DNA from: Herpetosiphon giganteus
GTDB taxonomy: Bacteria; Chloroflexota; Chloroflexia; Chloroflexales; Herpetosiphonaceae
Assembly: GCF_016907925.1 (NCBI RefSeq)
Contig: NZ_JAFBCZ010000022.1
Span: 1-64,000, forward strand
Length of the DNA: 64,000 nt
Direction of reading: 5' to 3'
Both the position numbers and the translations under genes were made by a program. Numbering within the stretch: the stretch's first letter is position 1; every line of letters begins with the position of its first letter. Under the pieces are notes generated by a model. That model was not told the DNA's origin. It did no database searches and was given only the letters and a program-made list of their open reading frames with translations. Positions 1 through 64,000 of this stretch are shown piece after piece.

Positions 1-96
1 CTGGGAGTCATGGTGGTCCTTTCCTTGGTCTGTTGCATTTCCAAGTATAGTCCACCTGGCTCTCGTTAATTTTGCACCACTTTCGTTATACCACCC
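1..96 (-). mobile_element. End of a probable insertion sequence, with transposase start at the window edge
   Basis: The minus strand reads out of the nhaA coding sequence at about position 97 into unrelated DNA. It then shows a purine-rich ribosome binding site (AAGGAAAGG) and an ATG at 11..9 that begins M-T-P and runs off the window. An element end followed closely by a new start codon is the usual anatomy of an IS. The family cannot be named from three codons, and neither the second terminal repeat nor a target duplication is visible. The call rests mainly on the abrupt end of NhaA similarity. Confidence 0.5.
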
Positions 97-435
97 CCGT
101 AGGCGCGCGAGCTCGCCGACCAAGACTTCGCGTTTGATTTCGAGGCCAATAAACAAGAAGAAGATCGCCATAAGGCCATCGTTAATCCAGTGATGGATCG
201 AGAGTTTTACTTCGAACAAGCCAAGATTGATGCCAGCATAGGTCGCTAAGATCGCTTCATATTGCTGGTGCATGCCCGTATTCGCAAGCAGCAAAGCGAT
301 GATCGTAACGGCAATTAAAGCGATGCCACCTGCTTGGGCGTAGTGCATAAATTCTTGCATCGGGGTAAGCACACGCGCCAATGGCGTGTCACTCCAATGG
401 GAAGCCGGACGCGAGTTGGTCGGTGGTGATGCCAT
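97..435 (-). pseudogene. nhaA: Na+/H+ antiporter NhaA, N-terminal part only, interrupted
   Basis: NhaA exchanges sodium for protons across the inner membrane. The start ATG at 435 is preceded by GGAGGG. The 113 codons present cover the N-terminal region (VLTPMQEFMHYAQAGGIAL), the first membrane helix, and the family hallmark GLMAIFFLFIGLEIKREVLV followed by GEL. NhaA proteins normally have about 380-450 residues and continue with further helices. Here the frame continues as RLRGWYNESGAKLTRA, which is not NhaA-like, up to the window edge. The gene is therefore truncated, most simply by IS insertion near 91-99. The rest of nhaA may lie beyond the element, outside the window. Confidence 0.85.
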
Positions 436-519
436 TAAACCCTCCAAGCGGCGATCACGACACCACCCACAGGTTCATGAGTTGGCAGCACACAAGGACA
501 GGTCGACGGCAACACAAAA

Positions 520-540
520 GACTGTCCCTCTGTGACAGTC
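520..540 (-). promoter_or_regulatory. Terminator-like hairpin in the nhaA leader
   Basis: On the minus strand GACTGTC and GACAGTC form a 7-bp stem around the loop ACAGAGG and are followed by TTTT. It lies between the probable nhaA promoter and the start codon, so it could act as an attenuator. Lithium and sodium riboswitch classes (nhaA-I, nhaA-II, DUF1646 RNAs) are known upstream of such genes, but I cannot match a consensus here. Confidence 0.4.
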
Positions 541-595
541 TCCTCCAGAACTCGGATTGGGTGCGCCGAGGAACGCTATAAAACTGAGCATCTCT

Positions 596-624
596 ATGGT
601 ACCGAACGTTGCATCCGCTGTCAA
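596..624 (-). promoter_or_regulatory. Probable nhaA promoter
   Basis: On the minus strand a perfect -35 box TTGACA (624..619) is separated by 17 bases from TACCAT (601..596), which matches the -10 consensus at 4 of 6 positions. Transcription from here would give a leader of about 150 bases before the nhaA start at 435. The leader contains the 520-540 hairpin and an earlier CTCGG/CCGAG hairpin. This is the best sigma-70 type signal in the 430-bp gap between nhaA and the ars operon. Confidence 0.5.
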
Positions 625-821
625 CAGTATAAACCGCCATGCGCGGTGATCGTGGTTAAGAAGTAGCGATACCTCACCTCCCAACGTGGAACGGATCAAT
701 GAATAATTGTACCGTGCTCCTCCACACTGATAGGTCTCTATTAAATAGTGGTTCATGACCATGCGTTGGATGCAGTAAATCGTAGTTTCACCCCTGCTTG
801 CCTGATCGATGGAAATAGACT

Positions 822-860
822 ATACTCCAAATGAAATTAGTCTAATTTTATTTGGAGTAT
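822..860 (+). promoter_or_regulatory. Operator of the ars operon, long inverted repeat
   Basis: The site has 11-bp outer arms ATACTCCAAAT and ATTTGGAGTAT that match perfectly. They enclose a second palindrome, AAATTAG-T-CTAATTT. ArsR/SmtB repressors bind inverted repeats of this AT-rich type. The right arm contains the GGAG that serves as ribosome binding site for the gene starting at 866, so a bound repressor would cover the translation signal as well as the promoter region. Confidence 0.8.
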
Positions 861-865
861 TTTGT

Positions 866-1636
866 ATGGATACTTCCTTGACCGACCCAGCTCCTCCGGT
901 CCTCCATCTGCTGGCCCATGATATCCGTTGGAATCTTGCCAAAGCTCTGGCGGGCAGCGACTACCGTGTGGGAGAGTTGGCCACGCTGATTCAGCAGCCC
1001 CTCAAACTGATCTCCTATCACCTGCGTCAACTCCGTGATGGTCAGCTTGTCCATGAGCGTCGCAGCACCGCCGACGGTCGCGATCTCTATTACACCCTCG
1101 ATTTAGCCCATATCGAAGCTATGTACCAGCTTGCTGGCGCAACCCTCCATCCATGCCTCGGGGATGGTGCTCCCGCCCCAAGGCATGCTGCGGATGCAAC
1201 TCATGCGCCCACGCGCGTGCTCTTTCTCTGTACTCACAACAGTGCCCGATCGCAGATGGCCGAAGCCATTCTCCGCCATATTGGTGGCCCAACGGTGCTG
1301 GCCTTCAGCGCTGGAACGGAGCAATCCACGATACATCCACAGGCAATCACTACCCTCGCCGCCCATGGGATTGATACCAGTAGCCAGACCTCAAAGCGGC
1401 TTGATGCCTACGCAGGGGAACACTTTGACTATGTTATTACGGTCTGCGACCGCGCGCGCGAAATCTGCCCGCTTTTTCCCGGTGATCCGCACCAGATTCA
1501 CTGGAGTTTCTCCGATCCTGCGGCGATCGCCGCTCCCCTTGAGCAGGCGCGCGCCTTTGATCAGACCTATACCCAGCTGCTGACCCGCATGCGGTTCTTT
1601 TTGACGGTGCTCGACCGACAACGGAGGGGTGCATGA
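866..1636 (+). CDS. ArsR-type repressor fused to thioredoxin-type arsenate reductase
   Basis: A 256-residue fusion. Residues about 10-90 form an ArsR/SmtB winged helix (recognition region around LKLISYHLRQLRDG), and residues about 116-250 form a low-molecular-weight-phosphatase type arsenate reductase. The phosphate-binding loop is CTHNSARSQ with Cys122. The resolving pair is Cys194 and Cys201, seven apart as in S. aureus ArsC. The product should reduce arsenate to arsenite and also repress its own operon. The canonical As(III) site ELCVCDLC is absent from the repressor part, which reads VGELATLIQQ; only Cys97 lies near its end. I chose the ATG at 866 because GGAG precedes it; the in-frame ATG at 809 lies upstream of the operator. 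The stop overlaps the next start as ATGA. ArsR-ArsC fusions are known in Leptospirillum. Confidence 0.88.
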   Translation: MDTSLTDPAPPVLHLLAHDIRWNLAKALAGSDYRVGELATLIQQPLKLISYHLRQLRDGQLVHERRSTADGRDLYYTLDLAHIEAMYQLAGATLHPCLGDGAPAPRHAADATHAPTRVLFLCTHNSARSQMAEAILRHIGGPTVLAFSAGTEQSTIHPQAITTLAAHGIDTSSQTSKRLDAYAGEHFDYVITVCDRAREICPLFPGDPHQIHWSFSDPAAIAAPLEQARAFDQTYTQLLTRMRFFLTVLDRQRRGA

Positions 1637-2310
1637 AACCGCCCCTTTTGCAACGCGCTGGAGCCGAACTGATTGGCACCTACGCGCTAGTAACCGCCGG
1701 CTGTGGCGCGATCATGGTCAATAGTACCACCAACGCTCTGACGCATCTCGGCATTGCGGGAGTATTTGGTCTGGTCATCATGGTTATGATTATCGCAACG
1801 GGCCACATCTCTGGTGCCCACTTCAACCCTGCGGTCACCGTTGCCTTCGCAATGACCCGCCATTTTCCTTGGCGTGATGTTCCCATCTATGTGCTGGGCC
1901 AGAGTTTGGGGGCGGTCACTGGTGGCCTCACCGTACGGGCGATGCTCGGTACGGTAGCACAACTTGGTCTCACGCGTCCGGCTGGAAGCACAAGTCAAGC
2001 CATTGTCGCCGAAGTCGTGCTTTCTGCATTGCTGATGTTTGTAATCGTTGCAGTGGCCACTGACACGCGAGCGGAGGGGCAGCTCGCGGCGCTGGCTATT
2101 GGCGGTACCGTCGCGCTCAATGCCCTCTGGGGCGGCCCGATCAGTGGCGCATCAATGAATCCGGCACGCTCCTTGGGGCCAGCCCTAGTCGCTGGCATCT
2201 GGCACGACCAATGGATCTATCTTGGCGCGCCTGTTATCGGCGCGGTGATCGGGGCATTCGCCTATAAAGTGGTGCGCGGCCCCAAGGAGCCTATACAATG
2301 GACACCCTAA
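1633..2310 (+). CDS. Aquaporin/MIP family channel of the ars operon
   Basis: A 225-residue membrane channel with the two half-helix motifs of the MIP family, HFNPAV and SMNPAR, and six hydrophobic segments. It starts inside the stop codon of the ArsR-ArsC gene (ATGA overlap), so the two are translationally coupled. In Sinorhizobium an aquaglyceroporin (AqpS) in the ars operon lets arsenite leave the cell by diffusion after reduction. The same role is the natural reading here, since no ArsB or Acr3 pump gene is present in the operon. Family assignment is firm; the substrate is inferred from context. Confidence 0.88.
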   Translation: MKPPLLQRAGAELIGTYALVTAGCGAIMVNSTTNALTHLGIAGVFGLVIMVMIIATGHISGAHFNPAVTVAFAMTRHFPWRDVPIYVLGQSLGAVTGGLTVRAMLGTVAQLGLTRPAGSTSQAIVAEVVLSALLMFVIVAVATDTRAEGQLAALAIGGTVALNALWGGPISGASMNPARSLGPALVAGIWHDQWIYLGAPVIGAVIGAFAYKVVRGPKEPIQWTP

Positions 2311-3023
2311 CTATTTTTGGGGATATTCATGCCAATCTGCCAGCGCTGGAGGCGGTTCTGGCCGATATGGACGCACGCGCACTCCCCAACCGGGCCTGCC
2401 TTGGTGATCTGGTAGGCTATGGCACCTGGCCAAACGAGGTTGTGGCGCTGATTGAGGCGGCTCAGATCCCAACGATCATGGGGAACTACGATCAGGGAGT
2501 GGGCCAGGACAGCGATGATTGTGGCTGTGCCTACAAAGACCGTATTTCCGAGGCACTTGGTAAACGCTCGATTGCGTGGTCGAATGCCCACACAACTGCC
2601 GAGCATAAGGCCTTCTTACGTACCCTCAGCGATCGGTTGGTGTATACCCTTGGCGATCTCCGCGTCGTCCTAGTTCATGGTAGCCCGCGCAAAATTAATG
2701 AATACTTGTTCGAAGATCGTCCTGATAGCAGCTTGGAACGGTTGCTTGATCAGGTCTCCGCTGACGTGCTGGTTTGCGGACATACCCATCTGCCGTATCA
2801 TCGCATGCTCCCGAGCGGACGCCACGTCATCAACGCGGGCAGCGTCGGCAAGCCTAAGGACGGTGACCCCCGCGCCGGCTATGTTGTGCTGCGGGCCATC
2901 GACCGTGACCTCTACGTAGAGTTCATCCGCGTTTCCTATGACATCGAGCACGTCGCGCAGGCGATTGAGGCTACGACGATGCCCCATGAGTATGCCCAGA
3001 TGCTGCGGGCCGGACGGGGTTAA
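2298..3023 (+). CDS. Metallophosphoesterase of the ars operon
   Basis: A 241-residue calcineurin-like phosphoesterase. The metal-binding signature is complete: GDIHAN near the N-terminus, GDLVGYG, GNYD, and the histidine pairs in LVHGSPRK and CGHTHLPY. These ligands hold two metal ions that hydrolyse a phosphoester. The gene overlaps the channel gene by 13 bases and has its own AAGGAG at 2284-2289, so it is the third gene of the ars operon. Its substrate is unknown. Because it travels with an arsenate reductase it may act on a phosphate or arsenate ester, or on a signalling molecule; that is speculation. Confidence 0.82.
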   Translation: MDTLTIFGDIHANLPALEAVLADMDARALPNRACLGDLVGYGTWPNEVVALIEAAQIPTIMGNYDQGVGQDSDDCGCAYKDRISEALGKRSIAWSNAHTTAEHKAFLRTLSDRLVYTLGDLRVVLVHGSPRKINEYLFEDRPDSSLERLLDQVSADVLVCGHTHLPYHRMLPSGRHVINAGSVGKPKDGDPRAGYVVLRAIDRDLYVEFIRVSYDIEHVAQAIEATTMPHEYAQMLRAGRG

Positions 3024-3180
3024 CCACCCATGATTGATTTGGCTGTCCCGCAGCGCAATCCGAGATGACCCATTTTTACTGTTGAAAAAAGAGTGTGAAG
3101 GCTATTTTATGGCGATCCTACTCAAACGAGTTATCAGCGATTATCCCAAGCCTCGCTCATTCAAGTTTAAGCTGCTGTTC

Positions 3181-3219
3181 ACGCGGATCATGCATCACTG
3201 GAATTGGCATGATCCGCGT
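3181..3219. other. Perfect 13-bp inverted repeat downstream of the ars operon
   Basis: ACGCGGATCATGC at 3181-3193 and its exact complement at 3207-3219 enclose 13 bases. No T-run follows on either strand, so it is not a classical intrinsic terminator, although it could still end the ars transcript. It lies in the 256-bp gap between the ars operon and the convergent laminin-B gene, which holds nothing else I can support. Confidence 0.6.
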
Positions 3220-3279
3220 CGAATGCTCGTGAATGTCTTTCTGCTCTCTACTATCTTCGGCTTTGCTGGGAACGTGGAT

Positions 3280-3936
3280 TTAGCGTCTGACAAAGGGAAG
3301 AAACACAACCGTCGTTGCTTGGAAGCCAGAGAATGTGACATTATCCAGTCCACCTGTGTCTGGGCCATCACGAAATTCCCCCCGAATCCAAAGGGTTGTG
3401 AGGTTGCTTAGCACCGACTGCATTTCACTGGCTGTCGGTGCAATGCCTGTTGCTTGGATAATCCAGCCTGCCTGCTCATCAAGTGGCACACGATAGGATG
3501 TCCACGTTGTTGCTGGATTGACAGCGGTATCAAATTCGAGTGTGATGTCATTTCCGATCAGGATGACATCGGCAGCATCGAATTGATTGTCAGTTTCCGA
3601 TTGGCGGAGATCAAATGTCAGGTCGGTCTGATAAGCCAGCACACGGTTGCCAAGAAAGTGGTCAGGAGCCTGCCAATACCACGTGCCACCAGCAACATCA
3701 TCTTCGACCATAATAAACCCGCTTGGATTACCACCTGAACTGTGCCAATCGGGAATACTTGCACCGTCTTGGGCATCGCCCACAACCTGCCAACCCTCGT
3801 GGCCAGCGGCAAACGTACTGCTGATATTCCCTCTTGCGCTAGGTGTTGCTTGCGGTTGCGCTGTGGCAACACCATAGCTTACCATAAGGAGGGCCAACCC
3901 AAAGATCCGCCGGATTTGGAGCCAAAAAATACCCAC
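3280..3936 (-). CDS. Secreted laminin-B-type domain protein with FLPFVRR tail
   Basis: 218 residues. A signal peptide (RRIFGLALLMVSYGVATA) is followed by a domain with the pattern of laminin IV (laminin B) modules: GHEGWQVVGD, WHSSGGNPSGFIMVEDD, WYWQAPDHFLGN, LTFDLRQS, TTWTSYRVPL, LWIRGEFRDGPDTGGLDNV. Such modules occur in bacterial extracellular and carbohydrate-related proteins. The protein ends in VVFLPFVRR, a hydrophobic patch plus two arginines like the tails of many secreted Chloroflexota proteins. The start is a GTG at 3936, two codons after an in-frame TGA, with GGAAAGGA upstream. Single gene, convergent with the ars operon. Confidence 0.8.
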   Translation of the reverse strand: MGIFWLQIRRIFGLALLMVSYGVATAQPQATPSARGNISSTFAAGHEGWQVVGDAQDGASIPDWHSSGGNPSGFIMVEDDVAGGTWYWQAPDHFLGNRVLAYQTDLTFDLRQSETDNQFDAADVILIGNDITLEFDTAVNPATTWTSYRVPLDEQAGWIIQATGIAPTASEMQSVLSNLTTLWIRGEFRDGPDTGGLDNVTFSGFQATTVVFLPFVRR

Positions 3937-4330
3937 GATTCATCCTTTCCTCGCCACTACCGATCAAGCCATCGACAGTATGCAACAACTAGAATATGCT
4001 TCAGGTAAGTCACCCATGGTCTAAGCATTACCAACAGCCCAGATTGCGGCGCGCTTGCTAGTTTGGCGATCCCCGACCTTAGCATCGGTATGAGGCTTCC
4101 GCTAAGGTTCTTTGGACTTGAAGCTGATGGTTATTGGACAACTCTAGCAGGAAATAGGTTGCCTAATATGCCAAAACTTGCCAAAAACAGCAGATGCTGG
4201 CCGATACGCGGCGCAACTCGACCATGAGAGGGTTTTAATCTTGGTGTCGCTGAATGTAAAAATTGTCAGTTGAGGCTTTGGATAAGAGAGCACCATGTGA
4301 TCGGCATGAGGAATGGAATGTTAAGCCCAC
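3937..4330. other. Non-coding gap between the laminin-B gene and the manganese catalase gene
   Basis: No reading frame here looks coding on either strand. A weak inverted repeat (CCTTAGC with GCTAAGG) lies near 4077-4107. The gap should contain the promoter of the laminin-B gene on the minus strand, but I see no convincing -35/-10 pair. Confidence 0.5.
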
Positions 4331-4334
4331 GATC

Positions 4335-4373
4335 AAAAAAGGCAGCTCGTCACTTGAGCGACGAGCTGCCTTT
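4335..4373 (-). terminator. Intrinsic terminator of the manganese catalase gene
   Basis: A 14-bp stem, AAAGGCAGCTCGTC paired with GACGAGCTGCCTTT, ends in a run of six T on the minus strand. It lies 13 bases beyond the stop codon of the catalase gene. Confidence 0.85.
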
Positions 4374-4385
4374 GGTTAATCGCGC

Positions 4386-5285
4386 TTAAATGTTCTCGCC
4401 CATAGCGGCAATTTGATCAACCAGTTCTTTGAGTTCTGGCGGCAAGCCTGGGCCAAACTCCTCTGGGCGTTCGGGGGCAGGCTGCATTGGGAAGCCGGCT
4501 GGTGGGCTGTCGGTGGTTTCGACGGTTGCACCATCGTTGGCTGGCGATGAACCACTGAAAATCTTGGCCATTTCTGAGCCATCCAAGCGCCAATGATGTT
4601 GTTGCAGGTGCAAGCCGGTATCCATCAGTTTGCGTACTTCAGGAAATTGGGTCGCATCAAAATTGGGAATCGGCAAGATTTTGCCCCAATTAACCCCCAA
4701 CGATTCCAAGGCCTTGGCAAACACCAGTTCGTGAGCATGGTCGCGCACAATCAAAAAGGAAATGGTTGAGCGAGCCGTGGCATTATCGGTCATTTCATAA
4801 ATGCGACACTTTTGCAAGCGCCCAGTCGATTCGAGCATTAAGTTATATAGCAAATCGAGGGTCAAATTGCCGCTGTTGTAAACATACGAGCCGAGCCATG
4901 GGTTGCCCGCTGCATCAACTGGCATTGCACCTTGCGCCCCCACCAAGAAATGGTGAATATTGCCCTCGGAAAGTGCATTTTTCAAGGGCGTGCCACCTTT
5001 GCCAGCGCCCATTTTGGGCAAGCTCTCCGACGCGCCATCAAGCAGGCGGCTAATGGTGGTGCCGATTAATTCAACGTGGCTGATTTCCTCAACCGCAACC
5101 GCGTGAATCAGGTCGTGGTAGGGCTTGGCTTTACCGCGAAAATTAATGCTCTGGAAGAGATATTGCATCATCGTGCGCATCTCGCCAAACTGGCCACCCA
5201 AACCTTCTTGCAAGGCATTGGCTGCCGCTGGATCTGGCTGATCGACGGCAATTTCGTTGATTAATTGTTGGGTATGAAAATACAT
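4386..5285 (-). CDS. Manganese catalase
   Basis: A non-heme catalase (299 residues) that disproportionates hydrogen peroxide at a di-manganese centre in a ferritin-like four-helix bundle. Family features: FHTQQLINEIAVDQPDP at the start, then LGGQFGEMRTMMQYLFQS, and the ligand-bearing HDLIHAVAVEEISHVELIG and FLIVRDHAHELVFAKALE with their Glu and His residues. The C-terminal tail is proline-rich and low in complexity, as in other family members. I prefer the ATG at 5285 (MYFHTQQL) with AGAGGA upstream; an in-frame TTG at 5312 is possible. Downstream of an isochorismatase-like gene in the same orientation. Confidence 0.92.
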   Translation of the reverse strand: MYFHTQQLINEIAVDQPDPAAANALQEGLGGQFGEMRTMMQYLFQSINFRGKAKPYHDLIHAVAVEEISHVELIGTTISRLLDGASESLPKMGAGKGGTPLKNALSEGNIHHFLVGAQGAMPVDAAGNPWLGSYVYNSGNLTLDLLYNLMLESTGRLQKCRIYEMTDNATARSTISFLIVRDHAHELVFAKALESLGVNWGKILPIPNFDATQFPEVRKLMDTGLHLQQHHWRLDGSEMAKIFSGSSPANDGATVETTDSPPAGFPMQPAPERPEEFGPGLPPELKELVDQIAAMGENI

Positions 5286-5383
5286 GAGTCTAATCCTCTG
5301 AACATAATCCAATTAAGGATGCTGTTCCTAAACGTAATTCATAAGCCCCAAGCAACGATGATGAGCACAATGGAGGGGAACAT

Positions 5384-5989
5384 TTAATCTTTGCGATTGT
5401 TAAGCTGCTTGATCAGGCTGGCACTTGTTGGCGTGGCACTTTGCAAGGTTGTGCGACAATAATCAAGCGTTGTTTGGCTCAGCTCCTCGGTGTGAGCCGT
5501 AACCGCATCCTTAGGAATAATGATCTGGAAATCGCGCATATAGGCATCAATCGCAGTAAATAAAATGCACATATGGGTCGTCATGCCGGTCAAAATCAGG
5601 GTTTTGGCGTGCAACGATTGCAACAGCAGATCAAGCGGAGTTGCAAAAAAAGCCGAATGTTTGGGCTTGAGCAACATCACACTGTCGTCCAAGGGCGCTA
5701 AGGCTTCGACAATGGAGCGGCCTTTGCTGTTTGGCGCTGCCGCTTTTGCAAGCAACTCAGTGCGATCCATCGTCCATGTACCTGCGGTGTCGTTGACATA
5801 CACGACCTTGCCACCAGCCGCGGCCAAACGATCGCGCAATTGCACAATGGTGGGGACAATTGCCGCACATTGTTTGGCAAGCAGGCTGCCATCTTCGAAA
5901 CGAAAATCACTGATCATATCAATGATTAGCAGCACGCTGGTGGCTGGCTCAAATGCTGGTTCAGCTGAATGCTGCTGGTTCTTGGCCAT
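5384..5989 (-). CDS. Isochorismatase-like cysteine hydrolase
   Basis: 201 residues from the ATG at 5989, which follows AAGGAA; a TTG at 6007 is the alternative. The catalytic triad of the isochorismatase-like amidohydrolase family is present: Asp in LLIIDMISDF, Lys in LKPKHSAFF, and Cys in GMTTHMCILFTA. Members hydrolyse amides such as nicotinamide or carbamoyl compounds, or vinyl ethers; the substrate cannot be read from sequence. It lies 98 bases upstream of the manganese catalase gene on the same strand, so the two may share a transcript. Confidence 0.85.
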   Translation of the reverse strand: MAKNQQHSAEPAFEPATSVLLIIDMISDFRFEDGSLLAKQCAAIVPTIVQLRDRLAAAGGKVVYVNDTAGTWTMDRTELLAKAAAPNSKGRSIVEALAPLDDSVMLLKPKHSAFFATPLDLLLQSLHAKTLILTGMTTHMCILFTAIDAYMRDFQIIIPKDAVTAHTEELSQTTLDYCRTTLQSATPTSASLIKQLNNRKD

Positions 5990-6049
5990 TGCTATTTCCT
6001 TCTTCAATCGATTGCCAAATACTGTTTGGTCCTTGGTATTCGCTGATCA

Positions 6050-6113
6050 CCACCCTTCCGTCCCGCCTCAAGGCGGGAGACGCAGGGGGTTTTTATCCCC
6101 CTGCACCCCCTAA
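6050..6113. repeat. Interspersed two-hairpin repeat, copy 1
   Basis: A 64-bp element with two hairpins: CCCGCC paired with GGCGGG, then GCAGGGGG paired with CCCCCTGC. It ends ACCCCCTAA. Two more copies lie at 11476-11538 and 11631-11693. This copy has a TCAA loop in hairpin 1, where the others have GCC/GGC closing the stem. All three copies are intergenic. Confidence 0.88.
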
Positions 6114-6203
6114 ATGACATTTGGATGGATTGTATAGATGGAGCGATAAACGAATCATTGCATGGTTCATAACAAAAAGTCACGAACTAGATTCGATAAT
6201 GCC

Positions 6204-6659
6204 TTAGGAACCACCATGTTCGCGGCTGCTCGTGGCTTCGATATGTTGTTTGAACTGTTTGAGCACGTGTTCGAGCGCGGTGGCTGGGTTGGCTATCACA
6301 TGGGCCAATGCTTCGCCAAGCGCGCCAGCTGGTGGATCGTATTGGAAGGTTACGGCGACGTGGGTTTGGTTGTCGGCTAAAGGAGCCAGCACAATTTGGC
6401 CGCTAGTCGTAATTGCACTTTGCTGGCGGCTATTCCAGGTTACTTGGTGATATTTTTCTTGCGTGATAATATCGGTGCTGAGGTTAATCGTTGCGCCAAG
6501 TGGCCCTTTAAGCTCCCATTGCAACTGATCAGGCGTGCTCGTATCAACCGAAGTAATGCCTGGGAAGACACTTGGGTAGTGGGCGAAGTTGGTCAATTCG
6601 CTATAAACCCGTTCGATTGGCGCACCAATATGAATAATTTGGGTTGTTCGCTGTGGCAT
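6204..6659 (-). CDS. SRPBCC (START/Bet v1-like) family protein
   Basis: 151 residues. The ATG at 6659 follows a strong AGGAGG. The pattern matches polyketide cyclase/dehydrase-type SRPBCC proteins: an N-terminal strand TQIIHIGAPIERVYSELTNF, then HYPSVFPGITSV, WELKGPLGATINLSTDI and a long C-terminal helix ALEHVLKQFKQHIEA. The fold is a hydrophobic ligand-binding cup; members with this spacing often accompany stress genes, but no reaction can be assigned. It starts 57 bases after the GH63-like gene and is probably on the same transcript. Confidence 0.8.
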   Translation of the reverse strand: MPQRTTQIIHIGAPIERVYSELTNFAHYPSVFPGITSVDTSTPDQLQWELKGPLGATINLSTDIITQEKYHQVTWNSRQQSAITTSGQIVLAPLADNQTHVAVTFQYDPPAGALGEALAHVIANPATALEHVLKQFKQHIEATSSREHGGS

Positions 6660-6715
6660 AATCAAATCCTCCTAAATAAACCACTGTTTCTCATAGCCAA
6701 TAAATTGTGCAGAAA

Positions 6716-9209
6716 CTATGCCGTGCTTGGGCTGTTTAACTCAACCTTCCACAAGCCAGCACAGTGAATAATTGCCGCGATGCTTGCTGTCCAGCCGTGT
6801 TGGTGGCTGGCTCCAAGGCCTTTGCCCGTTTCAGCATGAAAATATTCGTGGAACCAAGGATGTTCATGCCAAATTGATGTTTGCTGAAATAAAGCTTGGT
6901 TGCCAAGATAGGGCCGTTGGCCTTGCTCGTTGACCACAAAGATGCCAACCAAGCGCTGAATTAAGCTATCGCGGGCTTCTGTCAGATTTGCAAATTCATT
7001 GGAATGCCATGCTTGTTGCTGCACTCCGCTCTGCAAATTGTGAACTGCTTCGAGCAATAGTTGATTGAGCGGCAACCAGATTGGCCCGCGCCAATTGGAA
7101 TTGCCACCAAACATCCGATCAGATGCTTCGCCTGGCTCGTAACTAAGTTCATACTGCTCTTGCTCAAGCGTCAGCTGTGCTGGATGTTCTGCATGAACCA
7201 ACGAAACTGAGCGAATGCCATAAGGACTGAGAAATTCAGTCTCATCGAACAGCGCGTTGATCAACGGTTTCCAGTGTTGACCAACCGCAGTCAGGAGCAA
7301 TTGCTCCGATTGTTCAGCTGGTTGATTGAGTTTCTTCAAGCGCGCCGCAACCTTTGGAACCTCGCTTAGATTGGTAAGATCGATAACCGTGGTTGCCAAC
7401 AAGGGCACAAGCCCAACTAATGAGCGCACTTTCAGGCTGGTATAGCGATCTTTTTCATCGACCAAAGCATCGTAGAAAAAGCGATCCTTTGCATCCCAAA
7501 GCGTGTTGAGCGCCTTGCGAATCGCGAGAAACTCGTCGAGAAAGTGACATGCATCCTCATCGTTGCCTAGCACAATCGCCATTTTGAGCAACATCAGGCT
7601 ATATTGAGCCAGCCAACCCGTGGCATCGGCTTGAACTAACCGATAGCCTTTGGGCAGTTTTTGGCGATCAAGCAGGCTGATGTTATCCATGCCCATAAAA
7701 CAGCCACTAAACAGGCCATCTGGTTGACGATGCTCACGCAGCCACCAGCTAAAATGGCGTTTCAAGCTCGGGTAGGCTGCTGCCAGAAACGCATCATCCT
7801 GATCGCACAGATGATAGATTTGCCAAATTGCCCAGCCATGAATTGGCGGATGTGGGTTGGCCCACGCGCCCTCGGTCGCTGGAATCGCCCCGTTGGGATG
7901 CTGATAGCGCTCATTCAAGAGCAACAAGGCTTGCGCTTTGGCAAAGGCTGGATCGACCAAGCCCAAGGTTACGATTTGAACATCCAAATCCCACGTCGCC
8001 AAAATTGGAAATTCCCAGCGATCAGGAATCGACACCAAATCATTGGCCCGCAGATGGCCCCAATTTTTATCTGGGTGATCTGGCATTGCGCCATGATCGC
8101 TGGTTGCGGTTGCCAGCCATTCTTCAACCTCAAAGCGATAGGCCAATTTGTTCCAATTCAAGCCCGCAAATGCTGCTCGCTGAACTAATTGCTTGATAAA
8201 ACTCGTCAGCTTCCGCCAGCCGTTGACGAAAACATTCATCAGCACGAGCAAGCGGATTGGCTGCTGTACTTGGGCCGAATCCAAGCGTAATCGACCACGT
8301 TTCGCCTGGCTCAAGCGTGCGCTGGTAGTGGGCACTGGCCTGAGTTCCATGGCGCTTTGAATTGAGCAAATCGGGCTTGCCATAGACAATCATGCGCTGA
8401 ATTGCATCTTTGGCCGAAGCTGGTTTGGCTTGGTCATACAACGCCTGAGTATTGCTCTGATAGTCGTTAAAGTAGAGCGTTGCTGTATCATCAAGCCACC
8501 AGCGATATTCTTCTAAGCTTGGGTGTTGCAGCACGATCGCCTGATCTGCGTCTTGACGAATGCGGGCTTGGGCAATTTCGGGATTGAACGGCAACCAGAG
8601 TTTGGGCACGATGTGCAACGGCGCTGGCTCAGGGCCGCGATTGACGGCACTAATGCGGCAGAGCATCATATCGGGCGCTGGCTTGGCATATTCAATCGTC
8701 AGATCAAAAAAGCGTTGCTCGCGAAATGTTTGCGGCAAGGCATCAATTAAGCAAAATTCTGGCTCGCTTTGACTGCGCAGTTTATTCTCTTGGCGCAGGC
8801 GTTCGTAAGGAAAAGCGACCTGCGGATAGAGATAGCGCATGCGATAGTACGCGCCGCTGGGCAGTGCCTCGCTATACCAATAATATTCCTTGACATCCTC
8901 GCCGTGGTTGCCTTCTTGATTGCTGAGGCCAAAAAAGCGCTCCTTGAGCCGATCGTCCTCTTCATTCCAAAAGGCAATCGCATGACAGATCTGCTGCTGA
9001 ATGTCGCACCAGCCAGCAATGCCATCTTCGGTCCAACGATAAACTCGTTGGTGGGCTTGCTCCCACGGAAAGGTTGCCCATGGATCTGCACTTGTCGGCG
9101 CGCTTTCGCGAATCGTACCCCAAGCGCGATCGCCGAGATAACAACCCCAGCGCCGCCACTGAGCGAGTTGATCGGAATGTAACCGCTGGTGCTCAGCGGT
9201 TTGCTTCAT
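6716..9209 (-). pseudogene. GH63-like glucosidase, frameshifted in the middle
   Basis: Two overlapping frames together give one glycoside hydrolase of about 830 residues, related to mannosyl-oligosaccharide glucosidase (GH63, six-hairpin fold). The first frame (from ATG 9209, with AAGGAG upstream) carries the N-terminal beta domain: LGDRAWGTIRES, NEEDDRLKERFFGLSNQEGN, EYYWYSEALPSGAYYRMRYL. The second carries the alpha-helical catalytic part: QRAAFAGLNWNK, HLRANDLVSIPDRWEFPI, WDLDVQIVTLGL, GMDNI, FGGNSNWRGPIWLPLNQLL, FHEYFHAETGKGLGASHQHG. The frame changes near 8186-8205, where the first frame runs out at FYQAI and similarity resumes at VQRAAF. Residues also seem to be missing there, so a small deletion rather than one lost base is possible. 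The start overlaps the stop of the upstream gene as ATGA. Confidence 0.8.
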
Positions 9210-10185
9210 ACAGACGACTCCTTGCGATCAAGGGTGGGCAAAACATGCTCCCCAAAGGCATGCAGGAACGGGAGTTGTTCCTGATTAACGTTGTGGATAT
9301 AAATCCGTTCGAAGCCAAGCTCAATATCCTGCTGCAACCATTCGCGGTGCTGACCCAAATCTGCTGAGATGCGAATATGCTCTGGCAGTTTTTCGCGCGG
9401 AATTAAATCGACCAATTGATCGAACTGGCTGGGCATGCGCAATTCGGTGCTGATGCTGCTTGGCAAGGCTGCATTGCGCCATTGATCGTACGCCCCTGCG
9501 AGAGCGGCTTCATAGCTGGCAGCATACGACGTTTGAGCTTGTAAAAAGATTGGTTTATGCTCGCCGCCATTTGTGCGAAAGGCCTCGATAAAGGCTCGTT
9601 GCTGATCAAGCGGCTTATGCACGGTAATAATGCCATCGGCCCAACTGGCAACCCACGCCGCCGTTTCGGGCGTAATTGCTGCACCTAGCAGCAGTGGTGG
9701 CGTGGCTGGGCGGTATACAAATAGGCTTCATCAACCTGAATTGCCGTGCCTGCATACGAGACGGTTTCGCCCGCCCAGAGTGCCCGAATGACCTCAACAC
9801 ACTCCAAAAGGCGAGCGTTGCGTTCGGCTTTGGCTGGCCAGCGTTGCCCAGTTACATGCTCGTTCATCAGCTGGCCAGTGCCAAAGGCACACCACAAACG
9901 CTCGGGAAACATGGCAGCGAGGGTGGCCGCAGCTTGGGCAATAATCACCGGATGATAGCGCTGGCCCGGTGCGTTGACCATGCCAAATGAGAGATCTGTT
10001 GCTTGCATGGCTGCGCCGAGCCACGACCAGACAAACCCACTTTGGGCTTGGCGTGCGCTCCATGGGGCCAAATGATCGGAGGCCATAACGCCCGTAAATC
10101 CAGCTGTCGCAGCAACCTGCACATAGTGCAATAAGGCTTGCGGAGTAAATTGTTCATGCGAAGCGTGATAGCCGATTTGAACCAC
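9206..10185 (-). pseudogene. LLM-class flavin oxidoreductase (TIGR03885-like), frameshifted
   Basis: The N-terminal frame starts at GTG 10185, six bases after AAGGAG. It reads MVQIGYHASHEQF, GFTGVMASDHLAPW, WLGAAMQATDLSFG, and ends at YLYTAQP. The remainder continues in another frame as TPPLLLGAAITPETAAWVAS and then HKPLDQQRAFIEAFRTNGG. Adding one base at 9702-9707 joins them into a protein of about 325 residues. LLM proteins are TIM-barrel enzymes that use FMN or F420. This subfamily resembles a group described as probable non-F420 flavin oxidoreductases. The stop overlaps the start of the GH63-like gene, so both belong to one operon. A single-base sequencing error would also explain the break. 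Confidence 0.8.
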
Positions 10186-10228
10186 AAAGCGCTCCTTCTC
10201 GATATAACGAACGCGCTAAGCCAGTGGC

Positions 10229-11395
10229 TTAGAACGTGATCATATATTTGATGCTTTGGTTTTCCTTGGTGCGGAACTGCTCGTAGGCCTCGGGCACTTC
10301 ATCAAGGCCAATCCGATGGCTGACGATAAATGAAGGATCGATTTTGCCGCTGGTAATCAGGTCGAGAAGTGGTTCGAGGTAGCGTTGGACATGGGTTTGA
10401 CCCATTTTGAAGGTCAGACCTTTGCCAAAGGCGGCCCCAATTGGCATTTTGTCGATCAGGCCACCATATACGCCAGGAATCGAAACCGTGCCACCTTTGC
10501 GACAGGCCATAATTGCTTGACGTAATGCCGTAGGGCGATCGCTTTGCAAGCGCACAAATTGCTTGGCTTTATCGTACAGCGCATCGAGGCCATAGCCATG
10601 AGCTTCCATGCCAACGGCATCGATACAGGCATCAGGGCCGCGACCACTGGTCAGGGTTTTGAGCACTTCATCAACATCAGCATCAGCATAATTGACTGGA
10701 ATTGCGCCAGCGCTGCGGGCGAGTTCGAGCCGTTCAGGAAAGCGATCGATCGCAATCACCTGTTTTGCGCCAAGCAAGATGGCTGAGCGAATCGCAAATT
10801 GGCCGACGGGTCCACAACCCCACACTGCAACTGTATCGTTCTCACCGATGTTGCAATTTTCCGCCGCCATATAGCCAGTTGGGAAAATGTCGCTCAAGAA
10901 CAGCACTTGATCATCGCGCCAGCCAGTTGGCACTTTGAGCGGGCCAACATCGCCATACGGAACCCGCACATACTCTGCTTGGCCACCAGCATAGCCGCCA
11001 AACAGGTGCGAGTAGCCAAACAAGCCTGCTGGCGAAGCGCCATAGACTGCTTTGGCCGCATCGGCGTTGGGGTTCGATTCATCGCACGCCGACCATAAAT
11101 CGCGTTCGCAGAAGAAACAATGGCCGCAGGAGATGGTAAATGGCACAACGACCCGCTCGCCAAGCGCCAAGTTTTTAACTTCTGAGCCAACTTCGACGAT
11201 CTCGCCCATAAATTCATGGCCCAGAATATCGCCCTCTTTCATTGATGGAATGTAGCCATCATAGAGGTGCAAGTCGGAGCCACAAATTGCGCTGGCGGTG
11301 ATTTTGAGAATAATATCGCGGGGGTGTTCAATCTTTGGATCAGGCACAGTATCAATTCGGACATCGTGGACTCCATGCCAACAAGCAGCTTTCAT
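10229..11395 (-). CDS. Zinc-dependent alcohol dehydrogenase, formaldehyde-dehydrogenase-like
   Basis: 388 residues of the medium-chain dehydrogenase family. Catalytic zinc ligands sit in [12 protein letters not shown] and [12 protein letters not shown]. The structural zinc loop is [15 protein letters not shown]. The Rossmann motif is [15 protein letters not shown], with an acidic residue after it (VIAIDRF), which points to NAD. The insertion between the zinc loop and the Rossmann fold matches the glutathione-independent formaldehyde dehydrogenase subgroup. The start ATG at 11395 follows GGAAGGAG by six bases; a GTG sits directly before it. First gene of the minus-strand block, 43 bases before the LLM gene. 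Confidence 0.88.
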
Positions 11396-11475
11396 CACAT
11401 ACTCCTTCCGTATCTATTACTATGCGCTTGCAAATCGCAAGATCTGTTCCCAAATGGCTATGATCAATTGTTTCG

Positions 11476-11538
11476 CCACCCTTCCGTCCCGCCGCCGGCG
11501 GGAGACGCAGGCGGTTTTCATCCCCCTGCACCCCCTAA
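11476..11538. repeat. Interspersed two-hairpin repeat, copy 2
   Basis: Same element as 6050-6113, with CCCGCCGCCGGCGGG as a compact first hairpin. The second stem has GCAGGCGG in place of GCAGGGGG. Shared flanks with copy 3 extend the unit on both sides: GTTTCG before it, and TAATGTTT then TTGGATTGT after it. Confidence 0.88.
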
Positions 11539-11630
11539 TGTTTGGGTGTTGGATTGTGATGGCGTTTTCTCACTCCCCAACCTTCTTCTGACTCCTGATC
11601 CCTGATCGCTCATCCCTCGTCATCGTTTCG

Positions 11631-11693
11631 CCACCCTTCCGTCCCGCCGCCGGCGGGAGACGCAGGGGGTTTTCATCCCCCTGCACCCCCTAA
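11631..11693. repeat. Interspersed two-hairpin repeat, copy 3
   Basis: Third copy, 155 bases from copy 2 in the same orientation and nearly identical to it. The second hairpin is intact (GCAGGGGG with CCCCCTGC). The two close copies suggest local duplication or repeated insertion upstream of the alcohol dehydrogenase gene. Confidence 0.88.
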
Positions 11694-11730
11694 TGTTTAT
11701 GCGTTGGATTGTTTTTAAGATTCCTTCACC

Positions 11731-11803
11731 CTAACCTTCGTGCTCTTCGTGTGCTTCGTGGATCAAACCTTCGCGGTCTTCGTGTGCTTCGCGGTTTCGT
11801 ATC
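11731..11803. repeat. Degenerate CTTCGTG short tandem repeat
   Basis: CTTCGTG and close variants recur about seven times at 8-12 base spacing (CTTCGTGCTCTTCGTGTG, then CTTCGTGGATC and CTTCGCGGT). Tracts of this kind are scattered between genes in many Chloroflexota. No coding frame or regulatory role is evident. Confidence 0.6.
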
Positions 11804-11833
11804 CTTGCTTCCTGACAACTGACCCCTGGTCAC

Positions 11834-12178
11834 TCAACCCTGATTAACTGCTTGTTGATCGGGGTTGGCAGCGGCATTTTTTTGGGCATAGCGCACACCG
11901 TGATAGAGCGAAAATAAGCGCCGCGCGATGGTAATGAACTCGACTTGGCGCACATGATCGTCTGAGGTTGGAGCCTCAACCACTTGGCGGCTGACCCGAT
12001 CGGCAAATTGCACCAAGAGTTGTTGATACTCAGGTAGCAGCTCCATAACCCGCATGGTATTCATTGGAAGAATTGCCTGATAGGCTGATTGCAAGCGTTC
12101 GTCGAGCGAGCCGGTGCCTTCTGCCAAGGCTTGGATCGCCTGAAATAGACAGGCTTCTTCGTGTTGATAGTGTTCCAT
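11834..12178 (-). CDS. Conserved-looking small helical protein, unknown function
   Basis: 114 residues from the ATG at 12178 (MEHYQHEEACLF), which follows GAAAGGAG. Upstream in-frame codons exist but have no ribosome binding site. The protein is all-helical in appearance, acidic, with no signal peptide or membrane segment; it contains LPEYQQLLVQFADRV and RRLFSLYHGVRYAQKN. I do not recognise a family. It stands alone between the repeat cluster and a long intergenic region. Confidence 0.65.
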   Translation of the reverse strand: MEHYQHEEACLFQAIQALAEGTGSLDERLQSAYQAILPMNTMRVMELLPEYQQLLVQFADRVSRQVVEAPTSDDHVRQVEFITIARRLFSLYHGVRYAQKNAAANPDQQAVNQG

Positions 12179-12493
12179 CTGTGCTCCTTTCGATCGTATC
12201 CTTGGCAACGCGCCATGGTTATGCACCAAGGCTGCGGGCATGCTCTCGTTCAAGATAGTGTTGAGTCAATAGTTGAACGCCAATGAGTTGGGCGCAGGAA
12301 TTAATGATGTTTCAAGCGCATAGACATCTTTGGGTCAGCCAATGACAGTTGCTTGATGTGACATAGGTTCCTCCTAAATTGCTTTTTCAACACTCTTGGT
12401 TAGAGCGTACCTGAGCAGTAGGCCAAAAACATTAGGCATTTGCCTAATAGCTGGTTGACGTGCTTGCCCATAAAACCGTGCAAGCGCCTAAAT

Positions 12494-12676
12494 GTAATGG
12501 TTCATCAGGTTAACCACTGCCTGATCCTCTCACCCTCAGCCCCCTCGCCCGCCACATGGGAGAGGGGCTTTAATCACGTGGTTCTGTCGCACGGCGTTGG
12601 TAAGAACGGCTGCTCACCCTCGCCCGTAGGGGGCTGAGGGTGAGGGAATACGGTTGCTAATCTAATAAACCATTAC
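12494..12676. repeat. MITE-like element with nested inverted repeats
   Basis: Outer arms GTAATGGTT and AACCATTAC (9 bp) enclose inner 16-bp perfect arms: TCACCCTCAGCCCCCT at 12530-12545 and its complement at 12628-12643. The inner arms match the CCCTCACCCTCAGCCCC repeats that are abundant in this type of genome. There is no reading frame inside. A folded transcript or a non-autonomous transposon are both possible. Confidence 0.6.
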
Positions 12677-12819
12677 GCCTAACTGCGAGGCTTGATCGCT
12701 CCTGGACTGGTGGCTGAGCTTTAGGCATTTGCCCAAAACGCTGCTTGCTTGGTGCTGATTCGATTGGGCGCTTGCCTGGGGGTTATGGCTCTGTGGCTGG
12801 TTATAGTGGAGGCACCTGA

Positions 12820-12954
12820 TCGAAATTAAGCACAATCAAAAATGAAACTGTTGCGTTTGAGCAGTGGTATCGGTGGGATGCAGGTTTTTTGGTTTGGGGA
12901 GCTTTGATGCTGGTTGGTGGCATGGTGCTGATGCGCAACGCCAACCAAGATTAA
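12820..12954 (+). pseudogene. C-terminal remnant of a membrane protein gene
   Basis: An open stretch of 44 codons with no start codon ends in a hydrophobic helix and polar tail: FEQWYRWDAGFLVWGALMLV, then GGMVLMRNANQD and a stop. It looks like the last transmembrane segment of a small membrane protein whose upstream part has been lost; an in-frame TGA sits just before it. The parent family is not identified. Confidence 0.4.
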
Positions 12955-13096
12955 GCGCTTAACCGTTCATTCCCTATGCGTAGCACGTTTCGGTTCATGC
13001 TGCCGTTTAACTGTGCGCAATTGCTTGTCTAGATAGCCTATGGATTTGATGCCTCATCTGATGAGATACATCTGACAGTTCTAGCAATAATACAGT

Positions 13097-13642
13097 ATGA
13101 AGATACACGCTTTGGCGACACCCGCCACCACTAGCCCACCAGACACGGTTGATTGGCCAGCTGTCTATTCGGCCTTTCAGCGGCGCGTGTATAACCTGTG
13201 TCTGTACGCAGTCGGCGACCGCACGCACGCCGAAGATTTGACCTCGACGATCTTTTTGGAAATTTGGCGCTGTCGAACGCGCTATGAGGCGACGAAAGGA
13301 GCGCTCTCAACTTGGATCTTTACAATTGCCCATCGAGCGGTTGGCCACCACCTGCGGCAACAGCGCCCAACTGCCCCGCTTACGGAAGCCATCCTGCTGC
13401 CTGATACCACCAACATCGAAGCCATGGTGGAACGGCGAGCAGCCATTGCCAACTTGATTCCGCATTTGCGTCAGCTCAGCGTGGAGGAGCATAAGCTGAT
13501 TGCACTCAAATATGGAGCTGGATTGACGAATCGTGAGATTGCCACCGTGCTCGGCCTGAATGAATCGACGGTTGGAACGCGCTTGCATCGACTTGTGGTG
13601 CGGTTGCGCCATAGTATAGGAGTAAATCAGGATGAAGAATAA
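13097..13642 (+). CDS. ECF-type RNA polymerase sigma factor
   Basis: 181 residues. Region 2 is at about 25-90 (AFQRRVYNLCLYAVGDRTHA, EDLTSTIFLEIWRC, GALSTWIFTIAHRAVGHHLR). Region 4 is at about 120-172, ending with the helix-turn-helix TNREIATVLGLNESTVGTRL. It directs RNA polymerase to a dedicated promoter set. The start has no good ribosome binding site (AATACAGTATG). The stop overlaps the next gene by 11 bases, the standard arrangement for a sigma factor and its membrane-bound regulator. Confidence 0.9.
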   Translation: MKIHALATPATTSPPDTVDWPAVYSAFQRRVYNLCLYAVGDRTHAEDLTSTIFLEIWRCRTRYEATKGALSTWIFTIAHRAVGHHLRQQRPTAPLTEAILLPDTTNIEAMVERRAAIANLIPHLRQLSVEEHKLIALKYGAGLTNREIATVLGLNESTVGTRLHRLVVRLRHSIGVNQDEE

Positions 13643-14423
13643 TCATGATGACTTTCTGTATCAATATCAGGAGACACCTGATTTGGAGTTTACGACTCGC
13701 CTGCGGGATAATTTGATGGCGGTTGATCGTGCGCTGCCTTCCGCCGCCAGCGTAATGGCCCAACCTACGCCACGCATGCGTGACCGACGCTGGAGTGGGC
13801 GACTGCGGGTGTTGATGGGAGGAGTTGCCCTGCTTTGCGCCCTGACCCTGACACCCTTGCGGGCACTGGCGACCGACATTCTCCATGAACTTGGGCTAGT
13901 GCAAATTACAAATGCCCCAACCTATGCCGATATGATCGCCGCCGGGCAGACACCAACGCCGCAGCCGCCATCCGTCCCCCAAGTCAGCTTTACGTTTGAT
14001 ATTGAGCTGACGGAGTTAGCACCAATCCAAGCACAGGCAGGGTATAGCGTCTATCAAGTAGACAGCCTGCCATCTAATATCGAGTTGAAGGATCGCGATA
14101 TTCAACATGTGGTGGATTCGGAGTATGCGATCGCGACCATGTATAAGCTGAGCGGCGAGTCCAGAACGATCATACTCATCCAAGTACATGAAGGGAAAAT
14201 GTTGACGAATGTGCCAGTAGGAGCCGCCCAGACCGAATCCGTGACCATCAATGGCGCTCCTGGGGTATGGGTAGAAGGTGTCACCTTCTACGATCAGGAG
14301 GAAGAGGTCATCGTGAGCAATAAGCTGCTCTGGAATGCTGATGGGTTTAGCTTTCAGTTGGTGGGGGTTCCAAGTAAAGCCTTGGCCTTGCAACTTGCTG
14401 CGAGCGTAGTGCCTGCCCCGTAG
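13632..14423 (+). CDS. Membrane-anchored probable anti-sigma factor
   Basis: 263 residues. A cytoplasmic N-terminus (about 55 residues) is followed by one membrane helix (VLMGGVALLCALTLTPLRAL, about 59-78) and an extracellular domain of about 185 residues. The outer domain resembles the DUF4367-type sensory part of sigma regulators (YSVYQVDSLPSNIE, VTINGAPGVWVEG, LLWNADGFSFQLVG). Its position after the sigma gene, with overlapping codons, is the main argument for an anti-sigma role. I see no zinc-binding HxxxCxxC, so it is not a classical ZAS anti-sigma factor. Confidence 0.7.
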   Translation: MKNNHDDFLYQYQETPDLEFTTRLRDNLMAVDRALPSAASVMAQPTPRMRDRRWSGRLRVLMGGVALLCALTLTPLRALATDILHELGLVQITNAPTYADMIAAGQTPTPQPPSVPQVSFTFDIELTELAPIQAQAGYSVYQVDSLPSNIELKDRDIQHVVDSEYAIATMYKLSGESRTIILIQVHEGKMLTNVPVGAAQTESVTINGAPGVWVEGVTFYDQEEEVIVSNKLLWNADGFSFQLVGVPSKALALQLAASVVPAP

Positions 14424-14473
14424 TGTCCATCATCCTCGATTTCGATCCACACTAAACCAACGATCGCAGTTTG

Positions 14474-14506
14474 AATCCCCCGCGCCTGTAGGTGCGGGGG
14501 ATTTTT
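14474..14506 (+). terminator. Terminator of the sigma/anti-sigma operon
   Basis: AATCCCCCGC pairs with GCGGGGGATT in a 10-bp GC-rich stem, followed by TTTTT. It lies 51 bases after the anti-sigma stop codon. Confidence 0.88.
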
Positions 14507-14646
14507 ATGCATTGATTGTTGGGCAAGCATAGGGCATGTGACCAAAAACAAGGCCATGGTTTGGCTCGAAGATTGTTCCAGTGCTCATTGTTTGGCGTGG
14601 TTGGCTGCGCTAAAGTGAATGTACGAGTTGAAGGTTAGTGTGATGG

Positions 14647-14668
14647 GCCTTCCCAAGAGCAGGAAGGC
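14647..14668 (+). promoter_or_regulatory. Leader hairpin directly before the Gly-rich gene
   Basis: GCCTTCC and GGAAGGC form a 7-bp stem with an 8-base loop, ending 10 bases before the AAGGAGG that drives the next gene. It could stabilise the message or bind a regulator. Confidence 0.45.
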
Positions 14669-14688
14669 ACGAATATAAGGAGGATTCA

Positions 14689-14961
14689 ATGGCGAATCAA
14701 AACCAAACCCAAGAAAGTAGCCAAGGCAATCAAGGCGGCGGCAACCAAGGTGGCCAAGGTGGCGGCCCTGGTCAAGGCCAAAGTGGTGGCCAAGGCGGTC
14801 AAGGCGGCAACCAAGGTGGCCAAGGCGGTCAGGGCGGTAACCATGGCCAAGGTGGCAACCAAGATGATCGCGGTGGTAATCAAGGTGGCCAAAGTGATCA
14901 GGCTCAAAGTGGCCAAGGAAACCAAGCTGGTCAAGGCGATCGCGGCAACCGCGACCGTTAA
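14689..14961 (+). CDS. Gly/Gln/Asn-rich disordered protein
   Basis: 90 residues made almost only of Gly, Gln, Asn, Ser, Asp and Arg (MANQNQTQESSQGNQGGGNQ, then repeats such as GGQGG and GGNQ). There is no hydrophobic residue after the first methionine and alanine apart from a few alanines, and no signal peptide. A strong TAAGGAGG precedes the ATG. The composition predicts a fully disordered, very soluble chain, comparable in style to hydrophilins and to YciG-type stress proteins, although the KGG motif of YciG is absent. A terminator follows. The other strand and frames also stay open because of codon bias; the start, binding site and terminator favour this frame. Confidence 0.75.
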   Translation: MANQNQTQESSQGNQGGGNQGGQGGGPGQGQSGGQGGQGGNQGGQGGQGGNHGQGGNQDDRGGNQGGQSDQAQSGQGNQAGQGDRGNRDR

Positions 14962-15001
14962 TTCCAACGCTCTCCTGTTATCCTAACTCCTTTAACTCCT
15001 T

Positions 15002-15047
15002 TGTGCGCCCGCTGATTCTGAAGGCTTTTCAGCGGGGCGCATTATTT
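15002..15047 (+). terminator. Terminator after the Gly-rich gene
   Basis: TGCGCCCGCTGA and TCAGCGGGGCGCA pair in a long, slightly imperfect stem around TTCTGAAGGCTTT, followed by TTATTT. Confidence 0.7.
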
Positions 15048-15136
15048 GGGCGCTTGGCATAGCTGTTGCTAGCTTGCAACATCCGCTATGTTGTGAGCAT
15101 AGCGCTACTGCCCAAGTAGGGTAAAGGATAGCGAGA

Positions 15137-15799
15137 ATGATCCGTATTCTGCTAGCTGATGATCATGCAGTGGTTCGCGCCGGATTACGCGCCTTGATTG
15201 ATAATGAGCACGATATGGTGGTGGTTGGCGAGGCTGCCTCTGGCAGCGAGGTCATGCCCTTGGCTCAGACCCTGAAGCCAAACATTGTGCTGACCGATAT
15301 TGCCATGCCCGAAATCAATGGTATGCAGGTCACGTCGTTGGTGCTCGACGATAACCCAGCAATTCGGGTGTTGGCGCTGAGTGCTTATGAAGATCGCAGC
15401 TATCTGCGTGAGTTGATTCGGCGTGGAGCCTCAGGCTATGTGCTCAAACGCGCCGCCTCGGAAACCTTGATTCAGGCAATTCGGGCGATTGCCATGGGTG
15501 GTTTATATTTTGACCCAGCCCTTACACCCTATTTAACCTCAACAGAAACGAGTGCATCGATGAATCACTATCCTGATGAAACAACCTTGTTAAGCGATCG
15601 CGAAACCGCAGTGCTGCAACTGATTGCCCAAGGCTATACCAATAAAGAGATTGCCGCTCAATTGGATTTAAGCGTGAAAACTGTTGAAACCTATAAAATG
15701 CGCGGCATGGAAAAACTTAAATTAAATAGCCGAGTCGATTTGGTGCGCTATGCGTTGCTCATCGGCTGGTTGCAAACCAACGAAACCATGTCAGGTTAA
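15137..15799 (+). CDS. NarL/LuxR-type response regulator
   Basis: 220 residues. The receiver domain (1-120) has the acidic pair in LLADDHAVVRAG, phospho-acceptor Asp in IVLTDIAMPEINGM, and Lys in GYVLKRAA. The C-terminal LuxR helix-turn-helix (about 148-210) reads LSDRETAVLQLIAQGYTNKE and IAAQLDLSVKTVETYKMRG. It binds DNA when phosphorylated by a histidine kinase. No kinase gene is adjacent, so it is an orphan here. A near-paralogue with its kinase is at 61398-63559. Confidence 0.93.
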   Translation: MIRILLADDHAVVRAGLRALIDNEHDMVVVGEAASGSEVMPLAQTLKPNIVLTDIAMPEINGMQVTSLVLDDNPAIRVLALSAYEDRSYLRELIRRGASGYVLKRAASETLIQAIRAIAMGGLYFDPALTPYLTSTETSASMNHYPDETTLLSDRETAVLQLIAQGYTNKEIAAQLDLSVKTVETYKMRGMEKLKLNSRVDLVRYALLIGWLQTNETMSG

Positions 15800-16040
15800 T
15801 CCTGACACGCTAGGCGGGGATTAACTGACAGACAACTACGAACTACGGTCGTATACTGAGCATAATGATAGCAGCCAAGCCAGCATCATCGTTGACCTGC
15901 TCTTCTGCACACTCTTTTTCCTACTCGTACAAAAATCCATGTACTGGTTATTCCGCCACGAGTCTGCATATTGGAACTCCGCATTAGCGCAATGTTCGCA
16001 TGCGAATAGCTGCTAGCTGCTGAATTCTAGGGAACTTGCT

Positions 16041-17198
16041 ATGCTCGCCCATCAGATTCCCATCGCCGCTCCAGCGCTTGCGTTTCAGCATGTGTCTGCG
16101 TTAGTTCGTCATTTGGCGCAGATTTTCGATGGCACTGTTACAATTATTGATGACAGCAAAACAATCTTAGCAACCGCCCCAAGCACCAACGCTCACGAGG
16201 ATGCACAACATAGCTGCCAATTGCCAGTGCTGATTAACGGTTGCCTTGGTACCTTGATTATTGGCACCATCCACCCCCATGATTTGCCCTCATTAACCAT
16301 GCTCTACCGCTTAATTGATCACGTTTGTCGCAGCGACTTTCATGATTCGTTGCAAACCGGCTATCGCTTTGAACCGGCAATGCCTGCTTATCCTACGCTG
16401 CTGCAACGGCCAACCTTTGCGGTTGAGCAGTATCCTGCTGCCCAACAGTTTCGCTACGACCAAGCCTATTATTTGGTGATGATTCGGCTTAGTACAAGCG
16501 ACCAGCCAGCAGAACTTACACCCAGTAATCAGCAAGCCTACGATGGCGTGCGCATGATGACCCAGCATCTTGACCAAATTCTTGGCGAGCCACACGGCTG
16601 GATGCGCTTTTCGACCACCCCAAGCGAACTGGTGATTTTGATCGAATCACAACGCGCCAGCCACTATCGCTCAGCCCACGCTTGCAGCCATCAAGCAGCA
16701 TGTTGTTGTCCCATCCAAACGGTTGCCAACCATATTTTCGAGCGCCTAACTGCCTTGCTCAACGCCGAAATTCGGATTGGGATTGCCCGCGAACAAAGCG
16801 ATCATACGACTGTCACCAAGGCCTATGCAGAAGCCGAAATGATTATTCAGATTGGCTCGCGCTTTCAGTTGCCAGCGCATGCCTGGACGCTTGAAAAATT
16901 GGGCCTGTTTGCCTTTCTTGGCAGCGCTGATCAGGCGATTCAGGCCTATGTTGCCAATTTGATTTTGGCTCCACTGCTTGCCGAGCCAGACCTGCTGCTG
17001 ACGCTACGCAGTTTTATTCGCTTAAATGGTCATAGCAACGAAATTGCCAGCGACGTGCATATTCATCGCAATACGCTGAGCTACCGTTTGCACAAAATTC
17101 AAGAGTTAACTGGCTACAACCCCTATAGCTTGAGCGATATTGTGGTGTTCCAAAGCGCTTTGCTGATTTACGACAATGGAATTGTGCCGGCTGCCTAA
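16041..17198 (+). CDS. PucR-type transcriptional regulator with a Cys-rich insertion
   Basis: 385 residues. The C-terminal 60 residues form the PucR/CdaR helix-turn-helix (FIRLNGHSNEIASDVHIHRN, TLSYRLHKIQELTGYNP). The middle (about 130-300) fits the GGDEF-like domain of CdaR/PucR regulators (VRMMTQHLDQILGE, IRIGIAREQSDHTTVTKAYA). Unusually, that domain carries a cluster HACSHQAACCCP with four cysteines at residues 215 and 221-223, which could bind metal or sense redox state. The target genes are not evident. The gene follows a 240-bp leader and is 62 bases upstream of a REC-only gene. Confidence 0.82.
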   Translation: MLAHQIPIAAPALAFQHVSALVRHLAQIFDGTVTIIDDSKTILATAPSTNAHEDAQHSCQLPVLINGCLGTLIIGTIHPHDLPSLTMLYRLIDHVCRSDFHDSLQTGYRFEPAMPAYPTLLQRPTFAVEQYPAAQQFRYDQAYYLVMIRLSTSDQPAELTPSNQQAYDGVRMMTQHLDQILGEPHGWMRFSTTPSELVILIESQRASHYRSAHACSHQAACCCPIQTVANHIFERLTALLNAEIRIGIAREQSDHTTVTKAYAEAEMIIQIGSRFQLPAHAWTLEKLGLFAFLGSADQAIQAYVANLILAPLLAEPDLLLTLRSFIRLNGHSNEIASDVHIHRNTLSYRLHKIQELTGYNPYSLSDIVVFQSALLIYDNGIVPAA

Positions 17199-17260
17199 GC
17201 CACTGCATTGTGTGTGGCAGCCTAAAGATGATGAGCGTGCAAGCGCTGATTGGAGTTTTT

Positions 17261-17686
17261 ATGGATTATGGTGTTAGCACAAATGCGCATCAATTGATTG
17301 ATATTTTGATTATTGATGACGATCGGCCAACCTGCGATTTTTTATCCACACTCTTGACTGCTGCCCGCTACACGGTGCTCGATACCCAACGCGGCCATAA
17401 CGCATTGGCATTGATTCAGCATTATCAACCACGCTTAGTGATGATTGATATTCATCTGCCCGATTGGAATGGGCTGGAGTTTGCCCAATACTTAAGCATG
17501 CAGACCGAGTTTCCCCCACCAGCGATCATATTGATGAGTGCCAAACCATTGCCCAGCGCAGTAGCGAACCAAACTTGGGCCTATGTTGAGAAACCATTTG
17601 ATATTCGTAGCTTGCTGCAACAAATCGATCGGCTGCTGCATTTGCCAGCAGCGCATAACCCACGCTGGATTTGGCACGGAACCTAA
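17261..17686 (+). CDS. Single-domain response regulator (REC)
   Basis: 141 residues, receiver domain only: acidic pair in ILIIDDDRPTCDFL, phospho-acceptor Asp in LVMIDIHLPDWNGLEF, Thr/Ser position in ILMSAKPL, and Lys in YVEKPFDI. No output domain follows, so it probably passes phosphate on or regulates by protein contact. I chose the ATG at 17261 with GGAG seven bases upstream over the more upstream in-frame codons at 17210 and 17228. Confidence 0.88.
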   Translation: MDYGVSTNAHQLIDILIIDDDRPTCDFLSTLLTAARYTVLDTQRGHNALALIQHYQPRLVMIDIHLPDWNGLEFAQYLSMQTEFPPPAIILMSAKPLPSAVANQTWAYVEKPFDIRSLLQQIDRLLHLPAAHNPRWIWHGT

Positions 17687-17733
17687 CATCGGCGTTACGA
17701 ATCGATGCCAAATAGTGCTGTGAGGAGCCATTG

Positions 17734-18300
17734 ATGCCTGCCTATGCAACCATTCACGATCTTTTTTATCACCATTTAGATGAACTGTATGCTGCCGAAA
17801 ACCAAATTATTCATGCAGTGACCAGCCTGCTGCCGCAGATTAGCCAGCCTGCCTATCAAGATGCGTTGATGCTCTATCGAGCTGAAGCGCTGCGCCATCG
17901 CAATCTACTGCACGAGGCGTTTGAGGCTTTAGAACGCCATCCAGCTGATCATCCATGCACGGTTGTAAACAGCATGCTGTGCGGATTAAAGCAAACGCTT
18001 CAGCGCAACCAGCTGGGATTAATTCGCGATTTAGGTATTCTCGCGGCGTTGCATCAGCTCTGTCATTATGTGCTGAGCCACTATCAGCTGCTGGCACACT
18101 GGGCCGAACGCGCCAACCATCAGCCAATTGCGCTTATTTGTACGACGATTCAGCAGCAAAAAACCTATGCCGCGCATATTCTGACGCGGCTTTGTCAGCA
18201 GGGGCTGCAATTGGGTTTGCCGGAGCAACTTCAAGCCCTAGAACGCGGTGGCTTCGGGCAATTGCCCAATCGACCTGCTCCAAGCAGCCACAAGCGTTAA
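17734..18300 (+). CDS. DUF892 (YciE/YciF-type) ferritin-like protein
   Basis: 188 residues from ATG 17734, which follows GAGGAG. The N-terminus TIHDLFYHHLDELYAAENQI is the hallmark of the DUF892 family, whose members form ferritin-like helical bundles; two Glu/His sets suited to a di-metal site recur (EALRHRNLLHEAFEALERHP, then HYQLLAHWAE and QQQKTYAAHILTRL). In E. coli the homologues YciE and YciF are encoded with the manganese catalase KatN and induced by stress. Preceded by the REC gene with a 47-base gap. Confidence 0.82.
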   Translation: MPAYATIHDLFYHHLDELYAAENQIIHAVTSLLPQISQPAYQDALMLYRAEALRHRNLLHEAFEALERHPADHPCTVVNSMLCGLKQTLQRNQLGLIRDLGILAALHQLCHYVLSHYQLLAHWAERANHQPIALICTTIQQQKTYAAHILTRLCQQGLQLGLPEQLQALERGGFGQLPNRPAPSSHKR

Positions 18301-18355
18301 GCAATTGCCCGATCACATTGGCTTCGCCTCCAACTATCATAGAACAACAGCGTTG

Positions 18356-18407
18356 CCTCACTCCCAAGCGCCGCCCAACCACAGCGGGAGGAGCATTGGG
18401 AGTGAGG
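18356..18407. repeat. Inverted repeat between DUF892 gene and small secreted gene
   Basis: CCTCACTCCCAA at 18356-18367 and its exact complement at 18396-18407 form a 12-bp stem around 28 bases. No T-run follows. It resembles the CCTCACTCCC palindromic repeats common between genes in such genomes and may end the upstream transcript. Confidence 0.6.
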
Positions 18408-18438
18408 GGAGATCGACGCAATCTATGGAGGATGGATT

Positions 18439-18701
18439 ATGCAGCATAGTCGTTTTTTGCAGCTCGCGCTTTGTTTGGCGCTGCTGCGCAAGTTGGCGAG
18501 GGAACGCCATGCCCCAGCAATGCAACCTTTTCCCCAGGCGGCAATGCAACCACGGCCACCATTCAGGCTGCTACGAATGTTCCTGCAACAACGACGTTGG
18601 GCGCGATGACCGATATTCCGCTTGGCACGACAATTCCCGATGATCCATGTATTCAGTTGCCATCCGATGCCCCAACGACCCAAACCAGTCCAACTCCTTA
18701 A
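18439..18701 (+). pseudogene. Small secreted Thr/Pro-rich protein, frameshifted
   Basis: The first frame starts at ATG 18439 with GGAGGA upstream and encodes a signal-peptide-like MQHSRFLQLALCLALL. A second frame, one missing base later, continues as AQVGEGTPCPSNATFSPGGN, a Thr-rich region (ATTATIQAATNVPATTTLG), and PDDPCIQLPSDAPTTQTSPT to a stop at 18701. Joined near 18462-18482 they give a plausible exported protein of about 87 residues with two cysteines. As it stands the reading frame is broken, or the sequence lacks a base. No family recognised. Confidence 0.5.
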
Positions 18702-18722
18702 CCTCAACTAAAGGGTCAGTCT

Positions 18723-18906
18723 ATGATAGGCTACGATTCGCTGCTGCAAGCAGGATTAAGCAGCGACGAAGCCTATCACGCTATCCGTAAACGGATAACC
18801 TCTGAGATAACGGATAACCTCTGAGATACTTGCTTGTTTGGCTGAGTTGCGGCGCGCAGCACCCCAGCTGTTTGCAGCCTACGAGGCCCAATGGCATAGC
18901 GCTTGA
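18723..18906 (+). pseudogene. Small gene broken by a 19-bp tandem duplication
   Basis: From ATG 18723 the frame reads MIGYDSLLQAGLSSDEAYHA, IRKRITSEI, then stops after 33 codons. The cause is an exact 19-bp duplication: AACGGATAACCTCTGAGAT at 18790-18808 is repeated at 18809-18827. Removing one copy restores a 54-residue frame ending LRRAAPQLFAAYEAQWHSA at 18906. The restored protein is clearly related to the one at 44861-45106 (LMQAGMTVQEAYRAVRNQIT, LARYAAEWERAG), so the ancestral frame is confirmed by a paralogue. Function unknown. Confidence 0.75.
18790..18827. repeat. 19-bp perfect tandem duplication
   Basis: Two head-to-tail copies of AACGGATAACCTCTGAGAT with no difference between them. 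Perfect identity suggests a recent slippage event. It changes the frame of the small gene described at 18723-18906. Confidence 0.95.
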
Positions 18907-18991
18907 ATCCACAGGTGAGATCGCGGATACTAGTACTTGTTTCGGTATAATGGGGCAAAATCTGTTCCCGATAGCCGATAGTGAGGAACCT

Positions 18992-19588
18992 ATGAGCCAC
19001 CTACAGCTGCGCGCCGCTATCCAGAAATGGGTGGCCTTGGAGAACACTCAGTGGACAGAACTGGCTGCGATCTTTCATCAACGCAGTGTGGCTGCCGGAA
19101 CCCACCTGCTCCTGCCTGGTAGTCATAGCCATGAACTTGTTTTTGTGTGTAGCGGCCTGCTACGCTTCTATTATTTGACCGAACAAGGCGGCGAGGCCAA
19201 CAAGGCGTTTATTGCTGAAGGAGCCTTTGCTGGCCCGTTGGCCTCGTCGGTCCTTAATCTGCCAGTAATCTATGGCGCGCAAGCACTTGAACCGAGCGTT
19301 CTGCTTGTGGCCAGCTATTCTGCGTTTAGTGCGTTGTTTGATCGTCATCCAGTGTTTGATCGCTTGGGACGGAAGTTGGCCGAGTATCTGCTGGTGGGCA
19401 AGGAACTACGGATGCGCACGTTGTTGCTGCATCAAGCAAAAGATCGCTATTTGGCCTTTGTCAATCAATATCCCGATTTGATCGAACGGATTCCACAGTA
19501 TCACATCGCTGGCTACTTGGGCATCACTGAGGTTTCGCTTTCACGTCTGAAGGGCGACCTTCGCCGTGCTCAGACGGTCATTGTTTGA
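18992..19588 (+). CDS. Crp/Fnr-family regulator
   Basis: 198 residues from ATG 18992 (MSHLQLRAAI) after GAGGA; TATAAT at 18946-18951 is a good -10 box. Residues about 15-125 form a cyclic-nucleotide-binding-like beta barrel (FHQRSVAAGTHLLLPGSHSH, ELVFVCSGLLRFYYLTEQG), and the C-terminus has a short helix-turn-helix (IPQYHIAGYLGITEVSLSRL). Members of this subgroup often lack cAMP-binding residues and sense other signals. The 3' end overlaps the convergent oxidoreductase gene by 11 bases. Confidence 0.83.
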   Translation: MSHLQLRAAIQKWVALENTQWTELAAIFHQRSVAAGTHLLLPGSHSHELVFVCSGLLRFYYLTEQGGEANKAFIAEGAFAGPLASSVLNLPVIYGAQALEPSVLLVASYSAFSALFDRHPVFDRLGRKLAEYLLVGKELRMRTLLLHQAKDRYLAFVNQYPDLIERIPQYHIAGYLGITEVSLSRLKGDLRRAQTVIV

Positions 19589-20459
19589 GCATTGTTGGTT
19601 GTTCGTCGGCCTGAAATAGCTGAGCAATCGCCGAAAAATCCTGATCGCCTAGGCCACATTCAAGCGCTTGCTGATACAGGGCAGCGGTGGTGGTGGCAAG
19701 CGGGATCGCTGCTGAGGATTCCGCAGCGGCGACCATGGCGAGATCTTTGTGCATCCAGCGTAGCGGGAACTCAGCAGCATAGCTGTTGTTGGCCAGCTTT
19801 GCCCGCTTGAAGCTGAGAAATGGTGCCACGATCGGAGCGCCAAGCAGCGTATCCAGCAACGTCTCACGACTGATACCGAGCGATTCGCCGAAGGCTAGCC
19901 CTTCGGCAAACGAAGCCATTGCGTTGGCGAGCAGCAGATTGAATACCAGTTTGAGTGCAGTGCCCATGCCATGAATGCCGACATGGATGGTCTGCCGCCC
20001 CATGCATGAAAACAGTTCATCGGCTGCGGCCAAATCCTCGACATTCCCGCCAGCCAGAAACACAAGTTGTCCGGCTTCGGCTTGGCCTTTGGAGCCAGTG
20101 ACTGGCGCATCGATGAAGGCCACGCCGCGCTTGGCCGCTTCCGCCGCCATCCGCCGCGCAAACGCTGGATTACCAGTGCTACAATCGATCCATAGCGCAC
20201 CTGCTTGGAGTTGGTCGAGGAAGCCAGCGTGATCAAGTGCCGCTGCTTCGACGGCCTGTGGATGCGCCAGCATCGTGATAATTGTGGCAGAATGACGACC
20301 TACCTCAGCTGGATTGGTTGCCAGTTGTGCCCCATTAGCAATCAGTGCTTCTGCTTTGGCGGGCGTACGGTTGAAAATGATCAACTGCTTGCCAGCGTGC
20401 TGAAGATTGGCCGCCATTCTGCTACCCATAATCCCTAAGCCAATAAAGCCAATGGTCAT
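19578..20459 (-). CDS. NAD(P)-dependent 3-hydroxyisobutyrate-dehydrogenase-type oxidoreductase
   Basis: 293 residues of the beta-hydroxyacid dehydrogenase family. Motifs: the Rossmann start IGFIGLGIMGSRMAANLQHA, cofactor-specific FNRTPAKAEAL, substrate loop FIDAPVTGSKGQAEAGQLVF, catalytic Lys in GTALKLVFNLLLANAMAS, and the cofactor loop RWMHKDLAMV. NRT after the second strand favours NADP. Close relatives reduce succinic semialdehyde and glyoxylate (GLYR type). ATG at 20459 follows GGGAG. Convergent with the Crp-type regulator, monocistronic. Confidence 0.86.
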   Translation of the reverse strand: MTIGFIGLGIMGSRMAANLQHAGKQLIIFNRTPAKAEALIANGAQLATNPAEVGRHSATIITMLAHPQAVEAAALDHAGFLDQLQAGALWIDCSTGNPAFARRMAAEAAKRGVAFIDAPVTGSKGQAEAGQLVFLAGGNVEDLAAADELFSCMGRQTIHVGIHGMGTALKLVFNLLLANAMASFAEGLAFGESLGISRETLLDTLLGAPIVAPFLSFKRAKLANNSYAAEFPLRWMHKDLAMVAAAESSAAIPLATTTAALYQQALECGLGDQDFSAIAQLFQADEQPTMLKQ

Positions 20460-20566
20460 TGTGTTGCTCCCGTTCTAGATTGATTCGACGGGAGTATAGC
20501 GCGGCAAAACCCACCGCGCCTTATCAATTGATAAGTTCATGAGGCGTTTCACATGGATTTATGCTG

Positions 20567-23500
20567 TTAATGTTGACCATCGTCCAAGGGAATTTGGACA
20601 TAGATAGTTGTGCCTGAGCCTGGTGTCGATTCAATATCGACGGTTCCGCCAAGCAAGAGCACCCGCTCCTGAATGCCTTGGATACCGAGGCTTTGCTGTG
20701 GATTGGCTTGGATAAATTGCTCATATTCGAAGCCAGTGCCATTATCTTCAATAATTAAGCGCAAATGCTTGGGGCTATGGTGAATAACCAAGCTAACTTG
20801 GCTGGCTTGGGCATGCTTAATAATATTGGTTAAGGCCTCTTGCGTAACCCGATAAATCGTGGTTTCGATCTCTGGTGCAAAGCGCATCGATAGCGCAACA
20901 TTGAAATGCATTGCTAGCCGAATTTCAGTGCGCTCTTGCCATTGTTCGCCATAACTGCGGAGGGCCGTCAGCAGTCCCAAATCGTCAAGCACCGTTGGCC
21001 GCAAACTTAACGCCAAATTATGGGTTTCATAGCCTAGAATGTGCAAATGCTCTTGAATCGCATTCAGGATTGTACGCGCTTCTGGCACGGTATTGAGCGT
21101 TCCGAGTCGCTGCATATCAAGTCGAATTGCCGTCAGTTGTTGCCCAATATGGTCGTGTAATTCGCGCGCTAAATGCTTGCGTTCATCTTCCTGCACCGTC
21201 ACAAGTTGACGTAATACCTCTTGGCGTGCTTTTTGGGCCTCAATTCGTTGATTGATCTCAGTTTGCAAGGCGGCATTGGCCTCGACCAAGGCCGCAGTGC
21301 GCTCCTGCACTCGCGCTTCGAGAATCGTATGCGTCTTGGAGAGTTCTTCTTCGCTTTTGCGCAAAGCATCTTCAGTGATTTTGCGTTCAGTAATATCAAT
21401 GAAGGTAATCACCACCCCATCAATCCGATCTTCAAGCGTGCGATAGGGCAGCAGGCGCATAATGTACCAATGGCCATGACGGCTGGAAACTTCGCGCGAA
21501 ACTGGAGCTAAGGTTTGCAGCACTTGCTGTACATTCTGCATCAGATCATCATAGCGCAGTTCATGGGTTACATGGGCCAATGGCCGCTCAAGATCAGCGG
21601 GAATCAGATTGAAGATGCTTTGGACGCTGGGCGTAAAGCGCTTAATACACAATTGGCGATCAAGAAAAATCGTGCCAATTTGGGTTGACGTAATCAAATT
21701 TTGTAAATCGTTGTGGGCTTGACTGACCTCTTCGACCTTATGTTTAAGTTCAACATTTAAGGTCGTTAGCTCTTCGTTAACCGATTGCAGCTCTTCCTTG
21801 CTGGTCACGAGTTCTTCCGACGCAGCCCGCAGTTCTTCGTTAATTGCCTGGAGTTCTTCGTTTGCGGCTTTATATTCTTCCACAGCAGCCTCGTATTGAT
21901 CAACGGTTGTGCGCAATTGAAAGCGCGTGTGTTCAAGCTCGGCCTCAAGCTCAGTTAATAACATATCGGTGCTGCTGCCGCCAGTTGCACCTCGCAACCC
22001 AGCCTCGCCAACATCGTGAAACAGCACCAACATGTGGCCAAGCGCCCAATCTGGCTCAAGAATAGGCTGGACGGTCAGATCAATTAAGCGGATGCTCTCG
22101 TTGATTTTGGCGCGCACTCCGTTGACACTGATTGGCTCTAAGCGTTGGCGGGCCTTGAAGAGAATGCTGCGCAAATCCAGCCGCAAATCGGGATGAATCA
22201 CCGTGAGCAAATTCGACGAGAGCCGCCCTTCATCAAAATGCAAGAAACTGCCCATGCCTCGCCCAAGGTGGATAATTTCGCTATCTTCATTAATAATCAC
22301 GCTGGGTGTGGTATAGGCTGCTAGCAAACGTTGATGCAAATCTTCAAACGAATCGATCGGTTGGGTTGAGCTTGGCCATTTGGGCAAATTGGTAATAAAG
22401 CGGCTTGGGCGATTGGCTGGCAGATTGAGCGCAATTGAGTTGTTGGTTGTGCCTGGCAAGCGCTGAAAGATGCGCTGTTTTTTATCAACCGCGGTAAAGA
22501 GATTCAGCGAGCCATCAAGCGATTCGGAACTGCCAAGCATCAGATAGCCTCCAGCCCGCAAACTAAAATGAAAGGCCTGAATCACATTCGCCTGCGCTTC
22601 ATGATTGAGGTAAATCAGCAGATTGCGACATGTGAGCAAATCAACTTGTGAGAATGGCGGATCGTGCAAAACATTATGCCGAGCAAACAACACTAAATCA
22701 CGAATCTCTTGGCGCACGCGGTAGCCGCCTTGGTCGAGCACAAAAAAGCGTTGCAACCGATCTTCGCGAATATCACCTGCAATCGTCGCTGGATAAATTG
22801 CTCGCCGTGCAATCGTAATTGCATCGTCGTCAATATCGGTGGCAAAAACCTGAATTTTAAGCCGTCGATCCAGCGTATCAGCAAATTCGCGCAGCAAAAT
22901 GGCGATTGTATAGGCTTCTTCACCGGTGGCACAGGCCGAAACCCAAACCCGAATTGGAATTGTCGCTTGCTTGCGGGCAAAAATCATTGGCAAAATTGCT
23001 TCAACCGCCCGCCAAGCCTCGTGATCGCGAAAGAAATTGGTGACACTAATCAGCAAATCTTGAAACAAGGCTTGAATTTCGTCAGGCCGATGGCGAATTA
23101 ATTCAAGATAGGACGGAAAATCAGCCGCTCCCGTGACTTGCATGCGGCGGCGAATGCGCCGTTCAATCGTTGGGCGTTTATATTGGCTAAAATCGTGGGC
23201 GGTGCGGCGCTGGAGCAAGGCGAAAATATCGTGCAAAATTTTCTCGTTATCGGTTGGATCGCCCTCAGATAATTGGCTTGAGAGATGCAGTCCGCGGTTC
23301 CAGTAGGAGCTGAGCATGCTTGGCAAGGTTGATGCAACCGCAATAAAATCGATCAAGCCCGTCATCATAGCTGCCCGTGGCATTTCGGGATAGTCGGCGG
23401 TTTGGGGATCTTGGGCGAGGGTTACGCCGCCAGCCTCTTTGACCCGTTTGATCCCAATTACCCCATCACTGCCACTGCCCGAAAGAATAACTGCTGCCGT

Positions 23501-23896
23501 GGCCCCATTGAAATGATCAGCCAGCGCCCGCAAGCCATGATCAATCGGCATGGGAATGCCATTAATCGCTTCAGCAGGAATACTATTGAGCAGATTATTG
23601 CGAATCTGAATTTGATGCATTGGTGGCACGAGATACAGCTGATTTGGGGCAAGTGCGATTGCGCCGTGCAAACGAATAAATGGCAGCGTAATCTGATCGG
23701 AAATTGCATTGTGCAGCTGTTCTTCTGATGGGCCATTGGTGCTGAGAAACAGAATAAACGCCATGCCGCTATTGCTGGGAAGTTGGGCAAAAAAAGCGAT
23801 CAGCGGCTCAATGCCGCCGCGACCTAGCCCAATTCCCACAACAGGAAATACCCCAGCCTGTTCAGTATCGCGCTCAAAAAAAGCATGTGCATCCAT
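20567..23896 (-). CDS. CheB-CheR-PAS-histidine kinase fusion with degenerate CheB
   Basis: 1109 residues. Rough order: CheB methylesterase-like 15-195; CheR N-terminal and SAM-dependent methyltransferase domains 220-475 (SACATGEEAYTIAILLREF, CRNLLIYLNHEAQ); a PAS-like region 515-640; a long coiled coil 655-750 (ELEAELEHTRFQLRTTVDQY, NEELQAINEELRAASEEL); PAS 750-860; a second coiled coil; and a HisKA_3 kinase 915-1105 (phospho-His in ARELHDHIGQQLTAIRLDMQ, ATPase motifs DNGTGFEY and GSGTTIYV). The CheB part has GIGLGRGG where active enzymes have GxSxGG, and STNGPS where they have the catalytic His, so it should not hydrolyse methyl esters. Start at ATG 23896 has only a weak AAAGGA; TTG precedes it. 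Confidence 0.9.
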   Translation of the reverse strand: MDAHAFFERDTEQAGVFPVVGIGLGRGGIEPLIAFFAQLPSNSGMAFILFLSTNGPSEEQLHNAISDQITLPFIRLHGAIALAPNQLYLVPPMHQIQIRNNLLNSIPAEAINGIPMPIDHGLRALADHFNGATAAVILSGSGSDGVIGIKRVKEAGGVTLAQDPQTADYPEMPRAAMMTGLIDFIAVASTLPSMLSSYWNRGLHLSSQLSEGDPTDNEKILHDIFALLQRRTAHDFSQYKRPTIERRIRRRMQVTGAADFPSYLELIRHRPDEIQALFQDLLISVTNFFRDHEAWRAVEAILPMIFARKQATIPIRVWVSACATGEEAYTIAILLREFADTLDRRLKIQVFATDIDDDAITIARRAIYPATIAGDIREDRLQRFFVLDQGGYRVRQEIRDLVLFARHNVLHDPPFSQVDLLTCRNLLIYLNHEAQANVIQAFHFSLRAGGYLMLGSSESLDGSLNLFTAVDKKQRIFQRLPGTTNNSIALNLPANRPSRFITNLPKWPSSTQPIDSFEDLHQRLLAAYTTPSVIINEDSEIIHLGRGMGSFLHFDEGRLSSNLLTVIHPDLRLDLRSILFKARQRLEPISVNGVRAKINESIRLIDLTVQPILEPDWALGHMLVLFHDVGEAGLRGATGGSSTDMLLTELEAELEHTRFQLRTTVDQYEAAVEEYKAANEELQAINEELRAASEELVTSKEELQSVNEELTTLNVELKHKVEEVSQAHNDLQNLITSTQIGTIFLDRQLCIKRFTPSVQSIFNLIPADLERPLAHVTHELRYDDLMQNVQQVLQTLAPVSREVSSRHGHWYIMRLLPYRTLEDRIDGVVITFIDITERKITEDALRKSEEELSKTHTILEARVQERTAALVEANAALQTEINQRIEAQKARQEVLRQLVTVQEDERKHLARELHDHIGQQLTAIRLDMQRLGTLNTVPEARTILNAIQEHLHILGYETHNLALSLRPTVLDDLGLLTALRSYGEQWQERTEIRLAMHFNVALSMRFAPEIETTIYRVTQEALTNIIKHAQASQVSLVIHHSPKHLRLIIEDNGTGFEYEQFIQANPQQSLGIQGIQERVLLLGGTVDIESTPGSGTTIYVQIPLDDGQH

Positions 23897-23931
23897 CAAC
23901 AGTGTCGATCCTTTGCTAAATAGTCTATGGA

Positions 23932-24921
23932 TTAGGCTAGTTTGCGCAGCAAGGCTAAGCGCACCAATTGTGATTGTTGCTCAACGGCACGCGCATGGTT
24001 GCGCAACTGTTCGGCCATCGTCAACGAAGCTTGTTCATCCATATGCTGGGCAATGTGTTGCAACAAAAAGACCTTTTCATCCATTGCCCGAATTGTGCTC
24101 CACAACGAGGCCTCAACGGCCTTAGAAATTTCATCAAGCAGCGTTCTGACTGAATAGGCATGGCCGGTATGACAGCGAAAGCGCAAAATGCCATCCTGCA
24201 TAATCTGAAACAACACGCCATGGCATTCAGGACAGGTATAGGGCGATAGTTCGCCAAGTTGGCTTATATCATACTTGTGATCAACATTCGCTTGCGCAAT
24301 TTGGGTTTCTGTCACCAAATCCCAGCGGGGCTGATAGTCGGATGGAGGTGCGGTTTGGGTCCTGGCCAAGCTGGTTAAGAGTGAGCCAATGGCTGCCGCT
24401 GGCTTAATATAATCGATCGCTACTTGATTAATTGCATGATGCGGCATGCTTGGCTCAAAAGCTTCTTGCGGATCTTGTACAATCGTCATTCCGCCTTGGG
24501 CTTTGATCGCCGCCAAGCCAGCAATTCCATCATCAAGCGCACCACTCAAAATAACCCCAACCGCGCGTGGCCCAAAGGCAACTGCCGCCGAACGGAACAA
24601 CGGATCAATCGCAGGCCGAAAGCGATTTTCCTTCGGCCCATAAGAAAGTTGAAAAACGTGATCAACAATCAGCGTATGATAATCGGGCGGCGCAACATAG
24701 ATAATGCCTGGGGTAATTGGTTCGTTGTGTTGCACAAAGCGCACGGGCAGTGGGCTGACTTTGCTTAACATTGCTGGCAACACACCTGGGCTTTCTGGAG
24801 ACATATGCCAAACGATGCAGATTGTGGCTGGAAGATCGGGTGCAAGCGTGGCAATGACTAATTGGAGGGCTTCAACACCACCGAGTGATGTACCAATCAC
24901 AATCAGATCATGAGTCGGCAT
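23932..24921 (-). CDS. CheB-type protein-glutamate methylesterase, stand-alone
   Basis: 329 residues from the ATG at 24921 (MPTHDLIVIGTSLGGVEALQ), preceded by AAGGGG. Catalytic residues are all present: Ser in GTSLGG, His in IVWHMSPESPG, Asp in ILSGALDDGIAG. There is no receiver domain. The C-terminal 130 residues add a zinc-ribbon-like module (YTCPECHGVLFQ, FRCHTGHAYSV) and a helical tail. It lies 35 bases upstream of the CheB-CheR-kinase fusion on the same strand, so an active and a degenerate CheB are co-transcribed. Confidence 0.9.
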   Translation of the reverse strand: MPTHDLIVIGTSLGGVEALQLVIATLAPDLPATICIVWHMSPESPGVLPAMLSKVSPLPVRFVQHNEPITPGIIYVAPPDYHTLIVDHVFQLSYGPKENRFRPAIDPLFRSAAVAFGPRAVGVILSGALDDGIAGLAAIKAQGGMTIVQDPQEAFEPSMPHHAINQVAIDYIKPAAAIGSLLTSLARTQTAPPSDYQPRWDLVTETQIAQANVDHKYDISQLGELSPYTCPECHGVLFQIMQDGILRFRCHTGHAYSVRTLLDEISKAVEASLWSTIRAMDEKVFLLQHIAQHMDEQASLTMAEQLRNHARAVEQQSQLVRLALLRKLA

Positions 24922-25059
24922 AGGAATCCCCTTCCTGATAAATAATCCGCTCTTACTCTTCAGTATTATGGCATAAACCGCAAATTGTGCGAGCTGCGCA
25001 GTAGAAAAACGCACAAATGTTCGTTATAATAACCCATACTATTGTAAATGGAGGATAGG

Positions 25060-25617
25060 ATGGGACTTTTGACCTTCAGTATCAACATTACCTTAGACGG
25101 GTGCATCGATCACCAAGAGGGCATCGCCGACGACGAGACCCACGCCTTCTTTACCAAGCTCATGGATGAGAGCGGCGCAATGCTGTGGGGCCGCGTCACC
25201 TACGAGCTGATGGAAAGTTCTTGGCCAGCGGTCGCTCGCGGTGATACCGAGGCTCCGCCGGCGCTGCGTGAGTGGGCGCTCAAGATCGATGCCAAACCCA
25301 AGTATGTGGTTTCCTCGACACGAACGGACTTCCCTTGGAATAACAGCCATCAGCTAAACGGCGACCTGCGCACCGCCATCCAGCAACTCAAGGACGCAAC
25401 CCCCAATGGTGTGCTGCTCGGCAGCGGCAAGCTCGCGACCGAACTCGATCGGCTGGATCTGATCGATGAGTACAAATTTCTCGTCCAGCCGAGGATTGCT
25501 GGCCATGGCCCAACCCTCTACGAGCGCGGTTTGCCAAGCACCCGAAAGCTCGAGTTTATCTCAGCAACTCCGCTTCGCTGTGGCGCAGTCGCCATGCACT
25601 ATCAGCGCGCACACTAG
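25060..25617 (+). CDS. Dihydrofolate-reductase-like (RibD C-terminal) protein
   Basis: 185 residues, start ATG 25060 with GGAGG five bases upstream. Family signs: FSINITLDGCIDHQEG at the N-terminus, AMLWGRVTYELMESSWPAVA, KYVVSSTRTDFPW, and GVLLGSGKLATELDRLDLID. The YfjR/YyaP group of NADPH-dependent reductase-like proteins has this pattern; the substrate is unknown. Thirty bases separate it from a methyltransferase gene in the same direction. Confidence 0.85.
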   Translation: MGLLTFSINITLDGCIDHQEGIADDETHAFFTKLMDESGAMLWGRVTYELMESSWPAVARGDTEAPPALREWALKIDAKPKYVVSSTRTDFPWNNSHQLNGDLRTAIQQLKDATPNGVLLGSGKLATELDRLDLIDEYKFLVQPRIAGHGPTLYERGLPSTRKLEFISATPLRCGAVAMHYQRAH

Positions 25618-25646
25618 CCAAATGAGCATAATAGAATGAGGAATAC

Positions 25647-26306
25647 ATGCTAGGACGATTCGTTAATCTTGATGCCCAGTATCGACGACCGAGCGGCTGG
25701 CTGGGGCGCTACATTGGCCGCGACATGGCCCGCGACCACCAGCCAGAGAATCGCTGGACGATCGATGTTTTGCAGGCCCGACCAAGCGACCAGATTTTGG
25801 AGATTGGCTTTGGCCCCGGGGTCGCGATTCAAGCGCTGAGCACGATCGTCAGCACAGGCCAGATCATCGGAGTGGATTTCTCGCCAACAATGTTGCGAGC
25901 AGCGCGCCGCCGTAATGCTGCCGCGATTCGGGCTGGTCGGGTGCAGTTGCTTGGGGGCGAGGCCAATAATCTTCCATTGGCGGGAGAGCGCTTTGATCAG
26001 GCCTTCAGCATCCACTCGATTTATTTTTGGCCTGAAGCCTCGGCGGCACTGGCGGAAATTTGGCGGGTGCTGCGGCCAGGCGGGCGCTTGGTGCTCACGA
26101 TTTTGCCGCGAGAGCTGTGGAATGTCGATAACCCTGATCTGCCGGTTGGCACGCCTGAATGTCGCCCATACACTGGGGCCGAGTTGCAGACGATGCTGCA
26201 CATCGCAGGCTTCAGCGCCACGAGCATTGTTGCCGACCCCAACCCTGCCCATCGATCCAACTATTGTGTGGTTGCAAGCAAGGATGTGGCAACCAGCAAC
26301 TCGTAG
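25647..26306 (+). CDS. Class I SAM-dependent methyltransferase
   Basis: 219 residues. Motif I is ILEIGFGPGVAIQAL, followed by the acidic residue in IIGVDFSPTML, motif II FDQAFSIHSIYFWPE and motif III LRPGGRLVLTILPRELW. These are the UbiE/COQ5-like methyltransferase signatures. The acceptor cannot be predicted. GAGGAA precedes the ATG; 24 bases downstream a phosphotransferase gene begins. Confidence 0.85.
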   Translation: MLGRFVNLDAQYRRPSGWLGRYIGRDMARDHQPENRWTIDVLQARPSDQILEIGFGPGVAIQALSTIVSTGQIIGVDFSPTMLRAARRRNAAAIRAGRVQLLGGEANNLPLAGERFDQAFSIHSIYFWPEASAALAEIWRVLRPGGRLVLTILPRELWNVDNPDLPVGTPECRPYTGAELQTMLHIAGFSATSIVADPNPAHRSNYCVVASKDVATSNS

Positions 26307-26330
26307 TAGATTTAAGGAGGAGTGTGATCG

Positions 26331-27359
26331 ATGCTAGAAAAACCGCAACTTGTTGACACTGCGCTTATTCAATTGCTTAACTCAGCCTATGGCTTGGATG
26401 TGCGTGATCTTAGCTTTTTGCCGCTGGGAGCCGATGCACATACGGCGGTTTATCGATTAATAACCACCGATGACACTCCTTATTTTTTGAAGCTGAGACG
26501 GACACACTTCGCTCCAGCCAGTGTGCATATCCCAACCTATCTGCATGATGTTGGGATGCGTCAGGTTATTCCGGCCATTCGCACCCAGACCGGAGCCATG
26601 TGGGTGCAGTTTGAGTCGTTTATGGTGGTTCTCTATCCGTATATTGCTGGACTGCATGGCATTGATCGTCCGCTCTCCGATGAGCAATGGCGCACGTTTG
26701 GCTCTACACTCAAAACACTGCATACGATGCAGTTTCCAAGCGCGATAACTGCCGATTTGCCCCAAGAACAGTTCGCGCCCCATTGGCGCGAACGGCTGGC
26801 ATGGTTTCTTGCACAGGCGGAAAGCCAATCGACTGCCGATTCAGTTACTGCCGAACTGGTTGCGCTGTTAAAAACCAAGGCCGCCGAAATGAATGCAATA
26901 ATCACGCGAACGGCGGCTCTCGCCCAGCGCCTTCAGCAGCAGCCACCGCCATTTGTGCTTTGTCACGCCGATTGCCATGGCTGGAATCTCTTGGTTGTGA
27001 ACAGTACCAGCTTCTTTGTGGTTGATTGGGATACCTTGCTGTTCGCACCCAAAGAACGGGATTTAATGTTTATTGGGGCTGGGCTTTTTGGCAATGCGCA
27101 TTCGCCAGCGGCAGAAACTGCGCTATTTTATCAGGGGTATGGTTCGGCTCCCGTTGATCAAGCAGCACTCAGCTACTATCGTTATGAACGAATTATTGAA
27201 GATATTGCGGTCTATTGTGCTGAAATTCTCGATGAAGCAACGGGCGATGCTGATCGCCGCCAAGCATTCATCTATCTCCAATCCAACTTTCTGCCTGGCA
27301 GTACGATTGCGCTGGCCCGCCAAGGCGACGATCAAACCTTAGGAATGAATACTGAATAA
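26331..27359 (+). CDS. Aminoglycoside-phosphotransferase-like kinase
   Basis: 342 residues of the APH/choline-kinase fold. ATP-lobe Lys lies in YFLKLRRTHF, the catalytic loop is LCHADCHGWNLLV (Asp and Asn conserved), and the metal-binding Asp is in FFVVDWDTLLFAPKERDLMF. The layout resembles spectinomycin phosphotransferase APH(9), but many housekeeping or antibiotic-unrelated kinases share it, so resistance must not be assumed. AAGGAGGAG lies upstream of the ATG. Probably an operon with the two genes before it. Confidence 0.8.
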   Translation: MLEKPQLVDTALIQLLNSAYGLDVRDLSFLPLGADAHTAVYRLITTDDTPYFLKLRRTHFAPASVHIPTYLHDVGMRQVIPAIRTQTGAMWVQFESFMVVLYPYIAGLHGIDRPLSDEQWRTFGSTLKTLHTMQFPSAITADLPQEQFAPHWRERLAWFLAQAESQSTADSVTAELVALLKTKAAEMNAIITRTAALAQRLQQQPPPFVLCHADCHGWNLLVVNSTSFFVVDWDTLLFAPKERDLMFIGAGLFGNAHSPAAETALFYQGYGSAPVDQAALSYYRYERIIEDIAVYCAEILDEATGDADRRQAFIYLQSNFLPGSTIALARQGDDQTLGMNTE

Positions 27360-27422
27360 TTGAACATATGTGCTATACTAGACCAATGTTTCTCTGCTCA
27401 ATTGCAATAAAGGAGCACCATA

Positions 27423-27998
27423 ATGGCAACTATTCGGGAAGGCAACAACGCAGCACTCGTGGTCGTCGATGTTCAGGTCGGGGTAGTTAATGAGGCGTGG
27501 GATGCCACGCGAATCATCGGAAATATCGCCCATGCTGTGGAGCGTGCCCGCGCTGAAAAGATTCCTGTGCTGTGGGTTCAACACAATGATGAAGAACTGC
27601 CCACCGATAGTCCACAATGGCAATGGGTTCCGGAGTTGGTGCCAGCAGCAGGTGAGCCACGCATCCATAAACAGTTTAATTCATCGTTTGAACAAACCAA
27701 TTTAGCCGAAGAACTAGCGGCGCGTGAGGTCTCGCACATTGTGCTAGCAGGAGCGGCAACCAATTGGTGCATTCGGGCCACCGCCTATGGCGCGCTTGAA
27801 CGCGGTTACGATCTGACGCTGATCAGTGATGGGCATACCACCGGAACGATCGAATTAGAGAGTGGTGTCACAATCGAAGCGGCAGATATTGTTAAGGAAC
27901 TCAATATCGCCATGCAGTGGGTTTCCTATCCTGGCCGCACGAATAGCACGGCCCGCGCTGAGCAGATCAACTTTGCCCAACCAGGTGGCGCGCAGTAG
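27423..27998 (+). CDS. Isochorismatase-like cysteine hydrolase, second copy
   Basis: 191 residues. Triad: Asp in ALVVVDVQVGVV, Lys in RIHKQFNSSFEQT, Cys in AGAATNWCIRATAYGALERG. The NWC variant is typical of the nicotinamidase-related amidase subgroup. AAAGGAG precedes the ATG and a strong terminator follows. It is only distantly similar to the copy at 5384. Confidence 0.87.
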   Translation: MATIREGNNAALVVVDVQVGVVNEAWDATRIIGNIAHAVERARAEKIPVLWVQHNDEELPTDSPQWQWVPELVPAAGEPRIHKQFNSSFEQTNLAEELAAREVSHIVLAGAATNWCIRATAYGALERGYDLTLISDGHTTGTIELESGVTIEAADIVKELNIAMQWVSYPGRTNSTARAEQINFAQPGGAQ

Positions 27999-28023
27999 AC
28001 CTTTAATCTTTCGTGGTAACTAT

Positions 28024-28061
28024 AAAGGATGCTCCACAATTTTTTGTGGAGCATCCTTTTA
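28024..28061 (+). terminator. Strong intrinsic terminator
   Basis: A 16-bp perfect stem, AAAGGATGCTCCACAA with its complement, closes a TTTT loop and ends in a short T-run. It lies 26 bases after the isochorismatase-like gene. Confidence 0.9.
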
Positions 28062-28175
28062 GCCCCAACCCAAGTTCAGCGATTGAAGCTTGCTTCCTCG
28101 CCATCCTTCAGCTTGTAACGCCAGCGTAACAGCGTAGCAGCATACTGCATTCAGCATTAGCACAAGGAGATCGCG

Positions 28176-28709
28176 ATGAATGCAGTTCGGGCAAGACGCG
28201 CTACGCCAACGATTAAGGCACTGTTTTGGAGCATTGGCGAGCAGTTGGTTTTAGCGGGCTTGGTAGCTGGCCCAATTTATGGCGTTGTGATGGCATGGCT
28301 GTACCTCGTAAGCTTAAGACCGATGCCCTATTCATTGGTTGGAATGCTGATCATTGGCTTTGTGTTTGGGGGCTTTATTGGTTGCTTATTTGGCATCAGC
28401 AATGCAGCCATGGTTTCGTTGCTGCTTGCGCTCATTGCGCGGCTAGGGCTGGTCGATTGGCTATCAGCACGTTTTGCGCCAAATAAGGTGCGGTGGATTG
28501 TGACTATTATCTGTTGTGCCAGCTGGATTATTGGTTGTTTTAGCGCTTTTTATGGCGAATATGGCTCGCTCCAAGTGGCCTTAGAAGGTATTCTGATTGC
28601 TAGTATTGCCCCGACCGGAGCTGGTATATTTATTTTCTGCCCATGGTTGGTGCTGGCTGGGATTGTGTTTTGGCGACTGCCAAACATTCTGAATGCACTG
28701 CCGGAGTAA
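28176..28709 (+). CDS. Four-helix membrane protein, unknown function
   Basis: 177 residues with four hydrophobic segments (LVLAGLVAGPIYGVVMAWLY; LVGMLIIGFVFGGFIGCLFG; WIVTIICCASWIIGCFSAFY; IFIFCPWLVLAGIVFWRLP). Glycine-rich second helix. No family recognised. Good ribosome binding site (AAGGAG) before ATG. Confidence 0.75.
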   Translation: MNAVRARRATPTIKALFWSIGEQLVLAGLVAGPIYGVVMAWLYLVSLRPMPYSLVGMLIIGFVFGGFIGCLFGISNAAMVSLLLALIARLGLVDWLSARFAPNKVRWIVTIICCASWIIGCFSAFYGEYGSLQVALEGILIASIAPTGAGIFIFCPWLVLAGIVFWRLPNILNALPE

Positions 28710-28756
28710 TTCGTGCTTTTTTCAGCCATTTGCTACAATACGGCTAAGGAGGCATT

Positions 28757-28930
28757 ATGCAATTATCAGTAACCTGTGAATGTGGAACTGAGTACGATCT
28801 GAATTATGCGGAACATCAAGACGGTGAGATTAGCTTCGATGCCTGCCCCGATTGTGGTGTGCAGCTCGCTAGCGAAACCGTGCTTGAGGCAGTCAATGCG
28901 GATGTCGACGAGAGCGAACAACTGTATTAA
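28757..28930 (+). CDS. 57-residue zinc-ribbon-like protein
   Basis: A short gene with AAGGAGG five bases before ATG 28757. The product has two CxC/CxxC pairs suited to a single zinc ion (VTCECGTEYDL and DACPDCGVQL) and an acidic tail (ADVDESEQLY). It follows the membrane protein gene by 47 bases. Its role is unknown; the size and fold would suit a protein- or nucleic-acid-binding knuckle. Confidence 0.72.
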   Translation: MQLSVTCECGTEYDLNYAEHQDGEISFDACPDCGVQLASETVLEAVNADVDESEQLY

Positions 28931-28944
28931 TTCCCTTGCCTAGC

Positions 28945-28973
28945 CCAAGCGGCGCGGTTTAATCGCGCCGCTT
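28945..28973. terminator. Terminator-like hairpin
   Basis: CAAGCGGCGCG and CGCGCCGCTTG pair perfectly over 11 bp with loop GTTTAAT. It lies between convergent genes and can serve both directions, although the T-run is poor. Confidence 0.7.
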
Positions 28974-29015
28974 GTTCACCCATCGCCAGCAGCGAACAAT
29001 CTGTGATGATGACCC

Positions 29016-29501
29016 TCATAGAAAATACAACAAGCGCAAACCAGCAAGGCCATAAACAAGCGTCGAGAGCATAATCCATCTGATAGGCTTATAGCAGGCT
29101 GGTAGCGCGGTCGCTTGGACAAACCCCAGCAGCAAGCCCCGAAAACCATAGGTAAGTCCGGCTTGGAGTCTGAATTTTAACTCCATAGGAGCATTTGGCA
29201 TATATGTCTGTATAGCAAATCTAAATAATGGTTCTAGCCAAAAAGTCGTTATCAACAAGCTCAGCGTAAAGACCCCAATACTACCAACGATCCAGCGTAG
29301 CCCATCGGGATGAGGTACAAACAGCCACCATTGCAGCGTAAAGAGCAACCCTGTGCTAACCAAATAGAGTGGCCACAACCCATAGCCAAAAATTCTTGTT
29401 AGCAACCAATCGCTGAAACCAAAATAGCCAAAACTTGTCAAGAGCACAAGCCAATAGCGCCATTGGATGCCAGACTGGGGTGATGTGGTTAGGTTGAACA
29501 T
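29016..29501 (-). CDS. Multi-pass membrane protein, unknown function
   Basis: 161 residues with about four hydrophobic helices (YWLVLLTSFGYFGFSDWLLT; WPLYLVSTGLLFTLQWWLFV; WIVGSIGVFTLSLLITTFWL; IMLSTLVYGLAGLRLLYFL). GGGAG precedes the ATG. No family recognised. A 330-bp gap separates it from the transposon debris upstream. Confidence 0.7.
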   Translation of the reverse strand: MFNLTTSPQSGIQWRYWLVLLTSFGYFGFSDWLLTRIFGYGLWPLYLVSTGLLFTLQWWLFVPHPDGLRWIVGSIGVFTLSLLITTFWLEPLFRFAIQTYMPNAPMELKFRLQAGLTYGFRGLLLGFVQATALPACYKPIRWIMLSTLVYGLAGLRLLYFL

Positions 29502-29701
29502 GGATTCTCCCTTTCAGCAGCCATTAAATAACCAGAGTTGCTGCTTGAGGAGAGGATAGCCCTGTGATGTTACAGCGCTGTTACACAATAGGGCTATGCT
29601 TGACAATTCGATGTGCAGCACCTTCGCTTGCACCGAAGAGATACCTCCTCACGTTGGATAAAAGCTACGTTTAGTTTTTTAGGCTACGATTTCTACCTCT
29701 T

Positions 29702-29716
29702 ATTTTACATAATAAA
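29702..29716. promoter_or_regulatory. Recurrent AT-rich element TTTACATAATAAA, copy 1
   Basis: The 13-mer TTTACATAATAAA also occurs at 44750-44762 and 59168-59180, always between genes. Here it precedes a 43-codon plus-strand frame (MWQVPSNQPTPSRWETAMHW) that runs into transposon debris. It may be a shared promoter element or the end of a short mobile sequence. Confidence 0.45.
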
Positions 29717-29830
29717 AAGATGTTGGAAAGCGATTTAGTATGTGGCAGGTGCCATCAAACCAGCCAACCCCATCACGCTGGGAAACGGCGATGCATTGGT
29801 TTTGGACGTTGGTTACAGCACGTATTTGGC

Positions 29831-30280
29831 TCATGCTTGGTAGCTTTGTGTCCAGGTCGTGCGGTTCTTGCCTTCCTTGATGGTTACATGTGGGTTGTCG
29901 CCCTTGGCAATCCGCGCGTTGACGGTGCGGATGCGTTCCTCTAACGCCTGTTCTAAGGTTGCGAGCTGGGTTTTAATCGGTTCAAGCAAGCGCGGTTCGG
30001 CAATCCGAGCGAGCACAGCATCCTTATCCGCCCATTCCGCAGGCCCTCAGCCCCAATATCTAAGCACACATCATCGATATTGAGACTGAGCACTTCGCTG
30101 GCACGCATTCCAGTTTCCCGGAGGAGCGTTATGATCAGACGGTAGGGCTGGGATGCTTGGGATATAGCGGCATCCAAGCGGGCGCGATGCTCAGCCGATT
30201 GGATGGTGTTCGGTCGTAGCCGTCGACGGTGTACAATATCGGCCAAAAATAGGTCAAGCTGTTCACAAATGGTTGTCATT
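29831..30280 (-). pseudogene. Chimeric scar: integrase fragment joined to transposase fragment
   Basis: From ATG 30280 (MTTICEQLDLFLADIVHRRR) the minus strand encodes a tyrosine-recombinase piece with the box I arginine region LLRETGMRASEVLSLNIDDV. Near 30050 the frame changes and the sequence becomes EWADKDAVLARIAEPRLLEP, then QALEERIRTVNARIAKGDNP, up to a stop at 29831. The second part looks like an internal segment of a Tn3-type transposase, though that is uncertain. Catalytic boxes II and the active-site Tyr of the recombinase are missing. Nothing here can be active; the region is a deletion scar of one or two mobile elements. Confidence 0.65.
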
Positions 30281-30529
30281 GTGACTCCTTGATTGCCAGA
30301 TTGTATGATAATTCCATAGAAGTTTTGGTGGTCGCCGATGATGAGGTACCGGTACCTGAGCGTGATAGTGACAAAGAGTATCCCAGAGAATGTATGATAA
30401 TGCGGCGTATCTCCACGCGGGCGAAATAGTGCTATGCTAAGCGTCTTCAATGAAGAGGGAAACGAATGCGTGCCTGCTTTAGTAAGGCATCACGTGATCT
30501 CATCCTAACGATTGTATAAGGAGTTGGTT

Positions 30530-31771
30530 ATGCGCCGAATGTTCATTCTCGGAAGTATTGTGCTGCTGCTCGTTGCATGTGGACAGGCGAATATCGTCCC
30601 GGCGACCTCCTCACCTGCGGTTCAGTCGGCACAAAATCCCTATCCCACGCCGGTTCTGGCGACAGCCATACCGACGGTCATTACCGCCACTGTGACAAGT
30701 GTCCCAACCGGAATTGTGCCAAGTCCGACGCTATCACATACCCAACAAATCATCCCACTTGAACTGACGCTTAATCCACCATCATGGGGAACGTGGAACC
30801 TTGAGACAATAACTAGTATCACAACCAGCCAACCAAATCTTCAGCTCTGGGGATGGTCAAGGGATGGCACTCGTTTATTATATTCGCAAGATCAAACCCT
30901 CAGAATTATGACGGTGGCATCACAGGACGTTGCTATTCTTGCACAAAATATCCAAGCAGCAGTATGGTCACCCCAGGATGATCAGATACTTGCCTATGTC
31001 ATCCACGATACCACCCGTCCCCAATCAGCGATCAGCACGGTATGGCTCTACGATAGTGTAGCTCAATCGACAACAAAGATTGGGGAATTACCGCTCCCAC
31101 CACATTCGTCACTGAATATACGCTGGAATCTCGAGCAAGGGCTTGTGCTTGCGACCGATGCGCGCATTATCGTCTTACCCCCTCACGCTAATGGTGGAAT
31201 CAAGACGCTCTTTGATGATACCCATCCAAGTTCACGTCCATCCATGCAACTCTCACCAAATGGCCACCATGCAGTGCTGACCAAACCCACGAAGCAATAC
31301 CCGATCAGGAAACATCCGATCAAGCTTCAATGGCTGACGGATGGGAATGTTACTGCTGCCATCAGTATTACTGAGGAATATCCTCGGATTATATGGTCTC
31401 AGGATTCTCGCTATGTTGCATTCAATGATGCGACCGATACCATTGTTATCGCAGATGCGAACGGTTTCGTACGCTACAAAACCAATATCACACGCAGCAA
31501 TCAAGCGCCATTGGCATGGTCGCCTGACAACCAGTATTTTGTATACCAGTTTAATACGAGTGGACAATCTCCCCATAATGCATACATTGCGAAACTCGGT
31601 GAAGATGGCAGTATTCGGCTTAATGAACAGTCTATGGAGCGTAAGGGTGGCGCGGTTTTAGAAGTTATGTGGTCACCAAATAATGACTATATTGCGTATA
31701 CACTCCTAAGCCATGAAAATCCGTCGAATTATGGAGAATTTATATTAACTATTCGTAGAATTGTTCGATAA
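30530..31771 (+). CDS. Lipoprotein with WD40/PD40-like beta-propeller
   Basis: 413 residues from ATG 30530, 7 bases after AAGGAG. A lipoprotein signal peptide with lipobox LLVACG is followed by a Thr/Pro-rich linker and repeated beta-propeller blades with the motifs WGWSRDGTRLLYS, AVWSPQDDQILAY, IIWSQDSRYVAF, LAWSPDNQYFVY and VMWSPNNDYIAY. Each blade has the WSPDG-type turn of TolB-like PD40 repeats. The protein should be anchored at the outer face of the membrane. The ligand is unknown. A broken gene for another exported protein follows 11 bases later. Confidence 0.82.
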   Translation: MRRMFILGSIVLLLVACGQANIVPATSSPAVQSAQNPYPTPVLATAIPTVITATVTSVPTGIVPSPTLSHTQQIIPLELTLNPPSWGTWNLETITSITTSQPNLQLWGWSRDGTRLLYSQDQTLRIMTVASQDVAILAQNIQAAVWSPQDDQILAYVIHDTTRPQSAISTVWLYDSVAQSTTKIGELPLPPHSSLNIRWNLEQGLVLATDARIIVLPPHANGGIKTLFDDTHPSSRPSMQLSPNGHHAVLTKPTKQYPIRKHPIKLQWLTDGNVTAAISITEEYPRIIWSQDSRYVAFNDATDTIVIADANGFVRYKTNITRSNQAPLAWSPDNQYFVYQFNTSGQSPHNAYIAKLGEDGSIRLNEQSMERKGGAVLEVMWSPNNDYIAYTLLSHENPSNYGEFILTIRRIVR

Positions 31772-31782
31772 AGAGGGTGAAA

Positions 31783-32530
31783 ATGCGATCTATAAAAAAT
31801 ACGTTCTCTATTGCTGCATGTATCGTTGTAACATGGCTTTTTTACCCTTTGGTTGTTGATGCCCAATCACCATCAAGCGTACAACCACGACCCAAACACG
31901 TTTTAAAAACTCAATACCAATCCTAATGGCCCGCTCAAAGGAATATACAATCAAAAGCTCCATTGTGAGTGCTGAACAATTAATCTATACTCTCTATCAT
32001 CCATTTGCACGAACCCTCACAATTAATACACCTCTGCCTTAATGGACGAACCTAACTCAGTTAACGCTGGAATGGGCAGCAAGTGACCCACCAAATGGTG
32101 GAGTTAAAGCCAGGTGAAAGATTATATGGTCGAGCAACAACTCAATGGGGGAACCTGGATGACACTTGTCGCGTCAACCCAGGCCAACACCTATCTAGTC
32201 ACCAGTCTCACCAATAATACAACGTATAGCTTTCGCATACGGCCCGCGACTGGGCTGGGAATCAGACTCAGCAAACGCTCACAACAACGATTGATCGCGA
32301 TCCGCCCTGGAGCTCCTTGAATGCTCCAATCGGCCAGATCGCCAAAACGTGGACTATTTTGCGCTGGACCAGCAGCTATGACCATGCCCCGATCATAATC
32401 CAGCGCTGGGCGATGACGAATTAACGCCGTCAGCCACCAACCACGGCCCAGCGCTTACGGGCATTAACGACACCATGAACCTAGCTTGATGCGCATGGGG
32501 AATATACTTTTAGTGCCTATAACCTACTGT
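31783..32530 (+). pseudogene. Decayed secreted fibronectin-III-like protein
   Basis: ATG 31783 opens a signal peptide (KNTFSIAACIVVTWLFYPLV, VDAQS) that ends at a stop after 47 codons. Downstream, pieces in different frames read LTLEWAASDPPNGGVK, DYMVEQQLNGGTWMTLVAST, YLVTSLTNNTTYSFRIRPA, TWTILRWTSSYDHAPIIIQR and EYTFSAYN. These are the strands of fibronectin type III or similar Ig-like modules. At least four frame changes and several stops separate them, so the gene is inactive. It probably formed an operon with the lipoprotein gene upstream. Confidence 0.65.
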
Positions 32531-32545
32531 GGTTAATGTTAAATA

Positions 32546-32580
32546 GCCGTCGGACATCTCTATTGATGCCCGACGGTCGC
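32546..32580 (-). terminator. Terminator of the DUF1579-like gene
   Basis: GACCGTCGGGCAT and ATGTCCGACGGC pair with one mismatch around CAATAGAG, followed by TATTT on the minus strand. It lies just beyond the stop at 32582. Confidence 0.65.
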
Positions 32581-32581
32581 A

Positions 32582-33067
32582 CTAAATGCGCGAGAACTCC
32601 ATAATCCAGTTAGTTTCCCACGTATCCCCGTTATCGGCGGAGAAGGCTTGTTCCCAGCGCAACGCATCCGGCGTGACCGCGAACCAGAGGAAGCGCACTT
32701 TAATTGGGATGTCACGCAGCGTGTCATCAGCGTAGAACGTGCCTACACCGTCGACAAAATTTCCGACCACGGGCACATCAAGCTGGTCGGGCATGCGCCC
32801 ATCGAGCCACCAGATCGACCAACTCATGGTTTGGGGATTGAATGAGCGGATCGCAATCGCGCGATACGGCCCTTCTGGGAGATTCAAGAGGTTGTCTTCG
32901 ACATTGCCATAGCCGCCAAGCACTGCTTGGGTGGACATCTGCCCAGTAAAATCAATCCATTCGCTGCTGCCAACCAGCCGATCTTTGAGCCGTCGGTGGC
33001 GAACATTCCAGTCGCCAAGCACAAAATCAAAGTCGGTTGGGGCAGCAGCCAGTCGTTCTAGTGCCAT
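32582..33067 (-). CDS. DUF1579-like lipocalin-type protein
   Basis: 161 residues. FDFVLGDWNVRHRRLKDRLV at the N-terminus, then ALRSFNPQ-type IAIRSFNPQTMSWSIWWLDG and VRFLWFAVTPDALRWEQAFS, match a group of small beta-barrel proteins near DUF1579. They are found across bacteria and have no established function. GAGGAG lies upstream of the ATG. No signal peptide. Confidence 0.7.
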   Translation of the reverse strand: MALERLAAAPTDFDFVLGDWNVRHRRLKDRLVGSSEWIDFTGQMSTQAVLGGYGNVEDNLLNLPEGPYRAIAIRSFNPQTMSWSIWWLDGRMPDQLDVPVVGNFVDGVGTFYADDTLRDIPIKVRFLWFAVTPDALRWEQAFSADNGDTWETNWIMEFSRI

Positions 33068-33229
33068 TGCAAAAACTCCTCACAGTATATGCAATACGTA
33101 GCGGGCGCATGCCCAGCCAGCATCACAATACCACCAGCCAGCGCTGCGGTTAACCGCTTGTGGACTGAGTTCTCGTCGCCAGTAAGCCGCTTGACAGCAG
33201 CTGGTTCCGCTGCAACCATCAGCTTAAAC

Positions 33230-33679
33230 TTAGACATCGAGATTTTCTGGGGTCAAGTAGGCAAGAAAGGTTGCTAAATCGGGCGCACACCATGAAAAAG
33301 GGTCTTCATCCTCAAATGTGTCATGATCCCAGAAAAAGATCTGGCCTGTTGTCTCGCCCGCCAGCGAGAGACAGATTAAATTCCCGCCTGGGTCACTCCC
33401 AATCGGCAGCATCGTTGCGGGGATCTCATCGCCAAAAATATCCAGATCGCGATGAATATAATGGTGCGGATCAGCGGGATCAACTGATGAAAAGACGTTC
33501 ACATGGCCTTCGGTAATCCACTTACCCTTGATGCTAAAAACAATAGGATTGGGTATGCCACCATTGGTTGTGCGCAAAAACGTGCGATAGGCTTCGGGCA
33601 ACGGGTAGCCGATCCGTGATTCTAGTGCTGCAAGTTGCTGATCAGTGGCTGGTGGTCGTACCTGTGAAAACGTTGGCAT
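33230..33679 (-). CDS. SMI1/KNR4 (SUKH) family protein
   Basis: 149 residues from ATG 33679. The SMI1/KNR4 fold is shown by LAALESRIGYPLPEAYRTFL, RTTNGG, LPIGSDPGGNLICLSL and IFFWDHDTFEDE, with the final helix FLAYL. In bacteria these proteins are often immunity proteins that neutralise toxins of neighbouring cells. No toxin gene is adjacent, so it would be an orphan immunity gene. A GTG at 33697 is the alternative start. Divergent from the gene at 33753. Confidence 0.85.
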   Translation of the reverse strand: MPTFSQVRPPATDQQLAALESRIGYPLPEAYRTFLRTTNGGIPNPIVFSIKGKWITEGHVNVFSSVDPADPHHYIHRDLDIFGDEIPATMLPIGSDPGGNLICLSLAGETTGQIFFWDHDTFEDEDPFSWCAPDLATFLAYLTPENLDV

Positions 33680-33697
33680 TGAGAACGATCCTTTCAC

Positions 33698-33735
33698 GCA
33701 TACTCAAAATTAGTATACTTGCATACTCAAAATTA
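33698..33735. promoter_or_regulatory. Direct repeats in a divergent promoter
   Basis: GCATACTCAAAATTA occurs twice, at 33698-33712 and 33721-33735, with a 23-base period and the palindrome AGTATACT between them. The site sits between two divergent starts (33679 and 33753) and is a good candidate for an operator that controls both genes. Confidence 0.65.
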
Positions 33736-33752
33736 TTTATTTAGGAGGAGCC

Positions 33753-34199
33753 ATGATCCACCAACTCAGACAATGGTGGTATCGGCGACGGATGATTCGG
33801 GGTATGGCTGCAACGCTCAACAACCATCAAGGATTTGGTGCGCGGGGCTGGGATGCTAGCGCCACAATGGCCTTTCAGGCACGCAAGGCATTGGCTGATG
33901 ACGTTTTGGCCTGGCTTCGCTCCCAATTACCCTATACTGCTACGCCGTATGGCATTAATCGCTACCAACTGCACCTTGGTTTTGCGCAGATGGCTGGCAA
34001 ACAACGCACTTTCCTTGGCCATGCCGAGGGGTTTCCTGCCTTCAATCGCTTGGAGAGTGGAGCCATTTTTGAGCAGCTGCATCAGCGCTTAACAACCAGC
34101 GATTGGACTGCAATGCCCACTCTCACGACCCTTGAAGTCTATCTGGTTAGCTATGGCGATTTGCTCAAACCCATGCTTGATGCTGATGCCAAGCGCTAA
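33753..34199 (+). CDS. Hypothetical protein
   Basis: 148 residues with AGGAGGAG directly upstream of ATG. The N-terminus is rich in Arg and Trp (HQLRQWWYRRRMIRGMAATL), followed by a mixed alpha/beta region. No domain recognised and no signal peptide. It faces the SUKH gene across a repeat-bearing promoter and ends one base before the stop of the convergent WYL regulator. Confidence 0.65.
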   Translation: MIHQLRQWWYRRRMIRGMAATLNNHQGFGARGWDASATMAFQARKALADDVLAWLRSQLPYTATPYGINRYQLHLGFAQMAGKQRTFLGHAEGFPAFNRLESGAIFEQLHQRLTTSDWTAMPTLTTLEVYLVSYGDLLKPMLDADAKR

Positions 34200-35111
34200 T
34201 CAAGCATAGTTTTGCAGCATTTGGGCGAGATACGTGCGAAATTCAGCAACATAGCTTTGTGGTTCGAGCACTTTAATCTGGGTACCAAAGCTGGCCAAAA
34301 GCTGAAATCCTTGCGGATTCTGCGGCACATACATGGTCGCCAGACCATATTCAGCAGTAGCCGCTTCAATGCTGCTTCGGCCATAGCGTTCGATAATTTG
34401 GTCGTGGATGCTTGGTGCAACCAACGCCTTAATGGTCACGAATTGCGGATTAGCGTGGGCTGCATTGGCGTGGACTGACCAATCAGCGCGCTGCTGAAAC
34501 CCGCGTCTATCCATCCGCAACTGCCCCATTCTGGCGAGCTTGAAGCTGCGATAGCCCTGCCGATCAAGGCAGAAGCCTTGCAAATACCAGCTAGATTCGC
34601 TGAAATGCAACGCATATGGCTCGACTATGCGCTGGGTTTGCACGCCAGCTTTATCGGTGTAGTCAAATGCTACAAGCCGCTCCTTTACTAGCGCTGTTTG
34701 GCAGATTTTTAAGCTTTCACGTAGCTCGGCCCGCCCTTCCCAAGCATAAAATAACAGCTGCATCGAGCGATTAAGCCCTAATGGGCCGACCATGGCCTCG
34801 ATTTTTTTGATTGTTTGGGCAATCTCTGCGGTGAGAATGAGTTGTTCCAAGCCAGCAAGCGCAGTTAAGAGATGCTGTAAATCGGCGCTGCTCAACAGGC
34901 GTTTATCAACTTTGTAGGTATCCAGAATGCCATAGCCACCGTTGACCCCAGTGAGCGCGTAGATCGGGATATTCGCCATGCTCAAGGTTTGCATATCGCG
35001 CAGGATCGTGCGCTTGGAAACTTGGAAGAGCTGAGCGAATTCGGTTGCTGAAACGCGCTCTTTTTGCAGCAAGATCATGGTAATCGCAATCAAACGCTCG
35101 ACTTTTTCCAT
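34200..35111 (-). CDS. WYL-domain transcriptional regulator
   Basis: 303 residues from ATG 35111 (MEKVERLIAI) after AAGGATT. The N-terminal HTH (ATEFAQLFQVSKRTILRDMQ, NIPIYALTGVNGGYGI) is of the DeoR/YafY type. The WYL ligand domain (about 135-215) carries SSWYLQGFCLDRQGYRSFKL, and a C-terminal WCX extension follows. WYL domains sense nucleic acids or small ligands. It diverges from the alpha/beta hydrolase gene, and an inverted repeat lies between them, so it probably controls that hydrolase and itself. Confidence 0.87.
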   Translation of the reverse strand: MEKVERLIAITMILLQKERVSATEFAQLFQVSKRTILRDMQTLSMANIPIYALTGVNGGYGILDTYKVDKRLLSSADLQHLLTALAGLEQLILTAEIAQTIKKIEAMVGPLGLNRSMQLLFYAWEGRAELRESLKICQTALVKERLVAFDYTDKAGVQTQRIVEPYALHFSESSWYLQGFCLDRQGYRSFKLARMGQLRMDRRGFQQRADWSVHANAAHANPQFVTIKALVAPSIHDQIIERYGRSSIEAATAEYGLATMYVPQNPQGFQLLASFGTQIKVLEPQSYVAEFRTYLAQMLQNYA

Positions 35112-35139
35112 GGAATCCTTCTTTGCTTCAGTAAAACAG

Positions 35140-35155
35140 TGACATATAGCTGTCA
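35140..35155. promoter_or_regulatory. Inverted repeat between WYL regulator and hydrolase genes
   Basis: TGACA-TATAGC-TGTCA lies 29 bases upstream of the WYL start and 86 bases upstream of the hydrolase start. It is a plausible binding site of the regulator. Confidence 0.5.
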
Positions 35156-35241
35156 TCGTTTGGCTATTATACTCGCGCTATGAGCAGCACGCCGTGTTGA
35201 TGAAGGTCAAACACGATCATTAAAGCAACGAAGGAAACCAG

Positions 35242-36186
35242 ATGTTTAACCCAAGCGATTTCCCCAAGCCCACATTAATCGCAGTCAATGGAATCAGTCT
35301 TGAAGTTTTTGAAGCAGGCAACGCCAATGGTGGCAAACCAATTGTGCTGTGTCACGGCTGGCCAGAGCATGCCTTCTCGTGGCGCTATCAGCTGGCAGCC
35401 TTGGCCGATGCAGGCTATCACGTTATCGTCCCAAACCAGCGCGGCTATGGCAACTCAACCCAGCCAGCAGCTGTTGCAGCCTACGATATTGACCATTTGG
35501 CGGGCGATCTGGTTGCCCTGCTCGATCATTATGGCTACGCCGATGCGACGTTTGTTGGCCACGATTGGGGCGCAATGGTGGTATGGGGCTTAACGTTATT
35601 ACATCCAACGCGGGTCAACAAACTGATTAACCTCAGCGTGCCCTACATGGATCGCGGCACCATGCCTTGGCTCGAATTTTTAGAGGCAATTCTTGGCAGC
35701 GATTCGTATTTCGTGCATTTTAATCGCCATCCAGGCGTTGCCGATGCGATCTTCGCTGCCAATACCATGCAGTTTTTGCGCAATTTGTATCGCAAAAATG
35801 TGCCGCCCACTGAGCCACAGCCTGGGATGGCCTTGATTAATCTGGCCAACGCCGAAACACCACAGGGCGAGCCGATTATGCGTGATGAAGAATTGGCTGT
35901 TTTCGTCGCCGCGTTTGAGGCATCAGGCTTTACTGGCGGCCTCAATTGGTATCGCAATCTTGACCGCAATTGGCAGCGCTTGGCCGATGTCGACCCAATT
36001 ATCCAGCAACCAGCGCTGATGATTTACGGCAATCACGATTCGGTTCAGCGCTCGCCAAACCTGCCGACGTTCGTGCCCAACGTGGAAGTGCTCAGTTTCG
36101 ATTGCGGACATTGGATTCAGCAAGAAAAGCCCAACGAAACCAATCAAGCGATGTTGAACTGGCTCAAACGCCACGATCCTGCCTAG
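35242..36186 (+). CDS. Alpha/beta hydrolase, epoxide-hydrolase-like
   Basis: 314 residues. HGWPEHAFSWRYQ is the HGxP oxyanion motif, the nucleophile is Asp in FVGHDWGAMVVW, and the catalytic His is in FDCGHWIQQEKP, preceded by the acidic residue of YGNHDSV. Asp as nucleophile and HGWP indicate the epoxide hydrolase group; the substrate is unknown. AAGGAAA precedes the ATG. A remnant of a second copy of its 3' end is found at 38319-38356. Confidence 0.87.
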   Translation: MFNPSDFPKPTLIAVNGISLEVFEAGNANGGKPIVLCHGWPEHAFSWRYQLAALADAGYHVIVPNQRGYGNSTQPAAVAAYDIDHLAGDLVALLDHYGYADATFVGHDWGAMVVWGLTLLHPTRVNKLINLSVPYMDRGTMPWLEFLEAILGSDSYFVHFNRHPGVADAIFAANTMQFLRNLYRKNVPPTEPQPGMALINLANAETPQGEPIMRDEELAVFVAAFEASGFTGGLNWYRNLDRNWQRLADVDPIIQQPALMIYGNHDSVQRSPNLPTFVPNVEVLSFDCGHWIQQEKPNETNQAMLNWLKRHDPA

Positions 36187-36199
36187 ACCCACTAATATT

Positions 36200-36226
36200 G
36201 TGCCCTCCGATTAGGTCGGAGGGCAC
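36200..36226. terminator. Terminator between hydrolase and convergent secreted gene
   Basis: GTGCCCTCCGA and TCGGAGGGCAC form a perfect 11-bp stem with loop TTAGG. The tail is ATAAA, so T-runs are weak, but the place between convergent genes fits. Confidence 0.75.
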
Positions 36227-36259
36227 ATAAACTTCAGCCCTCGTTCAACTGCTGGAGAC

Positions 36260-37498
36260 TTAATTGCCGCCGCGCCGCTGCCAGGTTTTGCCACCTGTAT
36301 ACGAGGTTGCAACCGTAATGCCAAAACCACGCGCCGAACTTGGATTCAAGGCGCAGCCCGTCATTAGGCCAACGTGTTGCGGCGCGGCGTTGCTTGCACG
36401 CGGTCGCAAGAGCGATACAAACAGCGTTGAGCGACAATCAGGCCCTAGTTGTCCAGTAAATTGAAGCGTTTCAGTCTTGCCACCATCAGTAGATTGATAA
36501 ATCCAATAGGTTGCGCCATCCTGAATTAGCTGATTATTTGGGGCGGTGATTGTCGTGATCTTTAGCTCAAGGCGATAACGGGTTGTGCCATCGGCGCTGG
36601 TAAACTGCGATTGATCCATGACATAATCGTATTCACGGGCTGCTTGCGGATTGGTGAGCCAATCGTAGTAGTGTGCGCCAACATTGCCCATCTCAACTTG
36701 AAAGGCTGGCGGGTTGGCAGGATTGTAGGTCAATACTCGACGCTCAAAAACTTGGAAAAGCACAGTTTGGGGCTTACCAGCAACTGTTGTCTCGACCCAA
36801 ACTGCTGGTGTTACTGGATGTCCAAAGATATAGACTGGATCATAAATCATGCCTGTTGTCACCTGCCCATCGCGCAATGTTTTTCCTGTTTGCTGCATAA
36901 AATCGAGCATTGCTTGCGGCACAAAATGCCCATTCGAGCCTTGGCGCAACAGCGTTGCTGGGTCATCATGGAAGCTATTGACAACCCCAATCGAGAGATC
37001 GGGCCGTAGCAGATCGTGGGCTGGCGTATTGATCGTTGCGCTGGATTCTGTCGCTGGATTCTGGTAGAGCACTTGTAAATCACGGTAGGTTGGAAACGAA
37101 CCTGGATCGCCTATTGCAGCAATAAAGGCATCGTGCCAGCCATTGTGATCCCAACTGGTTTCTGCATGCATGAGGTCGATGGGGAGCAAGCCGCTGGTCA
37201 CATACCAGAGATCATGTTCGTTGGCATCAGGATTATTGATCTCCATGCGGCCTTTATCGAAATACTGCACTGCTCGCTCACGGTCGGCTACTTGGGGATC
37301 GGGTTCGAGCAGAACGTCGGTTAAGGGAACAGGCCCCCATGTCCATGAGCGTTGGGCCGAGCCGTCAGTGACCAACGAATCATGGCGTTGCCAGCGCTCC
37401 TGAAAAACCCTTGCTGGCGAAGGTGCTGCCGTGGTAGGCAGGCTCGGAACAAGCACAGCGAGCATAGTCAGACCCAATGTCCAGAAACGACGACGCAT
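36260..37498 (-). CDS. Large secreted protein of a Chloroflexota-type family
   Basis: 412 residues with a signal peptide (RRRFWTLGLTMLAVLVPSLP, cleavage after TTAA). The body has FQERWQRHDSLVTDGSAQRS, WTWGPVP, RAVQYFDKGRMEIN, YVTSGLLPIDLM and VFERRVLTYNPANPP. Families with RSWTWGP and VQYFDKxRMEIN patterns are common as secreted proteins of unknown role in Chloroflexota. The gene has AAAGGA upstream and is convergent with the hydrolase. Confidence 0.75.
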   Translation of the reverse strand: MRRRFWTLGLTMLAVLVPSLPTTAAPSPARVFQERWQRHDSLVTDGSAQRSWTWGPVPLTDVLLEPDPQVADRERAVQYFDKGRMEINNPDANEHDLWYVTSGLLPIDLMHAETSWDHNGWHDAFIAAIGDPGSFPTYRDLQVLYQNPATESSATINTPAHDLLRPDLSIGVVNSFHDDPATLLRQGSNGHFVPQAMLDFMQQTGKTLRDGQVTTGMIYDPVYIFGHPVTPAVWVETTVAGKPQTVLFQVFERRVLTYNPANPPAFQVEMGNVGAHYYDWLTNPQAAREYDYVMDQSQFTSADGTTRYRLELKITTITAPNNQLIQDGATYWIYQSTDGGKTETLQFTGQLGPDCRSTLFVSLLRPRASNAAPQHVGLMTGCALNPSSARGFGITVATSYTGGKTWQRRGGN

Positions 37499-37694
37499 AC
37501 CAGATTCCTTTCATATCATATAAGAGCGGCGCGATTCCTCAGGATGGGGTGCATAGGTGAATGAGGATAGGTGTATCATACATGCTCAGCGCGGTATCGC
37601 GCATAAAAGCAACGTGATGCGCCTCTGATAGCCTGCTGAGAACCCTAGCTTGTTATGTTTGACGAGATTTTAAATAGAGCTAGAAGGAAAAACA

Positions 37695-38300
37695 ATGCTT
37701 CCACTGTTAACTGAAACCCAACTTCGTCAGGAGCTAGCGCTTAGCCAAAAGCGGCTGGCAGAACGGCGAAATTATGGCCGAATAGAGCGGGTAGCGCGCT
37801 GTCTGCGCCTGTTGGCTGATCCAGCAGCTGCGGCCTTATTTTGTGAGGCCGCAGCCTTGCACGAACGCGTATTCCATGAACCGACCAGTTTTGATAGATT
37901 AACCAGAGCAAATCTCTATCGTTTAGCTGGCGAAAAGCACCTAGCCCAGCATTGGTTTCAAGCAACAACCGAGTATGCAGCGGCGCGGCTTGTGCGCTAT
38001 CCACGCAATGCGACTGAGCAAACAAAAGCTGCGATTGGCTGGTATTTTCTCGGCGACTATGATCGGGTTCGGGAGTATAGTGTCCAGATTCGCAACGACC
38101 CTGATAATGATGGCGGAATGGCAGAATGGTTGACCACCCTGATACAGCTTGAAACTGCTCCCAATCAACAGCTGGCCCACCAATTTGTGACGACAATCGA
38201 AAAGTACATTCAGCACGATCAGATTCGTTTTTCCGATACAGGCTCAGTCACGATTTGGGATTGGTATGAACTTGCCTATCGTTATACCCAGCACCATTAG
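37695..38300 (+). CDS. Helical repeat protein of unknown function (NYG family)
   Basis: 201 residues, all helix, with TPR-like spacing (YRLAGEKHLAQHWFQATTEY, AAIGWYFLGDYDRVREYSVQ). The N-terminal motif RLAERRNYGRIERVARCL is repeated, 2.4 kb away, in a broken copy at 40101-40190. AAGGAAA precedes the ATG. No known family. The neighbourhood (STAND ATPase, Imm10, SUKH) suggests an accessory or conflict-related function, but nothing in the sequence proves it. Confidence 0.65.
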   Translation: MLPLLTETQLRQELALSQKRLAERRNYGRIERVARCLRLLADPAAAALFCEAAALHERVFHEPTSFDRLTRANLYRLAGEKHLAQHWFQATTEYAAARLVRYPRNATEQTKAAIGWYFLGDYDRVREYSVQIRNDPDNDGGMAEWLTTLIQLETAPNQQLAHQFVTTIEKYIQHDQIRFSDTGSVTIWDWYELAYRYTQHH

Positions 38301-38318
38301 CGTACAATTGTAGGCATT

Positions 38319-38356
38319 GGTTTCAGCAAGAAAAGCCCAACGCAACCAATCAAGCA
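38319..38356 (+). pseudogene. Remnant of an alpha/beta hydrolase 3' end
   Basis: The bases around 38319-38356 read HWFQQEKPNATNQAI in one frame. This matches the C-terminal GHWIQQEKPNETNQAM of the hydrolase encoded at 35242-36186, with nearly identical codons. It is a short duplicated leftover lying just before the STAND ATPase gene, in the same frame as that gene. Confidence 0.7.
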
Positions 38357-38377
38357 ATAACGGAGGATAGGATATCT

Positions 38378-40102
38378 TTGGATAGCATGCCGATTGACCC
38401 CTTTGATTCACTTCCTGTGCGGCAGGCCGTCGTTCATCCAACGGCGTTTATTCCGTTTGAGCCAAGCCTTACTTTTATAGGTCGTGCGGTGGAATTAAAA
38501 GCCATGGCCGCTGCGCTGGTTCCAGTTCAAGCTGCGCTCGTTCTACTTGGGCCAAGCGGAATCGGTAAAACCAGCCTTGTGACTGAGTTCATCGCTCGTT
38601 ATGGATACGCTTTTCATGGTGGGATCTTTTGGCTCAATTGTGCCAACCATAATTCGATTGAGCTTCAGCTTTCAGGCTATGCGCAGGAATTATCGATTGA
38701 TGGAACTGGTTTGGATGGAGACCAACTGATTGAGCAGGTGATCAAGGCTTGGCAGTTGCCCATTCCACGCTTGCTGGTCTTTGATAGCTGCGACGATCCT
38801 CGCCTGCTAGAGCAATGGCAACCGCTGATTGGTGGCTGTCGGGTCTTGGTGACATCGCGCTTCGATCAGTGGTCAACCCTGAGCACGCTTCAGCTTGACG
38901 TGCTAACGTCGATCGAAAGTCGTGAACTTTTGCAGCAAGTCTGCCCGCGATTAAACGCTGGAGAAGCCACGACGCTTGCAGCTGATTTGGGCCATTTCCC
39001 ATTGACGTTACATGTGGTAGCGAGCTATCTCCAAGCTGCTGCTTCACAGAGCGTGCAACGCTACCAACAGGCGTTAAGCTTGATCAAGCAGCAAACAAGC
39101 GTGGTTGTGTCGCAGCCATTAGATTGCGTAGCCAGCGTGCGCTTGACTATTAATCAGCTTGATAGTTTGGCCTTGGGCCTGCTCGATTGTGTTGCATGGT
39201 GTGCTTATGGCGTGCCGCTACCGCGTGCGCTTGTGCTAACGTTTATTGCTGCTGAAACGCCAGTTGATACCGCCGTTGCGACCTTGCAGCGCTTGCTGGA
39301 CGTAGGGCTACTGAGCGGAACAAATGCGATCATCATTCATCAAATAGTGGGCCAGATCGTTCATACACAGGTGGGCGATCACGCCCATGCCATGCACGTT
39401 GTAGAACGGTGGCAGACCCAGCTTAATGCTTTAGATGGATCAGCTTATTTTGCCGCAATGCGTTGGGCGGCTCCCCATTTGCAGCAGCTTGCTAGCCTTA
39501 TGCAGGGCTGGGGCGATCGGGCGGTTGCGATCTGTGCCAACCAACTTGCTGCTTATGCAGACGATTTGAACTGGGATTCGCTTGCAGAGTATTGGTATCA
39601 ACAGGCTATGCTGGCACAAGAACGCTCATTGGGCTTGGTGCATGAGCAGCTTGCTACAAGTTTAAATAATTTGGCCGAAAGTTGTGTGCGCCAAGGCAAA
39701 ACTCTGGCCGCTATCGATTATGCCCAACGCGCCTATCAGATCAATCGCCAGCTCTTTGGGGAAATTCATGAGACCACGATGTTTCACGCGCTTAGAGTAG
39801 GCCAAATGCTGCGTGCCCATGGTTCGTACCATTCAGCCCAAGCCTGGTATCGCCAAACCTTAGCGATTTTAGCGCAGCTTGATCCTGCGGAACACATCAG
39901 CACTATTCTTGAAGCGAACCTTGCTCTGATTGACCTTTTACAGCATGCTGGACAGGCGAAAGATGCTCAGCATATCTATCAACAGGCGATGCATATGCTC
40001 CATCCCTTCCCAATTACCAACGATATGGATGCGTATTGGGATCAATATCAAGCATTACAAGCAACGTATCCTCATCAGACCGATCAAACAATGGATTGTT
40101 AA
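38378..40102 (+). CDS. STAND/NB-ARC ATPase with C-terminal TPR repeats
   Basis: 574 residues from TTG 38378; ATG 38387 (MPIDPFDSL) is the alternative, and GGAGG lies at 38358. NB-ARC motifs: Walker A in LLGPSGIGKTSLV, Walker B in RLLVFDSCDDPRL, sensor VLVTSRFDQW, and the GLPL-like LGHFPLTLHVVASYL. A winged-helix part follows, then TPRs (LATSLNNLAESCVRQGKTLA, AIDYAQRAYQINRQLFGEIH, YHSAQAWYRQTLAI). STAND proteins act as ligand-triggered oligomeric switches. No effector domain is visible at the N-terminus, unlike in antiphage STANDs, so signalling to a partner is likely. Confidence 0.83.
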   Translation: MDSMPIDPFDSLPVRQAVVHPTAFIPFEPSLTFIGRAVELKAMAAALVPVQAALVLLGPSGIGKTSLVTEFIARYGYAFHGGIFWLNCANHNSIELQLSGYAQELSIDGTGLDGDQLIEQVIKAWQLPIPRLLVFDSCDDPRLLEQWQPLIGGCRVLVTSRFDQWSTLSTLQLDVLTSIESRELLQQVCPRLNAGEATTLAADLGHFPLTLHVVASYLQAAASQSVQRYQQALSLIKQQTSVVVSQPLDCVASVRLTINQLDSLALGLLDCVAWCAYGVPLPRALVLTFIAAETPVDTAVATLQRLLDVGLLSGTNAIIIHQIVGQIVHTQVGDHAHAMHVVERWQTQLNALDGSAYFAAMRWAAPHLQQLASLMQGWGDRAVAICANQLAAYADDLNWDSLAEYWYQQAMLAQERSLGLVHEQLATSLNNLAESCVRQGKTLAAIDYAQRAYQINRQLFGEIHETTMFHALRVGQMLRAHGSYHSAQAWYRQTLAILAQLDPAEHISTILEANLALIDLLQHAGQAKDAQHIYQQAMHMLHPFPITNDMDAYWDQYQALQATYPHQTDQTMDC

Positions 40103-40190
40103 AAGCAGTTGGCGGAACGCCAAAATTATGGCCACCTAGAACGAGTAGCTCATTGTCTGCATCTATTGGATGATCCAGATCATCGTGGAT
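40101..40190 (+). pseudogene. Fragment paralogous to the NYG-family gene
   Basis: KQLAERQNYGHLERVAHCLH, then LLDDPDHRG and a stop, directly after the STAND gene. It matches residues about 20-47 of the protein at 37695-38300 at most positions. No start codon, so it is a duplicated remnant. Confidence 0.75.
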
Positions 40191-40203
40191 AGGAATAGTA
40201 TTA

Positions 40204-40605
40204 ATGGAAAAAATTCATTTTTTGGCGCGTGCAGTTGGCATTGATTGGATTGATGATGATATTTTAGCGATTGTTTTTGCTGATGATCCTGAGGAGCCTG
40301 CCGAATATCTTGAATTGCAACGTAGCTTTGCCGAGCCTGATGAACAGGATCTGGCGCTGGGCATGGATACCTATTGTCTCAGTACCGCAGCGGGTGCTAC
40401 AACCTATGGCGGGATTACGAGCTTTGTTATTCGTGATAACCAATGCACTATCGACCTAGCGCCAAGCGCAGCAGCAGAAATCGGCATAGCGCAGTACCAG
40501 ATTGAACTAAGCCTCGTAGCAGACGATAGACCAATTCTGTATGAGCATATCCGCCAACTTTTTCAGGCTGCGCCATCGGCTCCGCAGACGCTACTTTTAG
40601 CGTAA
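40204..40605 (+). CDS. Imm10-like immunity family protein
   Basis: 133 residues; AGGAATAG lies before ATG. The core MDTYCLSTAAGATTYGGITS followed by LAPSAAAEIGI and a C-terminal ILYEHIRQLF matches the Imm10 pattern (YCIST...YGG, then a strand and an AA..LG helix). Imm10 proteins neutralise polymorphic toxins. No toxin gene is in the window, so this is another orphan. The assignment rests on remembered patterns only. Confidence 0.65.
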   Translation: MEKIHFLARAVGIDWIDDDILAIVFADDPEEPAEYLELQRSFAEPDEQDLALGMDTYCLSTAAGATTYGGITSFVIRDNQCTIDLAPSAAAEIGIAQYQIELSLVADDRPILYEHIRQLFQAAPSAPQTLLLA

Positions 40606-40736
40606 CCGTTAGATCTGCTATTTGCCCTCTATTTGATGAAATTTTGTATCAAACCACCTAAGATGTGAACCAATCTACAACAACCTTTGGTGGTTTGATA
40701 CCGATATTTAGCGTACACGATTTAGCCTATAGCAAC

Positions 40737-41945
40737 TTATGGTGTGCCAGCCCACGAAATGCGATAAATAACCCCATTCATGTCATCGCTCACAAACAGC
40801 GAGCCATACGGTGCAAGCGTAATGCCAGCAACCCGCCCAAATTGGGCATATTGGCCATTTTGCTCCAGCAAAAAGCCAGTCAAGAAATCATCAACCGCCA
40901 CTGGCCAGCCATTTTGAAAGCGCACGCGCACCACTTTATAGCCCGTGGGTGGGTTGCGATTCCACGAACCACGCATCGCCACAAAGGCATCGCCATGGTA
41001 CTCAGCAGGAAACTGGGTTTGATCATAAAAGGCCATGCCAATTGGGGCACTATGGGCGGTGTAGGTCAAAATCGGTGCTTGGGTTTTGGCGCAAAACTCA
41101 GCCTTGGATTGATCTTTTGGGGCATTGGGAATATAGGGATCAATTTGTTGGTTGGCAAAACACCATGGCCAGCCATAATTGCCGCCTTGCTGGAGCAAAT
41201 TCAGCTCTTCTGGGGGCTGATCATTGCCGCGCCAATCAGAACCATGGTCGAAACTCCAGAGATGTTGGCTGCCAGGATGCCAATCGAAGCCAATCGTATT
41301 GCGCAGCCCACTCGCATAAATTTGGCGATTGCTGCCGTCGAGTTCGGCAACAAGAATCGTCGCACTTTCTGGATTTGGTTCGGCGCAGGCATTGCAGGTG
41401 CTGCCAACCGTAATGTAGAGTTTGCCATCGGGTCCAACCGCCAGCGTGCGATTGGGATGTTGACCTGCATCAGGCAAATCATCAATTAACACGTTCCATT
41501 CGCCAAGCGAGCCATCATCGCGCAAGGTTGCTCGTTGCACGGTTTTATCGGTGGCAAGATACAACCAGCCTTCATGAATCGTCAGCCCATGGGCGAGGGG
41601 CAAGTTGCTTGCGACCATCCAAATGAGGTCTGCTTGGCCATTCTGGTCGCTATCTTCAAGCGCCAAAATATCGCCTTGTTCACGGCGGGTCACGTAGAGA
41701 ATGCCATTGGGAGCCATGACCAGCATGCGGGCATTGCCAACATCCTTGGCCCAGACATCAATCCAAAATCCAGCTGGCAAGCGCAGTTGCTGCACTAGGG
41801 CTGGGTCAACAGGCAGTTTGGTCGGCTCCACAATTTCGCCATTCGGGGGTGGGGGGGCATTTTCGGCAAAAACGTGGCCTTGCATACTCAGCAGCAGTGC
41901 GATACTCGCGATGCCAAGCAATCGTCCAACGCGGCGGTGTGCCAT
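40737..41945 (-). CDS. Secreted PQQ-type sugar/sorbosone dehydrogenase
   Basis: 402 residues with a signal peptide (IASIALLLSMQGHVFA). The beta-propeller has the family signatures LPAGFWIDVWAKDVGNARML, GILYVTRREQGD, PNRTLAVGPDGKLYITVGST, YASGLRNTIGFDWHP, NQPPEELN-type DQPPEELNLLQQGGNYGWPW and GSLFVSDDMNGVIYRI. These proteins oxidise sugars or other alcohols outside the cytoplasm, using PQQ. The CNAC and WCF cysteines are typical of the secreted subgroup. AGGAGGAAG precedes the ATG. Divergent from the peptidase gene. Confidence 0.86.
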   Translation of the reverse strand: MAHRRVGRLLGIASIALLLSMQGHVFAENAPPPPNGEIVEPTKLPVDPALVQQLRLPAGFWIDVWAKDVGNARMLVMAPNGILYVTRREQGDILALEDSDQNGQADLIWMVASNLPLAHGLTIHEGWLYLATDKTVQRATLRDDGSLGEWNVLIDDLPDAGQHPNRTLAVGPDGKLYITVGSTCNACAEPNPESATILVAELDGSNRQIYASGLRNTIGFDWHPGSQHLWSFDHGSDWRGNDQPPEELNLLQQGGNYGWPWCFANQQIDPYIPNAPKDQSKAEFCAKTQAPILTYTAHSAPIGMAFYDQTQFPAEYHGDAFVAMRGSWNRNPPTGYKVVRVRFQNGWPVAVDDFLTGFLLEQNGQYAQFGRVAGITLAPYGSLFVSDDMNGVIYRISWAGTP

Positions 41946-42102
41946 TGCGCTTCCTCCTATGTGGTTCTAACCGAATTCTCTTACAGCGTTACTGGCACAT
42001 TTCGTACCAACCAATAGCCAGCTTTGGTAAAACACGCTATGCTTGGCGCAAACCCTGAACCCAAACGCTGTTGTTTGGGCGTTGACGCAAAGGAAGATCG
42101 CA

Positions 42103-43764
42103 ATGGACGCATGGTCTGAGATTGTCCGCGAGCTTACGCTTAAGCTCGTAGGTTGGCCGAGTGTCACCAATACCGCTGGTGAAGGCCAGTGGTCGCAGCA
42201 GTTGGCAGAATGGTTGGGCCAACAGCCCTATTTTGCCGCTCATCCGAGCCAGCTGCGCCTAGAGCGCACCGTCGACGATGGCTATGAGCGCTCGAATCTG
42301 TATGCACTGGTGCGTGGGACTGGCCCAACCACCGTCGTTTTGGCAGGCCACTACGATGTGGTGAGTATTGAGAATTATGGTAGCTTAGCCGAGTGGGCGA
42401 CTGAGCCAGAGGCGTTGCTGCCGCGCTTGATTGCGAGCTTAGAGGCCAATGGCTCAAGCCCAAGCGACCAGCTGGCGCTTGACGATTTGCGTTCAGGCGA
42501 TTTTCTGCCTGGGCGCGGCGCGTTGGATATGAAGAGCGGCTTGGCGGTTGGTTTAGCGGTGCTGCTGCACTTTGCCGCCCAATCAGAGCGGCGTGGTAAT
42601 TTGCTGTTTATTGCCACGCCCGACGAAGAGGAAGCTTCGCATGGCGCGCGCTCAGCGGCGATTCACTTGCATGAACTGGCCAAGGAGTGGGGCCTTGAGC
42701 TGGCAGCAGCAATTAACCTTGATGCTACCAGCGATCAAGCTGCTGGAGAGCAAGGCCAAGCGATATTTTTGGGCACGGTGGGCAAGTTTCTGCCATTAAT
42801 TTATTTACTTGGGCGCGAAACCCACGCTGGCTATCCGTTCGATGGAATCAATGTTAATCGCATGGCGGCAGCAGTAACCCAAGCAATTGAGTGTAATATC
42901 GATCTCTGCGATGAGGCCGAGGGCGAGCTTGCGCCCCCACCAATTAGCCTCAAACAGAGCGACCTCAAAGCATTCTACGATGTGACAACCCCAAGCACTG
43001 CATGGTGCTATTTTAATTATTTGACCCATGGCCGCCCAGCGAGCATGGTTCTCGAGCAATTTATGGCTGTGACTCGTGAAGCCCTCGACGCAGTGCTCGC
43101 AACCCAATTTGCGCAGGCGCAACGCTATGCAGCCTTGGTTGGCTCAGCAGCGCCAGTGCGTTGGCAAGCGCAGGTGCTGAGTTATGCCGACCTTGTGGTG
43201 CGCGCGCAGCAGCATGGCGGCCCCACATTTGCTAGCAATTTGGCAGAATTCACTGCTCAGTTGCAGGCTGATCGCACCCTCGATGCCCCAAATTTTAGCC
43301 GCCAACTGGTTGCCTATCTCTGGCGCTGCGCTGGGCTGAGTGGTCCGGCAGCGGTGGTCTGCTTTGGCTCGCTGCATTATCCACATAGTTTGGTTGCTGG
43401 GCATAACGAGCGTGAACGCCGCCTACGAGCCGCCTGCGAACGCCATGCCCAAGCGCTGGCCGCCGAACACACCACCACGATTAAGCTGCGGCCATTTTTC
43501 GCTGGAATTTCGGATATGAGCTTTTATGGCAGTGCGATGGAACACGCCGATCAAACGATTGTTGCTGCCAACACGCCGCTCTGGGGTTCACGCCTGAAAT
43601 TTGATTACAACCTTGTGCGCACGCTCAATCTGCCTACAATCAATATTGGGCCTTGGGGCCGCGATTACCATCAGCGGCTGGAACGGGTCTACATGCCCTA
43701 TTTACTCAACACGCTGCCCGAGCTGATTTGGCGTGTAGCCAACGATGTTTTGCAGGCGGGTTGA
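42103..43764 (+). CDS. M20-family peptidase, RocB-like
   Basis: 553 residues from ATG 42103 with AAAGGAAG upstream. Zinc ligands of the M20 family: GHYDVVSIENYG, GRGALDMKSGLAV (Asp ligand), and the catalytic Glu pair in IATPDEEEASHG, then INLDATSD and, late, the His in WGRDYHQRLERVYM. The long insert and the ISDMSFYG motif match RocB (arginine utilisation protein). RocB-like peptidases act in amino-acid use, but the substrate is not established. It precedes an MBL hydrolase gene by 31 bases, probably in one operon. Confidence 0.86.
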   Translation: MDAWSEIVRELTLKLVGWPSVTNTAGEGQWSQQLAEWLGQQPYFAAHPSQLRLERTVDDGYERSNLYALVRGTGPTTVVLAGHYDVVSIENYGSLAEWATEPEALLPRLIASLEANGSSPSDQLALDDLRSGDFLPGRGALDMKSGLAVGLAVLLHFAAQSERRGNLLFIATPDEEEASHGARSAAIHLHELAKEWGLELAAAINLDATSDQAAGEQGQAIFLGTVGKFLPLIYLLGRETHAGYPFDGINVNRMAAAVTQAIECNIDLCDEAEGELAPPPISLKQSDLKAFYDVTTPSTAWCYFNYLTHGRPASMVLEQFMAVTREALDAVLATQFAQAQRYAALVGSAAPVRWQAQVLSYADLVVRAQQHGGPTFASNLAEFTAQLQADRTLDAPNFSRQLVAYLWRCAGLSGPAAVVCFGSLHYPHSLVAGHNERERRLRAACERHAQALAAEHTTTIKLRPFFAGISDMSFYGSAMEHADQTIVAANTPLWGSRLKFDYNLVRTLNLPTINIGPWGRDYHQRLERVYMPYLLNTLPELIWRVANDVLQAG

Positions 43765-43795
43765 TTGACGAATCGTGTTCATGAAAGGTGGAAGC

Positions 43796-44647
43796 ATGAC
43801 TCCTGCAAGTGTTCAATTTAAGCTTGGCGATTTTACCTGCACTGTGCTTTGTGATGGCACAAGTCCAATCGCCGAACCAATGCTTAGCTCGATTTTCTTG
43901 AGCAATAGTGCCGAGTTGATTAGCGGATTTCGGGCGCTATCCAGCCCGCTTTCGATTAGCCGTAATGTTTTATTGGTGCAACATGCTGGCAAGTATGTAC
44001 TGATTGATACGGGTCAAGGCCCAATTGATCCGAATGATCCTGGCCACATGAGCGAGCTGCTGGCCAAGCTGGCAATTCCTGCTACGGCAATTGAGACAAT
44101 TATCATCTCTCATTATCACGGCGATCATCTTGGCGGATTATTCGATGCAGACAATAACCTGTGTTTTCCGAATGCCCGTTTGATTGTGCCCAAGCGTGAA
44201 CATGAAGCGGCCATGAGCGAGGAATCGCTGGCGAAGATGAATCCGCGTAATGCACACTTCTTGCGTCAAATCGTTGAGTTTTATGGGCAGCGCTTGGAGC
44301 CGCTTGCTGCTAATCAGGAGCTTGTGCCAGGCATCAGCTACGTGGATTTGCCCGGCCATACCCTCGGCCATAGTGGTGTTGTGCTTGAATCACAAGGCGA
44401 ACGCCTGTTGCACGTTGTCGATGCGATCCATGTGCCGCTCCAACTGAATGTGGTCGATGCAATTCTGAAATATGATGCTGATGCGGATCAGGCAATTGCG
44501 ACGCGGCGGACGATTGCCGAACCAACCGCTGCCAATACCATGCTGATGGCGTATCATTTTCCATTTCCTGGGGTTGGCCGAGTTGTTGCCAATGCCGACC
44601 AACTCAGTTGGGAGCCTGCCGAATTTGCGTCGGCAATCCCAGCCTAA
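43796..44647 (+). CDS. MBL-fold metallohydrolase
   Basis: 283 residues from ATG 43796 after AAAGGTGG. The metal site IISHYHGDHLGGL is HxHxDH, the later ligands are His in VDLPGHTLGHSGV and Asp in LLHVVDAIHVP. The architecture is that of lactonase/SoxH-like beta-lactamase-fold hydrolases. Substrate unknown. A terminator follows at 44666. Confidence 0.87.
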   Translation: MTPASVQFKLGDFTCTVLCDGTSPIAEPMLSSIFLSNSAELISGFRALSSPLSISRNVLLVQHAGKYVLIDTGQGPIDPNDPGHMSELLAKLAIPATAIETIIISHYHGDHLGGLFDADNNLCFPNARLIVPKREHEAAMSEESLAKMNPRNAHFLRQIVEFYGQRLEPLAANQELVPGISYVDLPGHTLGHSGVVLESQGERLLHVVDAIHVPLQLNVVDAILKYDADADQAIATRRTIAEPTAANTMLMAYHFPFPGVGRVVANADQLSWEPAEFASAIPA

Positions 44648-44665
44648 ACCATAACCTGGTGCGCT

Positions 44666-44702
44666 CACAAACGACTCCCACGGGGGTTGTTTGTGGTTTT
44701 AG
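44666..44702 (+). terminator. Terminator of the peptidase/MBL operon
   Basis: CACAAACGACTCCC and GGGGGTTGTTTGTG pair with small imperfections, and GGTTTTAGG follows. Confidence 0.7.
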
Positions 44703-44749
44703 GCCTGCTTTGACAGACAGAAATGGGATGAAGCAGAAACTGGTTTTAT

Positions 44750-44762
44750 TTTACATAATAAA
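44750..44762. promoter_or_regulatory. Recurrent AT-rich element TTTACATAATAAA, copy 2
   Basis: Exact 13-base match to the elements at 29704 and 59168. It lies 99 bases upstream of the small gene at 44861, in a gap that otherwise holds nothing clear. Confidence 0.5.
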
Positions 44763-44860
44763 TATGCATTAATTAACCTTAAAATGGTGATTGACGCAGC
44801 GCGATTTTCTTGCTATGGTCTGGCTAAAGCGCTTCAATCGTTGCACAGAAAGGAATGCAT

Positions 44861-45106
44861 ATGCCAATGCTTGAAACCCTCATGCAGGCGGGGATGACCG
44901 TTCAGGAGGCGTATCGAGCTGTCCGCAACCAAATTACCCCCGCCATGATCGAGAATCTGCGTTGGATGCAGCAGCATCGGCCAGATCAATTGGCGCGCTA
45001 TGCTGCCGAATGGGAACGAGCTGGCTGCACGCCGCCATGGGCCGATTTGCTCGATGGTTGGTCAAACCCTGGCACATCTAGCACAGATGCCAATGACAGC
45101 ACATAA
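44861..45106 (+). CDS. Small helical protein, intact paralogue of the broken 18.7-kb gene
   Basis: 81 residues from ATG 44861 with AGAAAGGA upstream; two other in-frame ATGs surround it. Its N-terminal 54 residues (MPMLETLMQAGMTVQEAYRA, VRNQITPAMIENLRWMQQHR, LARYAAEWERAG) align with the restored product of 18723-18906. It is a compact helical protein with two conserved regions, of unknown function. The C-terminal tail is low in complexity (GTSSTDANDST). Confidence 0.7.
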   Translation: MPMLETLMQAGMTVQEAYRAVRNQITPAMIENLRWMQQHRPDQLARYAAEWERAGCTPPWADLLDGWSNPGTSSTDANDST

Positions 45107-45111
45107 GTGCA

Positions 45112-45582
45112 TTATTCTTGAATTAATGCTGGCTGATCGTTGCTTGATGCGCCTTCTTCCATGGTTGGCTCGGCTCCGACACTGCCCAGTGGTGGCTCGC
45201 CCAGCACGCGCAAGGTTGCGGTTGCGCCATGCTGGGTTATGCTGCTGATTCGCCCGCTTTCCAGCCAGCCGTTAATTGCCTCAATTGGCACAACAATTTC
45301 GTGCACCAAGCCAACTGCTGGGCTTGCCAACTCAGCGGTGGTTCCTGCAAAGCTCACAGCCCCATGGTTCAGCACCAGTAGATTAGTCACGATTGGTTCA
45401 ATTACCACCTCGCCCGAGGTTGGCACAAGTTGGGTGGTCAGAATGCGCATGAATGTGGTTTTGCCAGCGTCATTTGGCCCCAACAAACCAAACATCCCCG
45501 CGCCAATCGAGAGCGAAATATCATCCAATGCGCGATAGCTTCCGTATTGTTTAACCAGATGTTTAAATTGACTACGATCCAA
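45112..45582 (-). pseudogene. ABC transporter ATPase with internal deletion
   Basis: The N-terminal third of an ABC-2 type ATPase (FKHLVKQYGSYRALDDISLS, then FGLLGPNDAGKTTFMRILTT) is fused directly to its C-terminal part (VVIEPIVTNLLVLNHGAVSF, AGTTAELASPAVG). The segment between them, with the Q-loop, LSGGQ signature, Walker B and H-loop, is missing, about 110 residues. In addition the Walker A has Asp in place of Gly in GPNGAGKT. It cannot bind and hydrolyse ATP normally. The start (TTG) is uncertain because the 5' end looks truncated too. Confidence 0.75.
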
Positions 45583-45779
45583 TAACCAGAGCTGGCATCG
45601 CCCATGGCACGCTCAACGATCAGCGTCAGTTTCCTCAAAGTTATTGGGAAGCTCGTGGTGACGCATCATGGCGGCAGCGTCGAATTGCCCTCGTGGCTGG
45701 CCCAAGTTTGTTAGCGCTTGGGGTCGTACTTAAGGATGACGAATCCGACCTCATCCCAGCACAGGCTAATGAGCTTTAA
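45567..45779 (+). pseudogene. C-terminal fragment of an unidentified gene
   Basis: An open frame without a start codon reads QSYWEARGDASWRQRRIALV, AGPSLLALGVVLKDDESDL and ends at TAA 45779. Composition looks coding. The family was not recognised. It overlaps the broken ABC gene at its 5' end, consistent with a rearrangement joint. Confidence 0.35.
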
Positions 45780-45876
45780 CTGTTTGATTACGAGCACCTG
45801 TGTGCATAGATTCGTTGGGTTAATGCGCAAACTAGTGCTAGCATTAGGGGTAGGTTCTCTGCTGAAAGGATAGATC

Positions 45877-48114
45877 ATGACCGTAAGCGATCTCGACCAG
45901 TGTGCAACCGAACCCATTCATATTCCAGGCATGATTCAGGCGCATGGCTTATTGCTGGTGCTGAGCGAGCCGGATTTTCAGATTCTGCAAATTAGCGCTA
46001 ACAGTTTGGATTTTACTGGCTATACGCCTGAACAGCTGTTAAATCAATCGTTAGAGTTGCTGATTACCAGCGAGCAACTTGAGTATTTACGCTCGGTTGT
46101 GGCCCACGAACAGCTCGATCAAAATCCGCTCTATCTTTGGACGGTTCCGTTGCAAGCCACGCAAAAGGTATGTGACGGGATTTTACACCGCCATCAGGGG
46201 CAGCTGATTCTTGAATTCGAGCCTACGCTCACCAGCGGTACGGGGCCACACGATGGCTACCGCATGGTGCGCAGTATCGTCGCCCGTTTGCAACAGATTC
46301 CTGAGTTTCAGCCATTTTGCGATGAAACTGTGCGTGCTGTGCGCCAACTGACCGGTTTTGATCGGGTGATGATCTATCAATTTGATGCTGATGGCCATGG
46401 GACAGTGATTGCCGAAGCGGTTGATTCCAACCAAGAATCGTTTCTCGGTTTGCATTATCCGGCCTCGGATATTCCGCCCCAAGCGCGGGCGTTGTATCTG
46501 CGCAATTGGCTGCGGCTAATTCCCGATGCGCGTTATACGCCAGTTGCGATTGTGGCCGCAGCCAAGCCCGACCATGAGCCGCTTGATTTGAGTTATAGCG
46601 TTTTGCGCAGCGTCTCGCCAGTGCATCGCGAATATCTCGCCAATATGGGTGTGCGGGCCTCGATGTCGGTTTCATTGGTTTATGAAGGCCAGTTATGGGG
46701 TTTGATTGCCTGCCATCATGCCGAGCCACACTATCTTTCGTGTACCCTGCGTTCTGCCTGCGAGGTTTTGGGCCAGTCGGTATCGTTGGCGCTGACCAGT
46801 AAAGTTCACCATCACGATCATACAGCTACCCAGCAACTGGTGGGCATTCAAACCAGCTTGCTTCAACAGATGACGACCGCTCAGCGCTGGATGGATGGCT
46901 TGGTTGAAGGCCAACATACGCTGCTCGATTTAATTGCCGCTGGTGGCGTTGCGATTCACACCAACGATGAGCTAGTGGTGCTTGGCCAAACGCCCAGCAC
47001 CCAACATATTCGAGCGATTATTAGCTGGATTCGGGCGCAGCCAGCGACGATTGATGATGGCTATCACACTGCATCGTTGGCAACCAAGCATCCGCCATTT
47101 GCGGCCTTAGCTGCGGTGGCAAGTGGCGTGCTGGCATTTCCCTTGGTTGGCGCAACTGATCAATATCTGCTCTGGTTTCGCCCAGAAGAGATTCAAACGA
47201 TTACATGGGCTGGCGAACCAACCAAAGCCGTCACAATCGCCGATGATGGCATTCGAATTAGCCCACGCCAATCGTTTGCCCAATGGAAAGAGCAGCGGGC
47301 CTTGCATAGTGTTGCGTGGACAGATGCAGAGCTGTCTGTTGCACGGACAATGCGCGATACGATTCGGACGCTGCTTTTGCAACAAGCTACCGCCTTGACA
47401 ACGCTTAATCGTGCTTTGGAGCAAAGCAACGCCGAGCTTGATGCCTTTGCCTATAGCGCCTCGCACGATTTAAAAGAACCGTTGCGCGGCATTCACACCT
47501 ATGCTCATTTTCTGCTCGAAGATTATGCCGATAAAGTTGATGATGCTGGCCAAGCTAAGCTCCAAACGATGTTGCGCTTGACTCAACGCATGGATGCTTT
47601 GCTCGATTCGCTGCTGCATCATTCGCGGCTGGGGCGGGTTGAATTGCAATTTCAGCCAGTTAATTTGGCCACGTTAATCCATGATGTGGCTGAAACCTTA
47701 TTCATTCAGCCCGACATGCTTGAAATTCGCATTCCTAGCCCATTACCGCTGCTGTTTGCTGATCCGCTGCATCTCAGCGAGGTAATGCAAAATCTGCTGA
47801 GCAATGCGCTCAAATATTCGCAGGCAGCCCAAAAATGGGTCGAAATTACGGCCACAGCGCTGCCCTTGGACGCAGAGCAGCAGCCTTGGTATCGAATTGC
47901 AGTCCAAGATAATGGAATTGGGATTGCCGAAGCGCATTATGAAACGATCTTTCGGCTCTTCAAACGTCTCCACGGGCGCGATCATTTTGGCGGCGGCACG
48001 GGCGTTGGCCTGACTATTGCAAAGAAGATCATTGAGCGCCATGGTGGTATATTAGCGGTGCAATCAACGCTCGGGAAGGGCACAACCTTCACCTTTACCC
48101 TCCGTGGAGCCTAG
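45877..48114 (+). CDS. Bacteriophytochrome-type sensor histidine kinase
   Basis: 745 residues: PAS (10-115), GAF (140-305) and PHY (315-505) of a phytochrome photosensor, then HisKA and HATPase. Cys9 in DQCATEPIHIPG is at the biliverdin-binding position of bacteriophytochromes. The GAF hallmark HYPASDIPPQARALYLRNWL and the PVHREYLANMGVRASMSVSL with the chromophore-contacting His are intact. The kinase H-box is ASHDLKEPLRGIHTYAHFL, and the ATPase has DNGIGIAEAHYET and GGGTGVGLTIAKK. It should sense red/far-red light and phosphorylate the regulator that follows. GAAAGGA precedes the ATG. Confidence 0.93.
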   Translation: MTVSDLDQCATEPIHIPGMIQAHGLLLVLSEPDFQILQISANSLDFTGYTPEQLLNQSLELLITSEQLEYLRSVVAHEQLDQNPLYLWTVPLQATQKVCDGILHRHQGQLILEFEPTLTSGTGPHDGYRMVRSIVARLQQIPEFQPFCDETVRAVRQLTGFDRVMIYQFDADGHGTVIAEAVDSNQESFLGLHYPASDIPPQARALYLRNWLRLIPDARYTPVAIVAAAKPDHEPLDLSYSVLRSVSPVHREYLANMGVRASMSVSLVYEGQLWGLIACHHAEPHYLSCTLRSACEVLGQSVSLALTSKVHHHDHTATQQLVGIQTSLLQQMTTAQRWMDGLVEGQHTLLDLIAAGGVAIHTNDELVVLGQTPSTQHIRAIISWIRAQPATIDDGYHTASLATKHPPFAALAAVASGVLAFPLVGATDQYLLWFRPEEIQTITWAGEPTKAVTIADDGIRISPRQSFAQWKEQRALHSVAWTDAELSVARTMRDTIRTLLLQQATALTTLNRALEQSNAELDAFAYSASHDLKEPLRGIHTYAHFLLEDYADKVDDAGQAKLQTMLRLTQRMDALLDSLLHHSRLGRVELQFQPVNLATLIHDVAETLFIQPDMLEIRIPSPLPLLFADPLHLSEVMQNLLSNALKYSQAAQKWVEITATALPLDAEQQPWYRIAVQDNGIGIAEAHYETIFRLFKRLHGRDHFGGGTGVGLTIAKKIIERHGGILAVQSTLGKGTTFTFTLRGA

Positions 48115-48115
48115 T

Positions 48116-48562
48116 ATGTACCAAGCATTACGCAAACGCCAACTCTTAGTTATTGATGATAGTGATGAAGACTGTGCTCTGATTGAGCGCAGTTTTTCGC
48201 GCTTTAATACTGCGCTGGAGATTGTGCGGTGTGCCGATGGCGATCAGGCACTCCATTTTTTGCACGAAACATCGGTGGCGCTGCCGCGTGGCACGCTGCC
48301 CGACCTGATTCTTTTGGATTTGAATTTGCCGGCAATGGATGGGTTTACGGTTTTAGCTGAGATCAAAACCTCACCAGTGTTGCGTCAAATTCCGGTTGTT
48401 ATTCTCACCACCTCGGCCAATCCTGATGCGATCACCCGTTGTTATCAGGATGGGGCCAATAGCTACCTGGTTAAGTCGCTTAATGTCGCAGGCTTTCAAC
48501 AGACGATGCACGTCCTCTATCGTTATTGGTTTGAGGTCGTGTGTCATCCTTATGGACGGTAA
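48116..48562 (+). CDS. Phytochrome-partner response regulator (Rcp1-like)
   Basis: 148 residues, receiver only: acidic pair in LLVIDDSDEDCALIE, phospho-acceptor Asp in DLILLDLNLPAMDGF, Thr in VILTTSANPDAI, Lys in NSYLVKSLN. The loop and the long beta-4/alpha-4 region match single-domain regulators paired with phytochromes such as cyanobacterial Rcp1. It starts one base after the kinase stop (ATG 48116), so the two are coupled. Confidence 0.9.
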   Translation: MYQALRKRQLLVIDDSDEDCALIERSFSRFNTALEIVRCADGDQALHFLHETSVALPRGTLPDLILLDLNLPAMDGFTVLAEIKTSPVLRQIPVVILTTSANPDAITRCYQDGANSYLVKSLNVAGFQQTMHVLYRYWFEVVCHPYGR

Positions 48563-48565
48563 CGA

Positions 48566-50260
48566 ATGCTCGATTCACATGCTTGGACTATTTTGATTCT
48601 TGATGATCAGGAGGCTGATCGTTATCGTTATCGGCGCTTGATTCAGCGTGATCAGGCCGCGACCTATCGGGTGCTCGAAGCCGAAACTGCTGACCAAGCG
48701 CGGCAGATTTGGCAGACAACTGCATTGGATGTGCTGATTCTTGATTATTCGCTGCCGCCGACCGATGGCCTGCAAGTATTGATGGAGATTCTTGCTTATC
48801 CACATGCCCATGAAGTGGCCTGCATTATGCTGACTGGCGTTGGTAACGAACAGGTTGCGGTGGAGGCTATGAAGCATGGGGCCTACGATTACGTTGTAAA
48901 ATCGACGGCGCTTGATCAGACATTTGTGATTACGTTACAGAAAACGATCGAGCGGGTGCAGTTGCGGCGGCAAATTGTGGCCCAGCAAGCAGCGTTACAG
49001 GCAACCAACCAGCAATTGCGCGAAGCATTAATTATCCAAGCCCGCACTGAAGCCCAAGCTACCTGTTTGGCCGAAATTGGCATGCTTCTGTATCGGTTGC
49101 AAACCGACCCAGCCAGCATTACTGGCGTATTAGAACGAATTATCCAGACGCTTGGCCAAGGCTGGATCTGTTTCGTTGCCCTGCTTGATCGTGATGAGCA
49201 ATGGTTGCCTGAACTGGCGCTGGCCAGTGCGCCCGATTGTGCAGCAGTTGGCACGCAAATGATGCATGCCTATGCAAGCGATCCTCATGTTCAAGGCTGT
49301 TTAACGCGCATTATTCTGGCATCCGATAGTCTGGAATTTGCCCAATTGGTGAGCACAGCCACGCTCTTCCCAGTTGATGGCGTAAGCCAACTGTTTGCCT
49401 TGAAATCAGCTCATCACTGCTATGGCATCTTTGGCATTTACCAGTCAGCGACGATCGAGTCTGATGCAATTGATCCGCAGTTTCTGCAGGAGATTTGCTT
49501 GCGCCTGACCAATGCATTCGAGCATGCGGCGCTTTATCGCGATGCCCAAACCGCAATTGCCGATCGCGAAGCCTTTTTATCGATCGCTTCGCATGAACTC
49601 AAAAATCCGTTGGCTGGGTTGCTCGGGCGCACCCAATTGTTACAACGCCGCATGGCACGCTCAGCGCCGCTCGCCCAGATGCAAGCCGATCTGACGATGA
49701 TTCTCGAACAAGGCAATCGGCTGAATACCTTGCTGAGCGAGTTGCTTGATATTTCGCGCCTGACTGAAGGCCAACTCGAAATTCAGCGTCAGCCAGTCGA
49801 CCTTGGTTCGTTGCTTGATGATGTGCTGATTGCGATGCAGGCAATGTCCACCCGCCATCACATTGTCCAAGTCTCAGCGCCTGGCTCAATGATGGTGTAT
49901 GGCGATGCACGGCGCTTAGAGCAGGTATTGGTTAACTTATTGCAAAACGCGGTTAAATATAGCCCCGACGGTGGCACAATTACCGTCGAAGCAACGATGC
50001 AAGCCCACGAGGTTCGCATCCAAATTCACGATCAAGGAATTGGGATTCCTAAAACAGCCTTGCCACACGTGTTTAAACGCTTTTATCGCGTGCCCTCAGA
50101 ACGCATGCATATGATTTCTGGCTCTGGGATTGGCTTGTATGTGGTGAAGGAAATTGTGGCGGCTCACGGTGGTAGCATCGAGGTCGAGTCGCACGAGGGC
50201 ATCGGCAGTTGCTTTACGATTCGGATTCCAACCATGAGTTCTAATCTGCCAATAGCCTAA
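48566..50260 (+). CDS. REC-GAF-histidine kinase hybrid
   Basis: 564 residues. N-terminal receiver (Asp in LDVLILDYSLPPTDGLQVLM, Lys in YDYVVKSTAL), a coiled coil, a GAF-like region (about 160-310), then HisKA (FLSIASHELKNPLAGLLGRT) and HATPase (VLVNLLQNAVKYSPDGGTIT, GSGIGLYVVKEIVAAHGG). Third gene of the phytochrome operon, starting 3 bases after the regulator stop with little ribosome binding site. It may relay the light signal further or integrate a second one. A terminator follows. Confidence 0.9.
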   Translation: MLDSHAWTILILDDQEADRYRYRRLIQRDQAATYRVLEAETADQARQIWQTTALDVLILDYSLPPTDGLQVLMEILAYPHAHEVACIMLTGVGNEQVAVEAMKHGAYDYVVKSTALDQTFVITLQKTIERVQLRRQIVAQQAALQATNQQLREALIIQARTEAQATCLAEIGMLLYRLQTDPASITGVLERIIQTLGQGWICFVALLDRDEQWLPELALASAPDCAAVGTQMMHAYASDPHVQGCLTRIILASDSLEFAQLVSTATLFPVDGVSQLFALKSAHHCYGIFGIYQSATIESDAIDPQFLQEICLRLTNAFEHAALYRDAQTAIADREAFLSIASHELKNPLAGLLGRTQLLQRRMARSAPLAQMQADLTMILEQGNRLNTLLSELLDISRLTEGQLEIQRQPVDLGSLLDDVLIAMQAMSTRHHIVQVSAPGSMMVYGDARRLEQVLVNLLQNAVKYSPDGGTITVEATMQAHEVRIQIHDQGIGIPKTALPHVFKRFYRVPSERMHMISGSGIGLYVVKEIVAAHGGSIEVESHEGIGSCFTIRIPTMSSNLPIA

Positions 50261-50275
50261 GCAGATCTATCAAGC

Positions 50276-50314
50276 AACGCACTGCTCATGTGATTAAGTG
50301 AGCAGTGCGTTTTT
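50276..50314 (+). terminator. Terminator of the phytochrome operon
   Basis: AACGCACTGCTCA and TGAGCAGTGCGTT form a perfect 13-bp stem with a 10-base loop and a TTTTT tail. Confidence 0.92.
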
Positions 50315-50324
50315 GGTTAAGTGC

Positions 50325-50942
50325 TCATTTTGATTCGATTGGCACGCCGCCGAAATTGGTTTTGAACATAACGCCATCGAATGCGCCACCGACAAATTGC
50401 AGCGTCTTTGGACTACTCGCTGGAATCAGGGCAACATTATTCTTGACATCGTATATATTCCCTTGATCGGTACGGATAGCTGTAACCCCGTCAGGTACAA
50501 TCATTGCTACCTTGACCAACCCAGAAGCATCGGTTTCACCAAGATAGATGCCCGAAGTGGCCAGTCGAGCTGATTTCTCACATGTTCCGGAAGCCATAAG
50601 TTGCTCCCCCGACCCAGATGTAGATAATAGGCATAGCTCATCGTTGATTGCTGGGGCTATATAATAGTGGCGCTCAGCATCTGCGATCGCCAGCCGTACC
50701 CGCGACACATCTTGAAGCCGATCATTGACAGGGAGTTGCTGAAACCCCTCAGGAAGTTTATCGCGATTGGTCATAGGGCGTTGCAAAATAGCTATATGAG
50801 GCTGTGGCAGCTCTTTACCCGAAGTTGCAGAACTACCATTTGTTGGGATTAGCGCAAGGACACCTATAATTCCAATCACAACGATAGAAAGACTAAAAAT
50901 GGTAGTAATTTGAAAGCTTTCGCGTTTGCGTGAACGTAGCAT
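50325..50942 (-). CDS. Membrane-anchored exported protein, unknown function
   Basis: 205 residues. A basic N-terminus (MLRSRKRESFQ) precedes one hydrophobic helix (IFSLSIVVIGIIGVLALIP), then a mainly beta extracellular part with two cysteines (ELCLLSTSGSGEQL, GTCEKSARL). No domain recognised. AAAGGAT lies before the ATG. Twelve bases after a small secreted-protein gene, likely co-transcribed. Confidence 0.68.
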   Translation of the reverse strand: MLRSRKRESFQITTIFSLSIVVIGIIGVLALIPTNGSSATSGKELPQPHIAILQRPMTNRDKLPEGFQQLPVNDRLQDVSRVRLAIADAERHYYIAPAINDELCLLSTSGSGEQLMASGTCEKSARLATSGIYLGETDASGLVKVAMIVPDGVTAIRTDQGNIYDVKNNVALIPASSPKTLQFVGGAFDGVMFKTNFGGVPIESK

Positions 50943-50954
50943 AAACCCATCCTT

Positions 50955-51311
50955 TTATCGAGTTTCGGCATCAAAATAATCACATTTTGCGGTTATAGAA
51001 TTTGAACTTGTATTCCAGCAGGCAGCTTTCAATGTTCCTGGCGAAATTACCTTGAAGGCATAACTAGAACCATAGGTTATGTATAAATTATTATTGTTGC
51101 TATCCTTAAAGTATATGGCAACCGAAGAACCATTTCCTTCGTAGATTTCGTTGTACTTTTTATACGAAAAGCCTGTGACAATCGCGTTATTCGCCAAGAT
51201 AACATCGCAATGATAACGAAATCGGGGAGCGATAACTCCTGAACATGCAGCCATAGCAGAAGATGGCGCAGTTATCATGCTCGTTGCAACAAGTATGATA
51301 ATCAGCAGCAA
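50955..51311 (-). CDS. Small secreted protein, uncertain 5' end
   Basis: 118 residues from a TTG at 51311. The signal peptide LLLIIILVATSMITAPSSAM is followed by a Cys-containing mature domain (AACSGVIAPRFRYHCDVILA, LKAACWNTSS, ITAKCDYFD), probably with two disulphides. The frame stays open upstream (KHASAHHWR, a fitting positively charged n-region) but has no standard start codon, so the true start may be non-canonical or mutated. Its base composition is richer in AT than the neighbours, which suggests transfer. Confidence 0.55.
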   Translation of the reverse strand: MLLIIILVATSMITAPSSAMAACSGVIAPRFRYHCDVILANNAIVTGFSYKKYNEIYEGNGSSVAIYFKDSNNNNLYITYGSSYAFKVISPGTLKAACWNTSSNSITAKCDYFDAETR

Positions 51312-51546
51312 ACGCCAATGATGAGCAGAAGCATGCTTATTTGGGCCAATTAATGCTCAAAATTTAAATAGTTGAAACAACATCAAACCTCTCCTTAATC
51401 AACATGAAGCGATTGATTTGAGAAAGTGGAGGATGTAAGGCTGGAGTCTCTCAAAAACATACTACCAGCATGATCATATTTTTGTCAATAGAATAATTAA
51501 AAAATCCTGAAATACCCAATCTTGATCTGAATAGGAGTATTTTTCC

Positions 51547-51750
51547 ATGCGTGATATAGTGCTGATTCTGATTTTTAGCGTGGTAGCAATACTGCAACTT
51601 CGCTATCCTAAGCTATTTTTTCAACTGACTTTTTTTCGCGACCCCAGCCAGGCAACTCCAGCCCATTACGCATTACTCCGAGGCATTGCTCTATTTAATC
51701 TTGTTCTTGTGCTGATACTGCTTAGTTGTGTAATCTTGGTATTTATCTGA
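51547..51750 (+). CDS. Small two-helix membrane protein
   Basis: 67 residues with AGGAG upstream. Two hydrophobic segments (IVLILIFSVVAILQLRYP and LFNLVLVLILLSCVILVFI) flank a short polar loop (FFRDPSQATPAHYALLRG). Unknown function. The 235-bp gap upstream is AT-rich and contains no other signal I can name. Confidence 0.6.
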   Translation: MRDIVLILIFSVVAILQLRYPKLFFQLTFFRDPSQATPAHYALLRGIALFNLVLVLILLSCVILVFI

Positions 51751-51810
51751 GCACGATTGAGTGATTTGGTGAATGAGATTTGCATAGGTTTCAGCGCTCA
51801 CTCTGCATGG

Positions 51811-52215
51811 TTAAGTCAGATAGACACTGGTTTTGCAAATTGGACAGATTCCCTGCTTGAGATTACAGTAGAGTTGCGTGCCACAGGTGCGGCAGATTGC
51901 GAATTGACAAAACCCATGATCAGGGCCAACCCATGCTGGATCTACCTGTGTGTTATATGTTTCGTTATAGGTGGCGAAATCAGGATAGGCAATCGCGTGG
52001 ATTTCCCATGGCTCCCAAGCAAGGGTTCCATCGGGCATTTGCTCATAGAGCCGGGTCGCGCTTCCTAGGAAAAAATGCGATTGGACAATCGGAACATCGG
52101 TTCCGGTTAATGTTCGATCGGCAAAAACTCGTTGCAGAATTGCTAGTAACACTTCATCAGGAGCCGCTTGCAAGGTTTCAATCAGCGCATAGTGGTCAGG
52201 TGTGAGGCTATCCAT
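51811..52215 (-). CDS. Zinc-ribbon-tailed hypothetical protein
   Basis: 134 residues. A helical N-terminus (PDHYALIETLQAAPDEVLLA) and a central aromatic stretch (MPDGTLAWEPWEIHAIAYPD) are followed by a C-terminal CRTCGTQLYCNLKQGICPIC with two CxxC knuckles that should bind zinc. GAAGGAA lies before the ATG. No family recognised. Confidence 0.65.
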   Translation of the reverse strand: MDSLTPDHYALIETLQAAPDEVLLAILQRVFADRTLTGTDVPIVQSHFFLGSATRLYEQMPDGTLAWEPWEIHAIAYPDFATYNETYNTQVDPAWVGPDHGFCQFAICRTCGTQLYCNLKQGICPICKTSVYLT

Positions 52216-52305
52216 AAAACTTTTTCCTTCTCCAATTCTATTATTAATCTAATTTAGCAGAGTGCAATGATTTGAATATCGGTCGTTTGTTGTAGGCGGT
52301 ATGCC

Positions 52306-52338
52306 AAAGGCTCCTCGTCTATAACGAGGAGCCTTTAA
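52306..52338 (-). terminator. Bidirectional terminator after the VOC gene
   Basis: AAAGGCTCCTCGT and ACGAGGAGCCTTT form a perfect 13-bp stem around CTATA. It lies just beyond the VOC stop on the minus strand. Confidence 0.82.
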
Positions 52339-52363
52339 TTTAGGGGCTTTTGATGATTACTGT

Positions 52364-52807
52364 TTAGGCGACATCAAAGCTCCATGTAACCCCAAAGCGA
52401 TCGGTCAGCATCCCAAAGAGCTGTGCCCATGGCGATTGGGCGATTGGCTCGATGATTGTTGCCTCAACTGCTAGTTGCTCCCACAGTTCCAACAATTCGT
52501 TGGGCTGCTCGCCGCGCAAGGCAATAAAAAATGGTGCTTGGGTGATCGTCATGCCATGTTCGCGGTAGGTTGTCGGTTGCGCTGTTGGCGCTGCTGGAGT
52601 TGGCACATCGTAGGCCATGAGTTGAAAGCCGCTATCGGCAATAACTTGGCCCCACACAATCTGATTGGCAAGTGGCGTTGTTTGAGGTGCACCAAAATCG
52701 CCGTAGGTTCGCACTGTTAGTGTACCGCCAAATACGGCCTGATAAAATTCGAGCGCTTGGCGAGCATTGCCATGAAAGTTCAAATGGGTAATTGCGGTGA
52801 TCGACAT
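52364..52807 (-). CDS. VOC-superfamily protein (PhnB-like)
   Basis: 147 residues from ATG 52807 (MSITAITHLNFHGNARQALE), which follows AAGGAG. The pattern FYQAVFGGTLTVRTYGDFG, FQLMAYDV and SPWAQLFGMLTDRFGVTWSF is that of PhnB/YjdN-like glyoxalase-fold proteins. These often lack some metal ligands and have no assigned reaction. Divergent from a WYL regulator, which probably controls it. Confidence 0.85.
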   Translation of the reverse strand: MSITAITHLNFHGNARQALEFYQAVFGGTLTVRTYGDFGAPQTTPLANQIVWGQVIADSGFQLMAYDVPTPAAPTAQPTTYREHGMTITQAPFFIALRGEQPNELLELWEQLAVEATIIEPIAQSPWAQLFGMLTDRFGVTWSFDVA

Positions 52808-52928
52808 CGAATGGCTCCTTGCTTGATGATTGCTGAAATGAGCAGCGACAGCACAACAACTGCTATCTACCAATGAGTATAGAGTATGATTAGGTCAGAA
52901 TCAGTCCTAATTAATGAAAGATACGTGT

Positions 52929-53879
52929 ATGTATAGTCCAACCACCCGTTTATTGACGATCCTCGAATTATTGCAATCGCATCGCCAGTTGAGCGGTTCG
53001 CAACTGGCCAGTCGGCTTGAAATTAGCTCGCGCTCAATCCGGCGCTATATTGTGATGTTGCAGGATATGGGGATTCCAATCGAGGCTGAGCGTGGCCCAG
53101 ATGGAGCCTACTATCTCGGGCGAGGGGTTAAACTGCCGCCGCTGATGATCACCAATCAAGAGGCAAGCGCCTTGGTGCTGGGCTTACTCGTGCTTCAGGC
53201 CTTTCATTTTCCAGTCGAGTTGGTGGCAATTGAGGGTGCGTTGGCCAAGCTTGAGCGGGTTATGCCCGAAGCGCTCTTAGAGCAAGTGCGCGCCTTGCAA
53301 GCAGCGTTGAGTTTTAATGTTAAGGCCTCACCAACCGCATTGCAGCCAAACGTGGTTGGGCGCTTGAGTTTGGCGGTGCATACATGTCAGTCGCTGAGCA
53401 TGCGCTATATGTCACTCAACGGAGCTGAATCAACCAGACTGTTTGATCCATATGGAGTTGTGTATTATCAGGGGTTTTGGTATGCGGTGGGCTATTGCCA
53501 TACGCGCCGCGATTTGCGCACCTTTCGGCTTGATCGAATCAGCGAGCTACAAGCAACAGATCAAACATTCGCCAAGCCTGTGGGTTTTGATCCTATCCAA
53601 TATGTGCACACTTCATTTGCTACCATGCCTGGCCAATATCCGATTGAGATTGTGCTTGAGGCTAGTATGAGCCACGTGCAGCAGGTGCTGCCGCCCGCTG
53701 CTGGCAGCTTCGAAGCAACCCCAGCAGGCATTATTTGGCGGCGTGAGGTCGCTGATTTATGGCCCACCGCCCATCTTCTACTCCAATTTGATTTTCCTGT
53801 GAACATTCGTCAGCCCGCCGAGCTACGCACGATTATGCAGCAACTTGCAGCTAAAGCGTTGCGTTTATCGGAAGAATAG
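52929..53879 (+). CDS. WYL-domain transcriptional regulator, second copy
   Basis: 316 residues from ATG 52929 (MYSPTTRLLTILELLQSHRQ); an in-frame ATG at 52914 precedes it. The HTH reads LSGSQLASRLEISSRSIRRY and the wing PIEAERGPDGAYYLGRG. The WYL domain has YYQGFWYAVGYCHTRRDLRT and FRLDRISELQ. Its N-terminus is the standard one for YafY-type repressors paired with VOC or hydrolase genes. The divergent gap to the VOC gene is 121 bases. Confidence 0.87.
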   Translation: MYSPTTRLLTILELLQSHRQLSGSQLASRLEISSRSIRRYIVMLQDMGIPIEAERGPDGAYYLGRGVKLPPLMITNQEASALVLGLLVLQAFHFPVELVAIEGALAKLERVMPEALLEQVRALQAALSFNVKASPTALQPNVVGRLSLAVHTCQSLSMRYMSLNGAESTRLFDPYGVVYYQGFWYAVGYCHTRRDLRTFRLDRISELQATDQTFAKPVGFDPIQYVHTSFATMPGQYPIEIVLEASMSHVQQVLPPAAGSFEATPAGIIWRREVADLWPTAHLLLQFDFPVNIRQPAELRTIMQQLAAKALRLSEE

Positions 53880-53971
53880 TCTGTTGTACAAATTGATAAA
53901 TTGATTTTTCGAACTAAACATAGGATTATAGCCACGCCATAGAATAGAGATTTTTGAATTGAGGCAACATC

Positions 53972-54478
53972 ATGCGACGCTGGCTAGGTATTGGAATCGG
54001 ATTGATTGTGCTGGTTGGGATTGGCTGGTTTGTAATTAACGGGTTTGCTGCGGCGGAACCTCGGCGCGCGGTGTATCGCGGCTCAGCGGCAAGTATTGCA
54101 TTGCGGGGCGATGCATTTACGAAGGCAGGCGTGACGGTGCAATCAACGAGCGATCCGCTACCAACCTATCCATTGAGCATCCTCTATCTTGATGCAGAAG
54201 CACTCAATCTGATTGATCTGGAGTGGCTACGAACACGCTATGAACGTGAAACTATGATTGTTGGGGTTGATGTGCAAGCGATCGTCTTGAGTGCAGGCCT
54301 AAACAGTCCGTTGACGGCGGACAATCTGGAATTGCGCGACAATCAGATTATTACATCGACCGCCTTGAAAATAAACGGAATCTTTAAGAATGGCGAAAGC
54401 CTCGGCGTAAGCTATGCTCCTAACATTAGCCGCTTGATTAGCGAAACTCAGGAAGAATATCGCCGAAGTACCGAGTGA
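53972..54478 (+). CDS. Membrane-anchored protein, unknown function
   Basis: 168 residues. One N-terminal hydrophobic helix (WLGIGIGLIVLVGIGWFVIN), then an extracellular alpha/beta part with IVGVDVQAIVLSAGLNSPLT and a polar C-terminus. No domain recognised. GAGGCAAC lies before the ATG. Upstream of a P450 gene by 88 bases, same direction. Confidence 0.65.
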   Translation: MRRWLGIGIGLIVLVGIGWFVINGFAAAEPRRAVYRGSAASIALRGDAFTKAGVTVQSTSDPLPTYPLSILYLDAEALNLIDLEWLRTRYERETMIVGVDVQAIVLSAGLNSPLTADNLELRDNQIITSTALKINGIFKNGESLGVSYAPNISRLISETQEEYRRSTE

Positions 54479-54566
54479 TGGTGGCAGGCCGATAATCGTA
54501 TACAAACGCTCCAGAATCAACTACTATGAAGCCGAGATGCTTTTGGTTGTGTCAAGGAGAATTTGG

Positions 54567-55802
54567 ATGCAGCATTTAGCGCAAGAACAAAAACCAATTC
54601 CTGCAATTATCAACTTAACTGATCGCCAGTTTAAGGCTGATCCATTTACGGTGTATGCCCGTTTGCGCCGCGATCAGCCAGTGGCCAAAGCCAGACTTGG
54701 CTCGCTGCAAACCTGGATCGTGACCCGCTACGCTGATGTGGTTGAGATTCTGAAAAATGATCGGCTCTTTGTCAAAAACTATAAAAACGCCCAATCGTTG
54801 GAGCAGCAACGCAAACGGCCTTGGATGCCCAAACTCTTTGAGGCGCTTGAATCGAATATGCTCGATCAAGATAGCCCTGACCATGGCCGCTTGCGCGCAT
54901 TAGTGCATAAAGCCTTCACACCCCAACGGGTCGAGGAAATGCGCCCGCGCATTCAACAGATTGCCGAAGCCTTATTAATGAGCACCCAACAACGTGGCCG
55001 AGGCGATTTGATTGCCGATTTTGCCTTGCCATTGCCGCTCACAGTCATCGTTGAATTATTGGGTATTCCCAGCGAAGATCGCCAGAAATTTCATCGCTGG
55101 TCAAAATATGTTTTGAGCACGCCAACGATTGGCAATGTGCTGTTGGCAATTCCCGCGATTATGGCGCAGATGAAATATCTGAAACTGTTATTTGCCCAAC
55201 GCCGCAACGAACCGCAAGCTGATTTGCTGACCGCCTTGGTGCAGGCCGAAGCTGATGGCGATCGGTTCAGCGAAGACGAATTGGTGGCGATGGTCTTTTT
55301 GTTGATGCTGGCTGGCCATGAAACAACCGTCAATTTGCTTTCATCGGGCACGTTGGCCTTGTTGCAAAATCCTGAGCAATTGGCCTTATTGCGCCGTTCG
55401 CCAGAGCTGATCAAATCGGCAGTTGAGGAGTTAGTGCGGTTTACGGCTCCGGTTGAAACCGCCACCGAGCGCTATGCCGCCGAAGATGTAATCGTTGCCG
55501 ATACCAAAATTGCCAAAGGCGATCTGCTATTGGTTGCGTTGGCCTCGGCCAATCGTGATGAGCAGCAATTTTCTCATCCTGATGAACTAGACATAACACG
55601 TGAAAAAAATCGTCATGTTGGCTTTGGGCTGGGCATTCACTACTGTTTAGGAGCGCCATTAGCCCGTATGGAAGCCCAAATTGGGCTGCGATTGCTGTTT
55701 GATCTGCGGCCAAATTTGCGTTTGGCAGTGCCCGCTGCGCAATTGCGCTGGCGCTCAACCGCTGTTGTGCGTGGCTTGCAAAGCTTGCCAGTTGCATGGT
55801 AA
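54567..55802 (+). CDS. Cytochrome P450
   Basis: 411 residues from ATG 54567 after AAGGAG. I-helix oxygen-binding motif LAGHETTVNLL, ExxR in AVEELVRF, the PERF-region arginine in ATERYA, and the heme loop FGLGIHYCLGAPLARMEAQ with the cysteine ligand. It is of the soluble bacterial class that needs ferredoxin; no redox partner or biosynthetic genes are adjacent, so the substrate is unknown. A terminator follows. Confidence 0.92.
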   Translation: MQHLAQEQKPIPAIINLTDRQFKADPFTVYARLRRDQPVAKARLGSLQTWIVTRYADVVEILKNDRLFVKNYKNAQSLEQQRKRPWMPKLFEALESNMLDQDSPDHGRLRALVHKAFTPQRVEEMRPRIQQIAEALLMSTQQRGRGDLIADFALPLPLTVIVELLGIPSEDRQKFHRWSKYVLSTPTIGNVLLAIPAIMAQMKYLKLLFAQRRNEPQADLLTALVQAEADGDRFSEDELVAMVFLLMLAGHETTVNLLSSGTLALLQNPEQLALLRRSPELIKSAVEELVRFTAPVETATERYAAEDVIVADTKIAKGDLLLVALASANRDEQQFSHPDELDITREKNRHVGFGLGIHYCLGAPLARMEAQIGLRLLFDLRPNLRLAVPAAQLRWRSTAVVRGLQSLPVAW

Positions 55803-55826
55803 TGGTTTAAATAGCACTAAAATACG

Positions 55827-55866
55827 AAGCAGCGCCAGCAACTATTCGATTGCTGACGCTGCTTGC
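55827..55866 (+). terminator. Terminator after the P450 gene
   Basis: GAAGCAGCGCCAGCAA and TTGCTGACGCTGCTT pair with one mismatch around CTATTCGA. It lies between convergent genes. Confidence 0.75.
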
Positions 55867-55891
55867 TACTCAACATAACGATAATTTGGGT

Positions 55892-56716
55892 TTACTTGTA
55901 GCTTTGTAAAAAAGCCAGCAAGTCGCTGGTGACTTGGGTTTTGTGGCTGGCTAAAAGGCCATGCGGCGCATCGTCGTACTCATGAACTTGGGCGTTGGGT
56001 AGGGCTGCGGCAACCGCGCGGGCGGTTGGCTCAATTGGCACAATCGCATCGCCAGTTCCATGAATCACCAAGGTCGGCACGCTGATTGCCGCCAGATCTG
56101 GCCGAAAATCGGTTTGTGAAAACGCCGTAATACACTCGAGAGTTGCTTTAAGGCCAGCCTGCATGGCCAATTGTTGCGACCAAGCAATCACTTCAGGGCT
56201 GACAGGCCGACTAATCACACCGACTCCATAAAAATCTTTGAAGAAGGTAGCATAAAAGGCGGCCCGATCTTTGGTGATTTGGGCTTGCATGGTTTCAAAC
56301 ACGCTTGCTGCAACGCCGTCGGGATTATCATCGCTGCGCAAAAGATACGGTACAACCGAGCCAATCAGGGCCGCTTGCGCAACATGTGCACCCTTGTGGC
56401 GTTGAAAATAGCGGGCCACTTCGCCGCCGCCCATCGAAAACCCAACCAGCGTTGCTTGGGTTGCATTGGTCGCAGTAAGCACATCGGCGAGATCGTCGGC
56501 AAAGGTATCGTAGTCATAGCCTGTCCATGGTTGCTCAGAGCGGCCAAAGCCTCGTCGATCGTAGGCAATCACCTCAAATCCCGCTGCCGCAATCGGCAAT
56601 GCCACATCATCCCAGGTATCGGCAGTCAAGGGCCAGCCATGAATCAAGATGACTGGTCGACCTGAACCCCAGCGTTTGGCATACAGCTGAACCCCATCAC
56701 GGGTTGTAATCTGCAT
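55892..56716 (-). CDS. Alpha/beta hydrolase, haloperoxidase-like
   Basis: 274 residues from ATG 56716 (MQITTRDGVQLYAKRWGSGR) with AAGGAG upstream. The nucleophile elbow is GFSMGGGEVARYF, the acid is in HGTGDAIVPIEP and the His in YDDAPHGLLASH. HGWPLTADTWDDV is the oxyanion strand. This sequence set is typical of the non-heme chloroperoxidase/arylesterase group. Substrate unknown. Confidence 0.88.
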   Translation of the reverse strand: MQITTRDGVQLYAKRWGSGRPVILIHGWPLTADTWDDVALPIAAAGFEVIAYDRRGFGRSEQPWTGYDYDTFADDLADVLTATNATQATLVGFSMGGGEVARYFQRHKGAHVAQAALIGSVVPYLLRSDDNPDGVAASVFETMQAQITKDRAAFYATFFKDFYGVGVISRPVSPEVIAWSQQLAMQAGLKATLECITAFSQTDFRPDLAAISVPTLVIHGTGDAIVPIEPTARAVAAALPNAQVHEYDDAPHGLLASHKTQVTSDLLAFLQSYK

Positions 56717-56797
56717 AAACATACTCCTTGTTCTTTCATCTTATGCTGGTGATGCATAATGCTGCTGCCCTTCAAGCACGATATATACCAATGGCTG

Positions 56798-57661
56798 CTA
56801 AAAGCCCTGATAGGCAGCGCTAATTGGCTGAATTGCAAAGCCATACTGAGCCAATGCTGCTGCAATGCCATCCTGTAGGTGCGCACTAATATGCACATGC
56901 GCTAGCTGAACACCTAATTGAGTCAGCGTTTGCGCCATCGTTCCATCAATCCCTACCAAAAGCACAGCGGCACCTAGCAGAGTAACTGCTTTGGTCATTT
57001 GCACAATTTGGTTGACGCTAGTTGGGTCAATTTCAGGCACACCCGTCAGATCAATAATGACTTGTTCTGCTTGCCAATCGACAATTGCGGTCAACAGATC
57101 TTCGGTCAATTCTTGGGCACGAATCGTATCCATCTGGCCAATTACTGGAACGACGAGAATCCCATCGTAGACCGGCATAATTGGCATCGAGCGTTCGCGT
57201 AAGAGTGAAACTAGCCGCTCTTGATCGGCCAGACTTGTGCGCAGGGCTTGCTCACGCTCGGTCGCATAAACCACAAAACATGCGGTGCTATCGCGCAACA
57301 CAAGATCATGGACGGCGGCCTGAAGCGTAGGATACTCGGGATCATCAAGTGGATAGCTGTTGTTGAGCATATTGGTCAGCGCGGTTGCGATAATCTGGAT
57401 AATCACCGCAATTGATTCCGGGGTATAGTCTGGGTCATGCACGCGAAGCTTGGTCATGCGCTCGGCGAAAATTTCAATTGGTTGGGTTTCCGCGAAGTGA
57501 GCAATAACATTCTCGGCGATTACCCCTGCCAAGCGCGAGCAATCGTTTGCGGTCATTGCCGCATAGATTGTGCCCTCGGCGGCAGCAATGCCAGCGGTAA
57601 GCAGGCTACAAAATTTGGCATGATCGGTGGTTAACATGGTGGCTAAGCGCTGGTTGATCAC
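56798..57661 (-). CDS. RsbR-like STAS-domain protein
   Basis: 287 residues from the GTG at 57661 with AAGGGAG five bases upstream; an ATG at 57697 is possible. The N-terminal 140 residues are a globin-like helical bundle (SRLAGVIAENVIAHFAETQP), followed by a linker helix and a STAS domain (MPVYDGILVVPVIGQMDTIR, EQVIIDLTGVPEIDPTSVNQ, GAAVLLVGIDGTMAQTLTQL). The serine/threonine position of RsbR paralogues is at PTS in EIDPTSV. It should form part of a stressosome-like switch, but no RsbS or RsbT partner is nearby. Confidence 0.82.
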   Translation of the reverse strand: MINQRLATMLTTDHAKFCSLLTAGIAAAEGTIYAAMTANDCSRLAGVIAENVIAHFAETQPIEIFAERMTKLRVHDPDYTPESIAVIIQIIATALTNMLNNSYPLDDPEYPTLQAAVHDLVLRDSTACFVVYATEREQALRTSLADQERLVSLLRERSMPIMPVYDGILVVPVIGQMDTIRAQELTEDLLTAIVDWQAEQVIIDLTGVPEIDPTSVNQIVQMTKAVTLLGAAVLLVGIDGTMAQTLTQLGVQLAHVHISAHLQDGIAAALAQYGFAIQPISAAYQGF

Positions 57662-57821
57662 AAAAACTCCCTTGTTGTGAAGTGCTGTGAGAGGCATAAA
57701 GCAAGCTCAATACCAAGCCTAGAGCGCTCGTTAATCTGTTGTTGATAATTATTCGAAGCAGCGGCAACGCTATGTATAGCAATAGCGTTGCCACAAATAC
57801 GTTAAGTGGTTTTTGGTTGAT

Positions 57822-58214
57822 TTAGTGCAGGATTGCGCCCAAGATTGCGCCAGCAGCAATGCCTTTGATCCAGCCACCAGCGAGCCAGCCAAGCGCCAAT
57901 TTTCGGGGAATTGGCATATGGATATAGGTTCCGCCACCAGAGCCAATGCCGAGGGCCAATCCAAGCAATGCCCCAAAGCCAAGCCCACTTGGCAGCGATT
58001 TTGGATTAATCAGCAGCCAATAGGTTGCGATAAAGATGCTAATTAAGATGAAGGTTACTGCGGAGATTAACGGCGTATTGAGTTGATCGAATGGTCGCCA
58101 GAGGGTCGGATTTTCGTCATACAGCGGGCGCAGAAAAAGCCGATGCAGAAGTATATCGAGCACCGTCCAAGCAACGAGGATAGCGAAGCCAGTCAACACA
58201 AAGCGAATGATCAT
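57822..58214 (-). CDS. Small multi-pass membrane protein
   Basis: 130 residues with about four hydrophobic helices (FVLTGFAILVAWTVLDILLH; LISAVTFILISIFIATYWLL; GLGFGALLGLALGIGSGG; LALGWLAGGWIKGIAAGAIL). The glycine-rich third and fourth helices resemble DUF1761-like integral membrane proteins, but I do not claim the family. ATG at 58214 follows AAGGAG. Confidence 0.7.
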   Translation of the reverse strand: MIIRFVLTGFAILVAWTVLDILLHRLFLRPLYDENPTLWRPFDQLNTPLISAVTFILISIFIATYWLLINPKSLPSGLGFGALLGLALGIGSGGGTYIHMPIPRKLALGWLAGGWIKGIAAGAILGAILH

Positions 58215-58351
58215 GTGATGCTCCTTGCTATGAAGTAGTTTCTGTGAAAACTATCACATCAGCCGAAGAAGCGTCAAGCAAGGGAACATTCTCGCCCAAG
58301 CTGACGTTGTGTTATCCATAAACAGATTTATATTATGTAGGAGAAACTCGT

Positions 58352-58807
58352 ATGCGTCACATACTATCTATACTAGTTGCTAGCATCCTGATCATTGGCT
58401 GTGGAACCACCAATAGCCCAACAGCTCAACCAACCACCGTACCGACAATCAATCCTGAAGCGAACCAGGCAAATTTAATTGGCTCGCGCTGGAACGTGTT
58501 AACAATTAATGGCCAACCCTTAGTTGGGCAAAATGCCTTGCCATTCACCATTGAATCAGCCAGCACCGTATCAGGGAATAGTGGCTGTAATTCCTATGGT
58601 GGGCCAATCAGTATTGATGGCTCAACGATGCAGATTGGGCCGCTTGTTTCGACGTTAATGGCCTGTGCCGACAATGATGTTCAAACCCAAGAAATTGCCC
58701 TGCTACGCGCATTTGAGCAAGTCCGCAGCTATCAACAAACCGACGCAAACTTAAGTTTGCTTGATGAGCAGGGAACCGTCGTGGTGACACTTGCCAAACA
58801 ACCCTAG
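58352..58807 (+). CDS. META-domain lipoprotein (HslJ-like)
   Basis: 151 residues. Lipoprotein signal with lipobox LIIGC, then a META/HslJ-type domain: LIGSRWNVLTINGQPLVG, FTIESASTVSGNSGCNSYGG, and MACADNDVQTQEIALLRAFE. META proteins are surface or periplasmic and linked to stress tolerance, but their activity is unclear. TAGGAG precedes the ATG. Monocistronic. Confidence 0.87.
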   Translation: MRHILSILVASILIIGCGTTNSPTAQPTTVPTINPEANQANLIGSRWNVLTINGQPLVGQNALPFTIESASTVSGNSGCNSYGGPISIDGSTMQIGPLVSTLMACADNDVQTQEIALLRAFEQVRSYQQTDANLSLLDEQGTVVVTLAKQP

Positions 58808-58849
58808 TCAAACGAAGATATATTTTTATTGACATAATGATTATTGAAT

Positions 58850-59152
58850 TTATGACCTAACGAGAGAAGGGAGTGGAGGAATGAAACCCATCATTGCTCG
58901 CGAATGCTCCCGTTTTAGCGCCCATTGGCTCCATATAGTGTACTCATTGAAAAATACAGCCCTGATGATTTCCTCCCATGGAATCAGATCAAGATCATCG
59001 GTCATCAAACCTCCCGATAACGACAGCCCTTCATAGATTTTGCCGCGCTGGGCATCAGGCTCGAGGAAACTAATCCAACCGACGATAGTTTCACCTGGAA
59101 AGGCTATCCGATCATCTGCTAGCATAGCATGCTGGGTAATGTCAACCAGCAC
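58850..59152 (-). CDS. Hypothetical protein, possibly 5' truncated
   Basis: 100 residues. Sequence DRIAFPGETIVGWISFLEPD, KIYEGLSLSGGLMTDDLDLI looks coding, but the start codon is weak (near a GTG/TTG cluster, no ribosome binding site) and the N-terminal part may be missing. No family recognised. Confidence 0.45.
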   Translation of the reverse strand: MLVDITQHAMLADDRIAFPGETIVGWISFLEPDAQRGKIYEGLSLSGGLMTDDLDLIPWEEIIRAVFFNEYTIWSQWALKREHSRAMMGFIPPLPSLVRS

Positions 59153-59167
59153 TGTAAGAAATTATAT

Positions 59168-59180
59168 TTACATAATAAAA
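59168..59180. promoter_or_regulatory. Recurrent AT-rich element TTTACATAATAAA, copy 3
   Basis: Third exact copy of the 13-mer, 94 bases upstream of the MOSC fusion gene. It may be part of that gene's promoter. Confidence 0.5.
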
Positions 59181-59273
59181 AAAGCTTTTTCTGTTTGGCT
59201 TGATCCACTATAATTGCCAGTGCAGTCTCTGCCCGTAACCAGCATATGCGTGCTTATCACAAAGGATTGTGCA

Positions 59274-60044
59274 ATGTCGCGAGCTACGATTCAGGCGCTC
59301 TTTCTCAAACCAGCCAAGGGTCAGGCGCTGGTTGATGTCAGCGCAATTGGCATGACCATGCAGCAAGGCCATGGAATTGTTGGCGATTGTCAGGGTCATC
59401 CTTTGAGTCCTCGGCAAGTGTTAGTGCTCCGGCGCGAAGATCTTGATGCGTTTAATCTGCACGCAGGCGATTTGCGCGAAAATATTGTGCTAGCAGGGCT
59501 GCCAGAGGCTGAATTCGTGCCCGGTGCAGTGCTGCATGGAGGCAAGTGCGTGCAAATTCGGCTTACTTTTCATTGTGAACCGTGTAAGCGAATCGCCCAT
59601 GTACTTGGCAGGCCAATTAAGGAGATTGTTGGCAAACGCGGAATTTTAGGAACGGTGCTTGCTGGTGGTGAGCTACGTTGTGGCGATGCGGTCCTTGTTG
59701 GCGCGGAGACTCTGCCGCCACTTTCGAATGTACCCTATAACCGATTTTTGAGCTTTATTGCTTCCGTTCCCTATGCTAAAGTTGTAAGCTACAAAGAAAT
59801 TGTGCTTGGGATGGGCGTAGCAAACAGTTTTATGCGGGTTATTCCGCACTATCTGCAAAAAACAGCGCCCGAGCACTATCCGATTCATCGGGTGGTTGAT
59901 ACACAAGGTCGGCTGCTGCCTCACTATATTCCGAACCAAATTGAAGCTTTGCAGGCTGAAGGTATCGCGGTAGTTAAGCTTGATAGCATTGAACCAGCAG
60001 GGTATCAACTCGATCTTAAGCGCTATGGGTGGCGTGGAAAATAG
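59274..60044 (+). CDS. MOSC domain fused to an alkyltransferase-like domain
   Basis: 256 residues from ATG 59274 after AAAGGA. Residues about 8-143 form a MOSC domain, the C-terminal fold of molybdenum-cofactor sulfurase-like proteins (GIVGDCQGHPLSPRQVLVLR, NLHAGDLRENIVLAGL, and the conserved Cys104 in FHCEPCKR). Residues about 153-232 match the DNA-binding half of O6-alkylguanine-DNA alkyltransferase (FLSFIASVPYAKVVSYKEIV, Arg188 in the arginine-finger place, YPIHRVVDTQGRL). The alkyl-accepting cysteine of PCHRV is replaced by Ile204, as in alkyltransferase-like (ATL) proteins, which bind damaged DNA without repairing it. A fusion of the two is unusual. Confidence 0.83.
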   Translation: MSRATIQALFLKPAKGQALVDVSAIGMTMQQGHGIVGDCQGHPLSPRQVLVLRREDLDAFNLHAGDLRENIVLAGLPEAEFVPGAVLHGGKCVQIRLTFHCEPCKRIAHVLGRPIKEIVGKRGILGTVLAGGELRCGDAVLVGAETLPPLSNVPYNRFLSFIASVPYAKVVSYKEIVLGMGVANSFMRVIPHYLQKTAPEHYPIHRVVDTQGRLLPHYIPNQIEALQAEGIAVVKLDSIEPAGYQLDLKRYGWRGK

Positions 60045-60092
60045 CGCAACCAGCGGCGATTCTTCACAAATAGCGATTCAGAAAGGATCTGT

Positions 60093-60305
60093 ATGACGAA
60101 GGAACCAGCGGTTAAAGGCCCAGCTTCCTATTTTCCAGCAATCGAAAAAACCTATGGCCATTCGATTGATCATTGGATGACGATTCTCGCTGGCATGACG
60201 GACAAAACCCATATGCAGATGGTTGCTGCTTTGAAGGCCGAGTATGCTATGGGCCATGGCCATGCGAATGCGCTGGTTGCCTATTATCGCGCCCAAAAGC
60301 AATAG
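60093..60305 (+). CDS. DUF4287-family small protein
   Basis: 70 residues: YFPAIEKTYGHSIDHWMTIL followed by THMQMVAALKAEYAMGHGHA and NALVAYYRAQ. This short helical pattern is that of DUF4287. GAAAGGA lies before the ATG. It follows the MOSC fusion by 48 bases in the same direction. Confidence 0.78.
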   Translation: MTKEPAVKGPASYFPAIEKTYGHSIDHWMTILAGMTDKTHMQMVAALKAEYAMGHGHANALVAYYRAQKQ

Positions 60306-60513
60306 ATCTGAACGCTCGTGACGGTCTTGTGCCCTGCATCACGTATGAGAAAAACAGCGTAATCCTGTTATTGATCTGCTTGTTAAGTATAAAAGATGGC
60401 TTGTTGGATTTGCTAATCACGTTCAACCATTTCTGCTTGATGATAGCGAGCAGATGTTCAGGAGTAGGAATACCTGATCGATTCCAGATCTGTTCCAACT
60501 CATCTTTTTTAAA
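60306..60513. other. Intergenic stretch with no supported gene
   Basis: A minus-strand frame here (DELEQIWNRSGIPTPEHLLA) looks faintly coding but has no proper start and may be the relic of another gene. No other signal found. Confidence 0.4.
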
Positions 60514-60658
60514 TTGTGCCTCACTACAGCTTCAATGAGTGGCAATGGCGCTATAGTGAGGCACAAGGATGCTATGAATGGGCGTTAGCGGTACGGGAAG
60601 CACTCTTGGGTGATGCGCACCCGATACCCAGACGACGCGTAACAAGCCCGCCGCATTA
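60514..60658 (+). pseudogene. Relic of a TPR protein with an inverted repeat
   Basis: The plus strand reads FNEWQWRYSEAQGCYEWALA, VREALLGDAHPIPRRR, then a stop at 60656-60658. This is a TPR-style repeat typical of NB-ARC/TPR proteins. It starts inside a perfect 13-bp inverted repeat (TTGTGCCTCACTA at 60514-60526 and its complement at 60554-60566), which probably arose when the gene was cut. Confidence 0.55.
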
Positions 60659-60716
60659 ACCTGTACGTCTAAATCAAGAGCCTCGAGGTTACAAAAATAC
60701 TACAGGATGGGACGCG

Positions 60717-61049
60717 ATGGAGTTTCGGCTCATGGATATTCCCTATAAAGTTTACGATATGGTCATTCGTAGAGTAACGATGGTTTGTGCGGAAATACCC
60801 CTCCCCGCGGAATCGACCCGGCGGGCATGGATTGGCGTGTATCCTCTGACCAATAATGAATTTAATATTCGTTATTTTGAGGTGGAACGGCATTTAATTG
60901 ATATTAATGATGACATTGGGGAATTTTCATTATTGAATAAGGAGTGGTATCGGAATGTCACGGCAGACGAACTGTGGATCATCCTTAGTAAATGGCTGGA
61001 CGATTTCAACCAGCTCGTCCAGCCATATCGCAATGATTATCCCATTTAG
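60717..61049 (+). CDS. Hypothetical protein
   Basis: 110 residues with GGATGGGA upstream of the ATG. Compact alpha/beta composition, no signal peptide (YPLTNNEFNIRYFEVERHLI, WYRNVTADELWIILSKWLDD). I recognise no family. It resembles small immunity or antitoxin proteins in size and style only. Lower GC than the flanks. Confidence 0.5.
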   Translation: MEFRLMDIPYKVYDMVIRRVTMVCAEIPLPAESTRRAWIGVYPLTNNEFNIRYFEVERHLIDINDDIGEFSLLNKEWYRNVTADELWIILSKWLDDFNQLVQPYRNDYPI

Positions 61050-61098
61050 GGGTTAAACGCAAGACCACTCAAATAAGGATTATGGTAGCTGGTATTAC

Positions 61099-61330
61099 TG
61101 CATACCGCAGATCCGCGACGCGATGCACACCCTCTTAACCACCACGATTGAGAGCATCGTCGCTGCCCAACAGTATGACAAACGCCCCGACCGCGCCACA
61201 TTTTGTCCGAGCACGCTCGTCCAAACCCTCGTCTATGGCATCTGGCCCAGCCAACCGCCACGATCGAACAGCTGGCCCAGATGGCCTGCCGCTCTGATGA
61301 TCAAAAAAGATGCCGTTCAGGCAGATACCT
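61099..61330 (+). pseudogene. Truncated IS transposase, N-terminal piece
   Basis: IRDAMHTLLTTTIESIVAAQ, DRATFCPSTLVQTLVYG, then a frame change and HLAQPTATIEQLAQMACRS. The wording PSTLVQTLVYG followed by ..QPTATIEQLAQMA is typical of the N-terminus of IS4-type transposases. The catalytic part is missing, and a single-base frameshift splits what remains. An IS scar. Confidence 0.6.
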
Positions 61331-61340
61331 AAACGGCATC
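61303..61340 (-). terminator. Terminator of the NarL-type two-component operon
   Basis: On the minus strand GATGCCGTT and AACGGCATC form a 9-bp stem with a 14-base loop, followed by TTTTTT. It lies 58 bases after the regulator stop and overlaps the IS scar. Confidence 0.85.
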
Positions 61341-61397
61341 GATCCACAGACCAGTTAGAAAAATTCACATTTACCACAGTTGAGTGCTAAATATAAT

Positions 61398-62075
61398 TTA
61401 GCCGTTACTCGTTCCTTTATACCCTGTATTGAAAGAAGGATATTCTAAAACGATGATTCCTAATTGGATCGCAAGATTTACCGCATCGGTGCGTGAGCGA
61501 GCCCGTAACTTAACCATCACATTGCTAACATGCGTTTCAATAGTTCGGATACTAATATTTAATACTGCAGCAATTTCTTTATTACTAGCCCCATACGCCA
61601 CTTGGGTTAATACTTCACGCTCGCGATCACTTAATTCTTCATTGGCAGCAAGCCCAAAACGATGATTTTTTGCAACAAGATGAGCAGATATTTCAGCACT
61701 TAAGACGGTTTCACCACGGCAAACTGCCCGAATCGATGCGATGAGTTCTGGGCCTGAGGCATCCTTTAACATATACCCATGAACCCCTACGGCAAAGAGC
61801 GTCCGAACATATTGCTCATAATGGTAACCAGAAAGGATGAGAATTTTTGTATCCAACATAAGCCCGCGAATAGCTCGGGCGACTTCAATCCCGCTCATGC
61901 CTTGGAGGCGAATATCAAGCAAGATAATATCTGGCTTTAAGCGTTGTATAAATTCGATAACCTCGCCACCTTCCCCGCTTTCGGCCACAATTTCGATATC
62001 ATCGGCTGTTGCCAAAAGTGCTTTAGTTCCTTGGCGCAACAACAAATGATCATCTGCTAAAAGTACTCTAATCAT
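61398..62075 (-). CDS. NarL/LuxR-type response regulator
   Basis: 225 residues. Receiver: LLADDHLLLRQGTKALL, phospho-acceptor Asp in DIILLDIRLQGMSGIEVARA, Lys in HGYMLKDASGPE. LuxR-type HTH: LSDREREVLTQVAYGASNKE and IAAVLNISIRTIETHVSNVM. It overlaps the kinase gene by four bases (ATGA), so it is the cognate partner. ATG 62075. Confidence 0.93.
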   Translation of the reverse strand: MIRVLLADDHLLLRQGTKALLATADDIEIVAESGEGGEVIEFIQRLKPDIILLDIRLQGMSGIEVARAIRGLMLDTKILILSGYHYEQYVRTLFAVGVHGYMLKDASGPELIASIRAVCRGETVLSAEISAHLVAKNHRFGLAANEELSDREREVLTQVAYGASNKEIAAVLNISIRTIETHVSNVMVKLRARSRTDAVNLAIQLGIIVLEYPSFNTGYKGTSNG

Positions 62076-63559
62076 GGAGCTACCTTTTCTAAAGCTAAAG
62101 GGATGGTTGCATGAATTGTTGTCCCCGTTTCTAGACTAGAGGTTATTTGGAGTTTTCCGCCAACATGTTCGATTCGCTCTTTGATGCCAATCAAGCCAAG
62201 ATGCCCATGAGCCATCAAAGCTTTAAGATTTTGTGGCACATCAAAACCTCGGCCATTGTCATGAAGCACGAGTTGAACATGTCCAGCACAAAGATCCAAA
62301 TTGATTTTGATATGTGAGGCTCGACCATGGTGAATACTATTATTAATAGCTTCTTGGGCAGTGCGATATAAGACCAATTCAAGGTGGGGATCAATTGCCA
62401 ATTCATCGATTGATGCATTAAATTCAAGCGAGATAGCGATACCCAAACGATCACTTTGTTCTTGGGCCAATGTATCAAGCGCGGCAATGAGTCCCAAATC
62501 ATCGAGCATCAGTGGGCGCATAGCCATACAGACTCTGCGTAGTTGATCGATCAGGGTATGACTTAATAGATGGCATTGACGAACGACCGAATTTTGATGA
62601 GCATTGATTGCGAGCTGCCGATGCAGGTGAATCGCGGTTTGGAGTGACTCATCATGAAGCTCAGATGCTAACCAGCGTCTTTCCGCTTCTTGAGCGGTTT
62701 GCATCTGCTCATAAAGGTCTTCTAGCGTTTTTGCTTGGGTTTTGAGTTCGAGCTTCAGTTGGCTATTTCGAATAAGGAGCGCAATTTGGCCACCGTAGGC
62801 AAGCAATAGCTCACGATTGGTTAAGTGAAATGGCAAGGAACCTATTTTGGCCGTAATACAAAGATAGCCAACGGTAGAGGTATGGGCTGCGAGCTGAATG
62901 ACCAAAAGTGACTCGTTGTTTGGCAGCACAATGATGCCTTGATGGCGATCCCAAACGACTGACTGAAGCATCTGTTCAATTTCAGCACAGTTGGCACCAA
63001 CACTGCAATGAACCTTGGGAACTGCTTGGAAGGTAGGATCTGCGAGCAAGAGGATGACGGTTTGGGCATTGACTAACGATTGAATCTTATATAAGACGCT
63101 GGTGTAATCGGTATAGATATCCGAAGCAACGGTAAAACCACGCCCAACGTTCAGCCGAATTGTTTGATAGGGATCATCGTTTTGTGTGTCCCGTTGTCTA
63201 AAGAATGATACGAAGGGTGTGGTAAGGGCGTTTTGCTTAGGCGGGATAAAAATCGTCTTAATTGCGATATGAACAACAAGGATTGCAATCCAACCAATCA
63301 AGGCCCAAACCCCATGAAAAAGCAGTAAGCCTAAGGTAAATGTGCCGATTACAAGTGTCCAGAGCGAACGTGACATAAATATGGTATCAAGAAAAGCGCG
63401 TTGATAGCGATTGCGGGGTAAGCTTATCTCAGATAGCTGTCCATCAGAATATCTGATACCACCGCTTTTTAAGTTTATTTTCCGCCATAAAAAATGCTTT
63501 ATGAATGTGCTGGGGAACCTCGTATTTCGTGCGTTAATTGGTGGTTTGTTTGATTCCAT
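62072..63559 (-). CDS. Membrane sensor histidine kinase, HisKA_3 type
   Basis: 495 residues. A polar N-terminus of about 60 residues, two membrane helices (WTLVIGTFTLGLLLF and ALIGWIAILVVHIAI), a GAF-like domain (about 155-290, SLVNAQTVILLLADPTF), a coiled-coil linker, then HisKA_3 (phospho-His in SELHDESLQTAIHLHRQLA) and HATPase (DNGRGFDVPQN, GHLGLIGIKERIEHVGGKL). This is a NarX/DegS-like kinase for the regulator that follows. AAAGGG lies 11 bases before ATG 63559. Confidence 0.92.
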   Translation of the reverse strand: MESNKPPINARNTRFPSTFIKHFLWRKINLKSGGIRYSDGQLSEISLPRNRYQRAFLDTIFMSRSLWTLVIGTFTLGLLLFHGVWALIGWIAILVVHIAIKTIFIPPKQNALTTPFVSFFRQRDTQNDDPYQTIRLNVGRGFTVASDIYTDYTSVLYKIQSLVNAQTVILLLADPTFQAVPKVHCSVGANCAEIEQMLQSVVWDRHQGIIVLPNNESLLVIQLAAHTSTVGYLCITAKIGSLPFHLTNRELLLAYGGQIALLIRNSQLKLELKTQAKTLEDLYEQMQTAQEAERRWLASELHDESLQTAIHLHRQLAINAHQNSVVRQCHLLSHTLIDQLRRVCMAMRPLMLDDLGLIAALDTLAQEQSDRLGIAISLEFNASIDELAIDPHLELVLYRTAQEAINNSIHHGRASHIKINLDLCAGHVQLVLHDNGRGFDVPQNLKALMAHGHLGLIGIKERIEHVGGKLQITSSLETGTTIHATIPLALEKVAP

Positions 63560-64000
63560 AACAATTTAACCCTTTCATCATTTGTAGCATCCTTACAGGG
63601 GAGGCTACCACTAGGGAGTCCGGGGTAATTTGGTATACAGAGTTTTATTGATTAAACTGAATTACAAGATACTTACTATATAAGTAGATATACACCATAA
63701 AAGCTGAATTGTAATTAGGTTAAATTAATGAGGAAGATAAGGAGAAAAGTGAATTAGGACGCTGGCTTTCTTATCTCACTTATGGCATATATCTTATTGA
63801 ACAGAGTTGGACACACTTCTCAAAGCAATACAGTAGGAATCCTGGAGTACAGGAATACGAGCAAATAATAATGATCAACAGATGTATTTAAATACTATAC
63901 CTCCAGCATATAAGCTCATTGAATGTCTATAGAATAAAGTATAAAGGCTTTACATACTTAAAACAAATAGTGTGGTTCTTTGGGCTTTATTGAGTTGCTA
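63560..64000. other. AT-rich non-coding tail of the window
   Basis: About 440 bases with no reading frame of note and a much higher AT content than the rest. It contains the promoter region of the kinase operon on the minus strand, and a weak palindrome around TACTTACTATATAAGTA near 63669. Nothing else can be supported. The drop in GC could mark the edge of a foreign segment. Confidence 0.5.

Follow-up and report, generated by a model that had tools for sequence, protein, structure and literature searches.

The window, a stretch of 64,000 nucleotides from Herpetosiphon giganteus, carries on its forward strand an open reading frame at 59274-60044, which by ORF calling and translation encodes 256 amino acids and ends with a stop codon at 60042-60044. 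The ATG at 59274 is preceded by a Shine-Dalgarno-like AAAGGA at 59261-59266. The product joins a MOSC domain to a C-terminal domain resembling O6-alkylguanine alkyltransferases (AGTs) and alkyltransferase-like (ATL) proteins, and the following features were assigned at the locus.

59274-60044, + strand: MOSC-ATL fusion gene, 256 amino acids plus stop, with the Shine-Dalgarno-like AAAGGA upstream; dN/dS 0.19
59274-59711, + strand: MOSC domain, residues 1-146 (Pfam core 47-140, at 59412-59693), with fold matches to YiiM and YuaD
59571-59588, + strand: HCEPCK motif, residues 100-105; Cys104 (59583-59585) is the MOSC-family cysteine
59733-60041, + strand: ATL-derived C-terminal domain, residues 154-256, matching PF01035, with Atl1 as best PDB match
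59790-59792, + strand: Tyr173, equivalent to the flipping Tyr25 of Atl1; Tyr in 31/33 fusions
59826-59837, + strand: Ser185-Phe186-Met187-Arg188, the ATL Arg-finger motif, aligned with S-W-x-R of YiiM; Arg188 in 33/33 fusions
59844-59846, + strand: Pro191, replacing the minor-groove Gly; Pro in 33/33 fusions, Gly in 14/14 ATLs and 11/12 AGTs
59883-59891, + strand: Ile204-His205-Arg206; Ile replaces the AGT Cys or ATL Trp, and Ile, Val or Leu occurs in 33/33 fusions
60003-60032, + strand: ATL-like C-terminal tail YQLDLKRYGW, aligned with YKLNLPEYMW of Atl1
60093-60305, + strand: DUF4287 gene, 70 amino acids, 48 bp downstream of the fusion (PF14117, E 1.3e-21)

Domain searches returned PF03473 (MOSC) at residues 47-140 (E 2.8e-9, 37.5 bits, cut-off 22.7) and PF01035 (DNA_binding_1) at residues 156-231 (E 1.1e-7, 32 bits, cut-off 27). 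Both matches exceed the Pfam cut-offs, thus confirming the two-domain protein described in the initial annotation. The AlphaFold model of the full fusion showed a pLDDT of 83.7 and a pTM of 0.68, with uncertain geometry between the domains. Comparison with the H. geysericola fusion, whose stop codon lies a few residues ahead of the end of the window protein, gave dN/dS values of 0.19 for the whole gene, 0.175 for the MOSC part and 0.194 for the ATL part. Purifying selection acts on both domains, and the whole-gene value ruled out a pseudogene reading of the window copy.

The DUF4287 gene was found in all six Herpetosiphon genomes and adjoins the fusion in the three that carry it. This pairing holds although the flanks differ between the window and the H. 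geysericola locus, and the DUF4287 gene is a probable operon partner of the fusion in Herpetosiphon. Translations from the flanking regions of the window showed a cytochrome P450-like reading frame at 54537-55802 and, on the minus strand at 61398-63559, a sensor kinase with a LuxR-type response regulator.

Distribution of the fusion

The search for the fusion in other genomes, as the initial annotation had proposed, led to a set of 33 fused homologues, window protein included, mostly 40-45% identical to the latter. Carriers are Herpetosiphon, Nostocales and other cyanobacteria, including Pseudanabaena, and one Bacteroidota MAG. Divergent cyanobacterial fusions were added by a sampled survey, which detected them in 7 of 292 genomes of the phylum (E < 1e-50), while among 350 Chloroflexota genomes sampled the fusion was confined to three Herpetosiphon species, that is to three of the six Herpetosiphon genomes. 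In cyanobacteria the fusion is often plasmid-borne, with nine plasmid records; on the Gloeothece plasmid Cy782202 (locus L134, 3978-6768) its gene starts 50 bp after parA-parB on the same strand. The patchy distribution, which includes conjugative plasmids, suggests horizontal spread.

An assembly artefact was ruled out by the recurrence of the fusion, which is present in 33 sequences spanning several phyla. Separate MOSC and ATL genes, the alternative arrangement sought in relatives, occur only in H. llansteffanensis, where a 14-bp tandem duplication (locus L017, 6350-6480) shifts the frame and leaves two overlapping reading frames. In Calothrix brevissima (locus L024, 5995-6765) a TAG codon interrupts the ATL part after RALPI, just past the helix-turn-helix (HTH), near the point at which the short sister proteins described below end. 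A viral origin was set aside, as phages returned one weak match of half length, and so was a role in anti-phage defence, for which PADLOC gave no hits.

Literature searches for both terms, with subscription papers mostly outside their coverage, returned no paper on a fusion of MOSC and alkyltransferase domains. A review of MOSC proteins lists 3-alpha, MOSC_N, ferredoxin, flavin, NifS, MoaB and XdhC partners and no alkyltransferase (PMC10637980), and an alkyltransferase review, where it treats fusions, gives endonuclease V and histone-like proteins as partners (PMC10779285). The MOSC-ATL architecture is conserved, real and apparently so far undescribed.

The alkyltransferase-derived domain

The C-terminal part was compared residue by residue among the 33 fusions, 14 standalone ATLs and 12 AGTs. 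Its best PDB sequence match was Schizosaccharomyces pombe Atl1, with E values of 1.3e-5 for the single sequence and 1e-9 for the family profile, and Foldseek aligned this part of the model with Atl1 at a TM score of 0.80-0.83 (on target). Together with the PF01035 match, these data confirmed the presence of the AGT C-terminal DNA-binding fold, as initially annotated. The motif YPIHRVV (residues 202-208) and Arg188 were likewise correctly assigned, Ile204 being aligned with the AGT cysteine and with Trp56 of Atl1.

The annotation had equated the exchange of Cys for Ile with that seen in ATL proteins. The kinship and the loss of the cysteine stand, whereas the residue differs, since Trp occupies this position in 14/14 standalone ATLs and in 0/33 fusions. 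The window protein reads PIHR instead of the PCHR of AGTs and the active-site cysteine is absent from all 33 fusions, so an active alkyltransferase was ruled out. The plasmid records of the fusion are annotated as 'MGMT family protein' or hypothetical; because proteins devoid of the cysteine cannot be methyltransferases of known kind, those under the former label deserve a better name.

The likeness to ATLs is further reduced in the recognition helix, where Pro191 takes the place of the minor-groove Gly and the Ala equivalent to Ala44 of Atl1 is Tyr, Met or Leu in 33/33 fusions, mostly Tyr. In human AGT, small helix residues sit in the DNA minor groove. As these are replaced, ordinary AGT-style DNA docking should be disturbed in the fusions. 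The active-site loop is also shorter than in ATLs and AGTs. Conserved elements include, besides Arg188 and Tyr173, the His (32/33) and Arg (33/33) of the PxHR motif and Glu229 (33/33), while the position aligned with Arg69 of Atl1 is Tyr or His in the fusions and likewise not Arg in the local ATLs compared. In the tree, the fusions formed one clade (support 100/99) with a long stem (2.41), sister to the ATL clade and outside it (fusions plus ATLs, 89/70). A single origin of the fusion would fit this topology, which places the C-terminal domain in what appears to be a separate clade beside the ATLs rather than among ordinary ATLs.

Shorter sister proteins were detected in Argonema, Bradyrhizobium, Shewanella and another genome of the Shewanella phylum (G965). 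They have the same MOSC type followed by the HTH half only, e.g. GLSKSYARVLPTLLKK, and end ahead of the HR loop. Since the G965 protein still matches PF01035 weakly (profile positions 3-37, E 0.004), truncation of an ATL domain would be the best reading of the short form. For Argonema a confident model (pLDDT 89.6, pTM 0.84) returned YiiM structures as best PDB folds. Because the sister family keeps only the HTH half, the HTH appears to be the part retained with MOSC and the lesion pocket seems dispensable. In Argonema (locus L045, 761-3401) the short gene lies between, on one side, a PRTRC ThiF-like gene and a gene that gave no hits in Pfam or NCBIfam and nothing convincing in the PDB and, on the other, adenylate kinase; the unmatched gene recurs near the Shewanella short form (locus L048, 4442-5089).

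These results bear on the initial view of the protein as a damage sensor, in which the ATL domain would flip O6-alkylguanine or another lesion and recruit nucleotide excision repair, with MOSC as an accessory arm. The invariant Arg finger, the flipping Tyr, the HR and Glu residues, the ATL-type tail, the sister position to the ATL clade and the structural match to Atl1 agree with it. However, the helix substitutions and the shortened, Trp-less active-site loop argue against it, as do the loss of the pocket half in the sister family and the lack of UvrA, UvrB and UvrC among the neighbour families listed (25 of 113 families in one of the scans), which leaves the proposed genomic link to UvrABC and the damage flag without genomic support. 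The host also encodes one normal ATL and two AGTs with the PCHR cysteine, which would make a plain ATL function superfluous. We therefore regard a damage sensor as unlikely. The standalone ATL of the host (locus L125, 327-701) reads AWWRVV rather than PWHRV.

Somewhat less likely still is a DNA-binding regulator or plasmid accessory factor, whose HTH would bind a specific DNA sequence while MOSC senses the molybdenum cofactor (Moco) or another ligand. The HTH is indeed the most persistent piece of the C-terminal domain, and the nine plasmid records, one with the fusion directly after parA-parB, and the short form adjoining a PRTRC ThiF-like gene are in line with such a role, but the recognition helix carries bulky substitutions and no divergently transcribed target gene is conserved across lineages.

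The MOSC domain and a proposed function

The MOSC cysteine is retained, as the initial annotation had noted: Cys104 is invariant in fusions and short forms, together with Cys101, Glu102, Arg47 and Asn70, and its aligned counterpart in YiiM is the PC cysteine. The nearest MOSC folds for the fusion model were YiiM and YuaD. Superpositions on YiiM gave an rmsd of 6-9 Å, too high for the position of a cap to be derived. When the family was compared with YiiM-type proteins by HHalign, the match had a probability of 95.9% (E 5.5e-9) and reached the C-terminal bundle, pairing S-Y/F-x-R with S-W-x-R, a pairing that is weak in sequence and was obtained by extension with a low mact setting; it was reproduced when the short-form profile alone was aligned with E. 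coli YiiM (E 0.19). The 3-alpha domain returned no Pfam hit in fusions or short forms, the likeness to YiiM in this part lying at the level of motif alignment only. The YiiM cavity residues Gln115 and Arg117 are not kept, the family having the HCEPC motif instead.

In YiiM, modelled Moco is ringed by Arg55, Ala56, Asn87, Gln115, Arg117, Ser118, Ser200 and Trp201, Cys120 lies near its metal, and 6-hydroxylaminopurine is a reduction substrate (PMC5818509). YiiM and YcbX, the characterised bacterial MOSC proteins, are Moco N-reductases (PMC10637980), and characterised MOSC proteins of similar fold reduce N-hydroxylated bases via the molybdenum cofactor (PMC5818509, PMC10637980). The sulfur-transfer arm initially suggested reflects an early guess for MOSC domains.

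The reading that we tentatively favour, plausible though short of probable, is a Moco reductase of N-hydroxylated bases or nucleotides with an ATL-derived cap over the cofactor cavity. The MOSC barrel would bind Moco with the metal at Cys104, while Arg47, Asn70 and, from the ATL HTH, the Ser-aromatic-x-Arg motif would hold the pterin and phosphate. The HTH helix would act as a lid on the cavity, a role played in YiiM by the 3-alpha domain, and the remodelled ATL pocket (Ile204, His205, Glu229) may help to hold a purine or pyrimidine base, so that N-hydroxylated nucleobases or nucleotides could be reduced back to normal ones. For the fusion protein we infer Moco binding, the reductase chemistry, the substrate and the cap role, in which the ATL-derived HTH would stand in for the YiiM cap.

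This proposal draws on the YiiM-type folds, the invariant Arg47, Asn70 and Cys104, the S-W-x-R pairing and the HTH kept by the sister family. Neighbours from nucleotide metabolism at some loci (NUDIX, HD 5'-deoxynucleotidase-like and adenylate kinase) also count in its favour, as does a host gene for MoaA of Moco synthesis, because of which Moco is likely available. On the other hand, the uncertain geometry between the domains, the high rmsd on YiiM, the weak S-W-x-R pairing and the loss of Gln115 and Arg117 weigh against it. Moreover, no electron donor was identified, the host has further MOSC proteins of YiiM-like and YcbX/mARC-like type, which puts the need for another in doubt, and the neighbours from nucleotide metabolism change from lineage to lineage. 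Neighbours outside Herpetosiphon vary, comprising PAP_fibrillin (14 Nostoc loci), NUDIX (3 loci), an HD 5'-deoxynucleotidase-like protein, adenylate kinase and Fpg, SurE, ParAB and PRTRC ThiF. On balance, a nucleobase-detoxifying enzyme is most likely, ahead of a simple damage flag.

A sulfur carrier or helper of Moco biosynthesis, with the CEPC cysteines carrying persulfide or passing on Moco and the ATL domain docking, has a slimmer chance than either DNA-binding role discussed above. The invariance of both Cys101 and Cys104, a weak NCBIfam match to MoaC/MOSC proteins and the first proposal for MOSC as a metal-sulfur cluster biosynthesis domain (PMC10637980) speak for it, and the N-reductase activity of YiiM and YcbX and the lack of Moco, NifS and sulfur genes in the listed neighbour families (25 of 113 families in one of the scans) against it.

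The least probable of the readings considered is direct-reversal DNA repair, in which N-hydroxylated bases, flipped from DNA by the ATL-derived domain, would be reduced in place at the adjoining MOSC molybdenum centre; Moco N-reductases act on free base analogues, and we know of no molybdenum enzyme of DNA repair. If true, this would be a direct-reversal repair enzyme of a new type, and a conserved protein that travels on plasmids and combines MOSC with a lesion-recognition fold makes molybdenum DNA repair testable with one purified protein. The remodelled pocket offers, moreover, a naturally occurring test of what an ATL fold is able to bind in the absence of Cys or Trp.

Comparison with known systems

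With YiiM of E. coli and G. stearothermophilus, which consists of MOSC and 3-alpha domains, the fusion shares the MOSC fold, the cysteine and the cavity Arg and Asn, and the C-terminal helical bundle of YiiM with its S-aromatic-x-R motif has a counterpart in the fusion. The fusion differs from YiiM in the absence of a 3-alpha Pfam hit, in the HCEPC motif that replaces Gln115/Arg117 and in its longer, ATL-derived C-terminal domain. The ATLs (S. pombe Atl1, E. coli ATL and V. parahaemolyticus 2kif) have in common with the fusions the fold, the Arg finger, the flipping Tyr, the missing cysteine and the C-terminal Y-W tail. In the fusions, by contrast, Trp gives way to Ile, Val or Leu, the recognition helix has Pro where ATLs have Gly, and the active-site loop is shortened; they are also joined to MOSC and form a clade apart. 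Archaeal AGT/ATL-endonuclease V fusions, e.g. that of Ferroplasma, are a further natural case in which another enzyme carries a C-terminal domain of alkyltransferase type; their partner is endonuclease V, here replaced by MOSC, and the AGT-EndoV protein of Ferroplasma is active as an alkyltransferase.
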